Positions 1 to 44,779 of a DNA stretch of 44,779 nt are shown in pieces. Source of the DNA: Candidatus Hydrogenedentota bacterium. Its GTDB lineage: Bacteria > Hydrogenedentota > Hydrogenedentia > Hydrogenedentales > SLHB01. The first letter of the stretch is position 1. The number at the start of each line of letters is the position of its first letter. The stretch is taken from assembly GCA_019695095.1 (NCBI GenBank), contig JAIBAQ010000028.1:1-44779 (forward strand), written 5' to 3'. A model generated the notes under the pieces. It was given only the letters and a program-made list of their open reading frames with translations. It was not told where the DNA came from and did not search any database. A program made the position numbers and the translations under genes.

Positions 1-40
1 CGAAACGGCGGTGGCGTCTGGTGACGCGGAGAATATTGAC

Positions 41-67
41 CACGAAACACGCGAATCACACGAATGA
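41..67. repeat. Short degenerate 9-bp repeat array (left)
   Basis: Three consecutive 9-mers, CACGAAACA, CGCGAATCA and CACGAATGA, follow each other without spacers. Degenerate runs of this kind are seen in intergenic DNA of PVC-type genomes (my recollection, not tested). The array resembles the reverse complement of the one at 228-257, for example GAATCACAC against GATTGACAC. Confidence 0.5.
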
Positions 68-227
68 AGAGCGCCAATCAAGCCCATTCAGCGCAATGAT
101 TCATGCAAGAGGCGCAGGCATATATTGGGACAGACCGAATATTTCATGTACAGTCTTGAATGAATTGTGCGCCCCCTCGTCTCGCGCACTGTCCCCAGTG
201 CCATTCCGAGACAATCCGGCCTCGTTC

Positions 228-257
228 TGTAAATCGTGTCAATCGTGTAAATCCTGT
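228..257. repeat. Short degenerate 9-bp repeat array (right)
   Basis: Three 9-mers, TGTAAATCG, TGTCAATCG and TGTAAATCC, run in tandem and a fourth starts with TGT. Units differ at one or two positions. The reverse complement is related to the array at 41-67, so the two arrays face each other across about 160 bp. Confidence 0.55.
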
Positions 258-520
258 CTGCAATTCCTCTCCCCTCGGCAATCCACCGTTCGAGCGCTCC
301 ACACCAAGCAATTCCTGCTTCTATGCGAAGTCTGTCTTTCGCCATCCCGCAAGTCCCTCGTTTCGCAAACCGGTGCAGGCAGATCCAACGCTACCACGCG
401 CATTCGGGCCGCCACACAGGACCCGTCACCTCGCTCCACTGGGCGTATATCAGTGCAATGAACTTCCCCATATCTATAGGACGTATTAAAGAAGACGCGC
501 CGCTTTGAGGCAACAGGGTC

Positions 521-526
521 TATAAT
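521..526 (+). promoter_or_regulatory. Candidate -10 box for the PEBP-family gene
   Basis: A perfect TATAAT lies 33 bases upstream of the start codon at 560. No good TTGACA-like hexamer sits 16-18 bases before it, so the promoter is weak or activator-dependent if real. The start itself is well marked by GAGGAGG at 545-551. Confidence 0.45.
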
Positions 527-559
527 GAGGACATCCGTCTTGTCGAGGAGGCGCGCGTA

Positions 560-1144
560 ATGAGGTATCCAGTCAGTCGTGCAAAATGTCTCGCGGCTGC
601 CTTGGCCTGTGTTTGCCTTGCGGGGATTCTGCCCGGAGCCAAGCATACGGCCGCCCCGGTCGCGGACACTGCTGCGGGGGACACGGAAATGAAACTCACG
701 AGCACTGCATTCAATGAAGGCGATGCCATTCCCAAGAAGCACACGGGCGAGGGAACTGATGTCTCCCCGCCGTTGGCATGGACCGAGCCGCCGGCCAACA
801 CACACGCGTTCGCGCTGATTTGCGATGACCCCGACGCCCCCGCGGGCACGTGGGTACACTGGGTCATCTACAACATCGACGCCGCAACGCGTTCATTGCC
901 GGAAAGCGTCCCTAAGACCGATGAATCACCCGAAGGCGTACGCCAAGGCAAAAACGATTTCGGCAAGATTGGCTACAACGGTCCCATGCCTCCACCGGGG
1001 AAGGCCCACCGCTATTTCTTCAAGCTCTACGCCCTTGATGCGACGCTGAACCTTCGCGCGGGAGTCCGAAAAGCTGACGTGGAGAAGGCCATGCAGGGCC
1101 ACATCCTGGGCGAGGCGAAACTGATGGGCACCTACAAACGCTGA
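560..1144 (+). CDS. YbhB/YbcL-type PEBP (Raf kinase inhibitor-like) protein, secreted
   Basis: A 194-residue protein of the phosphatidylethanolamine-binding protein family in its bacterial YbhB/YbcL form. The sequence shows an N-terminal signal peptide (basic start, hydrophobic core around residues 9-26) and then the family core: 'FNEGDAIPKKHTGEG' early, 'SPPLAW' leading into the ligand pocket, 'DDPDAP' followed by 'WVHWVIYNID', and 'YNGPMPPPGKAHRYFFKLYALD', which I cite as the positions around residues 137-160. These are the conserved pocket elements. Known members bind small anionic or phospholipid-like ligands; the bacterial role is poorly defined. The signal peptide places this copy in the periplasm or outside the cell. 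The start is supported by GAGGAGG eight bases upstream. It is monocistronic, with a convergent zinc-ribbon gene downstream. Family assignment is firm; function is not. Confidence 0.93.
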   Translation: MRYPVSRAKCLAAALACVCLAGILPGAKHTAAPVADTAAGDTEMKLTSTAFNEGDAIPKKHTGEGTDVSPPLAWTEPPANTHAFALICDDPDAPAGTWVHWVIYNIDAATRSLPESVPKTDESPEGVRQGKNDFGKIGYNGPMPPPGKAHRYFFKLYALDATLNLRAGVRKADVEKAMQGHILGEAKLMGTYKR

Positions 1145-1218
1145 CAAAAAATCAGAACCTCGCCCACCGGTACTCCGGCAGGCGAGGTCCCTCAAGTCGT
1201 GTCCAGACCCCTCTTGGC

Positions 1219-1668
1219 CTAGTCGAAAATCGTCTTAAAGTAGACTGAGTTGTCTAGCTTCGGTAAATCGTCGTGTACGAACTGCTCAAATTCTTCCTGC
1301 GAAATAGATGATACGGGGACAGGCTCGTCGCCTTCGTCGCTCAATGCCTCCGTTTTCGGCAGAGCCTCGTCCGGTTCGATGCCATACTCATGCAAACCGT
1401 CGGCCATTTCAGGGGAAATCTGGTCCACCACTTTCTGTACCCGCTCGTCCAGAAACTCCGTCAGGATCCCCATCAGGTGGGCGTGCCGCTCCTCCGCCGA
1501 ACCTTCCATTAGCACCCTCTTATCCAACGGAAGCACGCGGCCACAGAACACCATCACGAATTCCGTGCAATTGGGGCACGGACCCACAATCAACGCACCG
1601 AGAGGGGGAACCATCATCTGGCCCCGGACTCCGCAATGCGGGCACTGCACTTCAATCATAGATAGCAT
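1219..1668 (-). CDS. Small zinc-ribbon protein of unknown function
   Basis: A 149-residue acidic protein. Two CxxC pairs, CPHC at residues 9-12 and CPNC at 31-34, form an N-terminal zinc-ribbon with a hydrophobic linker. The rest is helical and rich in Glu/Asp ('EERHAHLMGILTEFLDERV' is the middle helix, residues 59-77), with no membrane segment. Proteins of this form, a zinc ribbon plus an acidic helical tail, are common in Planctomycetes and Hydrogenedentota and have no assigned function. ATG at 1668 is the first start; Met4 at 1659 is a possible alternative because neither has a strong Shine-Dalgarno. A good minus-strand promoter lies just upstream (1707-1736). It converges on the PEBP gene, with 74 bases between the stops. 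Confidence 0.8.
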   Translation of the reverse strand: MLSMIEVQCPHCGVRGQMMVPPLGALIVGPCPNCTEFVMVFCGRVLPLDKRVLMEGSAEERHAHLMGILTEFLDERVQKVVDQISPEMADGLHEYGIEPDEALPKTEALSDEGDEPVPVSSISQEEFEQFVHDDLPKLDNSVYFKTIFD

Positions 1669-1706
1669 GCGCGTCTCGCTTTCCAGGCCACACGGCCCAC
1701 AATGAG

Positions 1707-1736
1707 ATTATAGCACTCACTACTCATGTCGCGCAA
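1707..1736 (-). promoter_or_regulatory. Extended -10 promoter of the zinc-ribbon gene
   Basis: Read on the minus strand this is TTGCGC, 18 bases, then TATAAT preceded by TG one base away (extended -10). Predicted transcription starts near 1700, about 32 bases before the ATG at 1668. The perfect -10 plus TGn makes this one of the better promoters in the window. Confidence 0.6.
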
Positions 1737-1757
1737 AATTGTCGCGCTTTAATTGAA

Positions 1758-1784
1758 TTGGCGTTCTAATAAGCCTTATATAAT
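1758..1784 (+). promoter_or_regulatory. Candidate promoter of the SDR gene
   Basis: TTGGCG at 1758-1763 and a perfect TATAAT at 1779-1784 lie in an AT-rich island unlike its surroundings. The 15-base spacing is short, so the -35 assignment is doubtful while the -10 is good. It would give a leader of about 130 bases before the start at 1921. Confidence 0.35.
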
Positions 1785-1920
1785 CGGATTATGAATATTT
1801 CATACTTCGATTTCAAATTTCTCTATACTGATCGGTAGGCCACCCTTTCGTGGTAGGCTATGGCGCTTGATAGGCTTGGCAGATCAGCAGGAATCTACGA
1901 ACAGGTTGAGGGAGCCTGAT

Positions 1921-2688
1921 ATGGATTTTGCCTCGAAAACGGTGGTAGTCACCGGCGGCGCACAGGGTATTGGAATGGCGGTGACCACTGCATTCGTGAA
2001 GGCTGGCGCGCAGGTTGTGTTTGCCGACACCGACCGCGAAGCTGGGCAGGAGTTGGCAACCATGCTCTCCGGGGAGAACCCCAGGCCACGCTTCGTCGAG
2101 GCCGATGTCGCGGACGAACAGTCTGTGGCGAACCTGATGCGGGCCGCTTCTGAAGTAAATGGAAACATAGATGTGCTGGTCAATAACGCGGGCATTTATG
2201 GCGGCGGGGGTATCCTGACAGGGTCCGTAGACTTGTGGGATCGGACAATAGCAGTCAATCTGAGAGGTCCTTACCTCTGCGCGCGGTATGCCGTGCCCCA
2301 TATGCCGCGCGGTGGGGCCATCATCAATATCTGCTCGACGCGGGCATTCATGTCCGAACCGGATACGGAACCTTATTCGGCGTCGAAAGGCGGTTTAGCG
2401 GCGCTGACCCACGCCCTCGCCGTGTCACTTGGGTCCCGCGGACTTCGCGTGAATGCAGTAAGTCCCGGCTGGATAGACGTCACGGGATGGAAGAAGACCT
2501 CAGCACGAAAACAGGCGGCCCTGTCGCAAAAGGATCACCAACAACATCCGGCAGGCCGTGTGGGAAAGCCTGAAGACATCGCGGAGGCATGTTTGTTCCT
2601 GGCTGACGAGAAGCGTTCGGGTTTTATGACGGGCCAGAACATGGTCGTCGACGGCGGCATGACAAAGAAGATGATCTACGAGGAGTAA
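1921..2688 (+). CDS. Short-chain dehydrogenase/reductase (SDR)
   Basis: A 255-residue classical SDR, the usual length. Visible motifs are the cofactor turn TGGAQGIG at residues 11-18, NNAG at 88-91, the catalytic Ser at 139 and YSASK with Tyr152 and Lys156. An acidic residue ('ADTDRE') at the end of beta-2 favours NAD(H) over NADP(H). The C-terminus 'MTGQNMVVDGGMT' is typical. It should oxidise or reduce a sugar or secondary alcohol in the cytoplasm; the substrate cannot be read from sequence. I chose ATG 1921 because GAGGGAG lies just upstream and the Rossmann strand starts immediately; the frame stays open to 1867 but that extension has no function. It stands alone, with 107 bases before the next gene. 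Confidence 0.93.
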   Translation: MDFASKTVVVTGGAQGIGMAVTTAFVKAGAQVVFADTDREAGQELATMLSGENPRPRFVEADVADEQSVANLMRAASEVNGNIDVLVNNAGIYGGGGILTGSVDLWDRTIAVNLRGPYLCARYAVPHMPRGGAIINICSTRAFMSEPDTEPYSASKGGLAALTHALAVSLGSRGLRVNAVSPGWIDVTGWKKTSARKQAALSQKDHQQHPAGRVGKPEDIAEACLFLADEKRSGFMTGQNMVVDGGMTKKMIYEE

Positions 2689-2795
2689 GTGTCGTCCCGA
2701 ACCGCTTGAACCGGGATTTCGTGACCTCTAGACTAGATACATCTCATGGGGTGGCTTTCGGTTCCGAGACTAACACGTAGTAAAGGTAGGTCAGT

Positions 2796-3656
2796 TTGCC
2801 AAAGCCAGTATCGGCTCTATTTTTAGCGATTGTTGTGTCATGTCTGAGTCTGGTGTCTGCGTGGGGGGCCGAACGTTCCGCGGCAGAGCATGAACCCGTA
2901 AAGACTGGACTTGCCAAGAAGAAAAGTCAGGAAGCTCGCTCCCTGACTTCTCCAACCGAAGAGGGGCAGCTTTCACCCTGGTACTTCTTCCTTGGCTTAT
3001 CGAATGCTTACCCGAAAATGGGCAGCGAAAGCCTTGTCCGCAACTACTACGACGGACTCATGCACAAGTTCTCCCCCACGTTCGACGACGTGTTGACCGT
3101 CGGCGACATTCGCGACATGGGCCTTCTTTGGGTCCCGTACGTGGGTGTCGGACGCACGTTTGGCGACAAGTGGTCGGTGTTTGGACAGCTCGGCTATTCA
3201 GCAGGCAAAGTTCGGACGAAGGCTGACGACAAGAGCTACCTTATCCTGCCGATGCACACCGACTTCGAGATCAAGCGCGGTGCGTTCTACGTGGGGTTGG
3301 GCGCTGACTATTTTCCCTGGGGTATGCCCGAGTTGAAAGAATATCACGGGATTATGGAACGCTTACGAGCGGCGCGGCCCAACATTGGCGGGCGCGCGAC
3401 CTATGTCAGCGCGACGTACAGGGCCAAAGCCAAGGTCGGCTGGAAACCCTTCGACAACCTCGTGGACATGACGATCAGCGACGAGTGGGTCATCCCCAGC
3501 GTAGCGCCCAGTATTGGTTTGGACGTACCCCTGGGCCCAAAGAGCCAGCTCTCGTTCGGAGCCAGCTATAGCTGGTTCAAAGAACAGGAAGACGACTTCA
3601 ACGGGCCCGCCTTCACCATCATCTGGAAGCGGCATTTCTCGGCGAAGAAGAAGTAG
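2796..3656 (+). CDS. Secreted beta-barrel-like protein of unknown function
   Basis: A 286-residue protein starting at TTG, with a purine-rich AAGGTAGG seven bases upstream. A signal peptide occupies about residues 1-24 (hydrophobic 'ALFLAIVVSCLSLVSAWG', cut after AWG). The mature part alternates aromatic/hydrophobic and polar residues with many Gly ('PYVGVGRTFGDKWSVFGQLG', 'GAFYVGLGADYFPWG', 'QLSFGASYSWFKEQ'), as in outer-membrane beta-strands, and ends in a strand with aromatics followed by a Lys-rich tail rather than a terminal Phe. I infer an outer-membrane or periplasmic barrel-like protein but do not recognise a family. TTG could be replaced by no nearby ATG without losing the signal peptide, which supports the start. 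Confidence 0.75.
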   Translation: MPKPVSALFLAIVVSCLSLVSAWGAERSAAEHEPVKTGLAKKKSQEARSLTSPTEEGQLSPWYFFLGLSNAYPKMGSESLVRNYYDGLMHKFSPTFDDVLTVGDIRDMGLLWVPYVGVGRTFGDKWSVFGQLGYSAGKVRTKADDKSYLILPMHTDFEIKRGAFYVGLGADYFPWGMPELKEYHGIMERLRAARPNIGGRATYVSATYRAKAKVGWKPFDNLVDMTISDEWVIPSVAPSIGLDVPLGPKSQLSFGASYSWFKEQEDDFNGPAFTIIWKRHFSAKKK

Positions 3657-3966
3657 GTTCCATAAGTGTCTGGCGAGACAATTCAAGCGCCGCTCTCCTG
3701 TCGCGTTTAGTGCCAACAACATTCCCATCTGGGCCGTTCTCCTGAATCTGCGAATCCAGGGTTCTGTTTCAGAATGGGCGGCCGGTGTTTCGCAATAGAA
3801 CACACGCGCTCGGACAAACCTCGGAAGTTCTTTGAAATGCTCGCCTTTACTTGGCATGGGGGTTGCCTTAGAAAGGGAGACAGGATATCCATGAACTCAA
3901 GGGGACTAGCCCCGGAGGTCATGAAGCGACCTGAAATCTTCATACCAAGAGAGGAGGCGTGTTTCG
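3657..3966 (+). other. Intergenic region upstream of clpB
   Basis: About 310 bases without a full gene. The first 190 show nothing I can name. The last third holds a sigma-54-like promoter (3852-3867), a possible short leader ORF (3891-3977) and the clpB ribosome binding site GAGGAGG (3951-3957). I looked for a CIRCE inverted repeat (TTAGCACTC-N9-GAGTGCTAA) and found none. Confidence 0.6.
3852..3867 (+). promoter_or_regulatory. Sigma-54-like -24/-12 promoter before clpB
   Basis: TGGCAT, five G residues, then TTGCC. The GG of the -24 element (3853-3854) and the GC of the -12 element (3865-3866) have exactly the required 12-base register, and the match to the TGGCAC-N5-TTGCA consensus fails at only two positions. 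Predicted transcription start is near 3878. A sigma-32-like reading (CTTTGAAA upstream) is possible but lacks a proper CCCCAT box. I cannot see an enhancer-binding-protein site. Confidence 0.5.
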
Positions 3967-3977
3967 ATGCGTCTTGA
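3891..3977 (+). CDS. Possible 28-residue leader ORF overlapping the clpB start
   Basis: ATG at 3891 has AGGA six bases upstream and opens a 28-codon frame whose TGA (3975-3977) lies just past the clpB ATG at 3967, in a different frame. The arrangement would allow translational coupling: ribosomes finishing the leader release next to the clpB start. If transcription begins at the predicted sigma-54 site, this ORF is the first start codon on the mRNA. The peptide has no feature I recognise and may not be made. Confidence 0.25.
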
Positions 3978-6570
3978 TAAGTTGACGATAAAAGCCCAAG
4001 AAGCACTTGCCGAAGCGATGGATGCGGCGTCGCAGGCAGGCCATGCAGAAATATCTTCGCTGCATGTCCTTGATGCATTGTTGGCCCAGGAGAAGGGGGT
4101 CGTTGAGTCCATCCTCCAAAGGCTTGGTATTCCCGACGAAACCCTGCGCAATCGCGTCAAGGAGCGCATTGGCTCGTTGCCGCGCATGAGCGGGGCGGCT
4201 GTTCAGCCTGCGATTGGGAGCCACCTCCAGCGCGTGCTGGACGCGGGGTGGAAGGTCGCACAGAGCCTGCGCGACGAGTACCTCAGTACGGAGCATATCC
4301 TGCTCGGCATGCTGAGCGTGCGCGGAGATGCCGCAGGGCAATTGATGCATGACGCGGGCGTCACGCAAGACGCCGTGATGCGCGCGTTGAAGGAAGTCCG
4401 CGGCACACAGCGCATTACCGATCCCAATGCGGAGACCACCTACGATGCGCTGGCGAAATATAGTCGCGATCTGACGCAGCTCGCGCGTGCGGGGAAACTC
4501 GATCCCGTTATCGGCCGCGACGAAGAGATTCGCCGTGTCATCCAAGTTCTGTCGCGCCGCACAAAGAACAATCCGGTTCTGATAGGCGAGCCCGGCGTAG
4601 GAAAAACGGCCATTGCCGAAGGCTTGGCCCAGCGTATTGTCGCGGGCGACGTGCCAGAAGGACTGAAGAACAAGCGCCTTGCGCAACTTGACCTGGGCGC
4701 GCTGATTGCCGGAGCCAAGTTCCGCGGCGAGTTTGAGGATCGACTCAAGGCGGTGCTGCGCGAAGTGGAACAGGCGCAGGGTCAGATCATCCTCTTCATT
4801 GACGAGTTGCACACGCTCGTGGGTGCTGGTTCTGCCGAAGGCGCAATGGATGCGTCGAACATGCTGAAACCGGCGTTGGCGCGGGGCGAGTTGCATTGCG
4901 TTGGCGCAACCACGCTGGACGAGTATCGCAAGCACGTGGAGAAAGACGCCGCGCTGGAACGGCGTTTTCAGCCGGTATTTGTGGGCCAGCCGGATGTGGA
5001 GAGCGCCATTGCCATTTTGCGCGGATTGAAGGAGCGCTATGAGGTACATCATGGCGTGCGGATACAGGATAGCGCTTTGGTGGCTGCGGCAGTTCTAAGT
5101 AACCGTTACATATCGGATCGCTTTCTGCCGGACAAGGCCATCGATTTGATCGATGAGGCGGCGTCGCGGCTGCGGATCGAGATTGACAGCATGCCCTACG
5201 AGATTGACGTGCTCGACCGGCGCTTGCGTCAACTCGAGATTGAGCATCTTGCGCTGAAGAAGGAAACCGACAAGGCAGGCCGCGAGCAGCGCGAAGGCAT
5301 TGAGCGCGAGCAGGCCAATCTTCGCGAGGAGCTCAACGCGAAAAAGGCCCAGTGGCAGGCGGAGAAAGATGTCATCAATGCCATCCGAAAGGTCAAGGAA
5401 GAAATCGACGAGGCAAAACGCCAGGAAGAAATCGCGGAACGAGCCGGGCAACTGGACAAAGTGGCCCAGATTCGGTACGGAGCGCTTATCGAACTGCAGA
5501 AGAGGCTCGACGCGGAGAACGCGCGCTTGGCCGATTTGCAGAAGAGCGGAAGTTTCCTGAAGGAGGAAGTGACCGAAGAACATGTCGCGAAGATCGTATC
5601 GAACTGGACCGGAATCCCCGTCACCAAAATGATGGAAGGCGAGATGGACAAGTTGCTGAAGATGGAAGACAGGCTCGCTGAACGCGTCATTGGTCAACGC
5701 GACGGCATTCGGGTCGTGTCGGATGCGGTGCGACGTGCGCGGGCAGGACTCAAGGAACCGGAACGGCCCATTGGCTCGTTCATCTTCCTCGGACCGACCG
5801 GCGTCGGCAAAACGGAACTTGCGCGAACTTTGGCGGAACTGCTGTTTGACGACGAGAACGCCATGGTGCGGATCGACATGAGCGAATACATGGAGAAATA
5901 TTCCGTGTCGCGTCTGATTGGCGCGCCCCCGGGATACGTCGGCTACGACGAGGGCGGCCAGTTGACGGAAGCCGTTCGACGGCGACCGTACAGCGTCATC
6001 CTGTTCGACGAGATCGAAAAGGCCCATCAGGACGTGTTCAACGTGCTGCTGCAATTGCTTGACGACGGACGGCTGACCGATAGCCAGGGCCGCACAGTGG
6101 ACTTCAAGAACACCGTGGTCATCATGACCTCCAACCTCGGGAGCGAGGTGTTCCAACGTGCGGGCGGTTCTGAAGACGAAAAGGTTGAAGAAGTGATGAA
6201 CGTGTTGCGCCGCCACTTCCGGCCGGAATTCCTGAACCGAATCGACGACATTGTCGTGTTCCACCCGCTACAACGGGAACATATCCGCCGAATCGTGGAC
6301 GTACAGGTGAAGCGATTGGCGAAACGATTGGCCGACAAGCGCATCACCTTGGAGCTGACCGACGCCGCGCGTGACCTGCTAGCCGAGCATGGATTCGACC
6401 CAACATACGGCGCGAGACCGCTGAAAAGGGCGATTCAACGCATGGTTCTGGATCCGCTGGCAATGGAGATACTGGAAGGACGCATTTCCGATGGCGCCCA
6501 CGTTGTGGCTGAACGCGAAGGCGCTGGTCTTAAATTCGAATTGAAAGAACTGGCCGACGCGGCCGCCTGA
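3967..6570 (+). CDS. clpB: ATP-dependent disaggregase ClpB (Hsp100)
   Basis: An 867-residue ClpB of full normal length. Order: N-domain with two Clp repeats (residues 1-145), first AAA+ module with Walker A GEPGVGKT at 207-214 and Walker B/DELHT at about 279, long coiled-coil middle domain with the expected heptads and Arg/Glu-rich text (about 405-525), second AAA+ module with Walker A GPTGVGKT at 609-616 and Walker B 'FDEIEKAH' from about 680, then the C-terminal D2 domain. The middle domain separates it from ClpA/ClpC, and no ClpP-binding IGF loop is apparent. It works with DnaK in the cytoplasm to extract proteins from aggregates. ATG 3967 is preceded by GAGGAGG. No other chaperone gene is adjacent; a hairpin follows the stop. 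Confidence 0.98.
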
Positions 6571-6617
6571 TTTGTCATGTCGCAGAGGTGCATCCTCGTT
6601 CTCCTGGCATTGAGAGG

Positions 6618-6649
6618 TTTGCCCCGGCGCTCAATTGGGCCGGTGCAAA
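6618..6649 (+). terminator. Hairpin downstream of clpB
   Basis: Arms 6618-6628 and 6639-6649 form an 11-bp stem with one mismatch and a 10-base loop, 48 bases after the clpB stop. There is no T-run, so it is a weak intrinsic terminator or an mRNA 3'-end stabiliser. Confidence 0.5.
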
Positions 6650-6695
6650 TAGCAGGACTGAGGTGCATGCTCTAGATTGGATACGCAGACCGAGT

Positions 6696-6744
6696 AAACA
6701 AAAAGAGAGGCGGGCGCATCAAGTGCTGATGCGCCCGCTCTCTC
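6696..6744 (-). terminator. Strong intrinsic terminator of the 52-residue gene
   Basis: On the minus strand a stem of 12 perfect pairs (6727-6738 with 6710-6721) extends by five more pairs after a one-base bulge, closes on a 5-base loop (6722-6726) and is followed directly by TTTTTGTTT. This is a textbook intrinsic terminator, 18 bases past the stop of the small gene. As a stem it could also help end clpB transcripts coming from the other side. Confidence 0.88.
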
Positions 6745-6762
6745 ATTCAGAATCAGGCAATG

Positions 6763-6921
6763 CTATGCTGGCGGCAGAATTGCGGCGAGTGCGCTAAGGA
6801 TTATCGAGAGGAATTCGGAAAGAGAAGAATTAAGAATCGAATGCAGTTGAGACGCGTTTGCATTCATGTTCTGCAGCCAGATGTTCAGATTCTGAGTCAA
6901 AATTTCCATTAGAGTCGGCAT
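6763..6921 (-). CDS. Orphan 52-residue hydrophobic protein
   Basis: A 52-codon frame from ATG 6921 to TAG 6763. It has every part of an independent gene: perfect TATAAT at 6973-6978, AAGGAG seven bases before the ATG, and a strong intrinsic terminator right after the stop. The peptide starts 'MPTLMEILTQNLNIWLQN', has a Ser/Asn-rich middle and a hydrophobic C-terminal segment (about residues 36-50, 'EFLSIILSALAAILPPA') ending in Pro-Pro-Ala. It contains no Arg, Lys or Cys, its only charged side chains are two Glu, and it has one His. It has no signal peptidase site. It could be a small membrane or membrane-surface protein with an amphipathic first half. I do not recognise a family. Neighbours (clpB, PHP operon) give no clue to function. 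Confidence 0.72.
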   Translation of the reverse strand: MPTLMEILTQNLNIWLQNMNANASQLHSILNSSLSEFLSIILSALAAILPPA

Positions 6922-6972
6922 ACAACTACTCCTTCCATTCTTAGACCCCTAGTCAGGACACATTCCGCCGTC

Positions 6973-7003
6973 ATTATACTCCTGAGTTTCCGGAAAGAGA
7001 CAA
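6973..7003 (-). promoter_or_regulatory. Promoter of the 52-residue gene
   Basis: On the minus strand TATAAT (6978-6973) is a perfect -10. TTGTCT (7003-6998) is the nearest -35-like hexamer, at 19 bases, longer than ideal. Transcription would start near 6966, giving a leader of about 45 bases that carries the AAGGAG site. Confidence 0.6.
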
Positions 7004-7065
7004 TCGACCTGAATTTCAAGAGGCGCGGAAAGCGGCACCATGAGTTCACTCTGTTAGGCACAAGA

Positions 7066-7147
7066 GCCTGCGCCTTCCAGGCGCAAGTAGCGGGCGATAG
7101 CTTGCTTGAGATTTTGAACCGCTTCCAAGCGGCTGCTACTATGTGCG
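7066..7147 (+). promoter_or_regulatory. Candidate structured RNA element upstream of the PHP operon
   Basis: The stretch can fold into a closed multi-part structure: AGTAGC 7086-7091 pairs with GCTACT 7135-7140, extended by CGCA 7082-7085 with TGCG 7144-7147 across a 3-base bulge, and encloses a hairpin CCGCTT/AAGCGG (7119-7132). A competing hairpin, TGCGCC 7069-7074 with GGCGCA 7080-7085, would disrupt the outer stem. Mutually exclusive folds are typical of regulatory leaders. It matches no riboswitch class I know and lies about 115 bases before the start at 7263. Confidence 0.35.
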
Positions 7148-7262
7148 TGCGGGAGAGGGGTACTCGGCTAGCTGCTCGGACGTTGACTTCGACGAAGGCA
7201 AGCGGATAGTCTCCGCAGTGGTTGTGATAGGCGATTCATTTGTTTAAGCACGGTGTGGATTC

Positions 7263-7943
7263 ATGAGACGGCTGAAGGCTGACTTTCACACACATGCCGC
7301 GGACGATCCGCGAGATACCCTACGCCATTCTTCCGAGATGTTGATCGACGCGGCATCGGAAGAGGGAATCGAAGTCTTGTCGATTACCTGCCATGAGCGA
7401 TCCGTTTACACTGAGTCTCTGTCACGGTATGCGGAGAGGCGCGGCATACTCCTGTTGCCGGGTATCGAGGCCATGATTGAAAACTGTCATGTGCTGATCA
7501 TCAATCCGGCCCCCGAGCACATCCGAGCGAGAACATTTGCGGAATTGCGGGCGATTGGGCGAAGAGACGCGGCATTCATTGCCCCCCATCCGTTCTATCC
7601 GACGCCCAATAGCCTGATGCGGCAGCTGAAATTGAACATCGATTTATTTGATGCGATTGAGTGGTGTTCGCTGTACATGGGTCCATTGAATCCAAACGTG
7701 CTGGCGGCGCGGGCGGCTCGCCGGTATGGGCTTCCGATGGTGGGCACATCAGACACGCATGAGTTGCCGTACCGGTGCACCACGTGCACCTGGATTGAAG
7801 CGGAACCGACCATAGCGGGCATTGTTGAGGCAATTCGCAAGGGCAGGGTGGAGTTGGAAACGCGATCATGGTCGCCTCTCCCCGCGGCGCGATTCGCGTT
7901 GTACGCGGCGCGCGGAATAGTGAGTGACTTGGTAGGCATTTAG
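7263..7943 (+). CDS. PHP-domain metal-dependent phosphoesterase
   Basis: A 226-residue protein of the PHP (polymerase and histidinol phosphatase) superfamily. Motifs in order: DFHTHA with His9 and His11, 'SITCHER' around residue 42, 'LLPGIEA' with the bridging Glu near residue 66, 'APHPF' near 107 and 'GTSDTHE' near 160. Together these supply the trinuclear metal site on a distorted TIM barrel. Stand-alone PHP proteins hydrolyse phosphoesters such as nucleoside or sugar phosphates, or act in unknown metal-dependent hydrolyses. No signal peptide, so cytoplasmic. It is the first gene of a plus-strand operon, 20 bases before the GH4 gene, which suggests a link to sugar-phosphate metabolism (inference). 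No clear Shine-Dalgarno precedes ATG 7263, but the metal motif begins seven residues in and excludes a later start. Confidence 0.87.
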   Translation: MRRLKADFHTHAADDPRDTLRHSSEMLIDAASEEGIEVLSITCHERSVYTESLSRYAERRGILLLPGIEAMIENCHVLIINPAPEHIRARTFAELRAIGRRDAAFIAPHPFYPTPNSLMRQLKLNIDLFDAIEWCSLYMGPLNPNVLAARAARRYGLPMVGTSDTHELPYRCTTCTWIEAEPTIAGIVEAIRKGRVELETRSWSPLPAARFALYAARGIVSDLVGI

Positions 7944-7963
7944 CAGTTGGGAGGGGTGGCAGT

Positions 7964-9211
7964 GTGATCGAGCGCATCACGGTTCTGGGCGGCAGCAGTG
8001 TCTATATTCCCGAATTGATACTCTCCGTGGTCTCTCACAACGTAAACGTGAAGGAGATCGTTCTTGTCGGGCGGGAAGGACCCAAGCTGCCATTGGTAGC
8101 GGGCTTCTGTCAGCGGCTGCTAAACAAGAGCGGACATCCCGGGAAGATCGTCCCCACGACAGACATCGACAAGGGCGTAGCCGGGGCGCGGTACATTATC
8201 AACCACGTTCGCGTGGGCGGTATGCAAGCGCGCATACGAGACGAGAAGCTTCCGCCCAAACAGGGTATGGTCGGCGATGAAAGCCTGGGAGCAGGCGGAT
8301 TCGCCAATGCCATGCGGACCTTGCCGGTTGTGATGAAGATGGCAGAGCGCGTAGAGGCCGTCGCGCCCGACGCGATATTCATCAACCTCACCAATCCAAT
8401 GGGGATCTGCGTCGATGCGCTTGTGCGCTATAGCAAGGTCTCCGTGATTGGCGTTTGCGACCTGCCTGGCGTCTGTGTGAAGCAGGTGGCCGAAATCCTC
8501 CGTCACGATCCTTCTCAACTTGAGGTGGACTACATCGGCTTGAATCACCTTGGATGGATACAAGATGTGAAGATAGACGGCAGGAGCCATATGAGCCGCC
8601 TGTTGGAGCGACTGGAACACCATCAGGACGATGGTTTCGATTACGCATTGATCGATTTGTTCCGGATGATTCCGACACGGACAGTCAGCCTTTACTTCCA
8701 CCAGGATGAAATCCTCAAGCATCAACAAGCCTGTTCCCGTTTTCGCGCGGAAGTGCTCCATGAAGCGGAGAAGCAAATCCTCAAACTCTATCAGGACGAA
8801 CACCTGAGCGAGGTGCCCGAGTTGACGCGCGCCCGCAACGCAGTCTGGTACGAAGAGACGATTGTGCCGCTCATCGAGGCATTCGAAAGCAAGAAGGATC
8901 GCGAGACGGTCTTGTGTGTTCGAAACGACGGGGCCGTCCGGGACCTTCCGGATGACTGCAGCGTTGAGATTCCCGTACAGGTTGGTAAGAAGAGCCTGAA
9001 ACCCCGCAAAGTGGGAAGCTGCCCGAGGTTCCTGAAGGGTCTCTTCCAGGCTGTGAAAGAAAGCGACCGCCTCACCGTTGAAGCGGCACGCCACAAATCG
9101 TATGAATATGCGCTCCAAGCCTTGACCATCAACCCGCTTGTACCATCCTTGGATGCGGCCAAGCGATTCCTGGACCGATTGATCAAGGACGAACAGTTGG
9201 AACTGCATTAG
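7964..9211 (+). CDS. Glycoside hydrolase family 4 (NAD-dependent alpha-galactosidase / 6-phospho-glycosidase type)
   Basis: A 415-residue GH4 enzyme with GTG start and GGAGGGG about eight bases upstream. The N-terminus 'VLGGSSVYIPELI' is the GH4 form of the Rossmann turn. NLTNPMG at 141-147 forms part of the active site, GVCDLPG carries Cys165, the usual Mn ligand, and GLNHLGW carries His195, the second ligand. GH4 enzymes use NAD+ and a divalent metal to cleave glycosides by oxidation-elimination-addition in the cytoplasm, and accept alpha or beta linkages. Substrate (plain or 6-phospho sugar) cannot be settled here; no phosphotransferase genes are near. It lies between the PHP gene (20 bases) and the HEAT gene (34 bases), almost certainly in one transcript. 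Confidence 0.92.
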   Translation: MIERITVLGGSSVYIPELILSVVSHNVNVKEIVLVGREGPKLPLVAGFCQRLLNKSGHPGKIVPTTDIDKGVAGARYIINHVRVGGMQARIRDEKLPPKQGMVGDESLGAGGFANAMRTLPVVMKMAERVEAVAPDAIFINLTNPMGICVDALVRYSKVSVIGVCDLPGVCVKQVAEILRHDPSQLEVDYIGLNHLGWIQDVKIDGRSHMSRLLERLEHHQDDGFDYALIDLFRMIPTRTVSLYFHQDEILKHQQACSRFRAEVLHEAEKQILKLYQDEHLSEVPELTRARNAVWYEETIVPLIEAFESKKDRETVLCVRNDGAVRDLPDDCSVEIPVQVGKKSLKPRKVGSCPRFLKGLFQAVKESDRLTVEAARHKSYEYALQALTINPLVPSLDAAKRFLDRLIKDEQLELH

Positions 9212-9245
9212 CTAGAGTGTCAGTAAATACCGAGGAGACTTTATC

Positions 9246-10592
9246 GTGACTCGTCAGCAATTGTTTGGATTCGCGGCGGCGATTGTGATTTCGGCCGCTG
9301 TCATGGCGCAAGCGCCGGTTACCGGCGGCAAAGGCGCAAGCCTCGCGGATATCGCGGGAACGGACACCTTGGTTACGGTCCAACTGAAAATTGGCGCCGA
9401 AGATGCCAACGTGAAGGTGGATAGCGTCGCCAACGGTCTTCTGACCGTCGTCAACTCGCGTGGAGAAAAGAACTACTACAAGCTTTCGGACGTGAAGGAG
9501 ATTCGCGTGCAGGGCGAGGTAGTGCGTGTACGCACCATTAGCTCCAGGGTGGACCGGGGATTGACTGATAAACAGCAAGGCACATTGGACCGCGCAATTA
9601 CTCGTGCGACGGAACTCTTCACGAACAGTGCCGCCAACCAGCCCATTCGCGTCAAGAGCGCTCAAGTGCTTGCGATGGCGGGAAGTGAAGACGCCAAGAA
9701 AACGGCCATCGAATATTTGACGAGCCTTGAAACCGGCAATGACTTGTACACCTCCTTGATCGCGTCGGGCAATCTCTACATTGCCGGTGATGCGGACGTT
9801 CCGAAGGAGTCGATCAAACAAGGACTTGCCAGCGGGGATCGCAATATTCGCGGATTGGCTGCCACGCTGGCCGGTCTGACGAAGGACGAAGATTCCATTC
9901 CTGACTTGCGGCGTATGCTTCAGGACCGCGCCCCGGAGATTTCCGCGCCTGCGGCGCGCGCACTGGCCAAGCTGGGAGATCGCGAATCAATCCCAACGCT
10001 GCTTACCATGATAATGGAACGCAGCGAAGAACGTTCCACCGCGGCGGCATCGGCTTTGGTCAAGTTGGGGGGCCCGGAAATCGCTGAACAGATGAAACTC
10101 AAGCTGCCAAAGGCGGAAGGACTCGCAAAATTCCGCGTCGTGAGTGTCCTTTTTGAGATGAATGACCCAGAGGGTCTTCAATTGATGCGCGACGAAATGA
10201 TGAAGGTGCCGTCACTTCAATACAGTGCGTCGCTGGTGCTTGCCCCCAAAGGCGAAATGAAGGCGCTGCAATACCTGCGCAACTACCTGAATCAGCGTTA
10301 CGATCCGACGCCTGAATTTATTGCGCGGCGGGCGCTTGCGACAGCAGCCCTGATTCGTGCCGGTGACCGCACGAACGCGGGAGTATTCCAAGAATTGCTT
10401 GACATTGAGACCCCTGCCGTCCAGATTACGGTATTGCGCGTTCTGGGAACGCTCAATGTGAAGACCTTATTGCCGATACTTGCGCCATGTCTCGAATCAC
10501 CAGACCCAAGCGTGAGCGCCATAGCATGCCAGTCGGCAGTCGCATTGGCTTACTCGGACTATCGCGATCGACTTGGGGAATTGCCGCTATAG
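9246..10592 (+). CDS. Exported HEAT-repeat protein
   Basis: A 448-residue protein starting at GTG with GAGGAG upstream. Residues 1-22 form a signal peptide ending in 'VMAQA'. A beta-rich region (about 30-105) precedes an alpha-helical solenoid (about 110-445) built from HEAT/PBS-lyase-like helical pairs: 'IRGLAATLAGLTKDEDSIPD', 'ISAPAARALAKLGDRESIPT' and 'ERSTAAASALVKLGGPEIAE' are three successive units. The solenoid likely serves as a protein-binding scaffold in the periplasm or envelope; no catalytic residues are seen. It is third in the operon, 34 bases after the GH4 gene and 4 bases before acylphosphatase. Pairing an exported scaffold with cytoplasmic enzymes is odd and may reflect read-through rather than common function. 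Confidence 0.85.
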   Translation: MTRQQLFGFAAAIVISAAVMAQAPVTGGKGASLADIAGTDTLVTVQLKIGAEDANVKVDSVANGLLTVVNSRGEKNYYKLSDVKEIRVQGEVVRVRTISSRVDRGLTDKQQGTLDRAITRATELFTNSAANQPIRVKSAQVLAMAGSEDAKKTAIEYLTSLETGNDLYTSLIASGNLYIAGDADVPKESIKQGLASGDRNIRGLAATLAGLTKDEDSIPDLRRMLQDRAPEISAPAARALAKLGDRESIPTLLTMIMERSEERSTAAASALVKLGGPEIAEQMKLKLPKAEGLAKFRVVSVLFEMNDPEGLQLMRDEMMKVPSLQYSASLVLAPKGEMKALQYLRNYLNQRYDPTPEFIARRALATAALIRAGDRTNAGVFQELLDIETPAVQITVLRVLGTLNVKTLLPILAPCLESPDPSVSAIACQSAVALAYSDYRDRLGELPL

Positions 10593-10596
10593 GACC

Positions 10597-10872
10597 ATGG
10601 CAACCACGCTGCACGTGACAATTCGTGGCCGCGTACAGGGTGTCGGGTTTCGATATGCGACCTACAGGGAGGCAAACGCGCTCGGCTTAACCGGCTGGGT
10701 TCGAAATGCATACGACGGTAGCGTCGAAGCAGAGTTTGCCGGACCCAAAGAGTCACTCGATCTCATGTTGGGATGGTGCCGGGAAGGACCGCCGTACGCG
10801 CGCGTCAGCGACGTTGAGGTCGAGTGGCGCGACTCTGACTCGAAGTATGTGCGATTCGAGATTCGGGGCTGA
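10597..10872 (+). CDS. acyP: Acylphosphatase
   Basis: A 91-residue acylphosphatase, the normal size for the stand-alone enzyme. 'GRVQGVGFRYATYREA' holds the phosphate-binding loop with the catalytic Arg (residue 22), and 'GWVRN' holds the catalytic Asn (residue 40). It hydrolyses carboxyl-phosphate bonds of small acyl phosphates in the cytoplasm. ATG 10597 sits 4 bases past the stop of the HEAT gene and needs no further N-terminus; a TTG at 10573 is in frame but would overlap the upstream gene. The Shine-Dalgarno is poor (TAGGA), suggesting translational coupling. It is the last gene of the PHP-GH4-HEAT operon, and the next gene faces it. Confidence 0.94.
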   Translation: MATTLHVTIRGRVQGVGFRYATYREANALGLTGWVRNAYDGSVEAEFAGPKESLDLMLGWCREGPPYARVSDVEVEWRDSDSKYVRFEIRG

Positions 10873-10922
10873 TTGTCTGCGCTTCCCATGAACAGATGCG
10901 CAAGAGGCAGGTCAGGGCGACC

Positions 10923-11699
10923 CTATTTTCGCAGAATCCATATCATGTCGCTGTGCGTTGGTCCGAAATGCGTTCCGTAGAAATCGCCCAGGACGGCTTC
11001 AACTTCGAATCCTGCCAATGCGACGAGCAGTGCCATCTCCCTTGGCGTCGTCCAGACACGTGTCATGGATAGATTTACTGTTCGAATCATAGAACCCGAA
11101 CTGTCATGTTCATGGATGGTGTGTTTCTCGATCAGACCTTGACGCCATTCATCGCAGAGCGATTCGCAGTAGTGTTCCAGGGTATGCCCATTGCGGAGGC
11201 GTGTCCGTGGGGAGACTCGCTTGGGGCTTCCCGCCTTCTTCACGACCATGGGAAGCAGGAATGATGGCTTCGCGGCCCAGGTGTCGAATATGAACAGACC
11301 TCCGGGCTTAAGATGACGGTAGACGCACGCAAGACATGACCGCTGCTCTTCCTGGGTTAGCAGGTGCATAAATGCTCGATAGGGCATCGCGACAAACTCG
11401 AATGTCCGGGGCAGTCTGAAATTGGCTATGTCGCCCTTCACGAGCCTCGTGCGGCCCGATGTCTTGCCGAAGGCCCGTTTCTTGGCGCGACAGATATCCA
11501 ACATCGCCTCTGAATTATCGAGTCCCGTGACGTCAACACCCGCCGCAGCCAATGGAATCGTAATTCGTCCGGTTCCGCAGCCCAATTCGAGGGTTTGCCC
11601 CCCCTCTCGCAAAGCCTGATTGACGTAAAACTCCACATCGCCGGGAATCCCGTTGTGGAACAGGTCATAGTATTCGGCCCACTCGTTGTAGGCACTCAT
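10923..11699 (-). CDS. Class I SAM-dependent methyltransferase
   Basis: A 258-residue methyltransferase of the ubiE/tam-like type. Motif I is LELGCGTGRITIPLA at about residues 37-51, followed by 'VTGLDNSEAMLDICRAK' with the acidic residue that binds the ribose hydroxyls. 'YRAFMHLLTQEEQRSCLACV' and 'LKPGGLFIFDTW' complete the Rossmann core. The N-terminus 'YNEWAEYYDLFHNG' is typical of small-molecule methyltransferases of this group. The substrate is unknown. ATG 11699 has GAGG 11 bases upstream. It is divergent from the epimerase gene at 11843 and convergent with acylphosphatase, so it is a single-gene unit. Confidence 0.9.
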   Translation of the reverse strand: MSAYNEWAEYYDLFHNGIPGDVEFYVNQALREGGQTLELGCGTGRITIPLAAAGVDVTGLDNSEAMLDICRAKKRAFGKTSGRTRLVKGDIANFRLPRTFEFVAMPYRAFMHLLTQEEQRSCLACVYRHLKPGGLFIFDTWAAKPSFLLPMVVKKAGSPKRVSPRTRLRNGHTLEHYCESLCDEWRQGLIEKHTIHEHDSSGSMIRTVNLSMTRVWTTPREMALLVALAGFEVEAVLGDFYGTHFGPTHSDMIWILRK

Positions 11700-11778
11700 G
11701 GATGGTTAAACCTCTTCATTTGGAGGCAAAGGGTATCACATACGGTTGAGCGGGGCGAAAACGGCTTTCAGCGCGCAA

Positions 11779-11807
11779 TTGTGATGCGGCCATTCGCGTG
11801 GTAGCAT
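11779..11807 (+). promoter_or_regulatory. Candidate promoter of the sugar epimerase gene
   Basis: TTGTGA (11779-11784), a 17-base spacer and TAGCAT (11802-11807). Each hexamer matches consensus at four of six positions with ideal spacing. Transcription would start near 11814, about 29 bases before the ATG. Confidence 0.4.
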
Positions 11808-11842
11808 GGTTGAGGTCTTTTCTAATTTTACGGAGTACTCAT

Positions 11843-12688
11843 ATGAAAACGGGGATGAACTTGCTGCTTTGGACTGGGGCGGCCGATAAGACCCACATAC
11901 CTCTGATCGAGAAGATCGCTTCGTGGGGTTTCGATGGCGTTGAGTTTCCCATGTTTGCGCCGGACAAGTCACCGTGGGCTGACTTGGCATTCGTTCTGGA
12001 TGGGTATGCACTCGGGAGGACCGCAGTCACCGTGTTGCCTGAGGGGACCAACTTAATCGGTGACGATGCGTCCGAGAGAAAGGCCGCTGTCGATTTTCTA
12101 AAGACCTGTATTGATGCCTGTTCCGAACTTGGCGCGGAAAGCCTCGGAGGACCGTTGTACTCCCCCGTGGGCAGGCTCGTTGGGCGCGGCCCCGTGGAGG
12201 AAGAAGTAAAACGGTGCGTGGAAGGATTGCGCCTCGTGGGCGAGCATGCGAGCGAAGCCGGCATCATGATTGCCATCGAACCTTTGAATCGATTCGAGAC
12301 CTATTTCCTGAACACTCAGAGCGATACGGCGCGCGTGGTGGATCAAGTGGGGCTTCCGTCGGTACAGCAGATGTATGACACATTTCATGCCAACATCGAG
12401 GAAAAGGGACTTGGGAAAGCAATCCGCGACGCGGGCAAGCGCATCTGCCATGTCCATATTTCAGCAAATGATCGCGCAACCCCCGGCGAGGATCACATCA
12501 ACTATCACGAGACGTTCGCGGCCCTTAAGGCCATCGGCTATGACCGGTGGCTCACAATAGAGGCATTTGGAAGTTGGCTGCCGGATATCGCGGGCGCAAC
12601 CTGTATTTGGCGCAAGATGGCTCCCAGCGAAGAGCATCTGGCAAAGAATGGACTGGCGATGATTAAGGAGCTTTGGGGGAAGGCGTAG
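11843..12688 (+). CDS. Sugar phosphate isomerase/epimerase family (tagatose/allulose 3-epimerase-like)
   Basis: A 281-residue TIM-barrel protein of the AP-endonuclease-2-like isomerase/epimerase family. 'WGFDGVEFPMF' near residue 30 is the first substrate-loop strand. 'IEPLNRFETYF' (around 150) supplies the first catalytic/metal Glu, 'MYDTFHANIEE' a metal Asp and His, 'CHVHISANDRATPGED' another His, and 'IEAFG' the second Glu: the full metal tetrad of ketose 3-epimerases such as D-tagatose or D-allulose 3-epimerase. No signal peptide, so cytoplasmic. ATG 11843 follows CGGAG at nine bases; an upstream in-frame ATG at 11798 has no ribosome site. As the cytoplasmic sugar enzyme next to a secreted set, it may channel a released sugar into metabolism (inference). 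Confidence 0.9.
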   Translation: MKTGMNLLLWTGAADKTHIPLIEKIASWGFDGVEFPMFAPDKSPWADLAFVLDGYALGRTAVTVLPEGTNLIGDDASERKAAVDFLKTCIDACSELGAESLGGPLYSPVGRLVGRGPVEEEVKRCVEGLRLVGEHASEAGIMIAIEPLNRFETYFLNTQSDTARVVDQVGLPSVQQMYDTFHANIEEKGLGKAIRDAGKRICHVHISANDRATPGEDHINYHETFAALKAIGYDRWLTIEAFGSWLPDIAGATCIWRKMAPSEEHLAKNGLAMIKELWGKA

Positions 12689-12771
12689 AATTGTCAGAAC
12701 CCGACAGATGACCGTTTGATTGGATGCTGCTTTTCGGTGCACGGTGCGGAACGAAGGGAAAGAGGGGCATT

Positions 12772-14139
12772 ATGTTGACGAGAATTCTTGGCGTCGTTGC
12801 ATTGGGGATTGGGTTGGCCGTTGTCCCAGCGCTGGGGCAAGGGGTGTCGGTAGCGACTTTCGTTATCGATGCGACGCCGCCAATGGGTTCGCCACTCTGC
12901 GGAGGAGGAGTCGAACCCGCGAGCGCAGTGGACGATCCGTTGAGCGCCAGGGGCATCGCTATCCTACCCGAAGGGCAGTCCCCGATTGTGCTCTGCTCCG
13001 TGGACTGGGTCGGAATAGGAAACGGCGGGCATGACGCATGGCGGCAGGCACTGGCGGAGGCCGCGGGAACAACGATCGACCGAGTAGCCGTGCATACCGT
13101 TCACCAGCACGATGCGCCAAGCTGCGATTTTACCAACTCGGAAATTCTGGCTGCTAACGGACTCGCAGGAAAGTCCTTCAATGTCGAGTTTGCGCGCGAC
13201 ACCATCAGCCGGGCGGCAGCGGCCCTGCGAGAAGCGTTGAAGGCCCCAAGACCCGTCAATCAGGTTGGCATCGGCCAAGCCAAAGTGGAGATGGTTGCCT
13301 CCAATCGACGCGTTCTCGGCCCGGATGGAAAGGTTAAGTACATTCGCTGGACGGCCACAAAGGATCCCGAAGCGCGCGCATGCCCCGAAGGAACGATTGA
13401 CCCCATGGTAAAACTCGTCAGTCTTTGGGACGGCGAAACGCCAGTAGTTGTTCTTTCGTATTATGCAACGCATCCGCAGAGTCACTATGGCAAAGGGCAC
13501 GTGAGCTCGGACATCCCTGGCCTTGCGCGCGCGGCTCGCGAGCAGGAATTGCCGGGCACTGTATTGATTCATTTCAACGGCGCGGGCGGAAATATAACAT
13601 CTGGCAAATATAACGACGGCGCCCCAGAGAATCGGCCCGTGCTTGTTGGCCGATTGGCGGAAGGCATGAAGAAGGCATGGGAAGCGACGGTTAAGAGCCC
13701 ATTGAATGCAGCGAGCGTCAAATGGACGACTAAAGATGTGACACTTCCTCTTCGTAAAGAGATCAGCGAAGAGTACGAAACGAACCGCCTGAAGGACCCC
13801 AACGCGAAGGAGAATGAACGTCTGATTTCTGCCGACGTACTGTCGTGGCTCCAGACGCAGAAGGCGGGAAGCAAGATTACGTTGAGCCGGCTCACGCTGG
13901 GTACCGCGGATATCATGCATATGCCGGGCGAGCTCTTCATCGAGTATCAGCTTGCGGCGCAGGATATGAAGAAGGACGCGTTCGTCTGCATGGCGGCGTA
14001 TGGCAACTATGGCCCCGGCTACATTTGCACGGCGATTGCGTATACGCAGGGTGGTTATGAAGACGGGATCTACGCATCGCTCACGGCACCCGAGGTTGAA
14101 CCCGTGTTGATGGATGCCATGCGCGAATTGCTGCAGTAG
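12772..14139 (+). CDS. Secreted neutral/alkaline ceramidase-like hydrolase, copy 1
   Basis: A 455-residue protein with signal peptide (1-23, ending 'ALGQG'). The body resembles the N-terminal domain of neutral/alkaline non-lysosomal ceramidases: 'IDATPPMGSPLCGG' at the mature start, 'VHTVHQHDAP' with HQHDAP at 111-116 as likely zinc ligands, then 'YYATHPQSHYGKGHVSSDIP' with another His and a Ser/Asp cluster, and 'HFNGAGGNITSGKYNDG'. The C-terminal ceramidase Ig-like domain is absent. PVC genomes hold many such shortened homologues near sulfatases and glycosidases, so the true substrate may be an amide or N-acyl sugar rather than ceramide. It is a clear paralogue of the gene at 18122-19519. 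It heads a run of four plus-strand genes. Confidence 0.82.
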   Translation: MLTRILGVVALGIGLAVVPALGQGVSVATFVIDATPPMGSPLCGGGVEPASAVDDPLSARGIAILPEGQSPIVLCSVDWVGIGNGGHDAWRQALAEAAGTTIDRVAVHTVHQHDAPSCDFTNSEILAANGLAGKSFNVEFARDTISRAAAALREALKAPRPVNQVGIGQAKVEMVASNRRVLGPDGKVKYIRWTATKDPEARACPEGTIDPMVKLVSLWDGETPVVVLSYYATHPQSHYGKGHVSSDIPGLARAAREQELPGTVLIHFNGAGGNITSGKYNDGAPENRPVLVGRLAEGMKKAWEATVKSPLNAASVKWTTKDVTLPLRKEISEEYETNRLKDPNAKENERLISADVLSWLQTQKAGSKITLSRLTLGTADIMHMPGELFIEYQLAAQDMKKDAFVCMAAYGNYGPGYICTAIAYTQGGYEDGIYASLTAPEVEPVLMDAMRELLQ

Positions 14140-14160
14140 ATCGTGCGGAGCAGAAACTGC

Positions 14161-15240
14161 ATGGGAAAACGGAACCGGAGTGTCGCGATAAGGCTCTCCA
14201 TGCTTGCCGTGTGCGCCGGACTGGTATGGGCGCAGGAACCGCCGTTCTACGCGGACAAGTCAAACCTGCTTGTGTACACAGATACATCAGGCCACAGTCA
14301 TCCAATTGGTTCGCCTGCCGATTGGGTGCATCGCCGCGAGCATATCGTGAAGAGCATGCAACTCGTCATGGGGCCCTTGCCGGATAGCTCGGCGCGCGTA
14401 CCCGCAGATCCGCAGATTCTCGAAGAGTCTGATATGCCGGGACTCGTCCGGCGAAAAATGACCATTGCCGTCGAGAAAGGCGACCGTCTGCCTTTCTACC
14501 TGATGATCCCAAAGAAACTGAAGGACAAGGCCCCTGCCATGCTCTGCCTTCACCAGACGATTGCGATTGGCAAGGATGAGCCGGCAGGTTTGGGCACGGA
14601 CAAAGCAAAACAGTACGCCCTCGAATTGGCGGAGCGCGGATACATCACCTTGACGCCGGACTATCCGGGCTTTGGCGAGTACAAGGTAGACGTCTACGCC
14701 ATGGGTTATGCCAGCGCGACCATGAAGGGGATCTGGAACCACATGCGCTGTGTGGACTACCTTCAATCATTGCCCGAGGTGGACCCGGAGCGCATTGGCG
14801 TCATTGGGCATTCGCTGGGCGGGCACAACTCTCTGTTTGTGTCGGCATTCGACACGCGCCTGAAGGTGGCCGTTACGAGCTGTGGATTTTGTTCGTTTGG
14901 GAAATACTACGGCGGCGATCTGACGGGCTGGACGCACAAGGGGTATATGCCGCGAATCGCAGAAGTATATGGCAAGGATCCCAAGAAGATGCCGTTCGAT
15001 TTCTCCGAGGTGCTGGCCGCCATAGCGCCCCGAGCGGTATTTATTAGTGCGCCGCTGCGGGACAGTAATTTCGATGTGAACGGCGTACACGAGTGTTTGG
15101 AAGCAGCCAAGCCGGTTTTCGGTCTGCTGAACGCCTCCGAAAAGCTTACCGCGATTCATCCCAATACGGAACATGATTTCTCAAATGAAGCGCGTGAAGC
15201 GGCGTACGCTTTTGTAGACTCGGAGTTGAAACCTAAGTAG
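14161..15240 (+). CDS. Secreted alpha/beta hydrolase (acetyl-xylan-esterase / dienelactone hydrolase-like)
   Basis: A 359-residue alpha/beta-hydrolase with signal peptide (about 1-24, 'MLAVCAGLVWAQ'). 'ERIGVIGHSLGGHNSLFVSA' holds the nucleophile elbow GHSLG with the catalytic Ser near residue 216, 'AAIAPRAVFISAPLRDSNFD' the strand with the likely acid, and 'HPNTEHDFSNEAREAAYAF' the catalytic His. The long N-terminal cap (about 25-110) is like the peptidase/acetyl-esterase group often found with polysaccharide-degrading enzymes, so deacetylation or another sugar-ester cleavage is the best guess. ATG 14161 has CGGAG upstream and gives a clean signal peptide; a GTG at 14143 is in frame. It starts 21 bases after the ceramidase-like gene. 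Confidence 0.85.
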   Translation: MGKRNRSVAIRLSMLAVCAGLVWAQEPPFYADKSNLLVYTDTSGHSHPIGSPADWVHRREHIVKSMQLVMGPLPDSSARVPADPQILEESDMPGLVRRKMTIAVEKGDRLPFYLMIPKKLKDKAPAMLCLHQTIAIGKDEPAGLGTDKAKQYALELAERGYITLTPDYPGFGEYKVDVYAMGYASATMKGIWNHMRCVDYLQSLPEVDPERIGVIGHSLGGHNSLFVSAFDTRLKVAVTSCGFCSFGKYYGGDLTGWTHKGYMPRIAEVYGKDPKKMPFDFSEVLAAIAPRAVFISAPLRDSNFDVNGVHECLEAAKPVFGLLNASEKLTAIHPNTEHDFSNEAREAAYAFVDSELKPK

Positions 15241-15311
15241 CATGTGCGAGAATTGGTCAACGCACAGAAAACAGAAGATGCGTTGGCAGGAGCGCACTCT
15301 TGGAGTTGGTC

Positions 15312-16298
15312 ATGAGCACGAATGAGGATCTCAGTCTGGACGAAGGTGTGAGCCGTAGACAGTTTCTCGCTAGTACAACGCGCGGCGCGGTTGGCTTTGC
15401 GGTTGGTGCGGCGCTGACTCTCGAAGCAACCGCGCAAGAGCAGGTCGCGACCCCTGCCGCGGGGAAATACATCGACGTGCATACACACGTCGGTCAACAA
15501 TGGGGAAACCGTCTTCCATTGAGCGGCGAAGACCTCTTGCGCTGGATGGATTCGCAGGGGATCATGAAGGCCATTGTACTGTCGCTCATTTCACCGGAGT
15601 CTTTCGACTACGTTGTATCCGTCGATTTTACATTGAAGGAGACGGCCCCACACCGCGATCGGCTTATCCCCTTCTGCACTATCGATCCGCGCACCGAAGA
15701 GCACAACACCGTCGAGAAGAAGGTGAAGATGCTCAAGAAGTACGTCGACGCAGGCGCGAGAGGTTTCGGCGAACACAAGTGCGGCACGCCTATCGACGAT
15801 CCTCGCAGTCTGGAAATCTATGCGGCGTGCTCGGAATTGAAGCTGCCCCTCCTCTTTCATATGGATAACATCCGGAATACGGACGTACCCGGACTACCTG
15901 GTTTGGAGAAGGCCCTTGCGAGCGCGCCCGACGCGATCTTCATCGGACACGCGCAAGGCTGGTGGGCATCCATCAGCGGTGATATGACACAGGAAATGTT
16001 TGGGACGTATCCCAAAGGGAAGATTGCGCCGGGCGGCGCCATCGACACGCTCATGGACAAGTATCCGAACTTGTATGGAGATCTTTCTGCGGGCAGCGGG
16101 GCAAATGCCCTTACACGCGACCCCGAGTTTGCGCGCGAGTTCCTCATCCGGCGGCAAGACCGCCTGATGTTTGGCACGGATTACCTTGCGCCCAAACAGG
16201 AGATCCCTCAGTTTGACGTTTTGGGGAAGATTGACTTGCCCGAAGACGTGCGCAAGAAGATTTACGTTGAGAACGCAGCACGCGTTCTTGGACTGTAA
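15312..16298 (+). CDS. Tat-exported amidohydrolase-family protein
   Basis: A 328-residue protein. Residues 1-43 hold a twin-arginine signal: 'VSRRQFLAST' then a weakly hydrophobic stretch ending 'LEATAQE'. The mature part is an Amidohydrolase_2 TIM barrel: 'YIDVHTHVG' gives the HxH metal pair, 'LLFHMDN' a His on strand 5, 'FIGHAQGWW' a further His, and 'DRLMFGTDY' the terminal catalytic Asp. Members are decarboxylases, lactonases or amidohydrolases; this one should act outside the cytoplasm after metal loading inside, which fits Tat use. ATG 15312 has GGAG six bases upstream. It lies 71 bases after the esterase and about the same distance before the deacetylase. Confidence 0.86.
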   Translation: MSTNEDLSLDEGVSRRQFLASTTRGAVGFAVGAALTLEATAQEQVATPAAGKYIDVHTHVGQQWGNRLPLSGEDLLRWMDSQGIMKAIVLSLISPESFDYVVSVDFTLKETAPHRDRLIPFCTIDPRTEEHNTVEKKVKMLKKYVDAGARGFGEHKCGTPIDDPRSLEIYAACSELKLPLLFHMDNIRNTDVPGLPGLEKALASAPDAIFIGHAQGWWASISGDMTQEMFGTYPKGKIAPGGAIDTLMDKYPNLYGDLSAGSGANALTRDPEFAREFLIRRQDRLMFGTDYLAPKQEIPQFDVLGKIDLPEDVRKKIYVENAARVLGL

Positions 16299-16368
16299 GG
16301 ATCGAATCGAAAGAGTTCAGAGACATTTAGCCCAAAGTGGTCCTCGCAAATCTATTGGAGCTTGTACC

Positions 16369-18090
16369 ATGCGAACGCACGCATTGTTGGTAGGCGTCAT
16401 CCTTGGTTTGATCCCATTCGCTTCACGCGCACAGGAGCCGGTTCCCGACAAGACGGTCGTGCTGACATTTGACGACGCCGTGAAGTCGCATCTCTCGTAT
16501 GTCGCGCCCATGCTAAAAGAATACGGATTCGGCGCGACGTTCTTTGTGTGCCATCTCTGGATGAATGACACCGAGAACTTCATGTCATGGGAGGACATCG
16601 CGACTCTTCACAAGATGGGGTTCGAGATCGGCAATCACTCGTGGACACATCCCAATTTCGCAGAACCCGAGGCGGCAGCGCGCATCGCAGGCGAAATGGC
16701 CCTGGTAGAGAATGAGTTGGGCAAAGTCGGCGTGCCAAAGCCCGTCAGTTTTGCGTGGACAGGAAACGGTTTTGGACCCGAAGCGCTGCAACGGCTTCGC
16801 AAATTGGGCTACAAGTTCGCTCGTCGAGGCATGCAGCCCGAAGTGCCATATGGCAAACTCGAACCGGGTCCACTGTACGAGCCGCGTCAAAACGATCCAT
16901 TGCTAATCCCCACGTCGCGCGATGGATACCCCGACTGCACGCTGGAGGATATAAAGCGCGTCGTCGAGCAAGCACGTGACGGGCGAATCGCTGTCCTGCA
17001 GTTTCATGGTGTGCCTGATGTAGCGCATCCCTGGGTTCACACGCCTCCAGAGAAGTTCCGTGAATACATGCAGTATCTGCACGATGGCGGCTATCACGTC
17101 ATAGCCATGCGCGACGTCGAGAAGTACATCCCCGCGGCTTTGCCAAAAGACCCGATGATAGAAGTTCGGTATCCGGCAATTGAACCGAGCAAGATGAAGT
17201 TGCCGCAGGAAGTAACCGCAACGCGCGCGGACCTGCCCTTCTGGCTGGACAACATGCTTGTGCAGCATGCGTACTCAGTTGATGAAGCGGCCGAAGTGTG
17301 TTGGATGTCGCCGCAAGAAATTGGCGAGCAAGCGGGCAAACTTGGCATCGTCCCTGGAACAACCAAGCCCTCTTCAAGACACAATCGAGTCCGCGTGTTG
17401 CCGTATCCCGGTGGCCGTCATCCGCGAATTGGTTTCCTCGAGGGTGCCATCGACCCATTGCGCGGAACAAAGGCAAGTGCCTTTCTCCCATGGAAAGGCG
17501 GCGGTTACGTTGTGGTCGACTTGCCGGAGGCAATCTTCAGCAATCTGGGATTGACGTATCTGGCTCACACGCACGTGCCCACCATTTGGAACGAGCAGAA
17601 TGTGGTGATTGAGAATGTGGATTGGACTCGTGACCCCAAGGGCGGGCTTCGTCTAGACCAAACGTTGCCCAACGGAGTCCGCTTTGGATCGTCTATCACT
17701 CCTGACAAAGCCGGTGCCGACATGGAGCTATGGTTGGAAAACGGCACGAAGGAGCCGTTGACCGGCATGCGTACACAGATCTGCGTGATGCTGAAAGGCG
17801 CGCCGGGGTTCAATGCACTGACTCAGGAGCGAAAGACGTATGATTCGACCGCTGCCGCGGTCGGGTCTGAGGATGGCAAGCGCTTCATCTGCGTGGCGTT
17901 CGACCGTTGCGGACGGAGCTGGGGCAATGAGGATGTCCCATGCATTCACGCTGACCCGATCTTGCCAGACGCCGCGCCCGGAGAACGGGTTTCGCTCAAA
18001 GGCCGCCTCTGGTTCTATCAAGGATCGAATATCGAGCGCGAATTGCGGCGCGTTACGTCGAAGCTCAAGATGAAACCGGTCAAACCCTAA
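16369..18090 (+). CDS. Secreted polysaccharide deacetylase with long C-terminal extension
   Basis: A 573-residue protein with signal peptide (1-21, 'IPFASRAQ'). Residues about 28-260 are a NodB-type deacetylase: TFDD at 33-36 gives the catalytic base and metal Asp, and 'HSWTHPNF' with His90 and His94 gives the two metal His. 'FAWTGNGFGPEALQRLRKLG' and 'AVLQFHGVPD' fit motifs 3-5. It should remove N- or O-acetyl groups from a glycan outside the cell. The last 300 residues are not part of NodB; they are beta-rich ('MELWLENGTKEPLTGMRTQI') and unidentified, perhaps a binding domain. ATG 16369 has GGAG at eight bases and a clean signal peptide; the frame is open upstream but that part overlaps the amidohydrolase gene. 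Confidence 0.9.
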   Translation: MRTHALLVGVILGLIPFASRAQEPVPDKTVVLTFDDAVKSHLSYVAPMLKEYGFGATFFVCHLWMNDTENFMSWEDIATLHKMGFEIGNHSWTHPNFAEPEAAARIAGEMALVENELGKVGVPKPVSFAWTGNGFGPEALQRLRKLGYKFARRGMQPEVPYGKLEPGPLYEPRQNDPLLIPTSRDGYPDCTLEDIKRVVEQARDGRIAVLQFHGVPDVAHPWVHTPPEKFREYMQYLHDGGYHVIAMRDVEKYIPAALPKDPMIEVRYPAIEPSKMKLPQEVTATRADLPFWLDNMLVQHAYSVDEAAEVCWMSPQEIGEQAGKLGIVPGTTKPSSRHNRVRVLPYPGGRHPRIGFLEGAIDPLRGTKASAFLPWKGGGYVVVDLPEAIFSNLGLTYLAHTHVPTIWNEQNVVIENVDWTRDPKGGLRLDQTLPNGVRFGSSITPDKAGADMELWLENGTKEPLTGMRTQICVMLKGAPGFNALTQERKTYDSTAAAVGSEDGKRFICVAFDRCGRSWGNEDVPCIHADPILPDAAPGERVSLKGRLWFYQGSNIERELRRVTSKLKMKPVKP

Positions 18091-18121
18091 GCGCGCCTAT
18101 CAACACGCATGCTCCACAGCG

Positions 18122-19519
18122 CTACTTAGCGGGAATCTCCAAACCACCGACAGCAATCTGCAAGGCCTGGGTGATTAACGGCTCAGATCCGGGCTCCACC
18201 CAGCACCAGGATTCTTCGTTATATCCTTCCGCAGACGCAACCGCCGACGGGATATAGCCCGGCGCGCATTCGCCAAACCCGGCGGCAAGTAGCGGCGCAT
18301 CAGGACTAAGCCCCTGCGCGGTAATTTGGTACTGCACAAACGACTCGCCTGGCAGAACAACGAACTTGGCCTTTCCGAAGTCTGCGACAGGCAGATCAAT
18401 AGGTTCACCGGCCGCGACGCGCTTGCGCCAACTTAGATTCATGGCCGCAAGATTCCGTTGAAAGGTCTTCTGATTCGCATCCGCGACCGTTTTCTTCGAA
18501 TCCTCTTCCGAATACCCGCCGAAGTTCTTGGGAACGAGGTTCAATGCAGCCACACGGAACGCGACCTGCTCCAGCGGATAGCGCTGCGTGTTCTCCCACG
18601 CCTTCACCATGCCCTGATGCATCTTCTCCGCCAATACGGGCCGGTTCGCGGGATTGCCATCGTTGAATTTTCCGGCGGTGGTGTCGCCGCTGCACCCCGT
18701 GAAGTACATCTGAAATACGCCGGGCATATCGGCTTGGCGCATGGCACGGGCCATGCCGACGAAGTCGGCGGATACACCGCCCTTGCCGTAGTAACTCATC
18801 GGGTGCGTCGAGTAGGCGCTCAGGGCGGCGAGTGGCGTGTCTCCGTTCCAGAAGCTCAGCGTTTTCACATAGGGGTCGATGATGCCTTCGGGCAATGCAC
18901 GTACCGCGGGATCTGCCGTGGCGCTGCTTCTTCCATAGGTTACCTTGCCATCCGGGAAGACGACGCGGCGATTGGAACCTACGCCTTCGACTTTGGCCAA
19001 GCCAATACCGTAGTACGTGACCGGTTTAGGATTCTGTAGGGCCTTCTTCATGGCGTCCACGACCCGCGCGACGCAGTCCTTGGCGAATGCCACATCGCAC
19101 AAGGACTTTTCGAGACCGACTTCGTCGAGTATCCGTTGAGCTTCGTAATCGACCACGGGCGCATCGTGCTGGTGAACACTCGTCATCAAGACGCGCTCCC
19201 GGGTTGTACCGGCGGCCTCGGCCAACGCGGACCGCCAATGGTCGTAGGCGTCGTTGCGGACCTCGCACCAATCCAATGCCAGGAAGACAAGCGGCTTCTC
19301 CGCGCCCAGAAGGACCACACCCTTGGCGTATAACGGGTCCACAATCTCCACGGCGGGTGAGATTCCTCCGCCCATGCACGCGTGGCCAATGGGGATGGTG
19401 ATATCCGCCTCGAACGTGGCTAGTTGAAACTTAGGGGCATCGGCGGATTGTGCCGATACAGACGCGAACGCAAGCGCGAGTACCATCAAGCACTGGACGA
19501 ATCGGGATTCACTCGTCAT
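18122..19519 (-). CDS. Secreted neutral/alkaline ceramidase-like hydrolase, copy 2
   Basis: A 465-residue paralogue of the protein at 12772-14139. Signal peptide about 1-24 ('ALAFASVSAQ'). Shared landmarks are 'ACMGGGISPAVEIVDPLYAKG', 'SVHQHDAP' with HQHDAP at 116-121, 'STHPMSYYGKGGVSADFVG' and 'FTGCSGDTTAGKFNDG'. All putative metal and catalytic residues are kept in both copies, so neither looks decayed, but identity is moderate, which points to an old duplication or separate acquisition. ATG 19519 has AGGGGGAC upstream; the frame is open nine codons further. It faces the deacetylase gene, 31 bases between stops, so the two copies bracket the esterase-amidohydrolase-deacetylase set. Confidence 0.82.
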   Translation of the reverse strand: MTSESRFVQCLMVLALAFASVSAQSADAPKFQLATFEADITIPIGHACMGGGISPAVEIVDPLYAKGVVLLGAEKPLVFLALDWCEVRNDAYDHWRSALAEAAGTTRERVLMTSVHQHDAPVVDYEAQRILDEVGLEKSLCDVAFAKDCVARVVDAMKKALQNPKPVTYYGIGLAKVEGVGSNRRVVFPDGKVTYGRSSATADPAVRALPEGIIDPYVKTLSFWNGDTPLAALSAYSTHPMSYYGKGGVSADFVGMARAMRQADMPGVFQMYFTGCSGDTTAGKFNDGNPANRPVLAEKMHQGMVKAWENTQRYPLEQVAFRVAALNLVPKNFGGYSEEDSKKTVADANQKTFQRNLAAMNLSWRKRVAAGEPIDLPVADFGKAKFVVLPGESFVQYQITAQGLSPDAPLLAAGFGECAPGYIPSAVASAEGYNEESWCWVEPGSEPLITQALQIAVGGLEIPAK

Positions 19520-19622
19520 GAGACTGTCCCCCTGCGTGTTGAACATAGTGCAACGAATAGAGCTTTGATTATAGGTGACCGTTGCCCCTGTTTCCTATGA
19601 AGCGCGAGTCAATTCTCGCGAA

Positions 19623-22586
19623 TCATTTGCGGACTATGGCAGCCGACCATCCTTCACCGATGCGCACTTCGGTATAGCGAGCGTCGTCTTTGACGACCTC
19701 CTTCGTCTGGAAGCCGGGGGCTTCGCGGCCCGTGTCGTCGAAGACGTGAACTTCGTGCGCACTCATGTCCCCCCAGCCAAACAAACCGCTTCGATTCGTT
19801 ATGATGCGCTCCTTACCGATGATGTACCCTTCGTGAAGTTCCATGGGTGTGATGGGATACATGAAACTCGTGATATGCGGATGCGTCGGAACTACGTCAA
19901 GGTCGTTGTACCAGTGGTAAACGCACCCAAAGTCAAGCGCGGCCAGTATAATGCCGTAGGCGTCTTGTTCGCTTCGTTCGGTCAAGTGATCGCCGAGGGC
20001 GATTGGAGAATACAGGTGAGCTTGCGTACAGTTGGTGATACTGCCCGTCTCGACAAAACACGGGAACTGCAAAGCGGCCATTGCGCGCGTGAAGGGCGGA
20101 CCGTTGCCGATCAGCGGGCCCTTCGCCAGGATTCGCTTTGCGAGCGCCAGTCTCCACGGTTCGGTCAACAGGGTAACTGAGGACTTAAGGCGGGTCACCG
20201 TCATGCTCGTAGGATCGATATCGCCGGAGAATCCGTCCCACGGCTCTCCATAGTGGTATTGCCAACGGCTGTATTCATGTTCGTCCCAGTAGACACCGTC
20301 TGCTCCAATAGGCCCGAGTATGTCGTCCACATTCTTGGCAATCTCCGGGCCAAACGAGTTGTTCTCCGTGGGGAAATACAGCCGCTGCGATTCTTCGCCG
20401 TAGTCTGTCTGCTTCCCGTCAGGACTCAGCAGACGTGCATCCGCAAATAAGGTTGGTCCGTCTTCACGTACGTCCAGAAAGCAATGGAAATAGACGAGAT
20501 ACTCCCGGTTTGGCTCCAAGCGGCGCCACCGCGCAAACGATTCGCGAAAGCTCGTGAAATCCAACTGGTGAAAGATCGTTCCATGCGGAAACTGGCCGTT
20601 GTACGTTGGGTGGCCGCACGCACAGATGTACTTTGGATCCTTGAAACGAATGAAGTCGGCCACTTGCTGATCAGTCCAGACATCGGTAAGCGGGCCGTTG
20701 CGTAAGAAGGCAAAGCCCCCGTCAACGGTGAAGTTTGCATTCACAAGCCGCCGCGCAACGTTAAGGAAATCGAAGTAGTCTGCGGCAGGAAGGGGCACGA
20801 CTGCCCATTCGGTGGTATACGTAGCGCCTGGAGCGAGCACCAAATTGTTGTCCGCAAGACCGACAGTCCCGTCGAGCGCAAATACACTGGCATGCAGCCG
20901 AAAGACGTCGTCGAGCGGCAACATGCCCAATGCAGCGCGCGATGAGCCGGCGCACACCGTTGGATTTGCCGGTTGCGAAATGCTTCCCGCTTTGTCCAGT
21001 TGCTCAAGTCCACCCAACCATACTCGTTCAACGGCATCTCCCAAGTTGCATTCGTGGCGATGCATGATGGCGAGGGGCTGATCGGTTCGATTCGTAAGCG
21101 TGTCGCGCACGACGATGGTTTCGGACTCTTTCCGCAGTTCGCGCTTGTGGTCGAAGGATTCGTTGCTACCCGTCACCCAACCTGGACGAGGTGTGGAGAA
21201 CCGGGTTGTGACATGAAACGTCTTCTCTCCGATCGTGACATCGATGGCGCAATCGGGCTGCTCCGCCATAGTGAACGCCGTTTCAAGAGTCTGTTTGGGG
21301 CGAATGAAGGGCAGCGCACCTGTGGGCCGCCCGGCCTTGGCCTGAACGTTCTCCGCATGTGCCCGATCTACGAGCTGGGCATCGGCCGCCACCAACAGCA
21401 AGTCCGGAGTCCCCGTATTAGCAACAGTCAATTGATTGGTTCCGGTTTGCAGGAGGTCCGATACGCGTAGTTCGAAGTAGCAGGCCGGATACTTATCCAC
21501 CAGTCCGTAATGCGGGTCTTTCTCGGTGGACTCAAAATCGGGACTGTAGAACATGACAATTCGTTCGCCTGCACCCAGACTGTAGATGTCCCCGCCGCGC
21601 GCCTTCGCTCGCTGCGGCTTATTGATCATGCGCGTCGCTTCGACGGGCTTGCCATTCAATCGCAATGCCAGTGCCGGATTGCACCCCGCAACCTTTTCGA
21701 ATTGCATTCGCGCCTTAAACGTGAGGATGGCTTCAAGGCCTGCGGGTGTCTGCGGCACGTCAAACGTCACGCTCTTCTCGGCACCGCCGGCGACTTCAAG
21801 TGAAGCGAATACAGGTACCCCCTTTGATGCCTCACGCGGCTTCCCGTCGGTACCGGCAAGCATCGCAGGGTTTAAGCGGGTCCGAGTGATCTCCCACGGG
21901 CGCGCGTCGGATGTCATCATCGAATCTTGATGAGGGTCTGGAGAATCGCAGTCGGAGACTCCAATTTCAAAAGACAGAGACGCGCCCTCAGACGGCGCGA
22001 AGTTGTTGAATGCTGACCAAGGCAGCGCAGCTTCAATCGTGTATCCCGACGTGGTTCGCACAGCGGCGACCTCAGCGCCGCTCAGTTGCATGCCGTCGGG
22101 CTTGTATGCAAAGGCTTCGGGTTTGGTGTCAAGCAGCGGACCGCCCGAGGTGCTCAGGCTGCCCGGACTAAGCGCAATCTGATATTGGCCGTCTCCGAAT
22201 GAGGATCTTCCGGCATCCTGCTGCGGGGAGACATCAAGAAAGAGCATGAGGTGATCGCCCTTCCACACGTCTTGTCCCCGCCCTCGCTGGGATATGGTGT
22301 CGTCCACCACCTCCGCAGCGACAAAGAGGTATTCGGTCCGCCACGCGAACCGTACTTTTCCGCTCAAATCCGAAGCGCCTGTCCACGCGCCCGCCCCATA
22401 AGTCACTTGTGTTGCGTTCGTGATGCCAAGCGCATTTGGAACGGTTCGCCAATCGCCGAGGTCTCCGTCAATCGCGATGGGCGGATCTGGCTTGAGCGGG
22501 ATGCCGATTACTTCACCCAGACTGACCCCAGGCAGCAAAGACATCTGCGCAATAACGCAAACGGTTAGACGAGAAAGAATCCGCAT
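19623..22586 (-). CDS. Large secreted protein with CBM9-like N-terminal domain and glycosidase-like C-terminus
   Basis: A 987-residue protein with signal peptide (1-24). Residues about 33-215 are a carbohydrate-binding family 9-like domain: 'IAIDGDLGDWRTVPNA', 'FVAAEVVDDT', 'DHLMLFLDVSP' and 'YTIEAALPWSAFN' are its usual landmarks. Residues about 250-600 are beta-rich and unassigned. From about 620 the text looks like a TIM-barrel glycosidase: 'REYLVYFHCFLDVREDGPTL', then 'GADGVYWDEHEYSRW' with Asp768 and Glu769 at a strand end, as in catalytic acid/nucleophile positions. I infer a glycan hydrolase but cannot name the family. ATG 22586 has GGAGG at eight bases. It is 103 bases upstream of ceramidase-like copy 2 on the same strand, possibly one operon. 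Confidence 0.78.
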   Translation of the reverse strand: MRILSRLTVCVIAQMSLLPGVSLGEVIGIPLKPDPPIAIDGDLGDWRTVPNALGITNATQVTYGAGAWTGASDLSGKVRFAWRTEYLFVAAEVVDDTISQRGRGQDVWKGDHLMLFLDVSPQQDAGRSSFGDGQYQIALSPGSLSTSGGPLLDTKPEAFAYKPDGMQLSGAEVAAVRTTSGYTIEAALPWSAFNNFAPSEGASLSFEIGVSDCDSPDPHQDSMMTSDARPWEITRTRLNPAMLAGTDGKPREASKGVPVFASLEVAGGAEKSVTFDVPQTPAGLEAILTFKARMQFEKVAGCNPALALRLNGKPVEATRMINKPQRAKARGGDIYSLGAGERIVMFYSPDFESTEKDPHYGLVDKYPACYFELRVSDLLQTGTNQLTVANTGTPDLLLVAADAQLVDRAHAENVQAKAGRPTGALPFIRPKQTLETAFTMAEQPDCAIDVTIGEKTFHVTTRFSTPRPGWVTGSNESFDHKRELRKESETIVVRDTLTNRTDQPLAIMHRHECNLGDAVERVWLGGLEQLDKAGSISQPANPTVCAGSSRAALGMLPLDDVFRLHASVFALDGTVGLADNNLVLAPGATYTTEWAVVPLPAADYFDFLNVARRLVNANFTVDGGFAFLRNGPLTDVWTDQQVADFIRFKDPKYICACGHPTYNGQFPHGTIFHQLDFTSFRESFARWRRLEPNREYLVYFHCFLDVREDGPTLFADARLLSPDGKQTDYGEESQRLYFPTENNSFGPEIAKNVDDILGPIGADGVYWDEHEYSRWQYHYGEPWDGFSGDIDPTSMTVTRLKSSVTLLTEPWRLALAKRILAKGPLIGNGPPFTRAMAALQFPCFVETGSITNCTQAHLYSPIALGDHLTERSEQDAYGIILAALDFGCVYHWYNDLDVVPTHPHITSFMYPITPMELHEGYIIGKERIITNRSGLFGWGDMSAHEVHVFDDTGREAPGFQTKEVVKDDARYTEVRIGEGWSAAIVRK

Positions 22587-22808
22587 GGCTCAGGCCTCCA
22601 TACTCTTAGCCAGCGATTGTTGCATACGAAGGGAAGCAGAATCGAAAACAAGAGCCTGACGACTACGCCGCATGAGTACCGAAAAGTACCGGACATTGGC
22701 ACTTGAAGATTCCTGACCGGGCTAAGTAGGCTGCCTCCACTGGGCGAGAAGTCTGTCAGCGAACACCGATACTACGATGACACCACCAAGAGGCTAGGGG
22801 GCAGAATC

Positions 22809-24284
22809 ATGATGGGGCAGTTCAAATTTCACGCGATGGTACGTTTGATTCCCACGGTTTGTCTTGGATTGATGCTCTCGACAATAGCCCTTGCCGATGT
22901 GGCGTTTACGCCGGACGGGTTTGTGATTCGTGACGGCAGGCCGCACTTGATTCTTGGCGTCTACGAACTCCCGGCCGACGACGCGCTGCTCAAACAAATG
23001 GCCGACAGCGGCATCAATCTCGTAAGTGTGGGCGGTGATGCGACGTCTCTCGATCGCTTACAGAAATTGGGCATGTGGGGATGGGTTCCGCTGGGTCCCC
23101 AGGTGGCGTTGCCCGAAGGGAACCAAGAAGCGAAGGCTGCCCTGGAAGCGACAGTCAAGAGGTTCAAGGATCATCCGGCCCTTCTGTGTTGGGAAGGCCC
23201 CGACGAAGCGCTCTGGCTGGAATGGTTCAAGAGTTACGATTGGCAGTTGGGAGAGCAACCCAAGCGACTCATGGAACTCATTCAGAAAGCGGCCCCGACC
23301 CATTCCCAAGAAGATGTGGCGCGGTGGAATGGACTACTCCTGAAGGGTGCGGATTATGCCCAGCGAAGTATGTGGAAAGAGAGCGAAGAAGCGATAAACG
23401 CCTTGTGGAAGGAACTTGGTTCGGAGAATCCGAATCCAGACCTCCAAGTGACCAACCGAATTCAAGCGGCCAATCGATTGGGCGACGAGCTAACGCGGGG
23501 TTGGGAGTGTGTCTGGTCGCTGGACAAGAACCACGTTTTTTGGCAGAACCATGCCCCCGGCAACTCCATTGCGGACCTGCGCCACTTCAATCGCGGTGTC
23601 CACGCGGCGGGTTGCGATATCTACCCAGCGCCCTTTAACAAAGGTGTGTTGCACGGGTCGACTCTCCCGAACATCGATCTTACCGTTGTTGGAGATTTTA
23701 CTGAGCACATGCGCGCCGGAGCGCCGGGCAAAGCCTGCTGGATGGTGCTACAGGGATTTGGTTGGGTGGACCTGCAGGACCGGTTCAATCCCACCGACCC
23801 CGTCAATGGCCGCCAGCCCACGTATGCGGAAACGCGGTTTATGGCATACAACTCCTTGTTGCACGGAGCAAATGCGCTCATCTATTGGGGAACATCCTAC
23901 ATCAAGAAAGATGGCGCGCTTTGGGGTGACATCATGAAAGTCTGCAAAGAACTGCGCGCCCTGGAGCCTGCCATTGTGGGCACCGTGCCGCCGATGTCGC
24001 CCGTGGTACTTGCCGAGACGAACTATACTGCGTTCAACGGCGGCGACCCGAAATTGCTCTTCCGGCAAGTCGACAATGATTGGGTGCTGATCGCCATGAA
24101 CGAACAGCGCGTGGGCGTGGCCTTCCAGATAGAGGGACTGCCCGAAGAACTGGAGGGCAAAACGCTCTTTCGTCTGTATTCGAACGAAGAACATACCGTC
24201 AACGATGGCGGATTCCGCGATGGCGTAGCGGCGCAAGGCGTGCACGTATACGCGACCTCACGCAAGTTTGAGGCAAAGTTGTAG
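22809..24284 (+). CDS. Secreted TIM-barrel glycoside-hydrolase-like protein
   Basis: A 491-residue protein. Signal peptide within 1-29 ('IPTVCLGLMLSTIALADV'). 'GFVIRDGRPHLILGVYELPA' is the typical opening of GH2/GH5/GH42-like barrels, followed by 'LLKQMADSGINLVSVGG'. 'HPALLCWEGPDEALW' (around 120-134) sits where such families have the acid/base in 'NEP', and 'LLHGANALIYWGTSYIKKDG' is a late strand with aromatic platform. A small beta-domain ends the protein. Family not identified; substrate unknown. ATG 22809 or the next codon both fit; a G-rich stretch precedes them. It is divergent from the CBM9-like gene with 222 bases between, and converges on the UroD gene with 20 bases between stops. 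Confidence 0.78.
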   Translation: MMGQFKFHAMVRLIPTVCLGLMLSTIALADVAFTPDGFVIRDGRPHLILGVYELPADDALLKQMADSGINLVSVGGDATSLDRLQKLGMWGWVPLGPQVALPEGNQEAKAALEATVKRFKDHPALLCWEGPDEALWLEWFKSYDWQLGEQPKRLMELIQKAAPTHSQEDVARWNGLLLKGADYAQRSMWKESEEAINALWKELGSENPNPDLQVTNRIQAANRLGDELTRGWECVWSLDKNHVFWQNHAPGNSIADLRHFNRGVHAAGCDIYPAPFNKGVLHGSTLPNIDLTVVGDFTEHMRAGAPGKACWMVLQGFGWVDLQDRFNPTDPVNGRQPTYAETRFMAYNSLLHGANALIYWGTSYIKKDGALWGDIMKVCKELRALEPAIVGTVPPMSPVVLAETNYTAFNGGDPKLLFRQVDNDWVLIAMNEQRVGVAFQIEGLPEELEGKTLFRLYSNEEHTVNDGGFRDGVAAQGVHVYATSRKFEAKL

Positions 24285-24304
24285 ATTGATATTGGTGCGC
24301 GGCG

Positions 24305-25423
24305 CTATCGCAACGCGCGCTCACTGCTGACTCGGCGGCAGACGTCAATGAGGCCCGTCACCTTGTCGTCAGGAGTGCCACTTTCGATGTCGGCGGCAAC
24401 GATATCGCAGGGACCCAGTTCGTGGCCAATTCGGCTCATTTCCTCGTAGAGTTCGTCATACGAGCGCACGGCAAGGTCGGTCGGGCGGTACATTACCGCG
24501 CGACGCGCGTGCGGAAATAGCGCGCGGACCTTGGGCAGATCCGAATCCACACCCATGTCCACATAGCCGACATTCGGCACTTCGGCATAGGCGTCTATGT
24601 ACGGATCGACACTCCACGCGCAGTTGTGAATACCTATACTGCCAAAGGCTTCCGCAATGCGAATATCGAATGGAAGCAGTAGCTCGCGATAGTGGTCCGA
24701 AGAGACCAGATTCACCAGACAGTTGCTTACGGTGAAGAATTCTACATTGAATCCGGTTGCACGCTGGCGAGCATGCAGGCGTTTGGCGGCGTCGATCATT
24801 GTTGCGCAGACGCATTCGAAGAGACGGCGGCATCGGGCCGGATCGATCAGTAGATCCAGAAACAGCGGTTCTCCGCGCAACCGGTGTGCGTTGTTGAGGA
24901 TGCCTTGCCAATTCATGAAGCCTGTGACGGTCCCCTCTTCCCTTGCGATCCAGTCGACTTGATCCATTAGCCCCTGAAAGACGGGACTCGAATCGAGATC
25001 CGGAGGTTCCAAGGTGTCTATTGCATCGTCATTCAACAGCAGGTGCTCTGCGACGGGCCATTGATCGTCCTCGTAACGGATCGACGCACCATAGATGGCC
25101 GCGACCGTACAAGCGCCATAGGTACCGGTCAACAGATCGAGAGGGCCATCCTCCTCGCATCCCCCGATGTTTGCTTCGGGGAACCGTTTCCGGAGTTCCG
25201 CCCTCATGGCGCGAACCGATTCGCGGCGGTATGCCGGGTCGGTGTGCCAACACTCGCCAAAGGAAATGCCAAGCGCATCGCGATACCACTTGGGCGTGAA
25301 GCCAATCTCGGGCCGCAGGAAGGACTCGTTACCCAGCGCTTTCCGGCGCGTCGCCGGGGCGCCGGGTGCAATGTAACTGCGTAATTGGGGCGCCCCAGTA
25401 GCCTTGGTCTTGTCTTGTGCCAT
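24305..25423 (-). CDS. Uroporphyrinogen decarboxylase (UroD/MtaA-like) family protein
   Basis: A 372-residue protein of the URO-D superfamily, which contains haem-pathway UroD and corrinoid methyltransferases (MtaA, MtbA, CmuA type). Visible elements are the barrel strands 'EFFTVSNCLVNLVSSDHYRE', 'LLPFDIRIAEAFGSIGIHNC' and 'VGYVDMGVDSDLPKVRALFP'. The N-terminal 'RPR' arginine motif of true UroD is not seen, and the neighbours are carbohydrate enzymes, so it is probably not a haem enzyme. PVC genomes carry many such UroD-like proteins of unknown function near glycan genes. No corrinoid-binding partner is adjacent. ATG 25423 has AAAGG at nine bases; an ATG three codons earlier abuts that site. 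Confidence 0.83.
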   Translation of the reverse strand: MAQDKTKATGAPQLRSYIAPGAPATRRKALGNESFLRPEIGFTPKWYRDALGISFGECWHTDPAYRRESVRAMRAELRKRFPEANIGGCEEDGPLDLLTGTYGACTVAAIYGASIRYEDDQWPVAEHLLLNDDAIDTLEPPDLDSSPVFQGLMDQVDWIAREEGTVTGFMNWQGILNNAHRLRGEPLFLDLLIDPARCRRLFECVCATMIDAAKRLHARQRATGFNVEFFTVSNCLVNLVSSDHYRELLLPFDIRIAEAFGSIGIHNCAWSVDPYIDAYAEVPNVGYVDMGVDSDLPKVRALFPHARRAVMYRPTDLAVRSYDELYEEMSRIGHELGPCDIVAADIESGTPDDKVTGLIDVCRRVSSERALR

Positions 25424-25614
25424 GCACGACATCCTTTGTTGTGAACGCTCCGCGTTCCCCTGCGCTTCATACCAAAGTTGCACGCCAGAGCGTAATCGTC
25501 AGGTATTAGGCTTTGCCGAAATATTAGGATCTTGACGAATTGTATCCCATCGACGATCATAGAGGTAGGGGAGTCTTGAATCGACCGCTCGCACCACAGT
25601 AGGGGGATACAGCC

Positions 25615-27138
25615 ATGTGTTGTCGTTGCATCACGCGTCGCGAATTCCTGGGAACAACTTCCGCACTGGCGGCCGGGGCGGCACTTCTTATGCCGATGAC
25701 CGCAACGGCCGCAACGCCCTCGGGGTGGACCGAAGACCAGTGGGACCCTGCGCGGCCGCTCATGACCATCGGAAAGCCACTGCGGGTGCAGCCGATCCTC
25801 ATGTACCGCGTCGCGCAGCGTAAGGAGATGACGTCGTGGAAGTCGTGGAGCAACATCCAGGATGACGCTTCGGCCAAGGAAGAAGCCGCGCGTATCACGC
25901 AGGAGCTAAAAGACCTGACCGCGCGCGCGGGGTTCCCGATGGAGATTCTGCCGGTTGCTTGTGTCACCACACCGGAGCAGGCGGCAGCGGCGCACGCAGT
26001 CGGCGCAGACGCGACAATCGTGTATCCGGCGACGGGTTCCGGGAAGCTGCTCAATGCCTGTATTCCGGATGCAGGCGCCATTGTGTTCGTGCGGCACAAG
26101 TCCGGGCCGGTGTACTACTGGTACGAAGCCCTGAGCGTGGAATACCTCCGCACCGAGAAGAATCCCACGGACACGACAAAGCGCGCCTCTATTGATGACG
26201 TCGTTGTGGACGACCAGGACGAATTGCTGTGGCGTTTGAGATCCTTGTTCGCTGCGCACAATTTCACGGGGGCGCGCGTAGTGGCCCTGGGTGGTCCCGC
26301 GGGCAAGTACGCAGGCGATGCGCCGGCAGTGGCGCGTGAACGTTATAAGATGGATCTGATTGATGTCTCATACGATGATTTGAGTAAGCGCCTTTCCGCG
26401 GCGTTTGCTGACGAAAAGGCCATGCAATGCGCGCGAAAGTGGACCGATCAGTACTTGGCCATACCGGGAACAACCTTGGACACGGACCGGGAGTTCCTGG
26501 TCAATGGCTTTATTCTCTACGGCATCTTCAAACAGATCATGCAGGAGAATGACACTCAACTCTTCACCATCAAAGAGTGCATGAGCACGATTATGCCGAT
26601 GTCCAAGACCACCGCGTGCCTGACCCTGGCGCTCCTTAACGACGAGGGATACGTGGCCTTCTGCGAATCGGATTTTGTTGTGATCCCGGCAGGCATTCTG
26701 CTTCGGTATGTCTCAGGCAAGCCGGTGTTCATGCACAACTCGACCTTCCCCCACAAGGCGGTCGTCACATGCGCGCACTGCACGGGTCCGCGCCGCATGG
26801 ACGGCGAGCACTACGACCCGACGCGATTGGTGACTCATTACGAGTCCGAGTACGGCGTGGCGCCCAAAGTCGACATACCCGTCGGACAAGAGGTCACGTT
26901 TATCGACCCCGAGTTCACGACGGGCCGTTGGGTAGGAATAAAGGGTACCGTTGAGGCGAACCCGTTCTATGAGATCTGCCGTTCGCAGCAAGATGTGCGC
27001 ATTCAGGGTAATTGGAAGAAGTTGCTGAGCGAAGTGCGTGACTCGCATTGGATGATGGCTTACGGGGATCACCTGGATGCCGTAGGATATGCCGCCAAAC
27101 GAATCGGTATTACGTGGGACAACATTTCCGAGGCATAA
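25615..27138 (+). CDS. Tat-exported sugar-isomerase-fold protein (L-fucose/L-arabinose isomerase-like)
   Basis: A 507-residue protein. The N-terminus is a Tat signal, 'ITRREFLGTTSALAAGA', preceded by a Cys-rich 'MCCRC'. The rest resembles fucose/arabinose isomerase-like proteins: an N-terminal Rossmann-like half ('AHAVGADATIVYPATGSG', 'GARVVALGGPAGKYAG') and a C-terminal half with 'TIKECMSTIMPMSKTTACLT', 'FCESDFVVIPAGILLRYVSG' and 'CAHCTGPRRMDG', where two acidic residues and a His could bind Mn. Isomerases of this fold are cytoplasmic, so Tat export is unusual; it may bind sugars or act on glycans instead. GGGGGA lies eight bases before ATG. It ends 4 bases before the sialidase-like gene, so the two are translated together. 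Confidence 0.75.
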   Translation: MCCRCITRREFLGTTSALAAGAALLMPMTATAATPSGWTEDQWDPARPLMTIGKPLRVQPILMYRVAQRKEMTSWKSWSNIQDDASAKEEAARITQELKDLTARAGFPMEILPVACVTTPEQAAAAHAVGADATIVYPATGSGKLLNACIPDAGAIVFVRHKSGPVYYWYEALSVEYLRTEKNPTDTTKRASIDDVVVDDQDELLWRLRSLFAAHNFTGARVVALGGPAGKYAGDAPAVARERYKMDLIDVSYDDLSKRLSAAFADEKAMQCARKWTDQYLAIPGTTLDTDREFLVNGFILYGIFKQIMQENDTQLFTIKECMSTIMPMSKTTACLTLALLNDEGYVAFCESDFVVIPAGILLRYVSGKPVFMHNSTFPHKAVVTCAHCTGPRRMDGEHYDPTRLVTHYESEYGVAPKVDIPVGQEVTFIDPEFTTGRWVGIKGTVEANPFYEICRSQQDVRIQGNWKKLLSEVRDSHWMMAYGDHLDAVGYAAKRIGITWDNISEA

Positions 27139-27142
27139 CAAA

Positions 27143-28417
27143 ATGAAACTATTGAAAGTCTTGCTGGTCGCGCTGGCGCTATCGTTATCCGGCGCGGCCC
27201 AATGGCAACCTCATGAAGTCCAACTGCTAAACGGCGCGGAGGTCATTTCCGTTCCGGCGCAATTCCAGATTGTAACCGAAAGCTGGAACCGCGTTGTGGC
27301 GGTGCCCTATATCGCATATATACCGGAAAAGGACCGGGTGCTGATGTTGATAAGCTGCGATTATCCGCATCAGGCGATGGTGCTGTATAGCGACGACCAC
27401 GGAGCGACTTGGTCGAATCCCGAGTTCGTTCATCTCGGGGCCGATGGCAAGCCCGACACCGGAATGGGAGTCGGCCTAACCTATATCGGCGACGGCAAGG
27501 TCTTGCTCGCCGCCGGACGGCGCTGGCTCTCTAAAGACTTCGGAAAGACATGGGAAGACCTCGGCGCAATGCCGACCATGCCAGATGGTTCGGCCTGGAA
27601 TGTATGGGATCCGATTTTCGTCGACCGGGATCCTGAGACCAAGGCTGTCAAGCGGTTGCTTGAAACAGGCTACAGCATGGATACCGCTCGCTGGGAATCC
27701 AATGGCGGTCCGGGCTATTCGAAAGGCCATATCCATACCAGCCTGGACGAAGGGCGCACCTGGGTGGACACGGTGAAGGTTCCCGAATGGGATGGGGCCA
27801 GCGAAATCACGATCATCCGGGCCGCGAATCGCGACTTGGTGGCCGCGTGCCGTACCGACAAGCCTGTGTCGATGAACGAAGTCCTGGATCACTACGAGGG
27901 GCTCGCCGTTTCTATCTCCAAGGACGATGGAAAGACGTGGTCTGCATTGAACCGGCTCTTCGCGTGGGGCAGGCACCACCCCTCATTGGTTCTCCTGGCT
28001 GACGGAACACTGGTGATGACCTACGTTGTGCGCAAGGGTTATACCGACGCGGCGGACGGCCTGCCGCGGTTCGCGGTGGAAGCGATTGTCAGCAAGGACA
28101 ACGGGCAGTCCTGGGATCTCGACCACCGATACGTGTTGCATTGGTGGAAAGGGAATCAGACGGGACAGAACAGTTGGTGGGCAAGCAGCCAGGCGACATC
28201 GACACTGCTGATGCCGGATGGTTCGCTTCTCACCGTTTTCGGAACGGGGTACCGAAGTGGGGAAAAGGACAAGGGCGTGGCTGCTCCGCGTGACGTGGGC
28301 ATGGTCTCTTGGCGGTTATCGGAGAAGTCCTTGGATTCCACGGACACGATTACGAAAGCGCCGTGGGAATCCGATGGTCGCAATGTCTTCGACCCGAAGA
28401 TTCTGAAAACGCGCTAA
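27143..28417 (+). CDS. Secreted sialidase-like (BNR/Asp-box) protein
   Basis: A 424-residue protein with signal peptide (1-19, 'LALSLSGAAQ'). Five Asp-boxes (S-x-D-x-G-x-x-W) are visible: SDDHGATW (83-90), SKDFGKTW (130-137), then SLDEGRTW, SKDDGKTW and SKDNGQSW at roughly 60-residue intervals. This is the blade pattern of the six-bladed sialidase propeller. The arginine triad and Tyr/Glu pair of true sialidases cannot be confirmed by eye, so another glycoside specificity is possible. ATG 27143 is 4 bases past the isomerase-like stop. Its stop overlaps the end of the convergent Gfo/Idh gene by four bases. Confidence 0.88.
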   Translation: MKLLKVLLVALALSLSGAAQWQPHEVQLLNGAEVISVPAQFQIVTESWNRVVAVPYIAYIPEKDRVLMLISCDYPHQAMVLYSDDHGATWSNPEFVHLGADGKPDTGMGVGLTYIGDGKVLLAAGRRWLSKDFGKTWEDLGAMPTMPDGSAWNVWDPIFVDRDPETKAVKRLLETGYSMDTARWESNGGPGYSKGHIHTSLDEGRTWVDTVKVPEWDGASEITIIRAANRDLVAACRTDKPVSMNEVLDHYEGLAVSISKDDGKTWSALNRLFAWGRHHPSLVLLADGTLVMTYVVRKGYTDAADGLPRFAVEAIVSKDNGQSWDLDHRYVLHWWKGNQTGQNSWWASSQATSTLLMPDGSLLTVFGTGYRSGEKDKGVAAPRDVGMVSWRLSEKSLDSTDTITKAPWESDGRNVFDPKILKTR

Positions 28418-29472
28418 GCCTGCATGCCTGAAGCCTGCAGGATCGTTTTCTGCACGGCGAGGTCATGCTCTTTCGAGTAGGTGAACTTCCTTTCTCCACG
28501 AATGCCCGCCGCCAGATCCGCGAAATCAAGGACATGGCGCTCCAAGTCGGGAAATGGAATCGTGTGCTCGCCGCGCTTGTACTCCGAAACATCCCGGCGT
28601 AATGCCAAGCGCACAGCCGGTGGCTCTAGCGGCGACAGAATGATAGAACCGTTCGTACCGGCCACTTTGAAACGTCTCGCCGAGAATGCATTCGGCTCCA
28701 GCGCAGAAGTCTCGATACTGACAATTGCCTTGGGATACTCGAGAACGGCCACGGCACTGTCTGTAAGCCCATCGTTGAGAGCGCTGGCATGGCGAACAAA
28801 CGGCGTGACTTTTGACGGCGGGCCTAACAGAAGGTGCACCATATCGAGAAGATGGCAACCCAACTCCAGCATGATACCTCCCGGGTACACGGCAACGCGC
28901 TCCCGTTTCTCCGGCGTCAGGTCGGTGCACATGCTGCCGTGAATCGAGTAGACGTCACCGAGCCACCCTTCCTTCAGCGCGCGCCGAATGAAGTCAAAAC
29001 CGGGATTGTAGCGAAACATGTACCCCATCTGGAGAAGCAACTCTCGCTTGGCCGCTGCGTCAAGAAGCTGCTGGAACTCCTCCAGCGACGCTCCGGCAGG
29101 CTTGTCCAAGTGGATGTGCTTTCCGGCATCAACTGCGGACCGCGCCAGAGGAAGCAGACGCGGGACAGCGCTCTCTACAGCAATCATGCGCACATCGGGG
29201 TTCTTCAATAACTCATCGTGTGTCAGCCAGCGAGTGTCTTTCAATCGCGGGTTCGCCGCGAAGACCTGCCGAACGGATTCGTCCGGCTCACAAATACCTA
29301 CGAGCTCAAAGTCAGGTGACTTACTCAAAACACTGAAGACATCCAGGCCGTGAGCGTGGTCTATGCCCAGAATCCCGCAGGGGATACGGCCAGACGCAGC
29401 CGTCGCTTTGGCCGCCAACGAAAGGGACGCTGATCCCGCAACTGCTACCTTAATGAAATCGCGCCGATTCAT
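28414..29472 (-). CDS. Tat-exported Gfo/Idh/MocA-family oxidoreductase
   Basis: A 352-residue protein. 'MNRRDFIKVAVAGSASLSLA' is a Tat signal starting at residue 1. The Rossmann part has 'CGILGIDHAHGLDVFSVL' (a modified GxGxxG, so NAD binding is not certain), 'ELVGICEPDESV' with the ribose-binding acid, and 'GKHIHLDKPAG', the family's conserved EKP-like motif with Lys. 'GGIMLELGCHLLDMVHLLLG' carries the C-terminal His of the active site. Exported family members bind NAD tightly inside the cell and are carried folded by Tat (as in GH109-like enzymes); this one probably alters a sugar in the periplasm. ATG 29472 has GGAGG six bases upstream. It is divergent from the HzsA-related gene. Confidence 0.9.
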   Translation of the reverse strand: MNRRDFIKVAVAGSASLSLAAKATAASGRIPCGILGIDHAHGLDVFSVLSKSPDFELVGICEPDESVRQVFAANPRLKDTRWLTHDELLKNPDVRMIAVESAVPRLLPLARSAVDAGKHIHLDKPAGASLEEFQQLLDAAAKRELLLQMGYMFRYNPGFDFIRRALKEGWLGDVYSIHGSMCTDLTPEKRERVAVYPGGIMLELGCHLLDMVHLLLGPPSKVTPFVRHASALNDGLTDSAVAVLEYPKAIVSIETSALEPNAFSARRFKVAGTNGSIILSPLEPPAVRLALRRDVSEYKRGEHTIPFPDLERHVLDFADLAAGIRGERKFTYSKEHDLAVQKTILQASGMQA

Positions 29473-29522
29473 GATTGCCTCCAGGTTCTCTCGCGTCCGC
29501 GTGCGGCTCTGAAATTCGCCAC

Positions 29523-29551
29523 CTGACCAGGAACATCATATCCTGTATACT
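29523..29551 (+). promoter_or_regulatory. Promoter of the HzsA-related gene
   Basis: CTGACC (29523-29528), exactly 17 bases, then TATACT (29546-29551). Matches to consensus are 4/6 and 5/6. Transcription would begin near 29558, giving a leader of about 54 bases. Confidence 0.5.
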
Positions 29552-29561
29552 CTCTTCAGGC

Positions 29562-29579
29562 GAACAGGGGGAACTGTTC
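29562..29579. promoter_or_regulatory. Palindrome at the HzsA-related transcription start
   Basis: GAACAG (29562-29567) and CTGTTC (29574-29579) are a perfect inverted repeat with a 6-base centre. It begins a few bases after the predicted transcription start, where a bound repressor would block transcription; it could also form a small hairpin in the leader. No regulator gene is adjacent. Confidence 0.35.
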
Positions 29580-29611
29580 TCCATCCGGCTCCAATGGGTT
29601 GGAGGTGCGTT

Positions 29612-32041
29612 ATGTCGCTGCCAAGGATTGCCTCGCTTGTAGCAATCGGCTTCGCGTTGTCTACATGTGCATTGGGAAGCGAGTTCGATGACTTGCAGGC
29701 AGACATCGCGCGCCACACCAACGGCCTTACCGATTCCGCGAGATTGGCCCGCGAAGCCCTTGAGCCGTCCGCGCTCATTTTGGACACCGACCGCGATCCA
29801 CTCGATATTGTACTCCGGCGCACGCAAGCGCTCCTGGACGATCTTCTGGTTATGCCCAAGCACCCGGACCTTGCGAACGAAAGCGATACGCTCTCGGCCT
29901 TGCGAAAGAAAAGCCAATCGGTCTTGCCGGGCGACCCCGCGCGTCGAGTCCTGTTCGATGAAGCATGCGCGCTACGACGCGGTATCGCTTTTTCCAATCC
30001 CTTGCTCGATTTCTCTGATGTACTGTTTCTAAAGCATGATCGTGCGACGTACCAGCACATGGTCGACCAGTACTTTGGATTCCGCGCCGTTCCGGGAGGC
30101 GGAGTCTTTGTGTTGCAGAACGCCTTCGCGGAGTCACCGAGTGTGCGCAATGTGCTTGCGGATTCTGTTGTAGAGAGCGGCCGCCTCAAGGGCCAATCGC
30201 TGGACAAGGGGTCGTTCATCTCGCTTGAACTCAGCTACGATGCAAGACGTGTTCTATTCGCGTGGACCCAAGCGGCCGTTCCCGTTGAACCCACGGATCT
30301 GACACCACACAAGGACCTGTGGACACCCGAAAGCACATATCACATTTTCGCCGCGAACCTCGACGGTACGGGACTGACTCAATTAACCGACGGGGCTTGG
30401 AATGATTTCGATCCCTGTTTCCTTCCAAACGGCCGCATCTGCTTCATCTCGGAACGCCGAGGCGGGTTTCTCCGCTGTGGCGTGCGCCCAGACCCGACCT
30501 ATACCCTTCATTCCATGCGCGCCGACGGCTCCGACATCATTCCGCTCAGTTATCATGAAACCCACGAGTGGCATCCCAGCGTAAACAACGACGGCATGAT
30601 CGTGTACTCGCGTTGGGACTATGTGGACCGCGACAGCGACATTGCGCACCACCTGTGGCTGACGTTTCCAGATGGCCGTGACCCGCGCTCGTTTCACGGC
30701 AATTATCCGGCCGTGCGCGAATCACGTCCATGGATGGAACTTTCGATCCGGGCTGTGCCCAACGCGCACACCTATGTAGCTACGTCGACTCCGCACCACG
30801 GTCAGAACTACGGATCGTTGGTGCTGATCGACATGCGAGGACCTGACGACCGATCGATGTCCCAGATTCGGCGTATTACACCCGAGGTGGCGCTGCCGGA
30901 AGCGGAGACGGCTCCCGGCGTGCCGGGCAAGCTCCACGGCGGCAAAAACACGGCGAATGCTGAGGTGTATGGAACCGCGTGGCCGTTGAGCGAGAAGTAC
31001 TACCTGTGCGTTTATGACCTTGGCCAGAAGAACTATGGCCTCTATCTTCTGGATGCGTTTGGGAATCGCGAATTGCTTTATCGAGATCCTGCGATGGCGT
31101 GTCTCGATCCCATCCCACTGCGACCGCGGCCTCTGCCGCCCGTGATCCCCACACGAACGCGGCAGGCAATCGAAGATCGTGAAGACCCGGTTGGAAGCGG
31201 ACATTTTGCCGATCTCGAGTCCACCGGTCGCGTCGCGATCATGAACATCTACGAGAGCGAACTCCCCTGGCCAGAAGGGACGAAGATCTCCGCGTTGCGC
31301 ATCATACAGCTCTTCCCGAAGACAACACCTGCCGCAAACGAACCGAAGATCGGATTCGGCGAGCAATCGCTCGCACGCGGTGTTTTGGGAACAGTTCCCG
31401 TGGAGGCGGACGGTTCCGTGTTTTGCGAAGTACCTGCCGGTGTTCCGTTCTACTTTCAGGCTTTGGATGAGGAGGGGCGCGCCGTCCAGACCATGCGGTC
31501 CGATACCTATGTTCACCCCGGAGAGACACTCTCCTGTGTTGGTTGTCACGAGCCGAAGAAGCAGGCACCACGGAACCCGACGCCGCTTGCCATGCAAAAA
31601 GCGCCTGCCAGCCTGATTCCACCGCCCGATGGCGCCTATCCCCTGCTCTTCTCGCGTCTGGTGCAGCCCGTTTTGGATAGGCAGTGCACGGAGTGCCACG
31701 CAAAATACGAGAAAGCGCCTAAACTCGATGGCAAGACCTTTGGTGAGTTCGGGTGGTCTACCGCATATCACGAGATCGCACCATTCGGATGGGCGAAGCA
31801 CGGAGGGAATGGTGCGCTGGCCAAGAACGAGACCTCCTATTCAATCCCTGGCAAGGTGGGCGCGCGGGCTTCGAAGCTGCTGGAGATACTCAAAGATGAC
31901 GCCCACAAAGAGGCCAAGTTCACGAAAGATGACCTTGCGCGACTTACGCTCTGGCTCGACTGCAATAGTGTCTTTTACGGAGACTATCTAGAAACGGAGA
32001 AGCAGGCACGCGGCGAGTCCGTGATGCCGAAAATCTTCTAG
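29612..32041 (+). CDS. HzsA-related exported di-haem protein
   Basis: An 809-residue protein with signal peptide (1-22). A PD40/beta-propeller region follows ('IFAANLDGTGLTQLTDGAWN', 'FLPNGRICFISERRGGFLR'), then a domain with two c-type haem sites: CVGCH at 642-646 and CTECH at 692-696. This order is that of HzsA-related proteins, named after the alpha subunit of hydrazine synthase. The anammox complex itself is not implied: no beta or gamma subunit is present and the homologues are widespread in PVC genomes. It probably moves electrons in the periplasm or oxidises an organic substrate; haems would be attached by a Ccm/Ccs system elsewhere. ATG 29612 has GGAGG at six bases. It converges on the GH43-like gene with 8 bases between stops. 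Confidence 0.83.
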   Translation: MSLPRIASLVAIGFALSTCALGSEFDDLQADIARHTNGLTDSARLAREALEPSALILDTDRDPLDIVLRRTQALLDDLLVMPKHPDLANESDTLSALRKKSQSVLPGDPARRVLFDEACALRRGIAFSNPLLDFSDVLFLKHDRATYQHMVDQYFGFRAVPGGGVFVLQNAFAESPSVRNVLADSVVESGRLKGQSLDKGSFISLELSYDARRVLFAWTQAAVPVEPTDLTPHKDLWTPESTYHIFAANLDGTGLTQLTDGAWNDFDPCFLPNGRICFISERRGGFLRCGVRPDPTYTLHSMRADGSDIIPLSYHETHEWHPSVNNDGMIVYSRWDYVDRDSDIAHHLWLTFPDGRDPRSFHGNYPAVRESRPWMELSIRAVPNAHTYVATSTPHHGQNYGSLVLIDMRGPDDRSMSQIRRITPEVALPEAETAPGVPGKLHGGKNTANAEVYGTAWPLSEKYYLCVYDLGQKNYGLYLLDAFGNRELLYRDPAMACLDPIPLRPRPLPPVIPTRTRQAIEDREDPVGSGHFADLESTGRVAIMNIYESELPWPEGTKISALRIIQLFPKTTPAANEPKIGFGEQSLARGVLGTVPVEADGSVFCEVPAGVPFYFQALDEEGRAVQTMRSDTYVHPGETLSCVGCHEPKKQAPRNPTPLAMQKAPASLIPPPDGAYPLLFSRLVQPVLDRQCTECHAKYEKAPKLDGKTFGEFGWSTAYHEIAPFGWAKHGGNGALAKNETSYSIPGKVGARASKLLEILKDDAHKEAKFTKDDLARLTLWLDCNSVFYGDYLETEKQARGESVMPKIF

Positions 32042-32049
32042 TCCAAAGC

Positions 32050-33009
32050 TCAGTTCTTGTCGAAGAATCGTTCCAGCAGTTCGCGCGGAGTGCCATCGAA
32101 TTCCGCCCACTGCAAATCGCCCGCGAGGTGCTGATCGCCGCCGGTGTAGTAGACAATGGTCCTGCCTTTCCACGCGCAGAGTTCCGCGTCGGACGCGTTA
32201 CACTCACGGATTTCAGGAGGCCGCAATGGGTGCACCGTATTCTTGGGATTGAACGTAACGAACGGGCGAGACTCAGGCGCGTCTTCCCAATGCACCAGGT
32301 CCTTTGAACGCGTGACACGTGTCTCGTACTTGCCTTCACCCAATGACTGCAAATAGAGCGTGTAGTAATAGCTGCCTTCGTAGTAGAGCGCGGGACCTCC
32401 AACGTATTTGTCCGTTCCGTAAAGTCCATCGGGAACCGGCTGCCAGTTTATTAGGTCGTCTGAGCGGAAGTACTTGAACGTGAATGCAGGCCACCGGGGA
32501 TCGTTGGATTCGACCAGAAGCACAAAACCTTCGTCGCCGCGGCATACAGAGACATTGAAGAATTTCTCATCGGGCGCGGCGCGCAAGACAACGACAGGCT
32601 TCGTCCAGTTGACGAGATCCTTGCTGGAGACCATCTCGATTGCCGTGATATTCCACTTTTCGCCCTTCCCCCAGTTTCCGGCAAACACGAACACTTCACC
32701 GTTGTGTACGAAGGCCATCCCCAACCCGTGGCCGACTAGAGGAACAGAGACTATCGAGTCCGCGTCGACGTCACGGATGCGCACTTCGTCATGCTGTGTG
32801 TGGCTGCCGTCCGTGCTACCGGGGAATTCCCACTGCTTTTGCCAATTCTCAAGGAGATAGAGACGTTCATTGAATACAAAGGGCGTCACTTCAACGAGCG
32901 GCGAGTTGAGTTTGCCCTTGTACACCAGAGGATTAGTCCATTTCTGTTCTTGCCCCCAAGCACACGATATCAGCAGGGCAATCGCGAATAGTCGTGCCAT
33001 ATACATCAT
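32050..33009 (-). CDS. Secreted GH43/GH32-like five-bladed propeller protein
   Basis: A 319-residue protein with signal peptide (1-19, 'LLISCAWGQ'). The repeats 'TAIEMVSSKDLVNWTKPVVV', 'FKYFRSDDLINWQPVPDG' and 'TRVTRSKDLVHWEDAPES' are the S-x-D-L-x-x-W strands of GH43/GH32/GH62/GH117-type propellers. 'GGPALYYEGSYYYTLYL' gives the central strand. The three catalytic acids (Asp, Asp, Glu) are not certain by eye; 'VEVTPFVFNERLYLLEN' near the start and 'RPPEIRECNASD' near the end hold candidates. It may cleave or bind arabinose, galactose or fucose-containing chains. ATG 33009 has GGAG at ten bases; Met2 and Met4 are alternatives. It lies downstream of the chemoreceptor on the same strand, with 98 bases between. 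Confidence 0.8.
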   Translation of the reverse strand: MMYMARLFAIALLISCAWGQEQKWTNPLVYKGKLNSPLVEVTPFVFNERLYLLENWQKQWEFPGSTDGSHTQHDEVRIRDVDADSIVSVPLVGHGLGMAFVHNGEVFVFAGNWGKGEKWNITAIEMVSSKDLVNWTKPVVVLRAAPDEKFFNVSVCRGDEGFVLLVESNDPRWPAFTFKYFRSDDLINWQPVPDGLYGTDKYVGGPALYYEGSYYYTLYLQSLGEGKYETRVTRSKDLVHWEDAPESRPFVTFNPKNTVHPLRPPEIRECNASDAELCAWKGRTIVYYTGGDQHLAGDLQWAEFDGTPRELLERFFDKN

Positions 33010-33107
33010 TGTGGTTTTGCTCCTGTTATATGGAGAGAGGGGAATTCGCGGCCCCGGACTCCTCCACTCCCGATAATGGACTAGAGTAACAGAAGCCAGC
33101 AGGGCAA

Positions 33108-35144
33108 CTAGAACGATTCGCTATCGTCATCCAATGGTATAACGTCGTGGGGATGCCGAACACCTGCTTTATCTGGGAGTTTGTGTTCGATGCGCGCGTG
33201 TGCTACGCGGCGTTCCTGTGGCTTTGCAGCACTTTTCGCCGATGGCTTCGCGGTTTCCCTTCCTTTGACTTGCCACATCGTGCCGCCACCGTGTTTCCGC
33301 TCATTGCTGCCGTTTTCTCTCACTTTGGAACCGCCGACAAGCACGGCAAGATCGGTGACCACGTCATTGAGTGAATCGGCCTGCGCGGAAAGCTCTTCAG
33401 ATGCACTTGCAGCCTCTTCTGAACTCGACGCATTCGATTGGGTGACTTTGTCGATATCGGAAATCGCGATGTTAATATGCTCCATGCCTTGCGCCTGCTC
33501 ACGGCTGGCGTCGGAAATCTCGTTGATCAATTGATGAACCTTCTGGGATTGCTCCAATAGACGTTCCAGTATCTCCTTCACTTCACCCGAGACGCTTACC
33601 CCACTTTCCGCATTCTTGATAGACTCATCGATAAGGGCTGCGGTGGAGCGAGCCGCTTCTGCACTGCGCTGAGCAAGGTTCCGCACCTCTTCGGCCACGA
33701 CCGCGAAGCCTTTCCCCGCCTCGCCGGCACGAGCGGCTTCAACTGCGGCATTGAGCGCCAGAAGGTTTGTCTGGAAAGCGATTTCGTCGATGACTCTCAG
33801 GATCTTTGCCGTCTCGTCCGAGGAAGTCCGAATCCTCCTGATGGCCTCCGTCATACGTTGCGTCGCGTCGCGTCCCCGTTCGGCATTCTCCTGCGTTTCC
33901 CGGTACATTTCTCTGACTTGGTTCGTGTTGTCGGCACTTTGCCTAGTCATGCTCGACATTTCTTGAAGTGATGCCGATGTCTCTTCAAGACCCGACGCTT
34001 GGCGGCCAGCCCCTTCTGCGATCTGTTGGCTGGATTGCGCGACTTGCGATGCTGCCGACGCAAGTTGCTGGCTTCCGGACATAAGGGCCGTGATGATGCG
34101 ATTAATCGGTTTTGTGATGGACCCCGTGAGTACAAGTCCGATAGTGAGTGAAAGAGCGGCTCCCAATACGGTGACTATGAACATGAGATATTTAGTCCAT
34201 ATCGCCTCCGCATCCGCTTCCTGCGCGACTTGCATGGCAGCTCCATTGTCCAACTCCACAATCTTCCGCAGCAGCTCGCGGGCTTTGTCATGGTCCTGAT
34301 CCAACGGACCTGAAACCTGAGCACGAAGCTTGTTCGAGATTTCGCTAGCCGCAGCAACTTCATCGGCTATCGCGCCGAAACCATCCGGACCAAACATGGC
34401 CGTAAGTGTTGGTGCAAGTTCGGCAGAGAGGGCAGCCTGCGCCTGCGCTTGATTGCCCGCCTCCAGCAACGCCTTGATGGAATCAAGAGTCGCATGGAAC
34501 TTTGCGTGCTGAGGCGTAATGTTGCTTAGACCGTCCAACACTATCCTGTTTGAAGTGCCGGGGTTCTTGGCCAAGGCGTCAAAAGAACACGATATTGGCC
34601 CCGCGTTAGACGGAGGCGTCTGCCCGTGCGACAACAAAGCTAATTGGCAAAACATGGCGTAGTGGTCAGCTCGAATTGTCTGAATCTCTGCCTTAAGCCC
34701 ACCGGTATCAATGATGTCGCGCGCTTCGAAATCAGCGAGTTCTTTTTCGAACTCCAGGCAGTCCGCCTTCCATTTTTCCAGGGCTGCATGCAATTCTTCA
34801 GCCACTTCCTTCTCCCCTTCTTCCATCGGGAGAGACATGTAGCGTTTCTGAGCGTCATCGAGTTCCTGATAGGCCTCTGCCAGTTCATCATGCGCATGCT
34901 TGCGGGCATCGCCGCGTATGTCGCGCGCCAGCAGTTTTCTTTGGACGGCACTTGCGGATTCCAGGCGGCCGTGCATAATCAACTCGTTGGTCACGCTAGG
35001 CAATAGCGTCAATCCCACTTCGTCCAGGTACCCGCCGAGAACTTCAACACTTCGGGTTCCGGTTATCCCCACGAGAACTGACACACCTGAGACCATGAGA
35101 AAAGCGCCGACGAGCTTGACGGAGAGCTTTGCGTTCTTCAACAT
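33108..35144 (-). CDS. Methyl-accepting chemotaxis protein without a full HAMP domain
   Basis: A 678-residue chemoreceptor. TM1 is about 9-28, an all-helical periplasmic sensor of about 290 residues follows (four-helix-bundle-like, longer than usual), TM2 is about 318-341, and the cytoplasmic signalling domain is about 355-605 with the conserved hairpin tip '[20 protein letters not shown]' near 455-475. Between TM2 and the first methylation helix only '[13 protein letters not shown]' remains of HAMP. A flexible tail of about 75 residues, rich in Lys/Arg/Pro then Asp, ends in Ser-Glu-Ser-Phe and could tether CheR/CheB, though the Trp of the usual motif is absent. ATG 35144 has AAGGGG at seven bases. 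No other chemotaxis gene is near. Confidence 0.93.
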
Positions 35145-35527
35145 ACGAATACCCCTTTGCAGTACATACTTCACTTTGTGCATTTGCCACGCTTACAGCA
35201 CTAACGAAATGCAAAGTAAAAGCGACCATCTGCCAAGTATTGCCGTTGAATACCGGCCGGACGATGAATCCGTCGACGATATTTCTGAAGAAATGGCTGC
35301 CACCAGAAGACCAATGGCGGCGCCTTGCAGCTACCAATGTGACTTCATACTAAAGACTATCGTGATTTTGCGCAACAATATTGTGGATAGCATGGATATC
35401 ATACACAACTTAGCACTAGATAGCCTAATATCTGCTAATATACAACACGCCCTTTCACGATGGATTTCGACACGGATAACCTGCAAATTCCGCGACGGTT
35501 TCTCCGATCGCGCCGAACGGACTCAGA
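35145..35527. other. AT-richer intergenic region between chemoreceptor and sulfatase
   Basis: About 380 bases. The part 35350-35450 is AT-rich and should hold the chemoreceptor promoter; the best minus-strand reading is TTGCGC, 17 bases, TAGTAT (about 35374 to 35346), only weakly like consensus. A plus-strand frame opens at ATG 35209 and runs past 35527 opposite the sulfatase, but it has no ribosome site and I do not call it a gene. I see no terminator. Confidence 0.45.
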
Positions 35528-36931
35528 TTAGACGGTCGGTCGAGCAGTCGCGTACCACGCGTCGTGTGCTTGTAGCAGTTCCTGCAACTTCTCGGGGTGG
35601 GATTCGGCGAGGTTGGTACGCTCACCTGGATCGTCTGCGAGGTTGGCGAGGAATAGTCCGTCGACCTGGACAACGTGCTTCCCGTCTGACGTATCCAGCG
35701 CATCGCAAAGCAGCTTCCAGTCACCTTTCCGGACCGCCCAGCGACCCCCACTTTTGGCTTCCCCCACGAACCAATGGAGTTCGTCGTGAGGCGTCGGCTC
35801 TTGGTCGGCTCGGATCATCTTGACGAGAGAACGGCCATCGATATCGTTGGATAGCAAGGGGACTCCGCAGAGTTCCGCAATGGTAGGCAGCCAATCGCAG
35901 CCATGAGCAACCTGCCTGCGGACTGACCCTTCGGGAATTCTTCCTGGCCAGCTAATGACGGCGGGAACGCGGATCCCGCCTTCGAACAGGCTGAATTTGG
36001 CGCCCCGATAGGGGCCGGCACTGCCCCCCCCGAAGTGGGCGCGTTCCTCCGTTGAATGGCCGTTGTCGGCTTGATAGATAACGATCGTGTCGTTCCGCAA
36101 ACCCAGTGCATCTACCTTCGCCAAGAGAGCTCCAATTCGTTCGTCCAGCGTGGATAGGAACGACGCGTACAGATTGCGCGGATATGAGGCACCCGCTTTG
36201 GCGTAAACGTCTTGCCACTCCGGTTCACCCTGGTACGGATAGTGCGGCGCATTGGGCGCGAAATAGATAAAGAAAGGCTCATCGCGATGGGCCTCCATGA
36301 ACTGCCCAGCTTCTTCGACCATTAAATCCATGAAGAACCGGCCATTCTCGAAGATTTCTTTGCCATTTCTGTATAGGTCGTGCCGGTTGGGACCGCTCCA
36401 ATAGAAGAAGTGCGAGTAGCTGTCAATGCATCCGCTCATGTGTCCAAATGAATAGTCAAAGCCTTGTGCATTTGGATTTGACTCGGAGTCTGCACCAAGG
36501 TGCCATTTTCCGATATGTGCCGTGGCATAACCGGCGGCCTTAAGCGTCTCCGCGAGGGTTACTTGTGCACCGGGCAGTCCTTTTTCACCGACGTTGTTGG
36601 GTACTCCCGCGCGAAGCGGATAACGGCCCGTGAGCGCGCCCGCGCGCGACGGCGAGCAAACCGGAGACGGCGCATAGAATTGCGTGAACCGAGTCCCTTT
36701 CGCGGCAAGCGCTTCGACGTTCGCCATATACAGGTCGCTTGAACCGACACTGGGGAGATCTACAGACCCTTGGTCGTCCGTGTAGATGAGAATCACGTTG
36801 GGTTTTCGCGAGGGAGCGGCGGACACCATCGGCGCAATCGTGCAAAGGAGTCCTGCGGTGGCAGCAGAAGACAGGAACTGCCTGCGCGAAAGTAACGTCG
36901 TTGGCTTTCGCAGAATCTTGGAATCCCTCAT
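35528..36931 (-). CDS. Tat-exported sulfatase (Cys-type formylglycine)
   Basis: A 467-residue type I sulfatase. Tat signal 'LSRRQFLSSAATAG' at 15-28. 'NVILIYTDDQG' gives the metal Asp pair at 52-53, and CSPSR at 92-96 is the modification motif with Cys92 to be turned into formylglycine, followed by 'LTGRYPLRAG'. 'TAHIGKWHLG' supplies the catalytic Lys and His, 'IYQADNGHS' the second metal-binding Asp-Asn. Length and order are those of glycan and choline-type exosulfatases. Tat export fits conversion of Cys92 on the protein before or during folding inside the cell. The maturase is not in the window. It should remove sulfate from a glycan together with the neighbouring enzymes. AAGGGGA lies before ATG 36931. 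Confidence 0.96.
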   Translation of the reverse strand: MRDSKILRKPTTLLSRRQFLSSAATAGLLCTIAPMVSAAPSRKPNVILIYTDDQGSVDLPSVGSSDLYMANVEALAAKGTRFTQFYAPSPVCSPSRAGALTGRYPLRAGVPNNVGEKGLPGAQVTLAETLKAAGYATAHIGKWHLGADSESNPNAQGFDYSFGHMSGCIDSYSHFFYWSGPNRHDLYRNGKEIFENGRFFMDLMVEEAGQFMEAHRDEPFFIYFAPNAPHYPYQGEPEWQDVYAKAGASYPRNLYASFLSTLDERIGALLAKVDALGLRNDTIVIYQADNGHSTEERAHFGGGSAGPYRGAKFSLFEGGIRVPAVISWPGRIPEGSVRRQVAHGCDWLPTIAELCGVPLLSNDIDGRSLVKMIRADQEPTPHDELHWFVGEAKSGGRWAVRKGDWKLLCDALDTSDGKHVVQVDGLFLANLADDPGERTNLAESHPEKLQELLQAHDAWYATARPTV

Positions 36932-37073
36932 GCCCTATCCCCTTTTTCGAACGTCGACTCCGTCGCACTCACTACGAGACTGACACCGCAGATTGAAAAC
37001 CACACTCCTGTCATGCACCATGTCGCCGCTTAGCGGGCGCGCTACTCGCCCTGGCTGCAAGAAGGAATCGATT

Positions 37074-38051
37074 ATGACACAGGACGCCCCATGCGTGAAC
37101 CCTGGCCGGCCTTCGGTTAAGGTCCGCGGACTGCATGAAAGTGAAATCGAAGAATCGGACCGCATTATGCGGTTGGCGTTTGGTACCTTCCTGGGCTTGC
37201 CGGATCCCATGCAATTTGCGGGTGACGCAGGATACGCACGCGGACGGTGGCTGAACTGTCCGGAAACTTGTTTTGCGGCAGAACTCGACGGTCAACTGGT
37301 GGGTACTTGCTTTGCCTCGCGTTGGGGTAGCGTTGGTTACTTCGGTCCGATCACGACCCTTCCATCGGTATGGGACAAAGGTATAGGCCAGCGCCTCATG
37401 GCTCCCGCCATCGAAGCGCTCGACGCGCGCGGCGTTCGCCACATTGGACTATTCACCTTTCCTCACAGCGCAAAACATGCGGTGCTCTACGAACGTTTTG
37501 GATTCTGGCCGCGCTTTCTGACGCGCATCATGACGCGCCCCGCACGAACAGCCGTCAGCCCCCCGCAGTGCGTACGCTTTTCTGATATTCCGGAAGCGGA
37601 ACGCGATACCTATCTCGCTGCATGTCGTGAAGCGACAAGCCTTCTGTTCGAGGGACTGGACCTTTCGGGAGATATCCGTCACGTCCACAAGAACGTATTG
37701 GGCGAAACTCTGCTGGTCTTGGAAAAGGACAGGGTGGCCGGTTTCGCTATGTGCCATCAAGGCGCAGGTACAGAAGCCGGCAGCCGGGCGTGTCTTGTCA
37801 AATTTGCTACGGTGCGGTCCGACTCAAACAAACACGAGAATCTGGGTCTTCTATTGGGTGCGTGCGAGGCCTATGCCTCAGAACGAGGCGCAGCGGTCGT
37901 CACGGTCAGCGCCAATACCGCCTGCAATGAAGTGTGCAAGTATCTTAAAAGCAACGGATTCCGAATCGAAATCCAGGGCGTCGCGATGCAACGTCCAAAC
38001 GAGCCGGGCTACTACCACCCAGAGAACTTCGTACTGGACGATTGGCGCTAA
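37074..38051 (+). CDS. GNAT-family N-acetyltransferase, probably two domains
   Basis: A 325-residue protein. The first half is a GNAT fold: 'VRGLHESEIEESDRIMRLAF' opens it, 'AAELDGQLVGTCFASRWGSV' and 'ITTLPSVWDKGIGQRLMAPA' give strand 4 and the acetyl-CoA pyrophosphate loop (Q/RxxGxG/A in the form DKGIGQRL), and 'LFTFPHSAKHAVLYERFGFW' the C-terminal strand. The second half repeats the pattern less clearly ('NLGLLLGACEAYASERGAAV', then 'NEVCKYLKSNGFRIEIQGVA'), so the protein may be a duplicated GNAT. Substrate unknown; cytoplasmic. ATG 37074 has GAAGGA at seven bases; the frame is open to 36993 but that part is not protein-like. Divergent from the sulfatase. Confidence 0.87.
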   Translation: MTQDAPCVNPGRPSVKVRGLHESEIEESDRIMRLAFGTFLGLPDPMQFAGDAGYARGRWLNCPETCFAAELDGQLVGTCFASRWGSVGYFGPITTLPSVWDKGIGQRLMAPAIEALDARGVRHIGLFTFPHSAKHAVLYERFGFWPRFLTRIMTRPARTAVSPPQCVRFSDIPEAERDTYLAACREATSLLFEGLDLSGDIRHVHKNVLGETLLVLEKDRVAGFAMCHQGAGTEAGSRACLVKFATVRSDSNKHENLGLLLGACEAYASERGAAVVTVSANTACNEVCKYLKSNGFRIEIQGVAMQRPNEPGYYHPENFVLDDWR

Positions 38052-38167
38052 GTGTTGCGCAATTTCGATATGTAATGACGTTTTATCGCGTTGCCGAGAC
38101 CGAGATAATTGACCAAACCTATCCGTAGCCACCGTGGAATAAGCTGTTTCGTTGCTTGGTTTAGGTG

Positions 38168-38176
38168 TGATATACT
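38168..38176 (+). promoter_or_regulatory. Extended -10 promoter of the PhyH gene
   Basis: TGA followed by TATACT (38171-38176) is an extended -10 box with five of six consensus bases. No good -35 is needed for this class and none is seen. Transcription would start near 38183, about 65 bases before the GTG start. Confidence 0.45.
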
Positions 38177-38247
38177 CATTTCCGGCTGAAGGCAATCCTG
38201 GGTAAAGACGCGCACCGCGACTCGACAGAGCGCTGGGAGGATAAACG

Positions 38248-39048
38248 GTGTCAGAAGTTGTAATTACATTAAGTCCAGACCAAATCGAGTTCTACCACCG
38301 AGAGGGTTACCTGTCTATTCCGGCAATCACCTCCCCCGAAGAAGTAGCGCAGATTCGCGAAATCTATGACCGCTTGTTCTCACAACGTGCGGGGCGCGAC
38401 GAGGGTAACCAATTCGACCTCGCGGGCACGGATGACGATGGCAAAGAGGCCTCCCTCCCGCAGATTCTCATGCCGGTGAAGTATGCTCCTGAGTTGGAGC
38501 ATACCCAGCTTCGGCGTAACGCTCTTGCAATTGCCAGGCAACTCCTGGGTGAAGACGCCGTGCATCAGGGCGAGCACGCGATCATGAAACCGCCCCGGCA
38601 CGGCGCAGTGACTCCGTGGCATCAAGACGAGGCCTATTGGGACGGCAGCCTTGACTACAATTCACTGAGCATTTGGATCCCCCTGCAGCCTGCAACGGTT
38701 GAGAATGGCTGCATGCATTTCATTCCTGGCAGTCATCGTGCGGAGGTTCGCCCGCACCACACCATTAACAACGATCCGCGCATTCACGGATTGGAGGTGG
38801 ATGAACTGGATGACTCGACGGCGGTGGCGTGCCCCATTCCGGCGGGCGGCGCTACGATTCACCCTTCGCGGACGTTCCATTATGCGGGGCCCAATACGAC
38901 AGACCAGCCGCGCCGCGCGTACATCCTTGGATTTGGGACACCGCCCGTGAAGCGGACCGCTCCGCGTGACTTCTACTGGAATACGGCTAAGAAGACGTCA
39001 CGCGAGGCACGCGCTGCAGCATTCGCCGACCAGACCACAAAGAGCTGA
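38248..39048 (+). CDS. Phytanoyl-CoA dioxygenase (PhyH) family protein
   Basis: A 266-residue Fe(II)/2-oxoglutarate oxygenase. HQDEAYW gives the metal pair His125 and Asp127, 'HPSRTFHYAGPN' the distal His211, and 'QPRRAYILGFG' the Arg near 222-223 that binds 2-oxoglutarate. 'TVENGCMHFIPGSHRAEVRP' is the family's double-strand core. It should hydroxylate a small molecule in the cytoplasm; bacterial PhyH proteins act on lipids, ectoine, halogenated or antibiotic precursors, so the substrate is open. The start is GTG with GGGAGGA upstream. It stands alone between the GNAT gene (196 bases) and a convergent H-X9-DG gene (33 bases, including a weak CCTGC/GCAGG hairpin at 39059-39074). Confidence 0.94.
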   Translation: MSEVVITLSPDQIEFYHREGYLSIPAITSPEEVAQIREIYDRLFSQRAGRDEGNQFDLAGTDDDGKEASLPQILMPVKYAPELEHTQLRRNALAIARQLLGEDAVHQGEHAIMKPPRHGAVTPWHQDEAYWDGSLDYNSLSIWIPLQPATVENGCMHFIPGSHRAEVRPHHTINNDPRIHGLEVDELDDSTAVACPIPAGGATIHPSRTFHYAGPNTTDQPRRAYILGFGTPPVKRTAPRDFYWNTAKKTSREARAAAFADQTTKS

Positions 39049-39081
39049 GTGAATTATCCCTGCATGCGCGCAGGAACCAGT

Positions 39082-39825
39082 TCAATCTCCGTAGCAGTAG
39101 CTAGGCATTCTTGGCAGCACGCTGCCAAAGGTCTCCGCGCACACGCGCGTGGCGGGAAACCAGCTTGAGTCGTTGTAGGCAGAGTAGTTCACAAACTCGA
39201 CGTGACCGTCCATGTGCAACACGTTGATGCCGAGCGGAGTATGAGAAAACTCGTCGTCATACTCGGAGACACGGTCCCACATGACAGGAATCCCGGCCTG
39301 TCCTCCGCATAGAACACGTCCGCTGCCCTGCCAGACAGGCACGTCGAGCTCCAAATCCCTGTTCTCCGGTGTCCAGTCTCTGGACTGCGATTCAAATAGC
39401 GCCCAAGCCTCCTCATCACTGCACATCGCCGAACCTGTGTAGGTGTAGAACAGCGACGACACGCACGAGGAATCCGGCACACCCCTTTCACCTCGCATGG
39501 AACTGAAGTCATTCGAGAGGACAAATGGGCTGTCCGGGCAGATCAATATGGAAAGGTCGGAGAGGTATTCTGGGTATAAGTAGCCCGTATCGGGGATCCA
39601 ATTGTCAGGAATCGGGCTTCTGGAAGGCCACATCTCGCCCTTTGATTCGTTGGAGTACATCTTGCAGACAATACCCATTTGTTTCAGGTTGGCTTGACAG
39701 GAACTGCGGCGTGAGGCTTCGCGCGCGCGCCCGAAATATGGCAAGGCAAGTAGGACCGTCACGACAAGAACGATTGTCAGACCTCCGAACTCAAGCAGGA
39801 ATCGGCCAAGTGTGTACTTTCGCAT
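39082..39825 (-). CDS. H-X9-DG (DUF1559-like) protein with single membrane anchor, short form
   Basis: A 247-residue protein. One membrane helix (about 11-29, 'LTIVLVVTVLLALPYFG') is followed by 'RAREASRRSSCQANLKQMGI', the region that follows the prepilin helix in DUF1559-like proteins, but the N-terminus lacks the prepilin peptidase site 'GFTLIE'. 'GIPVMWD' and 'VLHMDGHVEFV' are the C-terminal landmarks, the latter being the H-X9-DG signature. The central LREGIERF...DINNPAASA segment found in its relatives at 42757 and 43874 is missing. It starts 18 bases after the 772-residue gene, so both belong to one operon. Likely a membrane-anchored surface protein; role unknown. GGAGAG precedes ATG 39825. 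Confidence 0.82.
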   Translation of the reverse strand: MRKYTLGRFLLEFGGLTIVLVVTVLLALPYFGRAREASRRSSCQANLKQMGIVCKMYSNESKGEMWPSRSPIPDNWIPDTGYLYPEYLSDLSILICPDSPFVLSNDFSSMRGERGVPDSSCVSSLFYTYTGSAMCSDEEAWALFESQSRDWTPENRDLELDVPVWQGSGRVLCGGQAGIPVMWDRVSEYDDEFSHTPLGINVLHMDGHVEFVNYSAYNDSSWFPATRVCAETFGSVLPRMPSYCYGD

Positions 39826-39843
39826 GACGCTAACTCTCCGTGT

Positions 39844-42162
39844 CTACCCGGCGACTGACGTGGCTTGCTTTCGAACAAACAAATAGGGACGTATCTTCTG
39901 GATCGTGGGAACGAGTAGGCACAACAGGGCGAACAAAGCGCCGATGTAACAAAACGTCAAGGCGAACGGAGCGAAACGCTGCAGCACAATGCCCGCGACC
40001 GCGAGAAGGAGCGTAGCCAGCACACTGACCGACCATCGCCGCGCGCGCAGCACTATGCGACCTGCCATCAGAACAAGCGCGAATCCCACCGCGAAGACAG
40101 CGGCATCTCGTCCGACCGAAATGGCACGGCCAATCCACGAAGGCGTTGTCTGCAGCGCAAGCTGAAGTCTCTGTCCCTGGGCTACGAGGACTCGCTCAAA
40201 ACAATACCGGACACCGTCCGTTGGGATATCGATCGCTACGGGCAAGACACCGGTAACTGTCGCCGCGGCGGGGACAGCTCCCACTTGCTCGGGCGTAAGC
40301 GGCGCACCCTTGTACCGTTCCGGGTTGCCTCCTGCGGACGCGGCAGGATTATTGATGTCCGACATGAAGAAACGCTCAATGCCTTCGCGGAGGCGGTAGA
40401 CATGTTCCTTCTTCGTGGCGGCACGAGGTCGCGCGCGCGAGACCCGATCGGGACTATCGAGCAGCATTGCCTGCACGATTGGTTTCAGATCGCCGGTGCT
40501 GCTGTAGAGGGAGCGTGTCTGAGGAAGCATAACCTCCCAGAAGACTTGCCCGGCCAAGATATCCACGGCGGGAGCCGTCAATTCGGCCGCATGTTTCAGC
40601 CCCTTTGGTGGAGCAATACGCTGCATGTACACAATTTCAACCGGGAAGGAGTCCAGCCTTCTGTTCACCTCCACAGACTTGAACAGAGGGATCACAATAT
40701 CGCCGGATGCGGCATCGCGTCCCGGCTTGACTACCTGATCGGATACCCTGGTAGACCAGACTTCAGCACTCTTGTCCAAGGACACTCGCAAGAACTGCCG
40801 GACACTGTTGCGGACTTCATAGACGGCGCGAGTGACAGCCATACCGTCGTCGGTGACAAGCGTCGTGAGCATGGCGACTTCGATGCTCGAATCGGGGACC
40901 GCAACGTCCGCCAAGCGCCGGACATCGACAGCCAAAACACGTGAGCCTTCCCCGGGTCGAAACGCGAGCAGAAGCGGATTCGTGGAAATGCTTCGGAGCT
41001 CCGTGGGCAATTCGCCGACATCGAGACGGCTGTAGCCTTCGATTGTGTTGCTGGGCTGTATTTCGATGTTCCCGCGTGCTGCGACTCCGACGTATCCCGT
41101 GCCGCGCACGACGTCTAGCACACGCACCTCCGGAATGACCGCAAGCTCACCCTTGTAGGGAGCCTCGAAGGTGATTTCCAGGGTGTACGTGTCCTCAACT
41201 CTGTGATTGGCAGTAATATCGACTCGAGTGAGGTTTTCCGGCATTGGAGTTTGCGACCAGGCGGTGGTTGCGGCATTGTTTTTGTCGGACGCCTGAGTCT
41301 CGACGCTGAGAATCGACGCCGACGCGGGAATGGCTATAGCAAAGCTGTCGACTCCACCCCGCATGACGGTGTATCTCAACACGGACTTGCAGGAGACAGC
41401 GTCTTCCATGACCGTGGCGAGCGTAAACGTGTTGCACGCAACACGCGGTTCCGGAGGCGGCTGCACCTCGGCCTGCTGCGCCGGCAGCGTCCAGTTCACG
41501 GAAATACTCGACGTCCGCGGAAAGGCAAGCTTCGTTTCCAAAGCGGAGTCTGTAACAGTGCTGGAGACGTTTGCGGCATTGGTTGCGGAGACAATCGCGT
41601 CCTTCTGCGCAATTCGCAGACTCATCGTCGTGAGTGCGCTCTCCGCACACGAGAACTCGAATGAACTGACTCCCTCGTTGGACGCCACATTGGTGTAGAA
41701 AGTCGACTTGAATACATGCTCACCCGCACTTCTCACCAGGAGTGTCAGCCAACCTTCCCGGTCGCCGAGCAGCGATACGGGATCTCCGTCGAGGCTTACT
41801 GAGACAGGTGCGACCGCAGCGCCAATGACGGGAATGCGCACCCACGAGTCTGTTGCCCAAACCTGAAGCTTCATCGTGAGGTCCACTTGCAGCGCATTCC
41901 GCTCCAAAGCCTGCGCGGAATACTCGGCCTCCGCGATGCTGTACGGTACGGGGGCTTCTGGCTCTTTCTTAGGCTTTCTCAGCTCCTCCAACTGCCTCTT
42001 GGCCTGTTCCACCGCGTCCAGCATGCCGCGGAATTCGTTCCACGGGATTTGCATGGTACTGGTTGGAAGACTAGGCACCTGAAGAGCCGGAGGCGGCGAA
42101 GGAGGGGCTGCGTTGTCGGCAGCGACAAGTGAGGCAATTGTAAGTAGCATGGCATAAACCAT
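39844..42162 (-). CDS. 772-residue membrane-anchored protein carrying an [17 protein letters not shown] segment
   Basis: I do not recognise the family. Signal peptide at 1-15 ('MLLTIASLVAADN'), then a Pro-rich stretch, a short coiled coil (about 40-60, 'AVEQAKRQLEELRKPKKEPE') and a long beta-rich extracytoplasmic part (65-580) with repeated 'V-x-L-D-G-x-P' style strands. Residues about 588-610 carry LREGIERF and DINNPAASA, the exact landmark of H-X9-DG pseudopilins, out of its normal setting. Three hydrophobic helices near the C-terminus (about 670-755) anchor it in the membrane. ATG 42162 has GAGGAGG at about eight bases; upstream Met codons lack this. Operon with the 247-residue H-X9-DG gene; divergent from the prepilin-like gene. 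Confidence 0.78.
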   Translation of the reverse strand: MVYAMLLTIASLVAADNAAPPSPPPALQVPSLPTSTMQIPWNEFRGMLDAVEQAKRQLEELRKPKKEPEAPVPYSIAEAEYSAQALERNALQVDLTMKLQVWATDSWVRIPVIGAAVAPVSVSLDGDPVSLLGDREGWLTLLVRSAGEHVFKSTFYTNVASNEGVSSFEFSCAESALTTMSLRIAQKDAIVSATNAANVSSTVTDSALETKLAFPRTSSISVNWTLPAQQAEVQPPPEPRVACNTFTLATVMEDAVSCKSVLRYTVMRGGVDSFAIAIPASASILSVETQASDKNNAATTAWSQTPMPENLTRVDITANHRVEDTYTLEITFEAPYKGELAVIPEVRVLDVVRGTGYVGVAARGNIEIQPSNTIEGYSRLDVGELPTELRSISTNPLLLAFRPGEGSRVLAVDVRRLADVAVPDSSIEVAMLTTLVTDDGMAVTRAVYEVRNSVRQFLRVSLDKSAEVWSTRVSDQVVKPGRDAASGDIVIPLFKSVEVNRRLDSFPVEIVYMQRIAPPKGLKHAAELTAPAVDILAGQVFWEVMLPQTRSLYSSTGDLKPIVQAMLLDSPDRVSRARPRAATKKEHVYRLREGIERFFMSDINNPAASAGGNPERYKGAPLTPEQVGAVPAAATVTGVLPVAIDIPTDGVRYCFERVLVAQGQRLQLALQTTPSWIGRAISVGRDAAVFAVGFALVLMAGRIVLRARRWSVSVLATLLLAVAGIVLQRFAPFALTFCYIGALFALLCLLVPTIQKIRPYLFVRKQATSVAG

Positions 42163-42337
42163 GTGATAACCCTCCTCTTTGTTCATTTTGGACTGACTGC
42201 CGCTAGCGCGGTAAAGCACATAACAGACGTCGATGCCACGGTGCGCTTCAACTGGCTCCAACTTCCCATTACGCCCGGTCAGGCGAATGGTTCATTTTGT
42301 TCGCGTCGTTAAGCTGGGGAATATAGAAGATTGGCAA

Positions 42338-42366
42338 TTGACAGAATGCTGAGGTAGCGCTATTTT
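42338..42366 (+). promoter_or_regulatory. Promoter of the prepilin-like gene
   Basis: TTGACA (42338-42343) is a perfect -35, the spacer is exactly 17 bases, and TATTTT (42361-42366) matches the -10 at four of six positions. Transcription would start near 42373, giving a leader of about 385 bases before the ATG at 42757. Confidence 0.55.
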
Positions 42367-42555
42367 ACAGTTGCAGTAGGTCTATGCACGGGCGTGACAC
42401 TCTATGGGCTAAAGCGAATCCGCGGTGCCCCCGAGTCTCTACAGGCAAAGTTGTATTCCATTTTCTGATGAGCCGCTTCTTGCCTCGTTTTGGTGTTTCC
42501 AAAAGCACTTCTCGAAAGACCGCTCGGTCAGGTTTCGGCGGTTCAGCCACTAATA

Positions 42556-42679
42556 GACGGGAAACTCAAACCGTCCCATGACGACAAGTCTTGACGGGCC
42601 CCATAAAGGCTGACGGGGCAGCATTCTTCAACGGGTCCCGTAAGGAAGGAGGGCAGTAAATCGGACCGATAGGCGTATC
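42556..42679 (+). promoter_or_regulatory. Structured part of the prepilin-like gene's leader
   Basis: Several stems can form: GACGG/CCGTC (42556-42560 with 42571-42575), GCCCC/GGGGC (42598-42602 with 42615-42619), ACGGG 42594-42598 with CCCGT 42637-42641 enclosing the previous one, and CCGATA/TATCGG (42664-42669 with 42674-42679) on a GGCG loop. A second ACGGG at 42631-42635 competes for the same CCCGT. I could not match it to a known riboswitch. Confidence 0.35.
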
Positions 42680-42756
42680 GGAGCAACGAATCACGCTTTG
42701 GTGGAAGGCATGAGTTCTCCGTCACTAGCCGCAAGGTGCAATTAGGAGAAAAAATC

Positions 42757-43752
42757 ATGAGCAGAAAAGGTTTTACGCTTATTGAGCTATTGGTGGTAAT
42801 TGCCATCATCGGCATTTTGGCAGCCATTCTGCTTCCGGCACTGGCGCGGGCTCGAGAAGCCGCTCGCAGGGCGTCTTGCCAGAACAACCTCAAGCAATGG
42901 GGTTTGGTTTTCAAAATGTACGCCAATGAATCTAAAGGCGAGAAATTCCCCCCCATGTGCAACTTGGCGTACAACTTGTACCCGGGACTTGCCGGCGTAG
43001 ACGGCCCATCGGTCTACCCGGAGTATCTGACAGACTACCAAATTGCCCGGTGCCCCTCGGACAGCAACGGAAACACCGTATTGAGTCCTGACCTCCCCGA
43101 ATTCGAAACTGCCGCAGCCGAAATTGCAGCGGGTTTGACTAACGGGACAGTGCTTCCTGCCTGCATGCAGTTGCATGTATCAATGCCCCGTTCTTACTTT
43201 TACATGGGCTTTGCCACCGAAACCCCGGCACAGGGACTTGCCGCCGCGCAAGGCTGGTTCAATCAAGCGATTGTGAACATTTCGTGGCTGGCTAATGTGC
43301 GTGCACTGGGCCTGGATTGCCCATATGGAACGACAGTGAACTTCCTGACCCGTGATTCGGATTTGGACATCGATTCACTGGTCGGAGCTGGTGCAACTGA
43401 AGCGGATGGGAGTCCTGTCCCGGCGACGTTGTACCGGCTCAGGGAGGGGATCGAACGTTTCGTCATCAGTGATATCAACAATCCCGCGGCAAGCGCAAAA
43501 GCGCAAAGCGAAATGCCCATCTTGTGGGATGCATGGGGTAACACGCAGAACATGTACGGAGCGACGCCAGCCGATAGCAGCGCGGGCGTGGTGATATTCA
43601 ATCACGTTCCAGGTGGCTCCAATGTGCTCTACATGGACGGACACGTCCGGTTCTTGAAGCTCAAGGAAGAGTATCCATGTGCCGACGATCCGGAAGGAAC
43701 ATACGGAGAGGACTTCTCTGGATTCTGTGCAGCGGGCGCCGGATACGGATAA
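42757..43752 (+). CDS. DUF1559-like / H-X9-DG protein with prepilin N-terminus
   Basis: A 331-residue protein. The N-terminus '[20 protein letters not shown]' is a class III prepilin signal: cleavage by prepilin peptidase before Phe, with Glu at mature position 5, and N-methylation. The amphipathic extension '[20 protein letters not shown]' follows. A central segment has LREGIERF and DINNPAASA, then 'PILWD', and the end carries '[12 protein letters not shown]' and a Cys-rich tail with 'YGEDFSGFC'. These are the standard landmarks of the large PVC family of pseudopilin-like proteins, thought to be surface proteins handled by a type II/IV-pilus-like machine; their true role is unknown. ATG 42757 has TAGGAG at eight bases. 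Preceded by a long structured leader. Confidence 0.94.
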
Positions 43753-43781
43753 ATTTCGCGCCTGCCATTGATCATCTAGTG

Positions 43782-43818
43782 GCCCCCGCGCGCTTGCGAC
43801 TTGCTGGAGCGTGGGGGC
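43782..43818. terminator. Hairpin between two convergent genes
   Basis: GCCCCCGCGC (43782-43791) pairs with GCGTGGGGGC (43809-43818) over ten pairs including one G-U, on a 17-base loop. It lies 29 bases past the stop of the prepilin-like gene and 55 before the stop of the convergent gene, so it can serve both. No T-run follows on either strand. Confidence 0.5.
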
Positions 43819-43873
43819 ATCGGACTAATCCTGGAACGAGCAGCCGGGACTGGGTCAATCGAGACACGCAGCG

Positions 43874-44779
43874 TCAATTGGTCTGAGTGAGAATTTCACG
43901 GACACTCTCCAAGACAGGGAATGCCTCGTTCTCCTTGACAAAACCAACGTGTCCATCCATATACAGAACATTTGCCCCGGTAAATTCCCTCTGTCTGGAC
44001 TTATAGTCGACGGATTCTACGAGGACGGGTATAGACGATTGCGCATTAGCCGAAGCTGCGGGGTTGTTTATATCGCTAATGAAGAAGCGTTCAACCCCTT
44101 CCCGTAAACGGTACACCGGTTTGCCGGAGGCATCCACCTCGCTCTTCATGTCAAGGCTTGCCATGCGCCGCCGGTCCTCGGCAATGGCGCGAACCTCTTC
44201 GACGGAATCGGCCGCATAACCCGTATACGTGTAGCTGCGTGCGGCTATTCGCGTCATCGCTTCCCAATCGATCGGCTGCGTACTGGCCAGACGCTTGAGT
44301 TCATCCACAAGTTTTCCTGCATCTGGAAGCGACGGATTGACCAGAATGGATAGGTCGCTGAGGTACTTGGGGTAGACGGAAGCGATATCAAACATCCATA
44401 CACCTTCATAGGGGGACAAGGGCGGATACACTTCTCCTTTCGATTCGTTGGCATACATCTTGAACACCATGCCCAACTGCTTCAGGTTATTCGTGCTGCT
44501 TGCTCTTCTGGCGGCTTCACGTGAACGGCTCACCATCGGAAGCACTGCGGCCGTAATGATTAGAATCGTGGCCGCAAGGGCCGCCAATCGGATTGCATAC
44601 CGCTGGAATGACGACGGTCTCTGGTCGGGCACTGCTACCTTGTGGAGACGATCCAAGATGGCGGCGGAAAGATCGCGCGAGGGAGCCTCGGGTTCAAGCA
44701 CGTCGAGGAGAGCGAGGGCGTGTTGCTCGCGGACAAGCGCCTCCTGCCATTCGGAAGACTCCGCCAGGTTTCGGCGGAC
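43874..44779 (-). CDS. Anti-sigma-like protein fused to an H-X9-DG ectodomain (5' end outside window)
   Basis: The frame is open to the edge of the window, so the start is missing; 301 codons are seen. The first 50 visible residues are helical ('NLAESSEWQEALVREQHALA', then 'APSRDLSAAILDRLHKV') and look like the stalk of zinc-finger anti-sigma factors before their membrane helix. A membrane segment follows (about residues 60-80, 'LAALAATILIITAAVLPMVS'), directly joined to '[20 protein letters not shown]' and the H-X9-DG ectodomain with [17 protein letters not shown] and '[12 protein letters not shown]'. I infer a cytoplasmic sigma-binding part and an outside pseudopilin-like sensor. The GTG at 44701 could be a start but has no reason to be preferred. 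It converges on the prepilin-like gene. Confidence 0.75.
   Translation of the reverse strand, partial: VRRNLAESSEWQEALVREQHALALLDVLEPEAPSRDLSAAILDRLHKVAVPDQRPSSFQRYAIRLAALAATILIITAAVLPMVSRSREAARRASSTNNLKQLGMVFKMYANESKGEVYPPLSPYEGVWMFDIASVYPKYLSDLSILVNPSLPDAGKLVDELKRLASTQPIDWEAMTRIAARSYTYTGYAADSVEEVRAIAEDRRRMASLDMKSEVDASGKPVYRLREGVERFFISDINNPAASANAQSSIPVLVESVDYKSRQREFTGANVLYMDGHVGFVKENEAFPVLESVREILTQTN

Follow-up and report, generated by a model that had tools for sequence, protein, structure and literature searches.

The 692-bp gap between clpB (plus strand, ending at 6570) and a gene of the PHP family (plus strand, starting at 7263) raises the question whether a complete small gene lies there on the minus strand. 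The gap belongs to a 44,779-nucleotide stretch of DNA, here called the window, which forms contig C28 of a draft genome of 6.77 Mb. Among named relatives, those nearest to the window's PHP protein come from Candidatus Hydrogenedentota genomes. If real, the candidate would be a complete, self-contained and lineage-restricted small gene from an uncultured phylum, and it would indicate that in genomes poor in strong terminators an orphan one can point to such a gene. On its own, a 52-codon gene does not answer an open question.

Signals of a candidate minus-strand unit

The initial annotation had described a TATAAT, an AAGGAG, a 52-codon frame and a terminator in this gap. All four elements are present in this order, each in its described place:

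6973..6978, minus strand: TATAAT, a possible -10 box that lacks a good -35; the hexamer occurs at chance frequency in the gaps of the genome
6929..6934, minus strand: ribosome-binding site AAGGAG, with a 7-nt spacer to the ATG
6763..6921, minus strand: 52-codon frame, ATG to TAG, with a predicted long amphipathic helix of 11-residue repeats
6696..6738, minus strand: intrinsic terminator, with a stem of 13 pairs (6738-6710) and a T-rich tail reaching 6696

Chance statistics were obtained from a 445-kb sample of the same genome, which consists of the window and about 400 kb (L076-L095) and in which 313 genes were called. The gene caller was crude, and true coding sequence is left in places in the set of gaps; one case is the greater part of 16299-18121 in the window, where a 639-amino-acid frame had been removed as it overlapped a neighbour.

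The terminator is strong evidence and a real outlier in this genome. Its stem has 13 pairs, nine of them G-C, with a loop of 3, and is followed by the tail CTCTCTTTTTGTTT up to 6696, so that the T-run is on the minus-strand side. The 445 kb contain only 15 hairpins that have 9 or more pairs and are followed by a T-rich tail; nine of them are in gaps, and seven of these nine gap terminators sit 3-36 nt behind a gene on the same strand; the one studied here starts 24 nt past the stop of the 52-codon frame. The combination of a small frame, a 6-base ribosome site and a strong terminator at most 90 nt further on was found once in the 445 kb against 0.005 expected; this and the other chance figures for the unit were calculated post hoc, with the locus already picked, and therefore exaggerate the surprise, although the terminator is still a real outlier.

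The ribosome-binding site is of a strength that is reached by few genes (a site of at least 6 bases in at most 25 of 313). As a pointer to small genes it has little weight, since frames of 30-90 amino acids with a 6-base site are found in the gaps at chance level (5 found, 5.3 expected). The promoter evidence is weak. TATAAT is not enriched in the gaps (14 found against 11.9 +/- 3.5 expected in 445 kb), and a consensus scan found no acceptable -35 at normal spacing for the hexamer at 6978-6973. The closest -35-like hexamer, TTGTCT, sits at a 19-nt spacer, which is why the promoter scan reports none at this position. The earlier judgment that the unit is very likely expressed thus stands in part: the terminator gives good support to a putative minus-strand unit with its end at about 6696, translation of the frame is moderately supported by the properties described below, and the promoter is weak.

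Altogether, the genome has few strong intrinsic terminators (for 313 called genes in the 445 kb, 9 are located in gaps). Strong ribosome sites are also uncommon, and a site of at least 4 bases is absent in 100 of the 313 genes of the sample. Most genes therefore seem to start and end by other signals.

Coding potential of the frame

The codon usage of the 52-codon frame is mildly gene-like. With a codon score of 0.068 bits per codon it outranks the other five reading frames and 93% of 562 small gap frames of the 445-kb sample, but among real coding stretches it ranks only at the 10th percentile. Upstream of the terminator the RNA has no excess of structure when its folding is compared with shuffles (z +0.69). 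In Rfam the RNA of the unit matched no family; matches below the threshold were limited to animal microRNA models and are due to the terminator hairpin. The codon score, the helical periodicity described below, the unstructured RNA and the missing Rfam match together favour a protein over a small RNA, short of proof. Translation of 6921-6763 is moderately supported by the codon score, the periodicity and the distance from stop codon to terminator. The initial annotation had also placed the frame below the usual gene-calling length, which is doubtful, as common gene callers take frames from 90 nt.

The predicted peptide

As read from the translation, the peptide contains two Glu and no Arg, Lys or Cys, in agreement with the first description; Asp is absent too. 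Evidence that does not depend on codons comes from its hydrophobic periodicity, whose whole-spectrum maximum lies at 98 degrees per residue, i.e., 11 residues per three turns. Only 0.2-0.5% of peptide shuffles match this periodicity at any angle from 85 to 115 degrees (p about 0.002-0.005), and among 292 gap frames of 40-70 amino acids the peptide ties second (p about 0.004). Four 11-residue repeats can be written, LMEILTQNLNI / WLQNMNANASQ / LHSILNSSLSE / FLSIILSALAA, in which the hydrophobic stripe is formed by L4/W15/L26/F37, L8/M19/L30/I41 and L12/A23/L34/L45, and the other face of the predicted helix has uncharged Asn, Gln and Ser. AlphaFold predicts a single helix over residues 4-48 with a pLDDT of 92, in a model made without an alignment and of a kind, the single-sequence helix, that is easily predicted. 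The 19-residue hydropathy peaks at 1.76 at the C-terminus, a borderline value for a transmembrane segment. A membrane-active or membrane-anchored protein, as had been proposed, fits these properties, but they suggest a long amphipathic helix rather than a classical single transmembrane anchor. For the further proposal, a regulator of a neighbour, we find no support.

Homologues and gene neighborhood

Apart from the peptide itself, its own genome contained no significant homologue and hence no second copy. Neither did 67 other Candidatus Hydrogenedentota genomes from the same family, order and phylum yield a significant match, nor did viral contigs, phages and plasmids, nor Pfam, NCBIfam, PHROGs, PADLOC and the PDB. 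No match was obtained in GTDB species contigs, in a search with exact 8-residue seeds that reaches close relatives only, and a DNA comparison gave no convincing relative. Weak matches in three genomes (G021, G017 and G036) were rejected, being frames with stops or pieces of large proteins. The conservation check proposed for the 6763-6921 translation accordingly met no relative in these collections, and because they hold no homologue there is no sign of purifying selection. As in an orphan gene, a homologue outside the lineage was absent from the collections searched, in which the genus has no second species.

In the relatives, flanks of at most about 1.5 kb around PHP homologues contained no clpB. 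The end of clpB could be cleanly read in some seven relatives, and none of them has a similar frame after it. With no homologue of the peptide, no PHP gene beside clpB and no such frame after it, the gap is lineage-specific as far as visible.

Repeats and hairpins near the locus

The genome also contains a dispersed element that measures about 186-190 bp and has two hairpins (TAGTCCGCAATTTGCACCGG...GAGAAATCCGGGATAG; L096-L125). At least 40 copies have 87-100% identity to the query copy and there are 198 candidate places in the genome, whereas the element was not found in 24 genomes of the same family. It resembles a MITE in its sharp ends and in an inverted repeat within it (GGATTTCTCGCGAACACACT...AGTGTGTTCGTGAGAAATCC) that folds strongly. 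Of this element the window contains no more than a piece of 36 bp from the first hairpin (6618-6653, minus strand), about 48 nt past the clpB stop. This piece lies outside the unit, and a unit carried by a dispersed repeat is therefore out. Three relatives (L053, L061 and L065) carry, 90-131 nt past clpB, plus-strand terminators of 13 pairs that are alike (CGGGRCCGGANGTCCTCCCCAGCNTCCGGTCCCG and one close variant of it), and L053 has two more near-identical copies of the hairpin within 800 nt downstream, which suggests another dispersed hairpin family.

Alternative explanations

A terminator is a sign of transcription and not of translation, and the unit could be the gene of a non-coding small RNA that is about 270 nt long and has a terminator of its own, in which case the inner frame would be accidental. 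The chance-level frequency of gap frames with a 6-base ribosome site and the failure to find a protein homologue are compatible with this. The body of such an RNA, however, folds no better than shuffles and has no Rfam match, a relative was not found at the DNA level either, and codon score and helical periodicity speak for the frame; we regard a small RNA as somewhat unlikely. The hairpin might also mainly end the clpB transcript, possibly as a bidirectional terminator, with the frame arising by chance. It lies 139-168 nt past the clpB stop, and the three relatives too have a plus-strand terminator behind clpB, at 90-131 nt. But in the relatives the T-run is on the plus strand, whereas the hairpin studied here has it on the minus strand and its tail on the plus strand reads TCTCTCATTC; moreover the properties of the frame would become coincidental, which leaves this explanation improbable.

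Size (52 amino acids), the hydrophobic C-terminal third and an own transcription unit would suit the toxin of a type I system, where an antisense RNA controls a small hydrophobic protein. Such toxins usually carry basic residues, of which the peptide has none. It is present as a single copy and has no PADLOC match, and the consensus scan found no plus-strand promoter or terminator for an antisense RNA over the frame, so that a toxin is very unlikely. A leader peptide ahead of an attenuator is out, as no gene on the same strand follows the terminator.

We therefore lean, with a little better than even confidence, towards a lineage-restricted small gene on the minus strand with its own intrinsic terminator, encoding a 52-residue amphipathic helix that is membrane-associated or self-assembling. 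The 52-codon frame would probably be a real gene of an ordinary kind. The unit would be transcribed convergently with clpB and its transcription would stop at its own terminator. Translation of the frame would give a peptide forming a single long amphipathic helix, the C-terminal third of which may be sufficiently hydrophobic to insert partly into a membrane. Given the uncharged polar face and the hydrophobic end, we infer that the helix would most likely lie on a lipid surface or pack with its own copies. A more specific proposal is a stand-alone and nearly chargeless bacterial 11-mer-repeat helix that arose recently within a single lineage of Hydrogenedentota and coats an internal surface of lipid or membrane; this seems distinctly improbable to us.

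Comparison with known systems

Genes of this type, small, intergenic and lacking annotated homologues, have been described before. In E. coli O157:H7, 210 of them were listed by ribosome profiling (PMC5597208), and our candidate resembles them as a short, homologue-less intergenic frame with its own signals that is poorly recognised by codon-trained methods; for the E. coli genes, however, translation was measured, whereas expression of the candidate is predicted. With the CydX-type small membrane proteins of bacteria (PMC4325964) the peptide shares its short length, hydrophobicity and single helix, but unlike them it has no partner operon, no conservation and no basic residues, and its N-terminal half is polar.

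In manner of working the peptide may resemble perilipins, apolipoproteins and alpha-synuclein, whose helices with 11-residue repeats bind lipid surfaces (PMC5889406). Along the predicted helix of the peptide, hydrophobic positions likewise recur with 11 residues per three turns (peak at 98 degrees), and its polar face, too, has many small uncharged residues. The known proteins are from animals, longer and charge-balanced, whereas the peptide has about four repeats, only two Glu and a more hydrophobic end. Family libraries and the PDB gave no match to a known 11-mer-repeat family, and the comparison is one of a possible manner of working and not of membership.
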